DNA from: Clostridia bacterium
Lineage (GTDB): Bacteria; Bacillota; Clostridia; Oscillospirales; Acutalibacteraceae
Length of the DNA stretch: 34,520 nt
Reading direction: 5' to 3'
NCBI GenBank assembly: GCA_017403265.1
Contig: JAFQOJ010000042.1
Span: 1 to 34,520 of the forward strand
The notes below the pieces were generated by a model. That model ran no database searches, had not been told where the DNA came from, and saw only the letters and a list, made by a program, of their open reading frames with translations. Positions 1 to 34,520 of the stretch are shown one piece after another. Position numbers and translations under genes: made by a program. Numbering within the stretch: position 1 is the stretch's first letter; each line of letters begins with the position of its first letter.

Positions 1-1129
1 TATGTATAACTGGAACCCTGCTACCGAGTACACGGGCGCTCCTGCTGTTATGGAAGCCTTCAAAAAGCAAACAGGTATTCAGGTTACTTGGAATACAGTT
101 TCTTATTCTACATACTTCACAAAGCTTCCTGCTATAATTGCTGCAGGTGAAAATATTCCTGATATGGCTCGTATCGGTTATGCTGATTTAACCTTCGTTC
201 AAAATATGCAGCCCCTTTCAGTTTCTAAGTATGACTTTACTGACGAAGCTTGGGATCAAAATATGATGAAGAACCTAACCTTTGGCGGAAAGACATACGG
301 TACAACATTACAGAACACACATATTTCAGGTGTATTTGTAATGTTCTATAACAAAGCTTTAATTGATAAATACAACTATGAAGACCCCTATAAGCTTTGG
401 AAAGCAGGTAAATGGAACTGGAAGAAACTTCTTGAAATGTGTGAAGACGCCAAGGATGACGGCTTGTCATTCGGTGTTGTTGGTGAAGGTTCTGTAACAT
501 CATTCTTCTCTACTTTAGGCTTAAGGAATATTTACTATAACGGAAAAATGATGGCAAGTAACTGGAATACTCCTGAATGGTTAAAGATTCACCAAGAATT
601 AGGCGACCTTTACAACAAAGATAAGATTTTTGGTTTTGGCCGTCAGGAAACATTTAACGCTAACGATGCATTGTTCTATACAGGCACTACTGTACATGCA
701 AGAAATAAGAATTCTTACTTCGGCGATTTTAAGGCTAATAAGACTCTTTACTTTGTTCCTATGCCGGAACGTACAGGCAATAAGTATTATCAAGGTTATG
801 GCGAAATTGAAGCATACGGTATTCCTAAGGGCGCTAGCAATCCGGAAGCAGTTCCTTACTTCTTAAGGTACTTCCTTGACGGTGCTAACTACACATTAGA
901 TACATACTTCGGTAACAAGCAGAACCTTGAAGTATATAACTGGTGTATGAATCAGCCTAATAAGGTTATTGACTGGGGATATGAGTCACCTAATGTAAGG
1001 GGCGAAGGTGAGATTAATTCTCTCTCTCGTTGCACAGGTGCCCAGGTTAAAAGCTTTATTGACTCTAACAGCGGTGTTAATAAACAATGGGTTAAAGAGC
1101 AAAACGAAATCTTGAATAAACTTAAATAA
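1..1129 (+). CDS. Sugar ABC transporter extracellular solute-binding protein, 5'-truncated by the window edge
   Basis: This is the C-terminal 375 residues of a family 1 type extracellular solute-binding protein, which would capture a sugar or oligosaccharide outside the membrane and deliver it to an ABC permease. The reading frame is open from base 2. The first visible residues (MYNWNPATEY) look like the start of a mature binding domain, and no signal peptide or lipobox is present, so the Met at base 2 is almost certainly internal and the true start lies upstream. Seen directly: many aromatic residues, a block resembling the family's PxxxxGxxYN region (residues about 100-125), and a C-terminal helix ending NEILNKLK. 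No permease gene follows; a terminator comes 22 bases after the stop, so partners, if linked, lie upstream. The substrate cannot be read from sequence. Confidence 0.85.
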   Translation, partial: MYNWNPATEYTGAPAVMEAFKKQTGIQVTWNTVSYSTYFTKLPAIIAAGENIPDMARIGYADLTFVQNMQPLSVSKYDFTDEAWDQNMMKNLTFGGKTYGTTLQNTHISGVFVMFYNKALIDKYNYEDPYKLWKAGKWNWKKLLEMCEDAKDDGLSFGVVGEGSVTSFFSTLGLRNIYYNGKMMASNWNTPEWLKIHQELGDLYNKDKIFGFGRQETFNANDALFYTGTTVHARNKNSYFGDFKANKTLYFVPMPERTGNKYYQGYGEIEAYGIPKGASNPEAVPYFLRYFLDGANYTLDTYFGNKQNLEVYNWCMNQPNKVIDWGYESPNVRGEGEINSLSRCTGAQVKSFIDSNSGVNKQWVKEQNEILNKLK

Positions 1130-1150
1130 ATTAGGGCAATAAAATATATG

Positions 1151-1195
1151 AAACCTCGGTAAATTTAGAAAATCTCTAAAATTACCGAGGTTTTC
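1151..1195 (+). terminator. Rho-independent terminator after the binding-protein gene
   Basis: An inverted repeat (AAACCTCGGTAA paired with TTACCGAGGTTTT across an AT-rich centre) is followed by further T-rich sequence. It closes the upstream transport gene before the nadE promoter. Confidence 0.85.
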
Positions 1196-1248
1196 ATTGG
1201 TTTTTTACATTGTTTTTTTAAAAATACATAGAAAAAAGCCATATGATG

Positions 1249-1257
1249 TGATATAAT
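1249..1257 (+). promoter_or_regulatory. Extended -10 promoter element for nadE
   Basis: TGATATAAT matches an extended -10 (TGN plus TATAAT). It lies about 32 bases before the GTG codon and just after the previous terminator. No good -35 hexamer is visible, as is usual for extended -10 promoters. Confidence 0.55.
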
Positions 1258-1288
1258 ATAATCTACGATAAAAAATATATTTACGCGG

Positions 1289-2029
1289 GTGTTAAAAATG
1301 CTTGATATTGAAAAAATTAGAAGAGACTGTGTTTTGTGGATTAAAGATTTTTTCGAGAAAAACGGGAAAGATTGTAACGCAGTAGTGGGTATTTCGGGCG
1401 GTAAGGATAGCTCGGTTGTGGCGGCACTTTGTGTAGAAGCACTAGGAAAAGAAAGAGTAATCGGTGTACTTATGCCCTGTGGTGTACAACATGATATAGA
1501 CTGTGCACAGCAGCTTGTAGAGCATCTAGGAATAAAGCATTATACTGTCAATATTAAGGATACGCTTGACGCAATGCTTGGCGCAATGCCGCAGGAGATA
1601 GAGCTAACTTCCCAAACAAGAATAAATTTACCGCCAAGGATACGTATGGCAGCACTCTACGCTATAAGCCAATCCAATAACGGCAGAGTGGCAAATACCT
1701 GTAATCTTTCAGAGGATTATGTTGGTTATTCAACTAGATATGGTGACGCGGCAGGTGATTTTAGCCCGCTTTCAAAACTTACTGTTGCAGAGATTAAACA
1801 ATTAGGAAAGTTGCTTAATTTACCTATAAATCTTATTGAAAAAACACCTATTGATGGGCTTTGCGGAAAAACCGATGAAGAAAACCTAGGTTTTACTTAT
1901 GCAACACTTGATAAATATATCCGTACAGGTGTTTGTGATGATGCTGCATCAAAGGAAAAAATAGATAGAATGCATAAGAACAGTCGTTTTAAGCTTGAAC
2001 TAATGCCGTGCTTTGAACCTGAAATTTAA
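1289..2029 (+). CDS. nadE: NAD+ synthetase, ammonia-dependent type
   Basis: The product converts nicotinic acid adenine dinucleotide to NAD+ with ATP and ammonia, the last step of NAD synthesis, in the cytoplasm. The ATP-pyrophosphatase P-loop SGGKDSS is at residues 36-42, and the later NLSEDYVGYSTRYGDAAGDFSPL block is typical of the NaAD/ATP-binding part of NadE. At 246 residues it matches the short form without a glutaminase domain, so ammonia must be free or supplied in trans. Two starts are possible: GTG at 1289 and ATG at 1298, three codons later; both give the full domain. The gene is monocistronic, with a terminator directly after it. Confidence 0.93.
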   Translation: MLKMLDIEKIRRDCVLWIKDFFEKNGKDCNAVVGISGGKDSSVVAALCVEALGKERVIGVLMPCGVQHDIDCAQQLVEHLGIKHYTVNIKDTLDAMLGAMPQEIELTSQTRINLPPRIRMAALYAISQSNNGRVANTCNLSEDYVGYSTRYGDAAGDFSPLSKLTVAEIKQLGKLLNLPINLIEKTPIDGLCGKTDEENLGFTYATLDKYIRTGVCDDAASKEKIDRMHKNSRFKLELMPCFEPEI

Positions 2030-2033
2030 AACA

Positions 2034-2070
2034 AAGTCCCAAAGTGATTTTACTTGCTTTGGGATTTTTG
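2034..2070 (+). terminator. Rho-independent terminator after nadE
   Basis: CCCAAAG (2038-2044) pairs with CTTTGGG (2057-2063) and is followed by ATTTTTG. It lies directly after the nadE stop. Confidence 0.8.
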
Positions 2071-2155
2071 TTTACAAATTATTTATAAAATATAAATTTT
2101 ATATTAAAAGTACCGTGGTAAAATTATATAAAATTTATCGAAAGGAAAAAACCTT

Positions 2156-3775
2156 ATGTACATTATTAAAAATTCCTTTAGGTGTATTGGCCGTTCATTA
2201 GGGCGCAATATACTTATTGGAATTATTGTTTTTGTAATTGCTGTTTCTGCTTGCATAGGTCTTTCTATTCGCCAAGCGGCGCAAAATACAAAGGAAGAAA
2301 CAATGTCCGGGATGAATATCACAGCTACCATTTCTTTTGACCGTCAGTCTATGATGGGGGAATTAAACGGAAGTGAAGGTGGTTTTGATAAGGAGCAATT
2401 TGCCGAAAGAATAGGTGAAACTAACGACCTTTCTTTTAGCGAATATGAAAAATATGCAAAAGCGGAGTCGGTAGAAGATTTTTATTACTCTATGACGGCG
2501 TCATTTAACGGCAATGATGATTTTTCGCCCGTTAGTACCGATACCGAAAGCGAAACCGATTCTGATTCCGATAACAAACGCCCGAATGTAAACTTTGGCG
2601 GCGGTTTTGGTGGATTCGGTGGCTTTGGCGGACTTGGCGGAAAGCAAATGAATAACGGAGATTTTACCGTTATAGGCTATAGCTCTGATGCTGCTATGAC
2701 TGATTTTGTAAGAGGTACTGCTACTATAACAAAAGGCTCGGTTTTTGAAGAAGGTACTAAAGTTTACGATTGTATAATTTCTGAAGAGCTTGCAACATAT
2801 AACGATTTAGGAATAGGCAGAGCTATTAAGCTTACTAATCCTAATGATGAGGATGAAGAATATACTCTTTATGTGGTGGGTATTTATAAGGATTCAAGCT
2901 CAAATGACGGCTTTCAAAGAGCGCCCGGAAGCGACCCTGCCAATAAAATTTATATGAGTGCTACAGCTCTTGAGAGTATAATAGCTGCTTCCGAAAAGGT
3001 ATCTACTACTGTAACGGATGAAACTACAGGCAGAGAATATGAAACAGCGGTTACAAGCTCGTTTTCTCCAACTTATGTTTTTAGCGATGTAGAAAGTTAT
3101 AATAATTTTGAAGAAGAGGCTCGTAACCTTGGTTTAGATGATAGTTATAAAATTTCTTCGCAAGATGTTTCTAATTTCGAAAACAGTCTTGTTCCGCTTA
3201 ACACCTTAAGCACGATGGCAGGATGGTTTTTAATTGTAATATTGGTTATCGGCGCAGTTATTTTAATAGTGCTTAATATATTTAATGTTCGCGAGCGTAA
3301 ATATGAAATAGGCGTACTTATGGCAATAGGTATGAAAAAAATAAATGTTGCAAAACAGTTTTTAATTGAGGCCTTTGCTATTACATTAGTTGCCGTAATG
3401 TTAGGTGTAGTAATAGGCGGTGTTAGTTCTGTTCCTGTTACCAATGCGCTTTTGGAAAATCAAATAGCCTCTGCTCAAAGTGAATCTGTAAAAGTAGAAG
3501 AAAACTTTGGACGAGGGGAGCGCCCAAATTTACCTAGCGGAAACTTTGGCGGTGGTAGTATGACCCCTCCCGATAACGGTAATTTTAAAGGCATTGAAAA
3601 TATGTTTGGTGAAAAAGCCGCAAATTATGTAAGTGAAATCAATTCGGCTATGAATTTTACGGTAGTACTACAAATGCTTGGTATAGCGGTACTTTTGACC
3701 ATCGTAGCAGGTGGAGTAGGAGTGCTTTTTGTAATGAGATATGATCCGCTTAAAATTTTGGCTAATCGAGATTAA
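2156..3775 (+). CDS. ABC transporter permease of the MacB/FtsX type
   Basis: This is a membrane protein of 539 residues, probably the mechanotransmission permease of a MacB-like ABC system that moves a substrate or drives an extracytoplasmic process. Topology read from the sequence: one N-terminal membrane helix (about 19-38), a large extracytoplasmic domain, then three helices (about 357-377, 406-425, 503-527), the usual MacB/FtsX layout. The segment RERKYEIGVLMAIGMKK after the second helix is the characteristic FtsX cytoplasmic loop. Unusual are a Gly/Phe repeat (about 147-162) and an Asp/Ser-rich stretch just before it, plus a second Gly/Pro/Asn-rich loop between helices 3 and 4 (about 450-480). 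The AAGGA ribosome site precedes ATG at 2156. The ATPase gene follows 15 bases downstream. Substrate unknown. Confidence 0.9.
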   Translation: MYIIKNSFRCIGRSLGRNILIGIIVFVIAVSACIGLSIRQAAQNTKEETMSGMNITATISFDRQSMMGELNGSEGGFDKEQFAERIGETNDLSFSEYEKYAKAESVEDFYYSMTASFNGNDDFSPVSTDTESETDSDSDNKRPNVNFGGGFGGFGGFGGLGGKQMNNGDFTVIGYSSDAAMTDFVRGTATITKGSVFEEGTKVYDCIISEELATYNDLGIGRAIKLTNPNDEDEEYTLYVVGIYKDSSSNDGFQRAPGSDPANKIYMSATALESIIAASEKVSTTVTDETTGREYETAVTSSFSPTYVFSDVESYNNFEEEARNLGLDDSYKISSQDVSNFENSLVPLNTLSTMAGWFLIVILVIGAVILIVLNIFNVRERKYEIGVLMAIGMKKINVAKQFLIEAFAITLVAVMLGVVIGGVSSVPVTNALLENQIASAQSESVKVEENFGRGERPNLPSGNFGGGSMTPPDNGNFKGIENMFGEKAANYVSEINSAMNFTVVLQMLGIAVLLTIVAGGVGVLFVMRYDPLKILANRD

Positions 3776-3790
3776 AGGAGGAGAGCGGGT

Positions 3791-4441
3791 ATGTCAGTTT
3801 TAACATTAAACAATATTTGTTTTTCATACGGAAAAACACCTGTATTAAAGGACCTTTCTCTCGATTTTGAAAAGGGGAAGATGTACTGCATTATGGGAAA
3901 ATCCGGTGCAGGAAAAACAACCTTACTTTCAGTTTTATCGGGTCTTGCAAGCCCCGATAGCGGTACAATACTTTATAATGGTAAGAATATTAAAAAAATA
4001 AACAAATATAACTTTAGAAGTAAATGCATTGGCGTTGTATTCCAAAGTTACAACCTTATTACTAAATTTACCGCTTTAGAAAATGTTGTGCTTTCAATGG
4101 ATATTGCTAAGGTAAAAGGTATTAAAAAACGTGAAAGAGCTTTAGAAATTTTAAGTAGCGTAGGTCTTGATAGCGAAGAGGTTAATCGTAGGGTGCTAAA
4201 GCTTTCTGGCGGTCAGCAACAGCGTGTAGCAATTGCTCGTGCATTGTCACACAACCCCGATATAATTCTTGCGGATGAGCCCACAGGCAACCTTGACGGC
4301 GATACGCAAAATGAAATCATGCAAATTTTACGCAAGTTAACCCAAGAGGGAAGATGCGTTATACTTGTAAGTCATTCGCCCCAAGTGGCATCTATGTGCG
4401 ACCAAACCTACGAGCTTGTGGCACAATCTAAAAATAAGTAG
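3791..4441 (+). CDS. ABC transporter ATP-binding protein, MacB/LolD type
   Basis: The cytoplasmic ATPase partner of the permease just upstream. Seen directly: Walker A GKSGAGKT at residues 36-43, a Q-loop in VVFQSYNL, the signature [14 protein letters not shown] (about 138-152), Walker [10 protein letters not shown], and an H-loop in LVSHSP. At 216 residues it is a single-domain ATPase of the usual size for this family. A strong AAAGGAGG ribosome site overlaps the end of the permease gene, supporting a two-gene operon. No histidine kinase or response regulator, common neighbours of such exporters, is present in the window. Confidence 0.95.
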
Positions 4442-4445
4442 ATTA

Positions 4446-4484
4446 AAACGGAGATAACTTAAAAAAAGTTATCTCCGTTAATTT
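4446..4484. terminator. Bidirectional terminator between convergent genes
   Basis: AACGGAGATAACTT pairs with AAGTTATCTCCGTT, with A-rich sequence on the left and T-rich on the right, so the hairpin can stop transcription from both the ATPase gene (+) and the ceramidase-like gene (-). Confidence 0.85.
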
Positions 4485-5842
4485 TATTTCATACTTTCTA
4501 ATAATTCGACACTGCCCTTAACTATTTTTTCGGCAATACAAGGTTTATATAATGAAGAACGAGCTTCGTAACCGCCTGCGTCAAAAGCGGGTTTTGTAGG
4601 GAAGTATCCCATATCTCCGCATGTTAAAGAACACGGCATAATCATTTTATAGCCGGGAGCTTTTTTAATTTGTACGCCAATATCGGTAAATGGCTCACCC
4701 GGGATTCCTAACATCGCAATATCACCAATTTTGACACCTGTGAGTTCAATTTCAAAAAATTCGGGACCGTTCTGGAGGTCGCAAATACGAATAGCTTCGG
4801 CAACTACGGTTGTTAATTCCATCGCTTCAAAAGGAATCTCATCATCTCTGCCACTTTCGTGCAATTCTTTATACTTTTTAGCAAGTGGTATTTCGTGCTT
4901 TTTGGGCATATTTGACGGCACGCGGATAGTCTTATGAAGAATATCAATATTTTCGACGTCAATATATTCGGCTTTGTCGTAAACCTGTAATACACTGCCC
5001 GCTATTGCGCGCCCTACAAAGCGTGCCATTCCGGGACTTTTCATTTCGTTATCAAAGCTAATATCGGTATCGTTCATATCACCGCCTGTGGGGTGTACGT
5101 TAGTGCTTCCAACGTCACCCTCGGCACCGTTAAAGAATACGCATTTTACACCGTCAAGCGCTTTATCAAGCGTTACTCTTAGCCAATGCGGCCAATCGGC
5201 AGAGAATAGCTCGCCGTTAGTTGTGTCTGCGTGAAGCCCGTAGTTTACTAAAACTATATTGGGCGCATCTTCTCTATCAAAGCGAACAACATTTACCCGT
5301 TGGTCTAATTCACCCAAAGGATGATCAATATTAGGGTCATCAATGGGCGGGCAGGTCATAGTAGTGCCGTCTTTCATTTTATAAAGCCTTATATATGCAA
5401 CTCTTTCGGGTGCATAACCTGTAATAAAGCCCATTTTTGCGGGTTTAATATCTTGTTTTGCTATTGCTACGCTTTCAATTAAACGGCTTGTCACAAACTC
5501 GGCATATTCTTCAAGGATTTTTTGGTCGCCCGAAAAAGTACTGTCGGGTGTGACAAAAGCGCCTGTATGGGTATGGGTAGCCGACATAAAAATATTTTCT
5601 TTAGGGATATTTGTGGCTTTTTCTATCTCTTCACAAACATTTTTATAAAATTCCTTGGTAAAACCGACTATATCAATACTGATTAAGGCGATTTTGGTTT
5701 CTTCGCAAGTCAGGAGTATTGTAGATATTGTTAAATCATCCAAAAATCCTTTGCCGAACCTTGGTACAAAATATCCTGCAACAGGGTCGCCGAGTGAGGG
5801 ATTTATATTAACTTGAGAGAAACCAACCTTTAAATTATTCAT
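4484..5842 (-). CDS. Neutral/alkaline ceramidase-like hydrolase
   Basis: The 452-residue product resembles the N-terminal catalytic domain of neutral (non-lysosomal) ceramidases, Zn-dependent amidases. The N-terminus reads VGFSQVNINPSLGDPVAGY, and the motif ATHTHTG (His90, His92) matches the zinc-binding ATHTHSG block of that family. Further blocks are NYGLHADTT and FFNGAEGDVG. It lacks a signal peptide and the C-terminal Ig-like domain of secreted ceramidases, so it is probably cytoplasmic and may act on another amide, for example an amino-sugar or acyl derivative; this is inference. It overlaps the AraC-type regulator by four bases (ATGA), indicating translational coupling, and is divergent from the aldolase genes. 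A good AAAGGAAAAG ribosome site precedes the ATG. Confidence 0.75.
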   Translation of the reverse strand: MNNLKVGFSQVNINPSLGDPVAGYFVPRFGKGFLDDLTISTILLTCEETKIALISIDIVGFTKEFYKNVCEEIEKATNIPKENIFMSATHTHTGAFVTPDSTFSGDQKILEEYAEFVTSRLIESVAIAKQDIKPAKMGFITGYAPERVAYIRLYKMKDGTTMTCPPIDDPNIDHPLGELDQRVNVVRFDREDAPNIVLVNYGLHADTTNGELFSADWPHWLRVTLDKALDGVKCVFFNGAEGDVGSTNVHPTGGDMNDTDISFDNEMKSPGMARFVGRAIAGSVLQVYDKAEYIDVENIDILHKTIRVPSNMPKKHEIPLAKKYKELHESGRDDEIPFEAMELTTVVAEAIRICDLQNGPEFFEIELTGVKIGDIAMLGIPGEPFTDIGVQIKKAPGYKMIMPCSLTCGDMGYFPTKPAFDAGGYEARSSLYKPCIAEKIVKGSVELLESMK

Positions 5843-6753
5843 TTTAAATTACTTTTCCTTTCAAAATGTTTTTTTCTGTAATCAGATGGTTTCTGATTGT
5901 AATATTGCGAAAAAGCAGTATAAAATCCGCATATTGAAGAATAACCAACACATTGTGCTATGTCGGTTATATTCATATCGCTATTGGTGAGTAATATTGC
6001 GGCTTGATTCATACGAAGAGTGCGGATTATTTCTCTAAAACCGCAGTTATAGTTTTTATGAATTATTCTATTGGTTTGACGCGTGCTTAAATGTAGTGTT
6101 TTTGCGACAGATTCAATAGATAAATCTGTGTGATAGCCATTGTTAAGCAGTAGGTGTAATTTGTGGTCTCTTTTAATTTTAGAATTTAATGAGGATTTAT
6201 TTTCTGATAAGGGATAGTGATTTTTTATAAGCCTTAAGAAATTTGTGACAAATTCGTAAAGGTTTAGCCAAATATCCGAAGTATCATCAGTTGTAATATT
6301 ATCTAGAATTGCTTTTAACGGGGTATATAGTATATCGGCATTTGCTAGATAAAGATAGTCTGTCGAGAGTACTTTTTTTAAGGTGGAATAAACCTTAAAA
6401 TCGGTCTTCTCTTTAGATTTGTTTATTACAAAATTAAGAATAAAGCTTTTGCCTTTATCGCTACTGACAACCTTATGAAAATATTCGGGTGATACAATCA
6501 GCAACTCTCCCACACCAAGTGTTTTTATCTGATTTTCTAATTGTAGTATAATTTCACCTTCGTACACGTAGAAAATTTCATAATGCTTATGAAAGTGCAC
6601 AATGCTATCAGATATACCGGTTGCCTCATCGTAGGAATAGTTTGGATATTGGAAGTTATCATCCGCAATAAAAGTAAAAAGCGAATTTCCGTAAGTAAAA
6701 CTATATTCGTATGATTTAATATCGCTGAAAATCTGTTTGTTTTTATTTTCCAT
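5839..6753 (-). CDS. AraC-family transcriptional regulator
   Basis: This 304-residue regulator has an N-terminal cupin-like ligand-binding domain (HFHKHYEIFYVYEGE and later GELLIVSPEYFHKV, about 53-105) and a C-terminal AraC double helix-turn-helix (about 195-300). The HTH region contains LSIESVAKTLHLSTRQTNRI and the second helix with VGYSSICGFYTAFSQYYNQKPSDYRKK. It probably senses a small molecule, perhaps the substrate handled by the flanking enzymes, and controls the divergent promoter region 6754-6931. The start is supported by a GAGGA ribosome site eight bases upstream. It is first in a two-gene minus-strand operon with the ceramidase-like gene. Confidence 0.9.
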   Translation of the reverse strand: MENKNKQIFSDIKSYEYSFTYGNSLFTFIADDNFQYPNYSYDEATGISDSIVHFHKHYEIFYVYEGEIILQLENQIKTLGVGELLIVSPEYFHKVVSSDKGKSFILNFVINKSKEKTDFKVYSTLKKVLSTDYLYLANADILYTPLKAILDNITTDDTSDIWLNLYEFVTNFLRLIKNHYPLSENKSSLNSKIKRDHKLHLLLNNGYHTDLSIESVAKTLHLSTRQTNRIIHKNYNCGFREIIRTLRMNQAAILLTNSDMNITDIAQCVGYSSICGFYTAFSQYYNQKPSDYRKKHFERKSNLK

Positions 6754-6931
6754 AATTACAATCCTCTTTAAAGGAATTATAGCATTGTTAGATTTAAAAG
6801 TAAACCCTAATACCGAAAAAAATTACTTAAAACAGACATAAATTGCGAATATTGTCCGATTATATATAGAAATCGGTCATAACTTAAATTATAATTATAA
6901 CAGTTAAAAAAATAAAACGGAGGCGGTACAA
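6754..6931. promoter_or_regulatory. Divergent promoter region with an inverted repeat
   Basis: An intergenic region between the AraC regulator (-) and the aldolase gene (+). It contains the palindrome CCGATT-N9-AATCGG at 6856-6876 and a TATAAT hexamer at 6890-6895 on the plus strand with no convincing -35, which would fit an activator-dependent promoter. An AACGGAGGCGG ribosome site precedes the ATG at 6932. The operator assignment is inference. Confidence 0.45.
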
Positions 6932-7810
6932 ATGAAATTGGCAAATGGTTTTTATACAGCCTTAGGTACACCTATAGATGACAAAGGTGACCTTGTAGCT
7001 GATTCATTGGCGTTACACATTGAACAACAAATTACCGAAGGCGCTGCAGGTCTTTTGCTTATGGGTACTATGGGCGCGGGTGCAAATTTAAAAAACGCCA
7101 CATTCAAAGAAGCTGTATACACTGCGGTTAAAGCAAACAAAAAAAGAATTCCGCTTTTTGTAGGCGCTATGGATACCTCTATAGTAAAGGTTATGGAAAA
7201 AATCAATCTTATAAAAGGTTGCGATATTGACGGTATTGTATTAACCGTTCCTTTTTATGACCCTGTAACCGAGCAAGAGGCAATAAACTTTTATACAAGG
7301 GTTGCGGATATTTCTCCCTATCCGATTTATATGTATGACCACGCTATTATCACAAGCTTTAAAATTACATTACCTATGATGGATAAGCTTATTAGCCACC
7401 CAAATATTAAAGGTATGAAAACACCCGATTGGCAACTTATAAAAGGTATCGAAAGGTTTTATCCGGATAGTGATTTTGAATGTCTTTATAGCGGTCTTGA
7501 TACTTTTGATTACGGTCGTATGATGGGTATTGCTAAAAGTCTTGACGGTATGTTCTCTTGTTGCCCTAAAAACGGCAAAAAAATAGTTGATGCGAATGAA
7601 AAGGGTGACTACAAGGCGGCAAGAAAGTATTTAGATAATATCTTAAAGTTAAGAGATACTATGCTTGAATGTGACATTATGCCATCATTTACATATTGTA
7701 TGAATCTTTTGGGTTGTGACGGTTATTTCCATTATGACGTTTGTTCGCCGTTAAGAGAAGAAGTAAAACCTATACTTAAAAACTTAATGGAAGAAATAGG
7801 GGAAATATAA
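6932..7810 (+). CDS. DHDPS/N-acetylneuraminate lyase family aldolase
   Basis: A class I aldolase of the DapA/NanA superfamily, 292 residues. The Schiff-base lysine is K163 (IKGMKTPDW), the catalytic Tyr is Y135 (PIYMYDHA), and the supporting Thr and Tyr are T46 (MGTMGAG) and Y109 (VPFYDP). All are offset by two from E. coli DapA. The DapA arginine that binds the aspartate-semialdehyde carboxylate is not present (the YNVPSR block reads YDHAII), and the usual GTTGE/GSTGE motif reads GTMGAG. It is therefore unlikely to be lysine-biosynthetic DapA and more likely cleaves or forms a 2-oxo sugar acid; the substrate is unknown. It begins a plus-strand operon overlapping the next gene by one base. 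Confidence 0.85.
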   Translation: MKLANGFYTALGTPIDDKGDLVADSLALHIEQQITEGAAGLLLMGTMGAGANLKNATFKEAVYTAVKANKKRIPLFVGAMDTSIVKVMEKINLIKGCDIDGIVLTVPFYDPVTEQEAINFYTRVADISPYPIYMYDHAIITSFKITLPMMDKLISHPNIKGMKTPDWQLIKGIERFYPDSDFECLYSGLDTFDYGRMMGIAKSLDGMFSCCPKNGKKIVDANEKGDYKAARKYLDNILKLRDTMLECDIMPSFTYCMNLLGCDGYFHYDVCSPLREEVKPILKNLMEEIGEI

Positions 7811-8757
7811 TGATTTCGTGTACGGAATTTATACCGCTATACAGTGAGTTTTTTAAGTTCTTGGAAGCTAAGGGCGGCGAAAAGGCCGTTATGGATTATT
7901 GGGTACACCTATCGGACACAAGTATAGGGGATAAAACAAATCCTAACTCTTTAGCGTATAATTGTGAAAAGTATGGCGGATACGAGGGAGCTCGTGCTTA
8001 TTGGGGACACACCCTTACTGAAGAAGCGTGTGATTTGTATATGATTTGCAACCCTGTAAAAAAGTATACCTATTCGGTTATGCGTCATTGTCCTTCAAAG
8101 GGTATGCTTAATTCTTTGAAGCATATTGAGCCGTATCATAATTACTGTGAGCATTGCAACGTTATATACTCAAGAATACTTAAGGATTACGATATAGAGT
8201 ATGAAATGGACCATAGCATGATAGACAAAGCTATGTGTACCGAGCTTTACTATGAAAAAGGGCATCGTCCCGATTTTGATTACACAAAGCTTACTGATGA
8301 GTGTATAGTCATTGATATGAAAAGTGAAGATAACAAGTATCTTCACCGCGATTTTCACCTTATTGGCGATCACGCAATAAAATATTGTGGCGACAAATAC
8401 GGTAGAGATTGGGCTATAGATTTTTTAACAAATTTTGTTATCAATTTCTATTCACCGCAAATAGCCGATTTTAAAGCAAAAGGACTTGTTGCTTTAAAGG
8501 AGTGGTTGGAGAAGCTTTACGAAATTGAAGAAGCATCCGAACTTTTGCATACAAACTTAAATGATAATGCTTTGGAGGTTACAATAGATAAAAGTCCGGT
8601 TATAGAATATATGCATACTCTTAACCAAAAGCCCAGCGAATATTATATTGAGCAAACCCGTACCTTATATGCTGCTATCGCTAAAGAGAGCGGTTTTTCG
8701 TTTGAATTAATTTATTATAACGATGATGGCAGCACAAAGTTTATATTTTCAAAATAA
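7810..8757 (+). CDS. Uncharacterised protein, possibly distantly related to ATC-hydrolase-like proteins
   Basis: I do not securely recognise this 315-residue protein. It has no signal peptide or membrane helix. Its most distinctive feature is a Cys/His-rich centre: MRHCPSKGML followed by PYHNYCEHCNVIYSRI, suggesting a metal site or catalytic thiol. The C-terminus (EQTRTLYAAIAKESGFSF) is a conserved-looking helix followed by a beta hairpin. The arrangement faintly resembles families annotated as L-2-amino-thiazoline-4-carboxylate hydrolase-like, but this is a weak impression. It starts on the stop codon of the aldolase gene (TAATG), so the two are translationally coupled, and is followed by the NagB-like gene after 29 bases. 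The context suggests a step in the same amino-sugar-like pathway. Confidence 0.6.
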   Translation: MISCTEFIPLYSEFFKFLEAKGGEKAVMDYWVHLSDTSIGDKTNPNSLAYNCEKYGGYEGARAYWGHTLTEEACDLYMICNPVKKYTYSVMRHCPSKGMLNSLKHIEPYHNYCEHCNVIYSRILKDYDIEYEMDHSMIDKAMCTELYYEKGHRPDFDYTKLTDECIVIDMKSEDNKYLHRDFHLIGDHAIKYCGDKYGRDWAIDFLTNFVINFYSPQIADFKAKGLVALKEWLEKLYEIEEASELLHTNLNDNALEVTIDKSPVIEYMHTLNQKPSEYYIEQTRTLYAAIAKESGFSFELIYYNDDGSTKFIFSK

Positions 8758-8786
8758 ATATTATAAATTAAAAGGAGATTTTTAAA

Positions 8787-9764
8787 ATGAGCAAAATTAT
8801 TCTTGAGCCCGCAACCGATTTTAATTTCATTCCAGGTGACTATGTTCCATTTAAGGATAGAGAGCTTTGCGAAAAGCTTCGTAAAATAAGTGGTACGGAT
8901 TTGGAGAAGCATCACAACCCCGATTTTAATATCAAGGTTATGATGAATCCACATCCTGTACTTATTGCAACCTTATTTTCGCGTATTAAAGAAGCATCTG
9001 AAAATAATAGAAAAATTACACTTATTTTAGGAAATCCCGAGCCAGATACATACATTCCGCTAGCTCAGCTTATTAACTATTTCAAGGTGGATTGTAGAAA
9101 AGTTCATATTTTCGCAATGGATGAATGGGCAGACGACCAAGGAAACATTGCCCCCGAAACATACAAGGCAGGATTTGCACATTCAATGCTTAAGTATTTT
9201 GTTTTCCAAATTGACGAAAAGCTTCGTATGCCTTTAGAAAATGTACACTACCCCACAAACAAAAATATTAAAGACTATTCTAAGATGATTACCGATTGCG
9301 GTGAAGGTGGCGCAGATATTTGTAGTTCATCACCCGGATGGACAGGTCATATGGCATTTATAGACCCTGTTCCTGAGTTTATGCCCGGCATGAAGAATGG
9401 TGAATACGACATTGAAGAATGGTTAAATATGGATGCCAGAATTGTAAAGCTTCATCCGTTAACCGTTGCTCAAAATTCACTTCACGGTGTATTCGGTCAA
9501 TCGGGTTATGTTGCTGATGTACCGCCTATGGCCGCTACAATCGGCCCTGTTGATGTTAAAAATGCAAGAGAAAGAATTGAAGTTCACGCACTTATGACAA
9601 ACGGTACTTTCTCATCTTGGCAAAGAATGACATCAAGACTTGTTCTTCACGGACCTGTTACACCTTTAGTACCAAGTTCAATGCTTCAGCTTATGAAAAC
9701 ACAGGTATATGTTAGCGAAGAATTGGCAGCTCCCTTTGATTGTTGGGAAAAGGTTGGTTATTAA
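8787..9764 (+). CDS. Glucosamine-6-phosphate deaminase (NagB)-like sugar isomerase/deaminase
   Basis: A member of the NagB/RpiA/6-phosphogluconolactonase fold. The NagB catalytic FNMDEY block appears as FAMDEW (Asp112, Glu113), and the GHIAFNEP block appears as GHMAFIDP with His188. At 325 residues it is longer than typical NagB (about 240-270), with an extended N-terminus, and its CGIGxxGH loop reads CSSSPGWTGH, so it is a divergent subfamily rather than NagB proper. Third gene of the aldolase operon, with its own AAAAGGAG ribosome site and a terminator 27 bases after its stop. Together with an aldolase it suggests catabolism of an amino-sugar-like compound (inference). Confidence 0.8.
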   Translation: MSKIILEPATDFNFIPGDYVPFKDRELCEKLRKISGTDLEKHHNPDFNIKVMMNPHPVLIATLFSRIKEASENNRKITLILGNPEPDTYIPLAQLINYFKVDCRKVHIFAMDEWADDQGNIAPETYKAGFAHSMLKYFVFQIDEKLRMPLENVHYPTNKNIKDYSKMITDCGEGGADICSSSPGWTGHMAFIDPVPEFMPGMKNGEYDIEEWLNMDARIVKLHPLTVAQNSLHGVFGQSGYVADVPPMAATIGPVDVKNARERIEVHALMTNGTFSSWQRMTSRLVLHGPVTPLVPSSMLQLMKTQVYVSEELAAPFDCWEKVGY

Positions 9765-9790
9765 TTAAATAAATTAACGCTTTAAGATTA

Positions 9791-9825
9791 AAACATACCA
9801 TCGGTTTACCGATGGTATGTTTGTT
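9791..9825 (+). terminator. Rho-independent terminator of the aldolase operon
   Basis: A perfect stem, AACATACCATCGGT paired with ACCGATGGTATGTT around a tiny loop, followed by TGTTTTAT. Confidence 0.9.
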
Positions 9826-9853
9826 TTATGTGGGTATAATAAACCACATGGCC

Positions 9854-9923
9854 GCATAATTTTTAGTATATATAATTTAAGGGTGGTATTTGTGCTAAAA
9901 AGAAAATTGGCAGTGTTTTTATC
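9854..9923 (+). repeat. 70-bp direct repeat, copy A (remnant of the amidase gene start)
   Basis: This segment matches 15662-15731 at 65 of 70 positions without gaps by my manual alignment. It carries the same AT-rich promoter-like stretch, AAGGGTGG ribosome site, GTG start and first 11 codons (MLKRKLAVFLS, versus MLKRGFAVFLS in the intact gene). Homology stops sharply at 9923, the first base of the small gene's stop codon on the other strand, so it is a decapitated 5' fragment of a cwlD-like gene. Confidence 0.9.
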
Positions 9924-9999
9924 TAATTGCCGCCTGGTCCGTCTCTGCGCTCACGCGTATCGTGAACATCAATTTTGCCTATTATTTCACCCGGTTTAA
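9892..9999 (+). pseudogene. Beheaded 5' fragment of a CwlD-like amidase gene
   Basis: From the GTG at 9892 the first 11 codons equal the membrane-anchor start of the amidase at 15700 except for two residues. After codon 11 the frame runs into the antisense of the 46-residue minus-strand gene and ends at a stop at 9997-9999. No catalytic domain is present, so this can encode only a short chimeric peptide. It could still be transcribed, as the duplicated upstream region is intact, and would then run antisense into the minus-strand operon. Confidence 0.75.
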
Positions 10000-10063
10000 T
10001 TGGTTTTTTATCTTCTTTTATCTCAGGCACTGGCTTTTGTTCGGTTTTTTTATCGTCATTCAT
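9923..10063 (-). CDS. Small charged protein of 46 residues, unknown function
   Basis: A short gene with a good ribosome site (AAAGGAG, nine bases before the ATG) on the strand of the upstream YyaL-like gene, 21 bases after it. The product begins MNDDKKTEQKPVPEIKED, is Lys/Glu/Pro-rich and probably disordered, then has a more hydrophobic core (PGEIIGKIDVHDTRE) and ends RRDGPGGN. No Cys, membrane helix or signal peptide. I believe similar short proteins ending in DGPGG-like tails occur in Clostridia, but cannot confirm it here. Its stop codon coincides with the end of repeat copy A, placing the rearrangement breakpoint exactly at its 3' end. No terminator is visible after it. Confidence 0.65.
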   Translation of the reverse strand: MNDDKKTEQKPVPEIKEDKKPIKPGEIIGKIDVHDTRERRDGPGGN

Positions 10064-10084
10064 AGATGTATCTCCTTTCAGTTT

Positions 10085-12040
10085 TTAGTGTTTGTCTGTA
10101 TTTATTATTTCATTCAAATTATTGGTGGGTGGCATACAGCTATGTCCTTTACACACATAGTAAGTGGTCATGCCGTTTTTAATAGAATATTCTTCTGTGG
10201 GTTTTGTTAAGAGATTGATTATTGCATCTGTGGGAAAAGCTAAAGGTAAACTTTTAGTATCGGTTTTATCATTAGCAACAATAGTAACCTTTATTGGCGG
10301 CTCGTTATATTCTAAAAGCGCTGCTAAAAACATTGCATGGTTAGTTGGGGAAGAATTGGCTTCTTGTGCTATGAAATCTAACTGCTGCTTTGCTAAATGG
10401 TTAAATTTATCATATAATGTTAAGTTATATAGTTTTACAAGATTATATGCCATTAGCGAATTGCCGCTTGGAATAGCACCGTCATAGGTTTCCTTCGGCC
10501 GTAGTATTAGTTCTTCACTTTGATTACTGTACAAATAGAATCCGCCCGTAGTATCCCCAAAATCAGATATTACTTTATCACACATCTGCTTTGCATGGTC
10601 TAAATATTTGCTATCTAAAGTGCTTCTATATAAACTAAGCTGAGCGAAAATATAGCTTGCATAATCATCCAGAAAACTGTTTACACCACGCCTTTTCTCG
10701 CGGAAGCTAACAAATAGTGTATTATTTTCACATAAATGTGTATTTATATATTCGTTTGCTTTTTGCGCCGTGCTTAGATAAATATCTTTTTTGCTCACAA
10801 GATATAATTCGCACATGGCGGCTATCATAAGCGAGTTCCAAGAGGTCAAAACCTTATCATCCAAATGAAGTGAATACCGATTTTTTCTAAACTGTTGTAG
10901 CTTGGGTAAAAACGTTTCAAATGATTTATCATTAGGGTCGCTGTTAAGCAAATTGGGAATACTCTTTCCCTCAAAATTCCCTGTACTTGTTATATCAAAA
11001 TGTCTGTTAAATTTCTCTCCGTCTGCTTTGCCCAAAGCTTCAATAATCTCATCGCGCGTGAACAGATAATATTTTCCTTCTTCGCCCTCGCTATCGGCAT
11101 CTTGTGCGCTGAAAAATCCGCCGTCCTTTGATGTCATTTCACGCAAAATATAATCGGCTGTTTTCTCGGCAATTTCAAGGTATAAACCGTTATTTGTTAC
11201 AGAGTATGCCTTGCAGTAAGCAAGTATCAGTAATGCATTGTCATACAGCATTTTTTCAAAGTGGGGAACAAGAAATTTTTTATCTGTCGAATATCGGCAG
11301 AAGCCAAAACCGATATGATCAAACATACCGCCGCGGTACATCCCAAAAAGTGTGTCTTCCGCCATTTGCAAACAGGTTTTATCTTTATACCGTTCGTAGT
11401 AGGAAAGTAAGAAAAGAATATTATGCGGTGTTGGAAATTTGGGTGCATGACCAAAACCACCGTATTTTTCATCATAAATTTTCTTATAAACAGACACAGC
11501 AGAGTGGGTTAAGTCTATTTCTGCATTGCCGATATTTTTATTGGTATGATTTAAATGACTGATAATCTTATTTGATTGCTCAAGCAACGAAACTCTATCA
11601 TTTTCCCAAGCTGTGTATATGGCAATAAGCAGTTCTTTAAAACCAATTATTCCGCTATGGGATGTTTTTGGAAAATAGGTTCCTGCAAAGAACGGCTTTT
11701 GATCCGCGGTCATAAAAATGCTTGTAGGCCAACCGCCACTTCCCGTAAACGCCTGACATACCGACATATAAACGCTGTCGATGTCGGGGCGTTCTTCCTT
11801 ATCAACCTTTATAGATATAAAATGGAGGTTTAAAATTTCGGCTATTTCATTATCCTCAAAGCTTTCGTGAGCTAACACATGGCACCAATGACAAGCACTG
11901 TAGCCTATGCTCAAAAAGATAGGTTTATCCTCGCCTTTTGCGCGATGGAACGCTTCATCACACCAAGGATACCAATCTACAGGATTTTCCTTGTGCTGTA
12001 AAAGATACGGACTGGTTTCGTATTGTAATCGGTTGCTCAA
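10085..12040 (-). CDS. yyaL: YyaL-like thioredoxin-domain protein (DUF255 / SPATA20 family)
   Basis: A 651-residue protein with an N-terminal thioredoxin-like domain followed by a six-hairpin glycosidase-like (alpha/alpha) domain. The opening [23 protein letters not shown] and the CHWC motif at residues 50-53 ([16 protein letters not shown]) are diagnostic of the family, as is [14 protein letters not shown]. Length is normal, slightly short of B. subtilis YyaL. The molecular function is not established; the fold hints at a redox-linked carbohydrate or mannosyl-related activity. The start is a TTG at 12040 with a GGAGG ribosome site seven bases upstream; no better ATG exists. It is the third gene in a minus-strand operon, 13 bases after the ferredoxin oxidoreductase alpha-beta gene. 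Confidence 0.93.
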
Positions 12041-12053
12041 TTTATTACCTCCG

Positions 12054-14279
12054 TTACAATTCGGGATGTTCAGACAGAGCCTTCAAGCGCTTCCAACGGC
12101 GGTCAATCTCTTGCTGAATCGTATTTCTAATTTCTGCGTAAGCTTCCCCACACAAATGCTTTGTTCTTCCCATCATTTTAAGCCAATCCTCTACAGGAAT
12201 CTTTGTGCCCTTTGCTTCGGGGTTAAAGGAAAGGGAGGTGTGTCCCTGTTCCACTTCATATAGTGGAAAATAACAGCTGTTTACTGCGGCGGAAATAACC
12301 TTTCGTTCGGTATTTGGCTTGTCACCCCAGTTAAGAGGACAAGCAGATAAACACTTGATATAGGCAGTTCCGTAATTTTTTGCGTAATACTGTGCCTTTG
12401 CCGCTTTCTTAATAAAATCGTTCGGCTCACTTTCGGCGGCAGTAGCTACATAAGGCATACCTGTAGCCGCCATAATGCGTGGCATATCCTTATTAAAAAA
12501 GCTTTTACCCCACTGTTTTTCTCCAAGGTGAGAGGTTGCGCTTTTAGCACCCATGGGTGTTGAATAGGATAGCTGATAGCCTGTATTCATATAACCGCCG
12601 TTGTCATATTCAAAAAGAATAACAGGGTCGTTTCTTAGAGCAGTGCCGAGAGCTGAGCCCATACCGATATCCATACCGCCGTCACCGCTGACCATAATAA
12701 ATGTGATATCGCCCTTTGGAAGCTCGCCGCGTTCCTGCATTTTGTGATACATTTTTGAAAGACCTGCTAAGGTTGCGGCACCGTTTTGGAATAAGTTGTG
12801 CACATAGGGAACTTTAAAAGAAGTTTTCGGATATCCTGTTGTAACCACCATGCCGCAGCCTGTTTGAAACAGTAAAACAACATTCCCTTCAATTCCCCGA
12901 AGAAGCAGATTAACATTGACCGGTATTCCGCAACCTGGACAAGCACCGTGGCCAGGTGCTAATCGTTTTGGTCTTGCCGTGGTATCACGGACTGTAGCAC
13001 CTTTCACGGTTACCTTTCCGTCTTCTTCGGTAAAAGAAATTAGAGCAGGAGATTGGTTATCAGTAATAGGCTCAAAATACGGTTTGGGGTTAAAATCAGC
13101 TTCTCCGGGATAAGTGCCAAAATAATCGAAGTTCGGGCTATTTTCATCATAGCAAAAATTAAATAGCTCTATTGCATCGCGCTCGAAAAAGTCGCGTCCG
13201 CCAAGACCGTATATACGGCTGATAACTTTAGCGGTCAATCCCTTTTGCTGTAAAGCTGCGCGTATCTCTAATGACATATTACCGCCGCCTCCACCGTAGC
13301 TATCCTGTCGGTCGGCGATAAGAATTGTTTGTGCGTTTTTGCATAAATCGGCAATTTGTTCAGACGGAAAAGGGCGAAGTGCACCAAGAGTAAATACACC
13401 TACTTTTTTGCCCTCGTCTCTCAGTTTGTCCACTGCCGCTTTAGCAGTAAGGTATGCCGAGCCCAAAACAAATAACAAAACGTCGGCATCATCGGTTTGA
13501 TAGGATTTTAGCGCTGATAGTTTTCTTCCCGATAACTGCTCATATTCAGCAAATATTTCAGGAATTACGGTGCGCGCCTTTTCCATTGCCAAATGAAGTT
13601 GATATTTGTTATTCATCAAATCAGGCTCATTCATATATGAGCCAATGGTAACAGGCTGTTTGGGATTTAACGAAGTATTATCGATACTTATAGGACCGAT
13701 AAAATTTTGCACGGCTTGGTCATCCGCGAATACATAGCAGTTACGCTTTTGATGGCTGGTAAAAAAGCCGTCAAACGCAACAATAACGGGCATTCTTAGT
13801 TTTTCCGCAATTTTAATAGCACAAATATTGCAGTCATATACCTCCTGCGGTGAGTCCGCAAATAGAATAATCCAACCTGTATTAAGTGTATACATAATAT
13901 CGCTGTGGTCACCTTTTATTGAAAGGGGACCCGAAACGGTACGGCAGGCTATATTAAGCACCATAGGAAGACGTGTGCCCGACTGTACAGGCAGTTGTTC
14001 AAGCGCGTATAAAAGTCCGTTTGCAGAGGTTGCGTTAAAAACTCTACCACCGCCTGTTGACGCACCATAACAGATACCTGCGGCACTGTGTTCGCCCTCT
14101 GCGGGTATTAGAGCAATAGAATGTTCTCCGTCTGCACCCATTTGGTCTAAAAATTCCGCAATTTGTGTGGACGGAGTGATGGGATAATAACCCATTACGT
14201 GATAATTTATCTGCTTTGCGGCATAGGCGGCAAGCTCGTTACCGCTTTCAAATAATAGCTTTTGTTTTGCTGTTTTCAT
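12054..14279 (-). CDS. 2-oxoacid:ferredoxin oxidoreductase, fused alpha and beta subunits
   Basis: The 741-residue product joins the alpha (pyrimidine-binding plus domain II) and beta (TPP-binding) subunits of an oxidoreductase that decarboxylates a 2-oxoacid to acyl-CoA and reduces ferredoxin. Alpha part (about 1-390): [28 protein letters not shown], and RDxFE-like end. Beta part (about 440-741): [11 protein letters not shown] (C447, C450), TGCG (C475), the TPP/Mg motif [13 protein letters not shown] to N560, and C-terminal CLSACPLNW; these Cys residues match the cluster ligands of PFOR beta. Fusion of alpha to beta, with gamma and delta fused in the neighbouring gene, is a compact two-gene version of the four-subunit enzyme. 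The substrate (pyruvate or a branched or aromatic 2-oxoacid) cannot be told. GGAGGTC ribosome site. Confidence 0.92.
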
Positions 14280-14280
14280 T

Positions 14281-15408
14281 TTACATAAGACCTCCGTCTA
14301 CACGTTTTTCATCTAAATAGGATTCACTCGTTATCCAAGGGTCAGCACCTTGGGGTTCAAAATCAAGATTCTCTGTTATCAGGTCTTTATTGCGTACAAA
14401 CCACTTTTTATCAGGGTGCTCGTTTTCTTTGCCTGTGACCAAAGCGCCTGTAGGACAGACATCAACACATCTTAGACATCCTTTACAGTGATGATAATCA
14501 AGACCTCTGTTCATCATAGTAGGTTTACCTTTGTATTCACCATTAGTAAACTGAAACACCATATCGGGACAGGTTGTGTCACAAAGACCGCAATGAATAC
14601 ATTTTTCGGGTAAGAATAGGGGAATAAACCCTTCTCTTGAAGGTGATAAATCGTTAGATACAGTACTGCCAAAATGCGTATTAGCACCGCCGAGCGGTGC
14701 ATTCTTATATCCCCATTTACTGCGAATTTCACGATATTCTACCTTTTGAAAATGTTGGTCGGGTAAAAAGGTTTGACTTGTTACATTATTGAAGCCTAAT
14801 TCTATACCTTTAAGGTTGCTTTCAAGCATTGTGGGATATTTTTTGCCCAGTGTGTCGGTAACTAACTCTTTTACAGCCTCAATGGGAATAAAACCCGATG
14901 CTTTAGCAACAGCACCTAACATAACCATATTAATTCGACTCTTGCTATCAAGTGCCAACTCCAAGGCATTTACACAACATACTGTTCCTGCATATAGATG
15001 AAGATCGTTGCGAATTTTCTCAGGATCTAAAGCGGTATTAACAACAAGTGTGCAATTTTCATCCACACCTGCGGTGACAGGAAGAGTTTTTGAAAGTGCA
15101 TGGTGGAACAACACCAAAAGATGAGGACGCTCAATAGGGCTATTATGCAAAATATCATACTGCGGTGCACTCCAACGCACATAAGATTTAACAGGTGAAC
15201 CCCGCTTTTCTGATCCATAGCTTGAAAATGCCGCAGCATTTAGTCCTAAATAGGCAGCACCGAGTTCGCCGAGAAGTTTTCCGCAAAGATTTGCTCCTAA
15301 ACCTCCGATGCTTTCGAGCCTAATTTCATAACAACCGTTTTCATTTATCGCGGGCAGACTAATCGGATATGTTTGCCGATTTTTAAAAATTTCAGATTTG
15401 TTTGCCAT
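14281..15408 (-). CDS. 2-oxoacid:ferredoxin oxidoreductase, fused gamma and delta (ferredoxin-like) subunits
   Basis: A 375-residue protein. The N-terminal gamma domain (about 25-205) has IGGLGANLCGKLLGELGA and SYGSEKRGSPV, typical of the CoA-binding gamma subunit. The C-terminal delta domain has two [4Fe-4S] motifs: C270/C273/C276/C280 (CIHCGLCDTTCP) and C308/C311/C314/C318 (CKGCLRCVDVCP). It supplies the electron-exit clusters for the alpha-beta protein encoded one base downstream. First gene of the operon, with an AAGGAG ribosome site before ATG. The divergent gap 15409-15521 must hold its promoter, but I see no clear hexamers. Confidence 0.93.
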   Translation of the reverse strand: MANKSEIFKNRQTYPISLPAINENGCYEIRLESIGGLGANLCGKLLGELGAAYLGLNAAAFSSYGSEKRGSPVKSYVRWSAPQYDILHNSPIERPHLLVLFHHALSKTLPVTAGVDENCTLVVNTALDPEKIRNDLHLYAGTVCCVNALELALDSKSRINMVMLGAVAKASGFIPIEAVKELVTDTLGKKYPTMLESNLKGIELGFNNVTSQTFLPDQHFQKVEYREIRSKWGYKNAPLGGANTHFGSTVSNDLSPSREGFIPLFLPEKCIHCGLCDTTCPDMVFQFTNGEYKGKPTMMNRGLDYHHCKGCLRCVDVCPTGALVTGKENEHPDKKWFVRNKDLITENLDFEPQGADPWITSESYLDEKRVDGGLM

Positions 15409-15521
15409 ACTACTCTCCTTATGATTTTTTATTATTATTTACATTAAGATTACTCAATATGTGAAACTTGGAAAGTATAGCGTTTTACTAAGAGAATAAA
15501 ATATTTTTTGAAGGAAAAATA

Positions 15522-15647
15522 ATGAAACAAGATGAAATGCCTGTTGGTTTCTCTATGGTGCTTGCCCAAAACCCTAATATTATGCAGAAATTTATGAGGC
15601 GCGGCGAAGACCAAAGAAAGCGAGAAATAAACTGTGGAATGTTCTAA
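15522..15647 (+). CDS. Small protein of 41 residues, perhaps a truncated member of a clostridial small-protein family
   Basis: This short ORF has an AAGGA ribosome site six bases before the ATG. Its start, MKQDEMPVGFSMVLAQNPN, resembles a group of short clostridial proteins of pattern PVGFGMALAQN followed by an amphipathic helix; I know that pattern from memory and could not search it. Those proteins usually run further, with an Ala/Gln/Lys-rich helix, whereas this one ends at ...RKREINCGMF, 15 bases before repeat copy B begins. It may therefore be 3'-truncated by the rearrangement that produced the repeat, or a naturally short form. Function unknown. Confidence 0.5.
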   Translation: MKQDEMPVGFSMVLAQNPNIMQKFMRRGEDQRKREINCGMF

Positions 15648-15661
15648 CAAACTGTGTGAAA

Positions 15662-15731
15662 GCATAATTTTTAGTATATATAATCTAAGGGTGGTATTTG
15701 TGCTAAAAAGAGGGTTTGCAGTGTTTTTATC
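15662..15731 (+). repeat. 70-bp direct repeat, copy B (start of the intact amidase gene)
   Basis: The intact counterpart of 9854-9923. It contains a TATAAT hexamer (15679-15684), the AAGGGTGG ribosome site and the first codons of the amidase. The two copies are in the same orientation and separated by about 5.7 kb holding the oxidoreductase operon and two small genes. Confidence 0.9.
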
Positions 15732-16410
15732 GGCATTGATTTTGGCGGTTGGCTTATATATAGGAGTAAAATTAGACCAAGGTTATATACAGACAAGCGG
15801 TAGCTACAGTACACAGCCTACTATTATTATTGATGCAGGACACGGTGGGTTTGACGGCGGAGCGGTGGCAGAAGACGGAACGGTTGAAAAAAATATAAAT
15901 TTAAATATTTCGTTAATAATTTCTAAACTATTGAAACAAAGCGGTTTTTGTGTTATAATGACAAGGCAAGCGGATGTTTCTACCGATGATAATGAAGCTT
16001 CCGAAAATGCCTTTAATAAAAGAAACGACCTTAAAAACAGGCTACAGCTGATGCAGGATTATCCCGATGCTGTTTTTGTAAGCATACATCTTAATAAGTT
16101 CACCACTTCATCTGCCTTTGGCTCGCAGGTTTTTTATAGCGATAACGATAAAGCAAAGGCTTTGGGGGACTATATTCAGCACTCGATTGTAGGCCTTATT
16201 CAGCACGATAATATGCGTGTAAACAAAAAGGCTACAAGCAGTACATATCTTTTACACAATGCAACTATCCCCGCCGTTTTGGTTGAGTGCGGTTTTTTAA
16301 GTAACAGGGAAGAACTGCAAAAACTTAAAGACACAAAATATCAAAACCAAATGGCATTTAGTGTATATTGCGGAATTTTAGAGTATTTTCGATCAATAAA
16401 AGGAATTTGA
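15700..16410 (+). CDS. cwlD: N-acetylmuramoyl-L-alanine amidase, CwlD-like
   Basis: A Zn-dependent amidase_3 domain protein that cleaves the lactyl-peptide amide of peptidoglycan. I chose the GTG at 15700 (AAGGGTGG site just upstream), giving 236 residues, nearly identical in length to B. subtilis CwlD. An upstream ATG at 15634 would add 22 residues that include no ribosome site and are translated from the promoter-like repeat. An N-terminal membrane anchor or signal spans about 5-22. Zinc and catalytic residues: H48 (DAGHGG), E63 (VEKN), H130 (SIHLN) and E196 (VECGFLSN). CwlD makes muramic-lactam in spore cortex, which fits a sporulating host, but a vegetative amidase is possible. radA follows 20 bases downstream. 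Confidence 0.85.
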   Translation: MLKRGFAVFLSALILAVGLYIGVKLDQGYIQTSGSYSTQPTIIIDAGHGGFDGGAVAEDGTVEKNINLNISLIISKLLKQSGFCVIMTRQADVSTDDNEASENAFNKRNDLKNRLQLMQDYPDAVFVSIHLNKFTTSSAFGSQVFYSDNDKAKALGDYIQHSIVGLIQHDNMRVNKKATSSTYLLHNATIPAVLVECGFLSNREELQKLKDTKYQNQMAFSVYCGILEYFRSIKGI

Positions 16411-16430
16411 GGAATTCAAGGAGAAAAGTA

Positions 16431-17795
16431 ATGGCGGCTAAATCTAAAACAGTATATGTGTGCCGTGAATGCGGATACGAGACTCCAAAATGGATGGGTA
16501 AGTGCCCCTCCTGCAATAGCTGGAGTACATTGGAAGAAGATGTTCGTATGCCCGTAGCCTCGGCTAAAACGGCGAGTGTTATGCCGTCTACTTTATCGGT
16601 AAAGCCGTTATCTAAAATAGATGCTACCGACGAGCAACGTTTTGTTACAGGTATCAAAGAGCTTGACCGCGTTTTAGGCGGTGGTATTGTAAAGGGCTCG
16701 GGTGTGCTTTTAAGCGGTGACCCAGGTATTGGTAAATCTACTATTCTTTTGCAAATATGCAATGCTCTTCAAAATAAGCTTAATATCTTATACGTTTCGG
16801 GTGAAGAATCGGCAATACAAATTAAAATGCGCGCCAACCGTTTAGGCGTTGAAAGCGATAATATTACGGTTATGACCGAAACAGATTCGCAGATTGTAAA
16901 TAATTATATACTTTCTTCTAAACCGCAAATTGTTATGATAGATTCTATACAAACAATGCAAATATCCGAGCTTTCGTCTACTGCGGGCAGTATCGTTCAG
17001 GTAAGAGAAACCACTAATTTACTGCTTAGAACCTGTAAAAGTTTAGATATTCCGATTTTTATTGTTGGTCATGTCAACAAGGGTGGGGATATTGCAGGTC
17101 CCAAGGTATTAGAGCATATTGTTGATACAGTTTTGTATTTTGAAGGTGAGCGAAACCAATCTTACCGTATTTTGCGCGCAATTAAAAACCGTTTTGGCTC
17201 TACTAATGAAATAGGCGTTTTTGAAATGAATGAAAGCGGACTGCGTGAAGTTGAAAATCCTTCGTCTATGTTATTATCAGGCAGACTTACTGATGTTTCA
17301 GGTGACTGTATAACCTGCGTTTTAGAGGGCACACGCTCTATTTTGGCGGAGGTGCAAGGGCTTGTTACTGCTACAGGTTTTGGCAATCCAAGAAGAACTG
17401 CTACAGGCTACGATTATAACCGCCTTAATTTATTGCTTGCGGTGCTTGAAAAACGAATGGGTATTTATTTCTCTAATTTAGATACCTATGTTAACATTGT
17501 AGGCGGTATGCGTTTAGATGAGCCTGCCGCAGATTTGGCGGTGGCAATGGCGCTGGTATCTGGGCTTAGGGATATTCCGATTGACGAAAAAACAATTGCT
17601 TTTGGTGAAATAGGTCTTTCAGGTGAAATAAGAACTGTACCGCGTGCAGAAGCAAGAATTACCGAAGCTGCGCGCTTAGGCTTTACAAGATGCATTATTC
17701 CGAAATCCGCTTTAAAGCAGATAAGCAATTGTCCCGAATCAATCGAGCTCATTGGTGTCTCCACCTTGGGACAGGCCCTGTCGCTTATCAAGTGA
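16431..17795 (+). CDS. radA: DNA repair protein RadA
   Basis: RadA/Sms promotes branch migration in recombination and DNA repair. The start at ATG 16431 has an AAGGAG site eight bases upstream and gives 454 residues, the usual RadA length; an in-frame ATG at 16368 lies inside the amidase gene. Seen directly: an N-terminal C4 zinc finger (C11, C14, C25, C28), Walker A GDPGIGKST (96-104), the RadA-specific KNRFG motif (252-256), and a C-terminal Lon-like domain (about 280-454) with GEIGLSGEIRTVPR. Downstream of the amidase in the same direction, so probably co-transcribed. Confidence 0.96.
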   Translation: MAAKSKTVYVCRECGYETPKWMGKCPSCNSWSTLEEDVRMPVASAKTASVMPSTLSVKPLSKIDATDEQRFVTGIKELDRVLGGGIVKGSGVLLSGDPGIGKSTILLQICNALQNKLNILYVSGEESAIQIKMRANRLGVESDNITVMTETDSQIVNNYILSSKPQIVMIDSIQTMQISELSSTAGSIVQVRETTNLLLRTCKSLDIPIFIVGHVNKGGDIAGPKVLEHIVDTVLYFEGERNQSYRILRAIKNRFGSTNEIGVFEMNESGLREVENPSSMLLSGRLTDVSGDCITCVLEGTRSILAEVQGLVTATGFGNPRRTATGYDYNRLNLLLAVLEKRMGIYFSNLDTYVNIVGGMRLDEPAADLAVAMALVSGLRDIPIDEKTIAFGEIGLSGEIRTVPRAEARITEAARLGFTRCIIPKSALKQISNCPESIELIGVSTLGQALSLIK

Positions 17796-17912
17796 ATTTG
17801 ATAAAAAATACGGACAATCCTTATCAAGCGAATTTATATTACTGCACATTTCCAGATTGCAGTAACCGTCAATTTGATATTTACAGTTTTCGGCGCATTG
17901 TATTAAACTCAA
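17739..17912 (-). CDS. Small Cys-rich protein, antisense to the radA 3' end
   Basis: A 57-residue ORF from a TTG at 17912, preceded by GGGAG eight bases upstream; an in-frame ATG at 17925-17927 overlaps that site and has no ribosome site of its own. The product carries five Cys in the pattern QCAENCKYQIDGYCNLEMC followed by DCPYF (C6, C10, C18, C23, C33). The C-x3-C-x-Y-Q-x-D-G-x-C pattern matches short clostridial proteins with a small metal-binding-like Cys domain, often labelled in databases, probably wrongly, as hydroxymyristoyl-ACP dehydratase. Its last 19 codons overlap the radA 3' end on the opposite strand. Function unknown; metal binding is inference. Confidence 0.65.
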   Translation of the reverse strand: MSLIQCAENCKYQIDGYCNLEMCSNINSLDKDCPYFLSNSLDKRQGLSQGGDTNELD

Positions 17913-17990
17913 AACAATCTCTCCCATAACGGATTTTGGCTATACATTATTATCGGCGTTTTAGGCGATATTATTAAAAGGAAATGATTT

Positions 17991-18566
17991 ATGGAAAACT
18001 TGAATTTTATAATAGGTAAAAATTTACAGATTTTAAGAAAAAAGCGTAAGCTTACTCAAGCGGAATTGGCAGAAAAGCTTAATTACTCAGACAAGGCGGT
18101 TTCTAAGTGGGAAAAAGGCGAATCACTGCCGCCAATAGAGGTTTTTTATAAGCTTTCACAGTTTTATGAAGTAAGCCTTGACAGTATTGTAGGCGAAGAG
18201 AAAATTAAACCGCGTGAAATTGAAGCAGTGGATATGAAGAGAAGGTATCTTCATATAACATTATTAAGCGTTTTGGCGGTTTGGCTTGTCGCCTTGGTAT
18301 TGTTTGTGTTTTTGCGTATCTTCACTAAGTCTATTTATCCAATGTGCTTTGCATGGGCAGTACCGGTTTCCTTGATAGTTGGTATTGTTTTTGATGCAAT
18401 ATGGAATAAATGTAAGGGGCTCTTTTGGTTTTTGTCATTCCTTGTATGGAGCTTGCTTTTATGCCTTGCAGTTCAGCTTTTTAAATTTAATATATGGGAT
18501 ATTTTAACTTTTGGTGTTCCACTTCAAATAGGTATAATTATTTGGTCTAGAATGGTTAAGAAATAA
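17991..18566 (+). CDS. XRE-family helix-turn-helix membrane protein
   Basis: A 191-residue protein with an N-terminal Cro/CI-type DNA-binding domain (about 5-66; KLTQAELAEKLNYSDKAVSKWE is the helix-turn-helix with the typical SDKAVSKWEKG signature of Firmicutes regulators) and four hydrophobic segments at about 88-109, 116-136, 143-163 and 169-186. It is likely a membrane-anchored transcriptional regulator that senses a membrane or envelope signal. Ribosome site AAAGGAAA. The targets are not evident. A separate promoter for the next gene follows directly, so it appears monocistronic. Confidence 0.85.
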   Translation: MENLNFIIGKNLQILRKKRKLTQAELAEKLNYSDKAVSKWEKGESLPPIEVFYKLSQFYEVSLDSIVGEEKIKPREIEAVDMKRRYLHITLLSVLAVWLVALVLFVFLRIFTKSIYPMCFAWAVPVSLIVGIVFDAIWNKCKGLFWFLSFLVWSLLLCLAVQLFKFNIWDILTFGVPLQIGIIIWSRMVKK

Positions 18567-18570
18567 CGCG

Positions 18571-18599
18571 TTGACAAATTATGTCAAGTATGTTAAAAT
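18571..18599 (+). promoter_or_regulatory. Sigma-A type promoter for the AbrB-like gene
   Basis: TTGACA (18571-18576), a 17-base spacer, then TAAAAT (18594-18599), about 33 bases before the ATG. A strong match to the housekeeping consensus. Confidence 0.8.
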
Positions 18600-18631
18600 T
18601 GCATTGTGAAACTTAAGGGGGTAAATAACCT

Positions 18632-18889
18632 ATGGGCAACGGTGTAATCAGACAGGTTGATAAAATGGGAAGGGTAGTAATTCCCAAAGAGTTTAGAGAT
18701 CAGTTAAAGGTTGAAAACGAAAAGGATAGCTTTGAAATTTTCTTAGAAAATGATTCTATTGTGCTTCGTAAATTTCAACCCACCTGTGTTTTCTGTCACC
18801 GCTTAGGACCGAGTGCTGACTATGCAGGCTATAATGTTTGTAAAGACTGTATTGAAAAGCTAGCTTCGGTTTTAGATGAAATAAAATAA
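18632..18889 (+). CDS. AbrB/SpoVT-family transcriptional regulator with a C-terminal Cys4 motif
   Basis: An 85-residue protein. The N-terminal half is the swapped-hairpin SpoVT/AbrB DNA-binding domain (IRQVDKMGRVVIPKEFRDQL, about 6-25, then the second strand to about 47). The short C-terminus carries two CxxC pairs, CVFC (C52, C55) and CKDC (C70, C73), which may form a zinc site for multimerisation; this form is common in clostridial AbrB-type regulators. Such proteins are transition-state regulators controlling sporulation and stationary-phase genes. Ribosome site AAGGGGG. It has its own promoter, and another strong promoter begins right after its stop. Confidence 0.9.
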   Translation: MGNGVIRQVDKMGRVVIPKEFRDQLKVENEKDSFEIFLENDSIVLRKFQPTCVFCHRLGPSADYAGYNVCKDCIEKLASVLDEIK

Positions 18890-18892
18890 TGC

Positions 18893-18921
18893 TTGACAAA
18901 GGAAATTTCAAGTGATATAAT
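18893..18921 (+). promoter_or_regulatory. Sigma-A promoter of the T-box operon
   Basis: TTGACA (18893-18898), 17 bases, TATAAT (18916-18921): a consensus housekeeping promoter, feeding the leader RNA below. Confidence 0.9.
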
Positions 18922-18927
18922 TACAAA

Positions 18928-19202
18928 AAATGTTGTTAAATGCGTTGACGGAATTATTACTTAGTTTCGGTGTGAAGAGAGCCGCCGTTTGGTGCAAGTG
19001 CGGTACACTTATATTAAGTTAAGTCTCATTCCTGAGCAGAGCGGCTGAAGTAAAAGTAAGCTGCTACGGTATGCCCCGTTACCATGGCAAAAGGCTTGTT
19101 GGAGCTTTACTGAGTGACCATATTTATATGGTAAACAGGGTGGTACCGCGAATAGTATATTCGTCCCTGAGAGTGCATATTGCATTCTCAGGGATTTTTT
19201 AT
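18928..19202 (+). promoter_or_regulatory. T-box leader, probable leucine specificity
   Basis: A tRNA-sensing transcription attenuator of about 270 nt. Seen directly: an AGAGAG element and GGTG loop of distal stem I (about 18976-19011), the post-specifier TGAG (19033-19036), the TGAAGTAAAAGTAAG segment, the T-box core AGGGTGGTACCGCG (19137-19150), and the terminator hairpin after it. The codon five bases before TGAG is CTC (19025-19027), the usual specifier place, so leucine. This fits the LeuA-like gene downstream. Uncharged tRNA binding at the T-box would favour the antiterminator and allow read-through. Confidence 0.92.
19163..19202 (+). terminator. T-box attenuator hairpin
   Basis: TCCCTGAGAGTGCA pairs with TGCATTCTCAGGGA, followed by a run of T. 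It sits just before the LeuA-like gene and is the regulated terminator of the T-box. Confidence 0.92.
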
Positions 19203-19222
19203 TTAAGAAAGTAGGTTTTATT

Positions 19223-20593
19223 ATGAAAGTTAAAATTGCAGACAGAACGCTGGTTTTCTCGAATGCGTCTTTAGGCTTTAAGGAAAAGGTTGAAATTGCG
19301 CGTCAACTTGAAAGATTAGGCGTAGATGCAATAGAACTTCCTAAAATAGAAAACGAAAAGGCTGATACCTTACTTATAAGAACCATGGCTTCTTTTGTAA
19401 AGAATGGTGTAATTTCGGTAGAGGTACAAAATAAGGCTGATGTAGATAGGGCGGTTGCAGCGCTTAATACCGCTAAAAACCCCCGTATTCGCGTAGAGCT
19501 TCCGCTTTCTTGCGTGGGTATGGAATATTCACTTCATATTAAAGCTAATAAAATGCTTGAAGTTATAAAAGAAACTGTAGCTTATGCAAAGCAGAAGATA
19601 AGCGATGTTGAATTTTGCGGTATTGATGCTACAAGAGCTGAATCGGAGTTTTTAAAAGAAGCAGTGGCTACCGCAAAAGAGTCGGGCGCTAAGCTTATAA
19701 CCTTCAGCGACTCTACTTCCGAGATGATGCCTGATGAATTTAGTAAGTTTGTTGCAGAATTTATGGCTGACGGAATTGATAGCGGTGTTATGTGTGAAGA
19801 CAAAAACGGTCTTGCTGCCGCTAATACAATTATCGCTGTACGCGGCGGTGTTACTACAGTTAAAACCTGTGTAAAAGGCAGTATTACAAATCTTTCTACC
19901 TTTGCGGGAATAGTTAAAAATTGCGGTAATAGTTATGGCTTTGAGTCGGCGGTTAAATTTACCGAGCTTAACCGCATTATAAACCAAATCACTTGGATTA
20001 CCAATAATGTTAAGGGCGAAAGCTCTTTGTCGAATATTGTCGAATTTGGCGAAACCGAATTAGAGTTAGATGCCAATGACGATAAGGAAACCGTGCTTAA
20101 AGCAGTTTTAGGTCTTGGGTACGATTTGTCCGAAGACGACGGTGCAAAGGTTTATGATGAATTTTTGCGTGTTGCCGCTAAAAAACGCATAACTGCCAAG
20201 GAGCTTGATGCAATTGTAGCAAGCGTAGCTTTACAGGTGGAGCCCACATATAAGGTTGTAAACTATGTCGTAAACAGCGGTAATATTATTACCTCTACCG
20301 CTCAGGTTACATTGGAAAAGGATGGAGAGTCCTTACAGGGCATTGGCGCAGGTGATGGTACTATTGACGCCGCATTCCATGCTTTAGAGCAGATTTTAGG
20401 CAGTAACTACGAATTGGACGATTTTCAAATTCACTCTGTAACAGAAGGTAAGGGCGCTATGGGTAGTGCTATAGTAAAGCTTCGTAAGGACGGAAGGCTT
20501 TATTCAGGAAATGGTATTTCTACCGACATTATTGCCGCAAGTATAAAAGCTTATATCAATGCAGTAAACAAAATTGTTTATGAGGAGGCTTAA
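19223..20593 (+). CDS. LeuA-like (2-isopropylmalate synthase family) protein with degenerate active site
   Basis: A 456-residue protein with an HMGL-like TIM barrel (about 1-260), a linker, and a C-terminal LeuA allosteric/dimerisation domain (about 315-456). The fold blocks align to LeuA (EKVEIARQLERLGVDAIELP; VEFCGIDATRAESEFL; NGLAAANTIIAV), but the catalytic motifs are changed. DTTLRDGEQ reads DRTLVFSNA, so the catalytic Arg is gone. The metal-binding HCHND reads MCEDK (M190, E192), so both His are lost. TINGIGERAGN reads TCVKGSITNLS. Only Asp7 of the metal site remains. It is therefore probably a pseudoenzyme or has another activity. The Leu T-box upstream and intact regulatory domain suggest it still responds to leucine (inference). 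First gene of the operon; the next starts two bases after its stop. Confidence 0.85.
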   Translation: MKVKIADRTLVFSNASLGFKEKVEIARQLERLGVDAIELPKIENEKADTLLIRTMASFVKNGVISVEVQNKADVDRAVAALNTAKNPRIRVELPLSCVGMEYSLHIKANKMLEVIKETVAYAKQKISDVEFCGIDATRAESEFLKEAVATAKESGAKLITFSDSTSEMMPDEFSKFVAEFMADGIDSGVMCEDKNGLAAANTIIAVRGGVTTVKTCVKGSITNLSTFAGIVKNCGNSYGFESAVKFTELNRIINQITWITNNVKGESSLSNIVEFGETELELDANDDKETVLKAVLGLGYDLSEDDGAKVYDEFLRVAAKKRITAKELDAIVASVALQVEPTYKVVNYVVNSGNIITSTAQVTLEKDGESLQGIGAGDGTIDAAFHALEQILGSNYELDDFQIHSVTEGKGAMGSAIVKLRKDGRLYSGNGISTDIIAASIKAYINAVNKIVYEEA

Positions 20594-20595
20594 TA

Positions 20596-23082
20596 ATGAA
20601 GTTATCTTTTTCAACAAAAGGTTGGCATAACAGTACCTTCGATGATTTTTGCGAAACAGCAAAAGATTTAAAGTTTCAGGGTATTGAGCTTCACAATATT
20701 CATAACAAGCTTTTTACCGATAAGGACGGCGCTTTTCACGATTATGCCGCTGCTAAAACCGTAAGAAAGCTTTATGAAAAGAAGTTATCTATCCCTTGTA
20801 TTGATACTATTTGCAATCTTGCAGACAGCAATAGCGAGAGTGAAATTATAAGCGAAATTAATAAATGTATTGAAATTGCTTCTAATTTGCATATAAATTA
20901 TGTAAGAGTAAAGGCTTACGGTGAAGAAAATTATGATTTTGTAAGCGAAGTTATAAAAAAAGTGCTCCCCGCAGCCGAGCAAAAAAATATTGTTATTTTG
21001 GTTGAAACTTCGGGTATTTTTGCAAATACCACTAAGCTCTGCGAATTGCTTGATAGCTTTGCACACGATAATTTGGCTGCGCTTTGGGATATGTATGCTA
21101 CCTATTTTGATGCAGATGAAACACCTGAAACCACAATTAAAAATTTAGGCGCTTATGTAAAGCATGTTCATATTAAGGATGCTGTTAAAACTGAAAACGG
21201 TAACGAATTTTGTTTAATCGGCGAAGGCGAAATGCCGATAGAAGATATGATGTTGGGTCTTTGCTCAATCAATTTTGACGGTTTTGTATCGCTTGAGTGG
21301 ACACCTGACTGGTGTAAAGAATTAGACGATATGGAGATTATTTTCTCGCACTTTGTAAACTATATGAAGCAGTGGGGAGACACCTCTAAAAGCGATAATT
21401 CGCTTTACTATAACCGCGCTCATACAGGTAGATATGTTTGGGAAAAGAACCGCCTTATCGACTGCACCTTCTCAGAGGTTCTTGACCGTATGGTAGAGGA
21501 ATTCCCTGACCAATATGCTTTTAAATATACTACACTTGACTATACAAGAACCTATAGCGAGTTCAGAGATGATGTAGATACCTTTGCTAGAACCTTGATT
21601 GCTTTAGGTGTTAAGGCAGGTACTCACGTTGCAGTATGGGCATCTAATGTTCCGCAGTGGTATATTGCATTTTGGGCAACCGTAAAGTTAGGTGCAGTGC
21701 TTGTTACTGTAAATACTGCTTATAAAATTCACGAAATCGAGTATTTGCTTAGACAATCGGATACTCATACTTTAATTATGACCGAGGGTGCAAAGGATTG
21801 CCGTTACGGTGATATTATTGCTGAGCTTTGCCCCGAGCTTGAAACCAGGAAGGCAGGCACTCCGCTTCACAGCAAGCGCCTTCCTTTCCTTAGAAATGCA
21901 ATTACAGTAGGCTTTAAGCAAAAGGGTTGTCTTACTTGGAATGAAGCTATTGAGTTGTCAAGTCAAGTACCTGTAACCGAGGTTTACCGTATGGCAGCGG
22001 CTGTAGATAAAGATGATGTATGTAATATGCAGTATACATCAGGTACTACGGGATTTCCTAAGGGTGTAATGCTTACACACTATAATGTTGTTAACAACGG
22101 TAAATACATTGGCGACCAAATGGAGCTTTCCACTGCTGACAGAATGATGATTCAAGTGCCTATGTTCCATTGCTTCGGTATGGTACTTTCTATGACATCC
22201 TCTATGACGCATGGCGCTACGATGTGCCCAATGCCGTATTTCTCGGCTAAATCTTCGCTTTCTTGTGTAAATAATGAGCATATTACCGCCTTTAACGGTG
22301 TGCCTACAATGTTTATTGCTATGATGAATCACCCCGATTTCGAGAAAACCGATTTTTCATATATGCGTGTAGGTATTATGGCAGGCGCAAACTGTCCTGC
22401 TGACCTTATGAAAAAGGCCACCGAAGTTATGAATATGAAAGAAATTGTTTCGGTTTACGGTCAAACCGAGGCTTCCCCCGGTTGTACTATGAGCAGTTAT
22501 TTTGATTCCTTAGAAGTTCGTACCGAAACGGTAGGTAGCGCATTTGCTAACGTTGAATGTAAAATTGTTGACCCTGAAACAGGCTTAGATTGCCCTGTGG
22601 GTGTAAACGGCGAGTTTGTTGCACGTGGTTACAATATAATGAAGGGCTATTACAAAATGCCTAAAGCTACCGCCGAAGCTATTGATGCTGACGGTTGGCT
22701 TCATACAGGCGACTTGGCTTGCAAGGATGAAAACGGCAACTACCGTATCACAGGCCGACTTAAAGATATGATTATTCGCGGGGGAGAAAATATTTATCCT
22801 AAGGAAATTGAAGAATTTATCTACACCTGTGATAAGGTAAGCGATGTTCAGGTAATAGGCGTTCCCGATAAAACCTACGGCGAAGAAATTATGGCTTGCA
22901 TTATTCTTAAAAAGGGTGAGAGTATGACCGAAGATGAAATGCGCCAATATATTGCCGCAAATATGGCTAGACATAAAGTGCCCCGCTATATTGAGTTTGT
23001 ATCCTCATTCCCAATGAATGCGGCAGGTAAAATTCTTAAATACAAGATGCGTGAAGACGCGGCGAAGAAGTTGGGATTATGA
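20596..23082 (+). CDS. Fusion protein: sugar-phosphate isomerase/epimerase-like TIM barrel plus acyl-CoA synthetase
   Basis: One uninterrupted 828-residue frame. Residues 1-265 form an AP-endonuclease-2/xylose-isomerase-like barrel with likely metal ligands E137 (VETSG), D165 (LWDMY), H190/H192 (KHVHIKD) and E234 (LEWTP). Residues about 290-828 form an AMP-dependent acyl-CoA synthetase: P-loop YTSGTTGFPKG (480-490), YGQTEASPG, GWLHTGDLA, GRLKDMIIRGGENIYPKEIEE and the C-terminal catalytic Lys in GKILK. Both halves look active. The ligase half resembles medium-chain fatty-acyl-CoA synthetases; substrates are unknown. GAGGAGG ribosome site inside the preceding gene; the last four bases overlap the next start (ATGA). 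The two parts could act on one pathway or be linked for co-expression. Confidence 0.9.
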   Translation: MKLSFSTKGWHNSTFDDFCETAKDLKFQGIELHNIHNKLFTDKDGAFHDYAAAKTVRKLYEKKLSIPCIDTICNLADSNSESEIISEINKCIEIASNLHINYVRVKAYGEENYDFVSEVIKKVLPAAEQKNIVILVETSGIFANTTKLCELLDSFAHDNLAALWDMYATYFDADETPETTIKNLGAYVKHVHIKDAVKTENGNEFCLIGEGEMPIEDMMLGLCSINFDGFVSLEWTPDWCKELDDMEIIFSHFVNYMKQWGDTSKSDNSLYYNRAHTGRYVWEKNRLIDCTFSEVLDRMVEEFPDQYAFKYTTLDYTRTYSEFRDDVDTFARTLIALGVKAGTHVAVWASNVPQWYIAFWATVKLGAVLVTVNTAYKIHEIEYLLRQSDTHTLIMTEGAKDCRYGDIIAELCPELETRKAGTPLHSKRLPFLRNAITVGFKQKGCLTWNEAIELSSQVPVTEVYRMAAAVDKDDVCNMQYTSGTTGFPKGVMLTHYNVVNNGKYIGDQMELSTADRMMIQVPMFHCFGMVLSMTSSMTHGATMCPMPYFSAKSSLSCVNNEHITAFNGVPTMFIAMMNHPDFEKTDFSYMRVGIMAGANCPADLMKKATEVMNMKEIVSVYGQTEASPGCTMSSYFDSLEVRTETVGSAFANVECKIVDPETGLDCPVGVNGEFVARGYNIMKGYYKMPKATAEAIDADGWLHTGDLACKDENGNYRITGRLKDMIIRGGENIYPKEIEEFIYTCDKVSDVQVIGVPDKTYGEEIMACIILKKGESMTEDEMRQYIAANMARHKVPRYIEFVSSFPMNAAGKILKYKMREDAAKKLGL

Positions 23083-23885
23083 TAAATAATATTTTTACAA
23101 TAGATTCGCATTGCCATATTTACCCCGAAAAAATTGCCCAAAAGGCGGTAGGCGGTACCGATAACTTTTACAGTACAAAATCGGTAGGCAAGGGTACGGT
23201 AGAAGACCTTATAGAAAGTGGTAAAAATGCAGGTATAGACCATTTTATTGTTCAGTCTGTAGCAACCACTCCAAAGCAGGTTGAAAGCATAAACCGTTTT
23301 ATTGCAACCGAAGTGGCAAATTCGGGAGGTCTTATGACGGGACTCGGCACATTGCATCCCGATAGTGCCGATATTAATGGTGATGTCAAGAATATCTTAA
23401 AATTGGGGCTTAAGGGTGTAAAATTGCACCCAGATATTCAAGCTTTTAAATTGGATGATTACCGCTGTCTTAAGATTTACGAACTATGCGAAGAAAATAA
23501 TCTGCCAATACTTATTCATACAGGGGATAACCGCTACGATTACTCTAACCCTAACCGAATGTTGCCTATTTTGGAGATTTATAAAGGCTTAAAGGTCATA
23601 GGAGCTCATTTGGGTGGTTGGTCAATCTGGCAGGATGCCGTAAAGGAATATAAGGATATGCCAAACTTTTATGTAGACTGTTCTTCTTCTTTTTACTACC
23701 TAAAACCTGAAACCGCAAAAAATATTATAAGCGAGTACGGAGCCGATAAGGTACTGTTTGGTACAGACTATCCTATGTGGTCTCAAAAAAAAGAAATAGA
23801 ATATTTTTTGAGTCTCGCTCTTGACGAAAACGAAATTAGTAGTATACTTAATATGAATGCAAAAAAAATATTTGGTTTGGAGTAA
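23079..23885 (+). CDS. Amidohydrolase-family metal-dependent hydrolase (amidohydrolase_2)
   Basis: A 268-residue TIM-barrel hydrolase. Metal ligands visible: HCH in IDSHCHIYP (residues about 11-13), His in LIHTGD, His in GAHLGG and Asp in FGTDYP, the amidohydrolase_2 set also found in ACMSD-like decarboxylases. VKLHPDIQAF is a further family block. The substrate is unknown; such enzymes hydrolyse or decarboxylate amide or carboxylate compounds. The gene overlaps the fusion gene by four bases, and metY starts six bases after its stop, so it is tightly embedded in the operon. Confidence 0.85.
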   Translation: MINNIFTIDSHCHIYPEKIAQKAVGGTDNFYSTKSVGKGTVEDLIESGKNAGIDHFIVQSVATTPKQVESINRFIATEVANSGGLMTGLGTLHPDSADINGDVKNILKLGLKGVKLHPDIQAFKLDDYRCLKIYELCEENNLPILIHTGDNRYDYSNPNRMLPILEIYKGLKVIGAHLGGWSIWQDAVKEYKDMPNFYVDCSSSFYYLKPETAKNIISEYGADKVLFGTDYPMWSQKKEIEYFLSLALDENEISSILNMNAKKIFGLE

Positions 23886-23891
23886 TTAATT

Positions 23892-25175
23892 ATGAAAAAT
23901 ACAAAACTTGGTACAAAATGTGTACAGGGCGGTTATCAGCCTAAAAACGGTGAGCCCCGCCAAATTCCGATTTACCAAAGCACAACATATAAATATGATA
24001 CAAGTGAGGATATGGGTAAGCTTTTTGACTTAGAGGCCTCGGGTTATTTTTATGCCCGCCTTCAAAACCCTACCTGCGACCTTGTAGCTGCTAAAATTTG
24101 TGAAATGGAGGGCGGTACTGCCGCAATGCTTACCTCTTCAGGTCAGGCAGCATCCTTTTTCTCAATCTTTAATATTGCAAGCGTGGGCGACCATATTGTA
24201 GCTTCTTCCGCTATTTATGGCGGTACTTATAACCTTTTCGCTGTAACTATGAAGCGCATGGGTATAGATTTTACCTTTATCACTCCTGACTGTACAGACG
24301 AAGAGTTTGAAGCCGCATTTAAGCCTAACACCAAGGCGGTTTTCGGCGAAACTATTGCTAACCCTGCTTTGAATGTTTTGGATATTGAACGCTTTAGCGC
24401 TATGGCACATAAGCACGGTGTGCCGCTTATTGTAGATAATACCTTTGCAACACCTGTACATTGCCGTCCTATTGAATGGGGTGCAGATATTGTAATCCAT
24501 TCTACTACTAAGTATATGGACGGTCACGGCAGTGCTGTAGGCGGTTGTATTGTAGATTCGGGAAAGTTTGATTGGACCAAGTACCCCGAAAAGTACCCCG
24601 GTTTATGCACCCCTGATGACAGCTACCACGGTGTTACTTATACCGAGCGTTTTGGATTACAAGGTGCTTATATTACAAAGTCTACCGCACAGTTAATGCG
24701 TGACTTTGGCTGCTGTCAGCAAGCACAAACCGCTTATGTTTTAAACTTAGGTCTTGAAAGTTTACACTTGCGCATTAAAAAGCATTATGAAAACGGCTTG
24801 GCAGTTGCTAAGTTTTTACAAGGTGATGACCGCATTTCTTGGGTAAGATTCCCACATTTAGAGGGCGACAAGAACTACGAATTGGCACAAAAATATATGC
24901 CAAACGGCGGTTGCGGTGTTGTAAGCTTTGGCGTCAAGGGTGGAAGACCCGCGGCAGAAGCCTTTATGAAACAGCTTAAAATGGCTAGTATTGCAACCCA
25001 CGTTGCAGATGCACGCACCTGTTGCTTGCATCCTGCTAACGCTACCCACCGTCAAATGAATGACGACGAGCTTTTAGCTGCAGGCATCACACCCGATTTA
25101 ATCCGTTTTTCTTGCGGTATTGAGGAAAGTGAAGATATTATCGCAGATATTAAGCAGGCGCTTGATAAAATTTAA
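23892..25175 (+). CDS. metY: O-acetylhomoserine sulfhydrylase / aminocarboxypropyltransferase
   Basis: A PLP enzyme of the Cys/Met metabolism family that replaces the acetyl group of O-acetylhomoserine with sulfide (or methanethiol), giving homocysteine (or methionine). Seen: CVQGGYQPKNGEPRQIPIYQSTTY, the SGQAA block, VDNTFATP, and the PLP lysine K207 in IHSTTKYMDGHG. The 427-residue length and long insert around 220-265 fit MetY rather than MetB/MetC. Its partner metA lies 18 bases downstream, and MetA's Glu111 predicts an acetyl donor, so the two form a matched sulfhydrylation pathway. Confidence 0.93.
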   Translation: MKNTKLGTKCVQGGYQPKNGEPRQIPIYQSTTYKYDTSEDMGKLFDLEASGYFYARLQNPTCDLVAAKICEMEGGTAAMLTSSGQAASFFSIFNIASVGDHIVASSAIYGGTYNLFAVTMKRMGIDFTFITPDCTDEEFEAAFKPNTKAVFGETIANPALNVLDIERFSAMAHKHGVPLIVDNTFATPVHCRPIEWGADIVIHSTTKYMDGHGSAVGGCIVDSGKFDWTKYPEKYPGLCTPDDSYHGVTYTERFGLQGAYITKSTAQLMRDFGCCQQAQTAYVLNLGLESLHLRIKKHYENGLAVAKFLQGDDRISWVRFPHLEGDKNYELAQKYMPNGGCGVVSFGVKGGRPAAEAFMKQLKMASIATHVADARTCCLHPANATHRQMNDDELLAAGITPDLIRFSCGIEESEDIIADIKQALDKI

Positions 25176-25193
25176 TTAAAAGGATATAGATAT

Positions 25194-26111
25194 ATGCCTA
25201 TTAGAATACCAAATGATTTACCGGCAGTAAAAACTTTAAATGACGAAAATATCTTTGTTATGACCGAAACCAGAGCTATAACACAGGATATTCGCCCTTT
25301 AAAAATATTGCTTTTGAATCTTATGCCTAAAAAGATTGAAACCGAAACTCAGTTGTCACGTCTTTTGGGCAACTCACCTTTACAGGTAGAGCTGGAACTT
25401 ATACACACAAAAAGCCATTTATCTAAAAATACTCCGCAAGAGCATATGCTGGCTTTTTATAAAACCTTTGATGATGTTAAGCACCGCACCTTTGACGGTA
25501 TGATTATTACGGGCGCACCTGTTGAACTAATGCCTTTTTGCGAGGTTGAATATTGGGAAGAGCTATGCGAAATTATGGAGTGGACCAAAACCCACGTTCA
25601 CAGTACTTTTCATATTTGTTGGGGTGCTCAGGCAGGCCTTTATTACCATTTTGGTATAGATAAAAAGGTATTACCCGCTAAAATGTTCGGCGTTTTTCCA
25701 CATACAGTTGATTATAAAAAATCTATTTTGTTCCGTGGCTTTGATGATGTGTTTATGGTGCCACATTCAAGGCATACAACTATAGATGATGAAAAGGTCA
25801 AAAAATGCAAAAAGCTTAAGATTTTAGCTTCTTCCGAAGAGGCAGGAATATATGCTTTAGCCACTAAAAACGGCAAACAAATTTTTATAACCGGCCATTC
25901 TGAATACGATGCCGAAACCTTAGCTAACGAGTATTTTAGAGATTTAAGTCAAGGAAAGCCAATTGATATACCAAAAAATTATTTCCCAGAAAATAATCCG
26001 GAAAATAAACCTGTGGTTAGTTGGCGCTCACACGCTAATTTACTTTATTCAAACTGGCTTAACTATTTTGTATATCAAACAACACCATACGATATTGAAA
26101 AGATTAAATAA
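25194..26111 (+). CDS. metA: Homoserine O-acetyltransferase, MetA family
   Basis: A 305-residue enzyme acylating L-homoserine, the committed step of methionine synthesis. Catalytic residues fall exactly where expected: Cys142 (HICWGAQAG), His235 and Glu237 (TGHSEYD). Residue 111 is Glu (TGAPVE), as in B. cereus MetA which uses acetyl-CoA, rather than Gly as in succinyl-CoA-using enterobacterial MetA. Ribosome site AAAAGGA before the ATG. Last gene of the T-box operon, followed directly by a terminator. Confidence 0.95.
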
Positions 26112-26112
26112 A

Positions 26113-26147
26113 ACTAGCGGTTGGCTTTTAGCTGACCGTTATTTTTG
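26113..26147 (+). terminator. Terminator after metA
   Basis: CGGTTGGC pairs (with two wobble pairs) to GCTGACCG, then TTATTTTT. Confidence 0.8.
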
Positions 26148-26149
26148 TA

Positions 26150-26178
26150 TTGACACAAGGAATAAAATATGTTATATT
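26150..26178 (+). promoter_or_regulatory. Promoter of the hydrogenase maturation operon
   Basis: TTGACA (26150-26155), 17-base spacer, TATATT (26173-26178): a strong sigma-A type promoter. The RNA would start near 26185, leaving a leader of about 137 nt before the coding start. Confidence 0.85.
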
Positions 26179-26184
26179 ATGCTT

Positions 26185-26321
26185 GAAATCTGACATGAAG
26201 ATTTCCGTAAATATTTTTACGGTTTTCTGGGTGAAAGATGCACAGATAAAAATATGCTTTATGGTATATTTGACCGCATCGTATCCCGATGCGGTTTTTT
26301 GTTATTAAAAGGAGAATTTGT
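26185..26321 (+). promoter_or_regulatory. Structured leader with attenuator-like terminator, candidate riboswitch of unassigned class
   Basis: From the predicted start the leader can form consecutive hairpins: GAAATCT/AGATTTC (26185-26205), CCGTAA/TTACGG (26205-26222) and AATATGC/GTATATT (26251-26270). Then comes an intrinsic terminator, CCGCATCG/CGATGCGG plus six T (26274-26300), ending nine bases before the AAAGGAG ribosome site. The segment GATGC at 26237-26241 can pair with GCATC of the terminator arm and act as antiterminator. I recognise no known riboswitch class. A simple leader without ligand control is also possible. Confidence 0.6.
26274..26300 (+). terminator. Attenuator hairpin before the TM1266-type gene
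   Basis: Eight-base-pair perfect stem (CCGCATCG paired with CGATGCGG, loop TATCC) followed by TTTTTT. It lies between the promoter and the first gene of the same transcript, so it must be regulated or partial. Confidence 0.9.
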
Positions 26322-26582
26322 ATGGAAACACGAGTTGCAGTAATGGGCATTATTGTAGAAGAATTAGGCTCGGTAGAAGCGCTTAATGCATTATTGCATG
26401 AATATGGGTGCTATATTATTGGCCGAATGGGGCTTCCCTATAGAGAAAAAAATATAAATATTGTTTCAATCGCTATAGATGCTCCGCAGGACACAATATC
26501 CGCCCTTTCGGGAAAAATTGGAAAGATAACGGGCGTTAGTGTAAAAACCGCCTATTCGAATGTGATTACCAATGAAAAATAA
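26322..26582 (+). CDS. TM1266-type iron-only hydrogenase system regulator
   Basis: An 86-residue ACT-like protein of the kind found almost always with [FeFe]-hydrogenase maturation genes and named putative hydrogenase system regulator. Blocks seen: RVAVMGIIVEELGSVEALNALLHEYG, IIGRMGLPYREKNINIVSIAIDAP and the ending SVKTAYSNV. The function is not established; by fold and context it may bind a small ligand and modulate the system. I chose ATG at 26322 (AAAAGGAG site); an upstream in-frame ATG at 26289 lies within the terminator hairpin. Overlaps hydE by 11 bases. Confidence 0.9.
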   Translation: METRVAVMGIIVEELGSVEALNALLHEYGCYIIGRMGLPYREKNINIVSIAIDAPQDTISALSGKIGKITGVSVKTAYSNVITNEK

Positions 26583-27624
26583 TCTTTACTTACTGATTGA
26601 TAAGCTTGCAAGTGAGCATAGTCTTTCGTGTCAAGAATACGAGCTATTACTTGACGGCCGCACACCAGAACTTTCAGAATACGCGGCAAAAAAAGCGGTA
26701 GAACTTCGTCAAGCCGTTTACGGAAATGATGTATATATACGCGGTCTTATAGAAATTAGTAATATATGTAAAAATGATTGTCTTTATTGCGGAATCCGCC
26801 ATAGTAATAAAAGCTGTGTGAGATACCGCTTGAGTGAACAAGAAATTTTGTCTTGTTGTGAAGAAGGCTACACACTCGGCTTTCGCACCTTTGTTTTGCA
26901 GGGCGGTGAAGACCCCTTCTTTACTGATGAATTTCTTTGCGGTTTAATTAGCAATATTAAAAATAAATATCCCGACTGTGCGGTCACATTATCGCTTGGG
27001 GAACGAAGTTTCCAAAGCTATAAAGCGCTTTTTGAAGCGGGTGCCGACCGTTATCTACTCCGTCACGAAACGGCAGACCCCGATTTATACCGCAAGCTTC
27101 ACCCTGAAAATATGTCGCTTGAAAATAGGTTAAAGTGCCTTAAAAACCTAAAAGAAATCGGTTATCAAACAGGGTGTGGCTTTATGGTGAGGGCACCTTA
27201 CCAAACCAACCGTTCTTTAGCAATGGACCTAAAGTTTGTAGAAGAGTTTCGCCCTGATATGTGCGGAATAGGTCCCTTTATTCCACACGCGGCAACACCA
27301 TTTTGTGAATTCCCGTCGGGAACGCTTGAAGAAACTCTGTTTTTACTCTCACTTTTAAGACTTATCGACCCAACACTTTTACTGCCTGCAACCACTGCCT
27401 TAGGTACTATTGATGCAAATGGTCGTGAAAAGGGTATTTTAGCGGGGGCTAATGTGGTCATGCCTAATCTTTCACCTGTAGATGTTCGTAAAAAATACGA
27501 GCTATACAATAACAAAATCTGTACAGGTGAAGAATCAGCTCAGGCGAAAGAAGCGCTTAGTCGCCGTATGGAAGCCATAGGCTATAAGCTTGTTACCGAC
27601 CGCGGTGACCGAAAAGAATGTTAA
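26572..27624 (+). CDS. hydE: [FeFe]-hydrogenase H-cluster radical SAM maturase HydE
   Basis: A radical SAM enzyme needed for assembling the H-cluster 2Fe subcluster, acting on HydG's Fe(CO)2(CN)-cysteine product. The radical SAM triplet C66, C70, C73 (CKNDCLYC) is present, with typical flanks YIRGLIEISNIC and FVLQGGEDP. 350 residues is the normal length. No separate ribosome site is visible, and it overlaps the preceding gene by 11 bases, suggesting translational coupling. Confidence 0.96.
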   Translation: MKNNLYLLIDKLASEHSLSCQEYELLLDGRTPELSEYAAKKAVELRQAVYGNDVYIRGLIEISNICKNDCLYCGIRHSNKSCVRYRLSEQEILSCCEEGYTLGFRTFVLQGGEDPFFTDEFLCGLISNIKNKYPDCAVTLSLGERSFQSYKALFEAGADRYLLRHETADPDLYRKLHPENMSLENRLKCLKNLKEIGYQTGCGFMVRAPYQTNRSLAMDLKFVEEFRPDMCGIGPFIPHAATPFCEFPSGTLEETLFLLSLLRLIDPTLLLPATTALGTIDANGREKGILAGANVVMPNLSPVDVRKKYELYNNKICTGEESAQAKEALSRRMEAIGYKLVTDRGDRKEC

Positions 27625-27661
27625 TTTTAATGTTTTAGATATAAGAAAGAAGGAAAAATAA

Positions 27662-29110
27662 ATGGCAAAATATAATCCAAAATCATTAAAAGCGGAAGAA
27701 TTTATAAGTCACGAAGAAATTTTAGAAACCATCCGCTATGCAGAAGAAAATAAACATAATATTGCTTTAATTGATAGCTTGCTCGAAAAAGCAAGACCTA
27801 AAATAACCGCAAACGGTGTGCATTGTGAGGGTCTTACCCACCGCGAAGCTTCGGTTTTGCTTGCTTGTGATATTCCCGAAAAGGTGGAAGAAATGTATCG
27901 CCTCGCCGAAGAAATCAAATTAGCATTTTACGGTAACCGTATTGTTATGTTTGCACCGTTATACCTTTCAAACTACTGTGTAAACGGTTGTGTTTACTGT
28001 CCTTATCACTATAAAAATAAGCATATTGCCCGTAAAAAACTAAGTCAGGAAGAGATTCGCAACGAGGTAATTGCTTTACAGGATATGGGACATAAGCGCT
28101 TGGCTATTGAATCGGGTGAAGACCCTGTTAACAGCCCGATAGAATACATATTGGAAAGCATTAAAACTATTTACAGTATTCAGCACAAAAACGGTGCAAT
28201 CCGCCGTGTCAATGTAAATATTGCCGCTACTACTGTAGAAAATTACCGCAAGCTAAAGGAAGCAGGTATCGGCACTTACATACTTTTCCAAGAAACCTAT
28301 CATAAGGAAAGCTATTTAGAGCTTCACCCAACAGGACCTAAGCACGATTATGATTATCATACCGAAGCAATGGACCGCGCTATGCAGGGCGGAATCGATG
28401 ATGTTGGTTTGGGTGTTTTATTCGGGCTTGAAAGATATCAGTATGAATTTGCAGGCCTTCTTATGCATGCAGAACATTTAGAAGCAGTACACGGTGTAGG
28501 TCCGCACACCATTAGCGTTCCGCGTATAAAGCGTGCTGACGATATTGACCCCGATGTTTTTGATAATGGAATCCCCGATGAAATTTTCGAGAAAATTATT
28601 GCTTGTATCCGTATTGCCGTTCCATATACCGGTATGATTATTTCTACAAGAGAAAGCGAAGCCGTACGCGGTAGAGCATTAAAGCTTGGCATTTCGCAAA
28701 TAAGCGGTGCTTCGCGTACTTCGGTTGGCGGATATACTGAAGAGGAACGCAACCATGATTCTGAGCAGTTTGATGTTTCAGACCAAAGAACATTGGACGA
28801 AGTTGTAAATTGGCTTATGAAGCTCGGGTATATTCCGTCCTTCTGTACCGCTTGCTACCGCGAGGGTAGAACGGGTGACCGCTTTATGAGTCTTTGCAAA
28901 AACGGTCAGATTTTAAACTGCTGTCATCCAAATGCGCTTATGACTCTTAGCGAATACCTTGTAGATTATGCAAGTGAAGAAACCAAAAAGGTAGGTTTCG
29001 AGCTTATTGAACGCGAGCTTCAAAAGATTCCCGCAGAAAAGGTGTGCAAAATTGCTACCGAAAATATTGAGCAAATTAAAAACTCTAACCGCCGTGACTT
29101 CCGTTTCTAA
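27662..29110 (+). CDS. hydG: [FeFe]-hydrogenase H-cluster radical SAM maturase HydG
   Basis: A radical SAM tyrosine lyase, ThiH-related, that splits tyrosine to yield CO and cyanide ligands and builds an Fe(CO)2(CN)-Cys unit. N-terminal triplet C106, C110, C113 (CVNGCVYC); the HydG-specific C-terminal motif C-x2-C-x22-C is intact (CTAC ... NCC). 482 residues, full length. AAGGA ribosome site; 37 bases after hydE and 47 before hydF. Confidence 0.97.
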   Translation: MAKYNPKSLKAEEFISHEEILETIRYAEENKHNIALIDSLLEKARPKITANGVHCEGLTHREASVLLACDIPEKVEEMYRLAEEIKLAFYGNRIVMFAPLYLSNYCVNGCVYCPYHYKNKHIARKKLSQEEIRNEVIALQDMGHKRLAIESGEDPVNSPIEYILESIKTIYSIQHKNGAIRRVNVNIAATTVENYRKLKEAGIGTYILFQETYHKESYLELHPTGPKHDYDYHTEAMDRAMQGGIDDVGLGVLFGLERYQYEFAGLLMHAEHLEAVHGVGPHTISVPRIKRADDIDPDVFDNGIPDEIFEKIIACIRIAVPYTGMIISTRESEAVRGRALKLGISQISGASRTSVGGYTEEERNHDSEQFDVSDQRTLDEVVNWLMKLGYIPSFCTACYREGRTGDRFMSLCKNGQILNCCHPNALMTLSEYLVDYASEETKKVGFELIERELQKIPAEKVCKIATENIEQIKNSNRRDFRF

Positions 29111-29157
29111 TAATACTTGAAAAATTTTATGCAAAATCTATTTAAGGAGGAATTATT

Positions 29158-30363
29158 ATGAGTCTTAACACTGCTGCTTCTGCCGAAAGGGTGCATATAG
29201 GCTTTTTTGGTATGCGTAATGCGGGTAAATCAAGCTTGGTTAATGCCGTAACAGGACAGCAGTTATCTGTTGTATCAGATGTAAAGGGCACTACAACTGA
29301 CCCTGTTAAAAAGGCAATGGAATTACTTCCTATGGGTCCCGTTGTTATTATAGATACTCCCGGAATTGATGATGAAGGGGAGCTTGGTGAACAACGCGTT
29401 AAAAAAGCTTTAGAAATTCTTCGCCAAACGGATATTGCAATATTGGTTGTTGATGCGAAAAAGGGATTGAGTAAAGCGGATAATGAGTTAATTAACCTTT
29501 TTAAAAAGCGAAATCTACCTTATGTTACGGTTTATAATAAGGCGGATTTGCTGTCAACTGTACCAAATGATACTCAAAACGAAGCTTATGTTAGCGCGAA
29601 TACGCTTTTAGGTATAAATGCCCTAAAGGAAAAAATTGCCGCTATGGCTAAAGCTTCAAAAAGTGACCGAAAAATTGTTTCGGATTTGGTAGCAAAGGGC
29701 GATACTGTAATACTTGTTACCCCGATTGATGCCGCCGCCCCTAAGGGAAGACTTATTTTACCGCAGCAACAAACACTTCGTGAGCTTTTGGATATTGGCG
29801 TGGTTTCATTGGTGGTACGCGAAACCGAGCTTAAAAATGCGCTTGAATCGCTCAAAACCCCACCGAAACTTGTTATTACCGATTCGCAGGTATTCGGTTT
29901 AGTTGATAAAGAAGTTCCCAAAACAGTACAGCTTACATCATTTTCTATTCTTTTTGCTCGTTATAAGGGTGACCTTGCTACAGTTGTAGGCGGTGCGGCA
30001 AAATTAGATCGCCTGCAAGACGGTGATAAAATCTTAATATCTGAGGGTTGCACACACCACCGCCAATGCAACGATATAGGAACAGTAAAGCTGCCTGGTT
30101 GGATTGATAACTACACAGGTAAAAAGCTTTTCTATTCGTTTACTTCGGGCGGTCAGTTCCCCGAAGATTTATCGCAGTATGCACTGGTTGTTCACTGTGG
30201 CGGCTGTATGCTTAACGAAGCGGAAATGAAATCTCGTTTAGAGCTTTGTAACGAACAAGGTATACCGGTTATAAATTACGGTATTGCCATAGCGCAAATG
30301 CACGGTATTTTAAAGCGTTCGTTAGAGCCGTTCCCCGATTTGTTAAATATTTTAAAAAAATAA
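29158..30363 (+). CDS. hydF: [FeFe]-hydrogenase H-cluster maturation GTPase HydF
   Basis: The scaffold GTPase on which the 2Fe subcluster is assembled before delivery to the hydrogenase. G1 GMRNAGKSS (18-26), G3 DTPG (66-69), G4 NKAD (127-130); the C-terminal cluster-binding domain has CTH (C298, H300) and HCGGC (C347, C350), the CxH/HCxxC motif of HydF. 401 residues, full length. AAGGAGG ribosome site. Last gene of the operon, with a strong terminator 13 bases later. No hydrogenase structural gene is in the window. Confidence 0.97.
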   Translation: MSLNTAASAERVHIGFFGMRNAGKSSLVNAVTGQQLSVVSDVKGTTTDPVKKAMELLPMGPVVIIDTPGIDDEGELGEQRVKKALEILRQTDIAILVVDAKKGLSKADNELINLFKKRNLPYVTVYNKADLLSTVPNDTQNEAYVSANTLLGINALKEKIAAMAKASKSDRKIVSDLVAKGDTVILVTPIDAAAPKGRLILPQQQTLRELLDIGVVSLVVRETELKNALESLKTPPKLVITDSQVFGLVDKEVPKTVQLTSFSILFARYKGDLATVVGGAAKLDRLQDGDKILISEGCTHHRQCNDIGTVKLPGWIDNYTGKKLFYSFTSGGQFPEDLSQYALVVHCGGCMLNEAEMKSRLELCNEQGIPVINYGIAIAQMHGILKRSLEPFPDLLNILKK

Positions 30364-30375
30364 ATTAACAAAAAT

Positions 30376-30414
30376 AACACCCGTTATCCTTTTTTAAAGA
30401 TAGCGGGTGTTTTA
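30376..30414 (+). terminator. Terminator after hydF
   Basis: AACACCCGTTATC pairs with GATAGCGGGTGTT (one wobble or mismatch) and ends in TTTTATATTTT. Confidence 0.9.
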
Positions 30415-30463
30415 TATTTTAAAAATGCAAGTGAAATTTGTCGACAAGAAAAAAATTTTAAAA

Positions 30464-30493
30464 GTATCTTCAGTACATATAAAGGCAATAATG
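30464..30493 (+). promoter_or_regulatory. Candidate forespore (sigma-F/sigma-G type) promoter of sigG
   Basis: GTATC (30464-30468), a 15-base spacer, then GGCAATAATG (30484-30493) resembles the sigma-F/sigma-G consensus (GHATR at -35; GGNNANAHTR at -10), with one -35 mismatch. It lies 24 bases before the sigG start, as expected for forespore-specific autoregulated sigG. Confidence 0.5.
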
Positions 30494-30516
30494 TTTATGT
30501 ATTGCGAGGTGCCGAT

Positions 30517-31278
30517 ATGTATAATAAAGTTTCAATTTGCGGTGTAGATACTTCTAAACTGCCTATTTTAAAAGAAAGCGAAAAAATGGAGCTTTTAAAA
30601 AAGGCAAGACAGGGTAATAAATATGCCCGAGAAAGCCTTATAAACGGCAATTTAAGGTTAGTGCTAAGTGTTATAAAGCGGTTTACGGGCAGGGGCGAAA
30701 ATCTTGATGATTTATTCCAAGTAGGGTGTATAGGGCTTATAAAATCAATCGATAATTTTGATATTAGTCAAAATGTGCGGTTTTCCACCTATGCGGTACC
30801 TATGATTATAGGTGAAATTAGGCGGTATTTAAGGGATAACAATTTAATAAGGGTTAGCCGTTCTATAAAGGATACCGCATATCGCGCAATGCAGGTAAAG
30901 GAAATGCTAACGCAAAAGGGTGTAACAGAGCCCACCGTTTCAGATATTGCAAAGGAACTGGAGCTGCCTATAGAAGATGTTGTAATAGCGCTTGAAAGCA
31001 TAGTTTCGCCAATGTCAATATACGACCCTGTTTATTCCGATGGCGGCGATACAATATATGTTCTTGACCAATTGGGAGATAATAATGACGATAAAAATTG
31101 GTTACAGGAAATTGCGTTTCGTGATGCGATTGAAAATTTAAGCGAACGCGAAAAGCATATTTTGTCGCTTAGGTTTATGCGCGGTATGACTCAAATGGAG
31201 GTTTCCGAAGAAATTGGAATTTCGCAAGCGCAGGTATCCCGCCTTGAAAAAGGCGCTATTGATAAAATAAAATCATAA
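30517..31278 (+). CDS. sigG: RNA polymerase sporulation sigma factor sigma-G
   Basis: A sigma-70-family factor directing late forespore transcription. The opening MYNKVSICGVDTSKLPILK and GNLRLVLSVIKRFTGRGE with DDLFQVGCIGLIKSIDNFD are hallmark SigG sequence. Region 2 spans about 46-115, region 3 about 120-165 and region 4 about 200-253 with HTH MTQMEVSEEIGISQAQVSRLE. I chose ATG at 30517 (GAGGTG site) over a TTG at 30502; the result is 253 residues, close to B. subtilis SigG. Unlike the usual spoIIG-sigG arrangement, no sigE/spoIIGA is upstream here; hydF and a terminator are. A sugar ABC operon follows 51 bases later with no terminator between. Confidence 0.95.
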   Translation: MYNKVSICGVDTSKLPILKESEKMELLKKARQGNKYARESLINGNLRLVLSVIKRFTGRGENLDDLFQVGCIGLIKSIDNFDISQNVRFSTYAVPMIIGEIRRYLRDNNLIRVSRSIKDTAYRAMQVKEMLTQKGVTEPTVSDIAKELELPIEDVVIALESIVSPMSIYDPVYSDGGDTIYVLDQLGDNNDDKNWLQEIAFRDAIENLSEREKHILSLRFMRGMTQMEVSEEIGISQAQVSRLEKGAIDKIKS

Positions 31279-31329
31279 TTTTTAAATAATGTGGAAAAGT
31301 ATTACTAACAAAATTATGGAGGACTTTTT

Positions 31330-32673
31330 ATGAAAAGAAAACTATTAAGCGGTTTTTTGGCAGTAATTTGTATTATTTCTACCCTTGCGCTTGCAGGTTG
31401 TAGAAATAAGGCGGAGGCCAATAAAAACCTTATTTATTTTTTAAACTTTAAGCCCGAATCGGCAAAGGGTTATGAAGAATTAGCAAAAAAATATGAAGCC
31501 GAAAAGGGAATTGCGGTTAAGGTTGTAACGGCGGCAGCCAACACCTACGAGCAAACCTTAAAATCCGAAATTGCTAAAACCGAGGCACCTACAATTTTTC
31601 AGGTAAACGGTCCTATAGGGTATGATGCGTGGAAGGATTATTGCCTTGATATTAAGGACAGTAAGCTTTATTCATATTTAAGTGATAAATCCTTAGCTAT
31701 AAAGGACGGCGATGGCGTTTATGCGGTGCCTTATGTTGTAGAAGGCTACGGTATAATTTACAATAATGCTATTATGGATAAATATTTTGCACTTGAAGGT
31801 CGTCAAAAAAGCATCAATAAGGTAAGCGAAATTAAAAATTTTGAAACCTTAAAAACTGTAGTAGAGGATATGCAGAAGCATAAAAAAGCATTGGGGATAG
31901 AGGGTGTTTTTGCTTCGACCTCGCTTTCAAGCGGTGAAGATTGGCGCTGGCAGACACATCTATTGAATATTCCGCTTTATTATGAATATAAAAATCGCGA
32001 CAAGGACGCAACCTTAGAGCTTTTGGATGCAAAGCAAATTGAATTTAAATACGAAAATAACTTTAAAAATATATTTGACCTTTATACAAACAATTCTTTA
32101 ACCGATAAAAAGCTTTTAGGCTCTAAATCGGTTGCTGATTCTATGGCTGAATTTGCTCTAGGTAAGGCTGCTATGGTGCAAAACGGCAACTGGGCATGGT
32201 CACAAATTTCGGATGTTAAGGGTAACACCGTAAAGGCAGACGACATTAAAATGTTACCGATTTATACAGGTATAAAGGGCGAAGAAAACAGCGGTATTGC
32301 AATTGGTACCGAAAATTATTTTGCTATAAACAAAAATGTAAGCGAAGAAAAGCGAAAAGCGTCACTCGATTTTCTTGATTGGCTATTTTCTAGTGATACA
32401 GGTAAAAAATATGTTACCGAGAAGCTAGGCTTTATAACACCCTTTAATACTTTTTCGGATGATGAGAAGCCTAATGACCCCTTAGCGCGTGAGATTTCGC
32501 GTTATTTGGAAGACGGCGACAAAGAAGTAGTGCCTTGGATTTTCACAGGTTTCCCAAGTGAAAACTTTAAAAAGGAAACGGGCAACGCGTTGCTCGAGTA
32601 TGTTCAAGGCGCTAAAAAATGGGAAGAAGTGCGTGATACAGTTAAAAATAAATGGAAGAGTGAACGAAAATAA
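31330..32673 (+). CDS. Sugar ABC transporter substrate-binding lipoprotein
   Basis: A 447-residue family 1 extracellular solute-binding protein, lipid-anchored. The signal peptide with lipobox LALAGC is at the N-terminus (Cys24), preceded by MKRK and a hydrophobic stretch. Mature blocks include NLIYFLNFKPESAKGYEELAKKYE and FLDWLFSSDTGKKYV, typical of sugar-binding proteins. It would bind a mono- or oligosaccharide and pass it to the two permeases encoded directly after. GGAGGA ribosome site. The ATPase of this system is not in the window, so a shared MsmK/UgpC-type ATPase encoded elsewhere may serve it. Confidence 0.93.
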   Translation: MKRKLLSGFLAVICIISTLALAGCRNKAEANKNLIYFLNFKPESAKGYEELAKKYEAEKGIAVKVVTAAANTYEQTLKSEIAKTEAPTIFQVNGPIGYDAWKDYCLDIKDSKLYSYLSDKSLAIKDGDGVYAVPYVVEGYGIIYNNAIMDKYFALEGRQKSINKVSEIKNFETLKTVVEDMQKHKKALGIEGVFASTSLSSGEDWRWQTHLLNIPLYYEYKNRDKDATLELLDAKQIEFKYENNFKNIFDLYTNNSLTDKKLLGSKSVADSMAEFALGKAAMVQNGNWAWSQISDVKGNTVKADDIKMLPIYTGIKGEENSGIAIGTENYFAINKNVSEEKRKASLDFLDWLFSSDTGKKYVTEKLGFITPFNTFSDDEKPNDPLAREISRYLEDGDKEVVPWIFTGFPSENFKKETGNALLEYVQGAKKWEEVRDTVKNKWKSERK

Positions 32674-33516
32674 ATGAGAGCGGTTAAACGGTATTTTCCT
32701 ATATTTGTTATGCCGACGCTTATTGCCTTTATTATTGCTTTTGTAGTACCGTTTGTATTAGGGCTTTTTCTGTCATTCTGTGATTTTAGAACTGTTAGTG
32801 ATGCCCAGTTCACAGGCTTTAGTAACTATATAAGAATATTTTCTGAGGATAATACTTTCCTTAATTCCTTGTGGTTTACTATAAAATATGCGGTGATTTC
32901 GGTACTGACAATAAATGTATTAGCTTTTTTGTTGGCGTTACTGCTTAGCGGAAACATTTTCGGCACAAAGTTTTTTAGAACAGTGTTTTTTATGCCTAAC
33001 CTTATTGGTGGTATAGTGCTTGGTTATATTTGGCAGCTTATTATTAACGGTGTGCTTTATAGGTACGGCGCCGCCATAACCACCGATGCACGCTACGGCT
33101 TTTGGGGACTTGTAGTGCTTATGAATTGGCAAATGATAGGTTATATGATGATAATCTATATAGCAGGGCTTAGTAATATTTCTACCGATATTTTAGAAGC
33201 GGCGCGTGTTGACGGCGCAGGATATTTTACTACACTTTTTAAGGTTACTATTCCGTCGGTAATGCCTTCGATTACTATTTGTTTGTTTTTAACTATTACA
33301 AATGCCTTTAAGCTTTTCGACCAAAACTTAGCCTTAACAGCAGGCGCACCCGCAGGGAAAACGCGAATGTTAGCTTTAGATATTTACGAAACCTTTTACG
33401 GAAGGGTAGGTAACGAGGGTTTAGGACAAGCGAAATCGGTCATTTTCTTTTTGATAGTGGCGGTGGTGTCGCTTACTCAGCTGATACTTACCCGTAGAAA
33501 AGAGGTTGAAAATTAG
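32674..33516 (+). CDS. Sugar ABC transporter permease, MalF type
   Basis: A 280-residue inner-membrane permease with about six helices. The EAA loop for ATPase contact is EAARVDGAGYFTTLFKVTIP (about 175-195). The ATG directly abuts the stop of the binding-protein gene, and the gene overlaps the second permease by one base, so the three are one translation-coupled operon. Substrate unknown. Confidence 0.94.
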   Translation: MRAVKRYFPIFVMPTLIAFIIAFVVPFVLGLFLSFCDFRTVSDAQFTGFSNYIRIFSEDNTFLNSLWFTIKYAVISVLTINVLAFLLALLLSGNIFGTKFFRTVFFMPNLIGGIVLGYIWQLIINGVLYRYGAAITTDARYGFWGLVVLMNWQMIGYMMIIYIAGLSNISTDILEAARVDGAGYFTTLFKVTIPSVMPSITICLFLTITNAFKLFDQNLALTAGAPAGKTRMLALDIYETFYGRVGNEGLGQAKSVIFFLIVAVVSLTQLILTRRKEVEN

Positions 33517-34346
33517 TGCGAAAAAATTATAAAAGCATTTTAGCATTTTTACTTCTTTTATGTGTTGCGGCGCTATTCGTAGCGCCTGTGGTTGTAGTGG
33601 TTATAAACTCCTTTAAAGCGCGTTTTTCAATCGCTACCGAGCCGTTTGTACTGCCTAATAATGACACCTTTGTAGGTTTTGAAAACTATTTAAACGGTAT
33701 TAGTACCACTTCATTTATAACGGCTTTCTTTTGGTCGCTTTTTATAACTGTGTTTTCGGTTTTGGCAATCGTGCTTTTTACTTCAATGACTGCGTGGTAT
33801 ATAGTCAGAGTAAAATCAATTTTAACCAGTGTTTTATATTATGCTTTGGTATTTTCTATGATTGTACCCTTTCAAATGGTCATGTTTACAATGTCTAAAA
33901 CGGCAAATGTTTTAGGGCTGGATAACCCTTTGGGTATAATTTTAATATATTTAGGCTTTGGCGCAGGGCTTGCTACTTTTATGTTTGTAGGGTTTATAAA
34001 ATCGGTGCCGTTCGGGGTTGAAGAAGCGGCTACAATAGACGGCTGCAACCCGCTTCAAACCTTTTTTCTAATAGTTTTGCCAATACTCAAGCCCACAACA
34101 ATAACAGTAGCTATTTTAAACGCTATGTGGATTTGGAACGACTACCTTTTACCTTATCTTGTAATAGGTAATGATTATAAAACTATTCCTATTGCTATTC
34201 AGTATTTAAAGGGTGGATATGGCTCTATTGATATGGGCGCTATGATGGCAATGCTTGTGCTTTCTATTATTCCTGTAGTGGTATTTTATCTTTTCGGTCA
34301 AAAGTATATTATAAAGGGAGTCGCCGCAGGCGCAGTTAAAGGATAA
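33516..34346 (+). CDS. Sugar ABC transporter permease, MalG type
   Basis: A 276-residue permease, partner of the one upstream. Six predicted helices; EAA loop EEAATIDGCNPLQTFFLIVLP. The start is a GTG at 33516 sharing a base with the previous TAG stop (TAGTG). It ends with the usual VAAGAVKG tail. Full length. No ATPase follows; an IS element begins about 36 bases after the stop. Confidence 0.94.
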   Translation: MRKNYKSILAFLLLLCVAALFVAPVVVVVINSFKARFSIATEPFVLPNNDTFVGFENYLNGISTTSFITAFFWSLFITVFSVLAIVLFTSMTAWYIVRVKSILTSVLYYALVFSMIVPFQMVMFTMSKTANVLGLDNPLGIILIYLGFGAGLATFMFVGFIKSVPFGVEEAATIDGCNPLQTFFLIVLPILKPTTITVAILNAMWIWNDYLLPYLVIGNDYKTIPIAIQYLKGGYGSIDMGAMMAMLVLSIIPVVVFYLFGQKYIIKGVAAGAVKG

Positions 34347-34365
34347 CATTATATTATACCATAAA

Positions 34366-34382
34366 TAAAAACTCGGTAATTT
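34366..34382 (+). terminator. Left half of an interrupted terminator
   Basis: AAACTCGGTAATTT resembles the left arm of the terminator at 1151 (AAACCTCGGTAAATTT), but no complementary right arm follows before the IS end at 34383. The other arm may lie beyond the IS element. Inference. Confidence 0.35.
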
Positions 34383-34520
34383 TGAAGTGAACCCCAAAGT
34401 TTAGACAAAATTAAATATTAAATTGCTTGTGAATGAGTTCGGTATTGTACCGGGCTCATTCCTTTTAGTTTTAAGGATATTCTTTCGTTGTTGTAGTAAT
34501 CTATGTAATGTTTCAATTCA
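34383..34520 (-). mobile_element. IS3-family (IS150-group) insertion sequence, one end only
   Basis: The sequence GAACCCCAAAGTTTAGACA (34389-34407) is a typical terminal inverted repeat of IS150-type elements, and the transposase reading frame follows inwards on the minus strand. The element continues past the window; its other end is not seen. Confidence 0.85.
34418..34520 (-). CDS. IS3-family transposase, C-terminal fragment (runs off the window)
   Basis: Reading inwards from the window edge on the minus strand gives 33 residues before the stop: ELKHYIDYYNNERI, then LKLKGMSPVQYRTHSQAI. This is the universal C-terminus of the DDE integrase (OrfB) of IS150-group transposases (YNxxRxxLKLKGxSPxQYR). 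The catalytic DDE residues lie outside the window, so integrity cannot be judged. The stop lies inside the terminal repeat region, as is typical. Confidence 0.9.
   Translation of the reverse strand, partial: ELKHYIDYYNNERISLKLKGMSPVQYRTHSQAI

Follow-up and report, generated by a model that had tools for sequence, protein, structure and literature searches.

A leucine T-box-controlled, LeuA-derived pseudoenzyme beside a TIM-barrel acyl-CoA ligase in uncultured Clostridia, a predicted leucine sensor for amino-acid synthesis from branched volatile fatty acids

Branched volatile fatty acids serve as feed additives. The carboxylation of isovalerate on the way to leucine in rumen microbes has been described and counts as established biochemistry (PMC7356843), a review of methanogens assigns 2-methylbutyrate and isovalerate to the same carboxylation route (PMC10658910), and the opposite path, by which branched acids would yield amino acids, has been termed 'not proven yet' (PMC7709123). 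The methylbutyryl-CoA synthetase MbcS of S. aureus is ATP-dependent, acts on branched short acids with isovalerate as a poor substrate, and serves fatty-acid synthesis (PMC10026030). T-boxes are known upstream of leuA, for example in Geobacter (PMC2494555), and HisZ of the short-form ATP phosphoribosyltransferase is a non-catalytic subunit with an end-product pocket that exerts feedback on its partner (PMC9734150); for all six sources these statements follow the portions that were accessible. T-boxes on leuA, isovalerate carboxylation and non-catalytic regulatory subunits are each already known singly. Literature searches, which covered few subscription papers, returned no description of the cluster of a LeuA homologue and an acyl-CoA ligase reported here or of a ligase set under three T-boxes, and no paper coupling isopropylmalate synthase with a pseudoenzyme.

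The window, that is, the whole stretch of 34,520 nt analysed here, is from an assembly of the family Acutalibacteraceae (GCA_017403265.1, contig JAFQOJ010000042.1). The LeuA homologue, hereafter pLeuA, and its surroundings contain the following features.

18893..18921, + strand: sigma-70-type promoter read off the sequence, TTGACA (18893-18898), 17 nt, TATAAT (18916-18921)
18936..19171, + strand: T-box leader (Rfam match to RF00230) with Leu specifier CUC at 19025-19027; relatives have CUC, CUG or CUU
19164..19200, + strand: hairpin plus T run, an intrinsic terminator that forms when the T-box is off (sequence and fold)
19223..20593, + strand: pLeuA, LeuA-family protein predicted to be catalytically dead, 456 aa; degenerate HMGL-like barrel at residues 1-~262, LeuA_dimer domain at 323-451
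20596..23082, + strand: 828-aa fusion of an AP_endonuc_2 TIM barrel and an AMP-binding acyl-CoA ligase, with isovalerate as its predicted substrate (Pfam and synteny)
23079..23885, + strand: Amidohydro_2 family protein, 268 aa, a frequent third gene (Pfam; 39/80 best named loci)
23892..25175, + strand: MetY, O-acetylhomoserine sulfhydrylase-type protein (TIGR01326 above cut-off), 6 nt past the Amidohydro_2 gene
25194..26111, + strand: MetA, homoserine O-acetyltransferase (NF047918 above cut-off)
12054..14279, - strand: 2-oxoacid:ferredoxin oxidoreductase, fused alpha-beta, PorA/PorB-like; a possible candidate carboxylating enzyme nearby
14281..15408, - strand: gamma subunit and 4Fe-4S domains of the PorA/PorB-like oxidoreductase (Pfam POR and Fer4)

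A preliminary description of this DNA had proposed a leucine T-box leader with specifier CTC, and this was borne out: RF00230 matched at 122.4 bits (gathering score 93; E 7e-27), and its alignment placed CUC, followed by A, in the specifier position, so that both the family score and the Leu specifier assign the leader to this T-box class. The folding z-score of positions 18930-19205 was -3.5, and 0/200 shuffles were equally stable. A Met-type T-box, considered because of the downstream metY and metA, was ruled out by the CUC specifier. The spacing of the genes, with 2 bases between pLeuA and the TIM-barrel ligase fusion (TIM-ligase), suggests that pLeuA through MetA form one transcript. The genes metY and metA (23892-26111) come after the operon, set off by 6 and 18 nt, and their relatives were found in the flanks of 4 and 5 respectively of the 80 best named loci; because they lie behind a Leu T-box, a shortage of leucine may increase methionine synthesis as well in the lineage of the window. 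No NCBIfam model matched the Amidohydro_2 protein at E 0.001, and the region 26289-30363, judged from its translations, presumably encodes a TM1266-type regulator followed by the hydrogenase maturation proteins HydE, HydG and HydF.

The domain architecture of LeuA was found to be retained in pLeuA, as had been described from the sequence. Matches to HMGL-like (E 1e-30) and LeuA_dimer (E 2e-33) were both above the Pfam cut-offs, the two domains occurred together in 15/15 members of set A1, and a PDB search with the regulatory domain gave weak matches alone, all to IPMS regulatory domains (E 0.05-0.11). The scores against the LeuA equivalog models, 228 bits for TIGR00973 leuA_bact (cut-off 598.7) and 252.9 for NF002086 (cut-off 532), were far below the level required for a true LeuA.

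Catalytic residues were compared by aligning the window protein with 14 type-1 LeuA proteins of its GTDB family, and in a joint alignment of 81 pLeuA and the 14 LeuA, with columns assigned to what we take to be the LeuA catalytic roles. The losses named in the preliminary description, namely the catalytic Arg, both metal-binding His and the GIGERAGN loop, were all recovered, and motifs overlooked through misalignment were ruled out by the joint alignment. The Arg column of DTTLRDGxQ holds V11 in the window protein and is Arg in 17/81 intact family members, the HxH columns hold M190 and E192 within MCEDK (190-194), and the GER of the loop is a gap in 81/81. Two further losses were found: the metal Asp column is non-Asp in the window protein, and a linker segment with a GIH motif, holding residues invariant in LeuA, is gapped in 80 or 81 of the 81 pLeuA. 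D7 was ruled out as the metal Asp, whose column directly follows the Arg column. Each of the three metal ligands (Asp, His, His) is present in 0/81 pLeuA compared with 14/14 LeuA. The former catalytic columns are occupied by many different residues, none of which has become conserved, so that no replacement metal site is apparent. Elsewhere in the barrel, F19, P94, K107 and K214 are (near-)invariant in pLeuA and differ from LeuA, and D7, K22, D48, D135 and R138 are (near-)invariant and common with LeuA. Judged by the lost catalytic and metal-binding residues, the window gene is a LeuA-derived pseudoenzyme, dead as a LeuA.

To determine the distribution of pLeuA, 300 genomes from the GTDB family of the window were searched with the pLeuA protein, and the outcome was bimodal. 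A close relative was found in 82/300 (hand count; one split across contig ends), and true type-1 LeuA was matched in 15/300, mostly as two pieces, with one genome having both. No internal stops were found in the pLeuA matches listed for the 82 genomes. The family set of 81 comprised 80 fetched relatives and the window, and the named set comprised the best 80 of at least 519 confirmed relatives in a scan of named genomes; nine of these 80 loci repeat a family locus, so the sets partly overlap. By source, 46 of the best 80 named loci were from genomes with herbivore or rumen in the title, 17 carried RUG/SIG/RGIG codes alone and 17 had neither.

A tree was built from one in three of the 81 pLeuA (27, the window protein among them), 14 type-1 LeuA, eight type-2 LeuA and seven CimA-like proteins. 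As the preliminary description had considered possible, pLeuA formed a single clade (SH-aLRT 100), with type-1 LeuA as the nearest group, and the metal-site loss is common to all 81 aligned members. The tree program gave a warning about the meeting of the long branches of LeuA2 and CimA, from which the placement of pLeuA is unaffected. Averaged over pairs, the identities of barrel and regulatory domain were 0.40 and 0.66 for pLeuA but 0.66 and 0.50 for type-1 LeuA, and the barrel was the more conserved half in 0/3240 pLeuA pairs compared with 90/91 LeuA pairs. Such inverted conservation would be expected if the sensor had been kept and the active site given up. With the universal loss of the metal site, the regulatory domain as the conserved half and the Leu specifiers given below (66/67 and 64/64), the sequences support the proposal of a leucine-responsive pseudoenzyme. 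The resemblance of pLeuA to type-1 LeuA (TIGR00973) thus consists of the homologous barrel and regulatory domain, the position in the tree, LeuA_dimer and the Leu T-box. The differences are the absence of metal ligands, GIGER loop and linker, the Arg lost in most members, the inverted conservation, and the location beside an acyl-CoA ligase, in genomes from which leuA and leuD are mostly missing.

The relationship of pLeuA to the isopropylmalate route was determined for the same 300 genomes. Type-1 LeuA was above cut-off in 14/300 and type-2 LeuA (NF002991) in 158/300. Among pLeuA genomes 7/82 had a LeuA above cut-off (six type-2, one type-1), leaving 75/82 with none above either, whereas 165/218 of the others had one (Fisher p 2e-27, relatedness of the genomes ignored); neither LeuA nor pLeuA was found in 53 of the 300. 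LeuA-only and pLeuA-only species occur side by side in 13 genera (hand count), and this near-exclusion is therefore not one old split. At least two Aconitase_C matches, a rough proxy for LeuD, were counted by hand in 7/82 pLeuA genomes compared with 148/218 others. The search for an intact leuA elsewhere in the window's own genome was negative within an assembly that is 87% complete: three HMGL-like (PF00682) proteins are encoded including pLeuA, and the other two are unlike LeuA, the first presumably resembling Re-citrate synthase and the second a carboxylase subunit. A single Aconitase_C match was found there, to a frame of 643 aa whose length suggests aconitase. Across these genomes pLeuA mostly replaces, rather than accompanies, the isopropylmalate route.

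The TIM-ligase was found directly after pLeuA in 158/161 loci (relatives and window), the three misses being contig ends; it followed immediately and in the same orientation in 81/81 family loci and 77/80 best named loci, the median distance to the last sense codon of pLeuA being 6 nt. The TIM domain was matched in 132/300 family genomes (hand count), divided into 82 with pLeuA, 35 with a fusion-length frame without pLeuA and 15 with a short TIM-only frame. The 35 fusions without pLeuA indicate that the ligase in general does not need pLeuA. Among 19 such fusions fetched, a readable Leu T-box was present in 7/19; for the other 12, Rfam gave a T-box at gathering score in 0/9, and three were covered by pattern scan only. 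The residues that we take to be the metal ligands of the TIM domain, E137, D165, H168, H192 and E234, were kept in 18/18 pLeuA-free ligases, and with pLeuA in 69, 36, 17, 62 and 42 of 77 respectively, indicating that the pLeuA and TIM barrels erode together. Distances of the pLeuA barrel and the TIM domain, controlled for ligase and regulatory-domain distances, were correlated (partial r 0.49, 0/999 permutations, 76 genomes). The correlation is a hint that the two barrels touch, and it may in part reflect two fast-evolving domains. The solved chains matched by the ligase were varied acyl- and aryl-CoA ligases, luciferases and others, and were uninformative on substrate.

Neighbouring genes within 8 kb of pLeuA were counted in the best 80 named loci, many of which end early at contig ends. 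VorB was found in 31, VorA in 31, VorC in 32, the branched-chain aminotransferase BCAT in 36, a MinD-like ATPase in 31, an HTH-cupin-AMP ligase in 29 (some short fragments) and the amidohydrolase in 39. A frequent order was cupin-ligases, MinD-like, VorB, VorA, VorC, BCAT, T-box, pLeuA, TIM-ligase and amidohydrolase. One VorB scanned scored 530.9 against NF005507 (cut-off 399), and one BCAT 400.9 against TIGR01123 (ilvE_II; cut-off 250). In the wider sample VorB was present in 76/82 pLeuA genomes and 90/218 without pLeuA (hand count), and a cupin-ligase match in 77/80 pLeuA genomes (in G194 the ligase part alone), with at least two matches, not all full length, in 66 of the 80. Neither VorB nor cupin-ligase was found in three pLeuA genomes (G166, G221 and G244), and VorB alone was not found in two (G037 and G062). 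The MinD/CbiA-like ATPase, ~222 aa and conserved, lies between the cupin-ligases and VorB (L135, L151, L172 and others; 31 of the best 80 loci), and a MinD-like gene that heads the VOR cluster has by pattern its own Leu (CTC) T-box at L157:3618-4283 and L161:3540-4277.

T-boxes were found by pattern in 68/81 family loci, three of the 13/81 without having truncated upstream DNA; Rfam placed one in 19/20 loci of close relatives and, in eight named loci, upstream of pLeuA in six and of a cupin-ligase in two. Read at a single fixed offset, the family specifiers were Leu in 66/67 (61 CTC, five CTG, one TCC; 14/81 unread), the TCC at L044 being a misread with a shifted anchor in a sequence that has GTCTC, and the specifiers of the best 80 named loci were Leu in 64/64 (63 CTC, one CTT; 16/80 unread). 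The 21 specifiers read upstream of cupin-ligases were 16 Val (15 GTA, one GTC) and five Ile (ATC). The HTH-cupin-AMP ligases have three domains and ~760 aa and often stand in tandem with one Val and one Ile T-box (L131-L210 loci; G000:C56:35241-39526 = L218:9230-13527). By analogy with pLeuA, their cupin may be an effector-sensing domain.

The own genome of the window encodes three ligases in all: the TIM-ligase and a tandem pair of cupin-ligases, one preceded by an Ile (ATC) and one by a Val (GTA) T-box, with the second of the pair cut at a contig end. In this 87% complete assembly there was no VorB match at E 1e-60, and neither BCAT nor a class-IV aminotransferase was found (the control was found in 13/14 genomes). 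Since the second cupin-ligase stops exactly at the contig end, the missing VorB and BCAT may be an assembly gap; VorB was found in 3/3 same-genus genomes drawn, and many relatives encode ligase, VOR and BCAT together. The PorA-like oxidoreductase of the window (12054-15408, - strand) is 29% identical to VorB.

The conserved ligase partner and the pathway cluster, both absent from the preliminary description, point to the likely function of pLeuA. What the computations show is that the active site is lost and the regulatory domain kept, that pLeuA is a single clade with inverted conservation, that the ligase gene adjoins it, that Leu, Val and Ile T-boxes occur as a set, and that pLeuA and LeuA nearly exclude each other. 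On top of these observations, the following mechanism can be proposed. Uncharged tRNA-Leu would open the T-box and switch on the pLeuA/TIM-ligase operon. The TIM-barrel/AMP ligase would convert isovalerate to isovaleryl-CoA, a VOR-type 2-oxoacid:ferredoxin oxidoreductase acting in the carboxylating direction would convert this to 4-methyl-2-oxopentanoate (ketoleucine), and an aminotransferase would form leucine. Substrates of the cupin-ligases, which stand under Val and Ile T-boxes, would be isobutyrate and 2-methylbutyrate. Most simply, each of the three branched acids would have its own ligase, switched on when the corresponding amino acid runs short, and all three ligases would share one oxidoreductase and one aminotransferase. 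Having no condensation left, pLeuA would retain a regulatory domain of the leucine-binding type, LeuA_dimer presumably binding leucine as expected from the family, and its barrel would bind the TIM domain of the ligase and so place the ligase under leucine feedback, as dead HisZ does for HisG. Like HisZ, pLeuA is most likely the leucine-sensing subunit of the Leu-arm ligase.

A pathway from branched volatile fatty acids to amino acids is well supported by the cluster, and we regard it as probable that pLeuA is the LeuA-derived pseudoenzyme and sensor of the leucine arm in a pathway making branched-chain amino acids from these acids. The preliminary description had also raised a new activity, in which the remodelled barrel would be a metal-independent enzyme for another pathway step. 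Some barrel residues are indeed (near-)invariant and no internal stop was found among the matches listed, but the former active-site columns vary freely and hold no conserved substitute, which disfavours a new activity; with the barrel as the fast-evolving half and no missing step in the proposed pathway calling for another enzyme, such a role appears unlikely. No greater probability is given to an operon that supplies branched acyl-CoA as primers for membrane lipids, with the T-box merely coupling it to leucine supply. MbcS provides a precedent as a branched-acid acyl-CoA synthetase for fatty-acid synthesis (PMC10026030, accessible portion), against which VorBAC and BCAT share the cluster at many loci, leuA and leuD are mostly absent from pLeuA genomes, and three ligase sets stand under Leu, Val and Ile T-boxes.

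The loss of the catalytic residues, together with the absence of leuA and leuD in most pLeuA genomes, could also be expected of a functionless, decaying relic of leucine biosynthesis; this is very improbable given the matches of 82 genomes free of internal stops, a regulatory domain with 66% mean identity, strict synteny with the TIM-ligase and T-boxes at 68/81 loci. Lowest of all in probability is the decoy or hetero-oligomer partner of a true LeuA envisaged in the preliminary description. The grouping with type-1 LeuA, the kept dimerisation domain and the seven pLeuA genomes that do have LeuA would accommodate it, but the lack of LeuA above either cut-off in the other 75 indicates that pLeuA is mostly not a LeuA decoy or partner, LeuA-only and pLeuA-only species coexist in 13 genera, and the two other PF00682 proteins of the own genome are unlike LeuA.

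The sensor reading of pLeuA can be set against the described systems. Like HisZ, pLeuA is a dead enzyme homologue encoded beside its proposed target. HisZ derives from HisRS, and pLeuA has another fold and belongs to another pathway, its complex and ligand binding being putative. The clustered neighbours agree with the rumen route of VOR and branched-chain aminotransferase, VorB (NF005507) and ilvE_II being above curated cut-offs; TIM- or HTH-cupin-acyl-CoA ligases under Leu, Val or Ile T-boxes, and pLeuA itself, had no counterpart in the literature searched. The predicted Leu-arm ligase resembles MbcS as an ATP-dependent acyl-CoA synthetase for branched short acids, and the accessible portion of the MbcS paper mentions neither a fusion nor a LeuA partner (PMC10026030).

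A more complete version is tentative, and we hold it with slightly more doubt than confidence. Here pLeuA and the TIM domain would form a leucine-gated isovaleryl-CoA synthetase which, with the Val and Ile cupin-ligases, VorBAC and BCAT, would constitute the genetic basis of the pathway from branched volatile fatty acids to amino acids in uncultured rumen Clostridia, the allosteric half of LeuA having been re-aimed at a new committed step after loss of the isopropylmalate route. Each gene of the cluster offers a separate test of amino-acid synthesis from branched acids, the end product served by each ligase being indicated by its T-box specifier, and pLeuA would plainly exemplify a pathway replacement in which an enzyme lost its catalytic half and had its allosteric half put to a new use.
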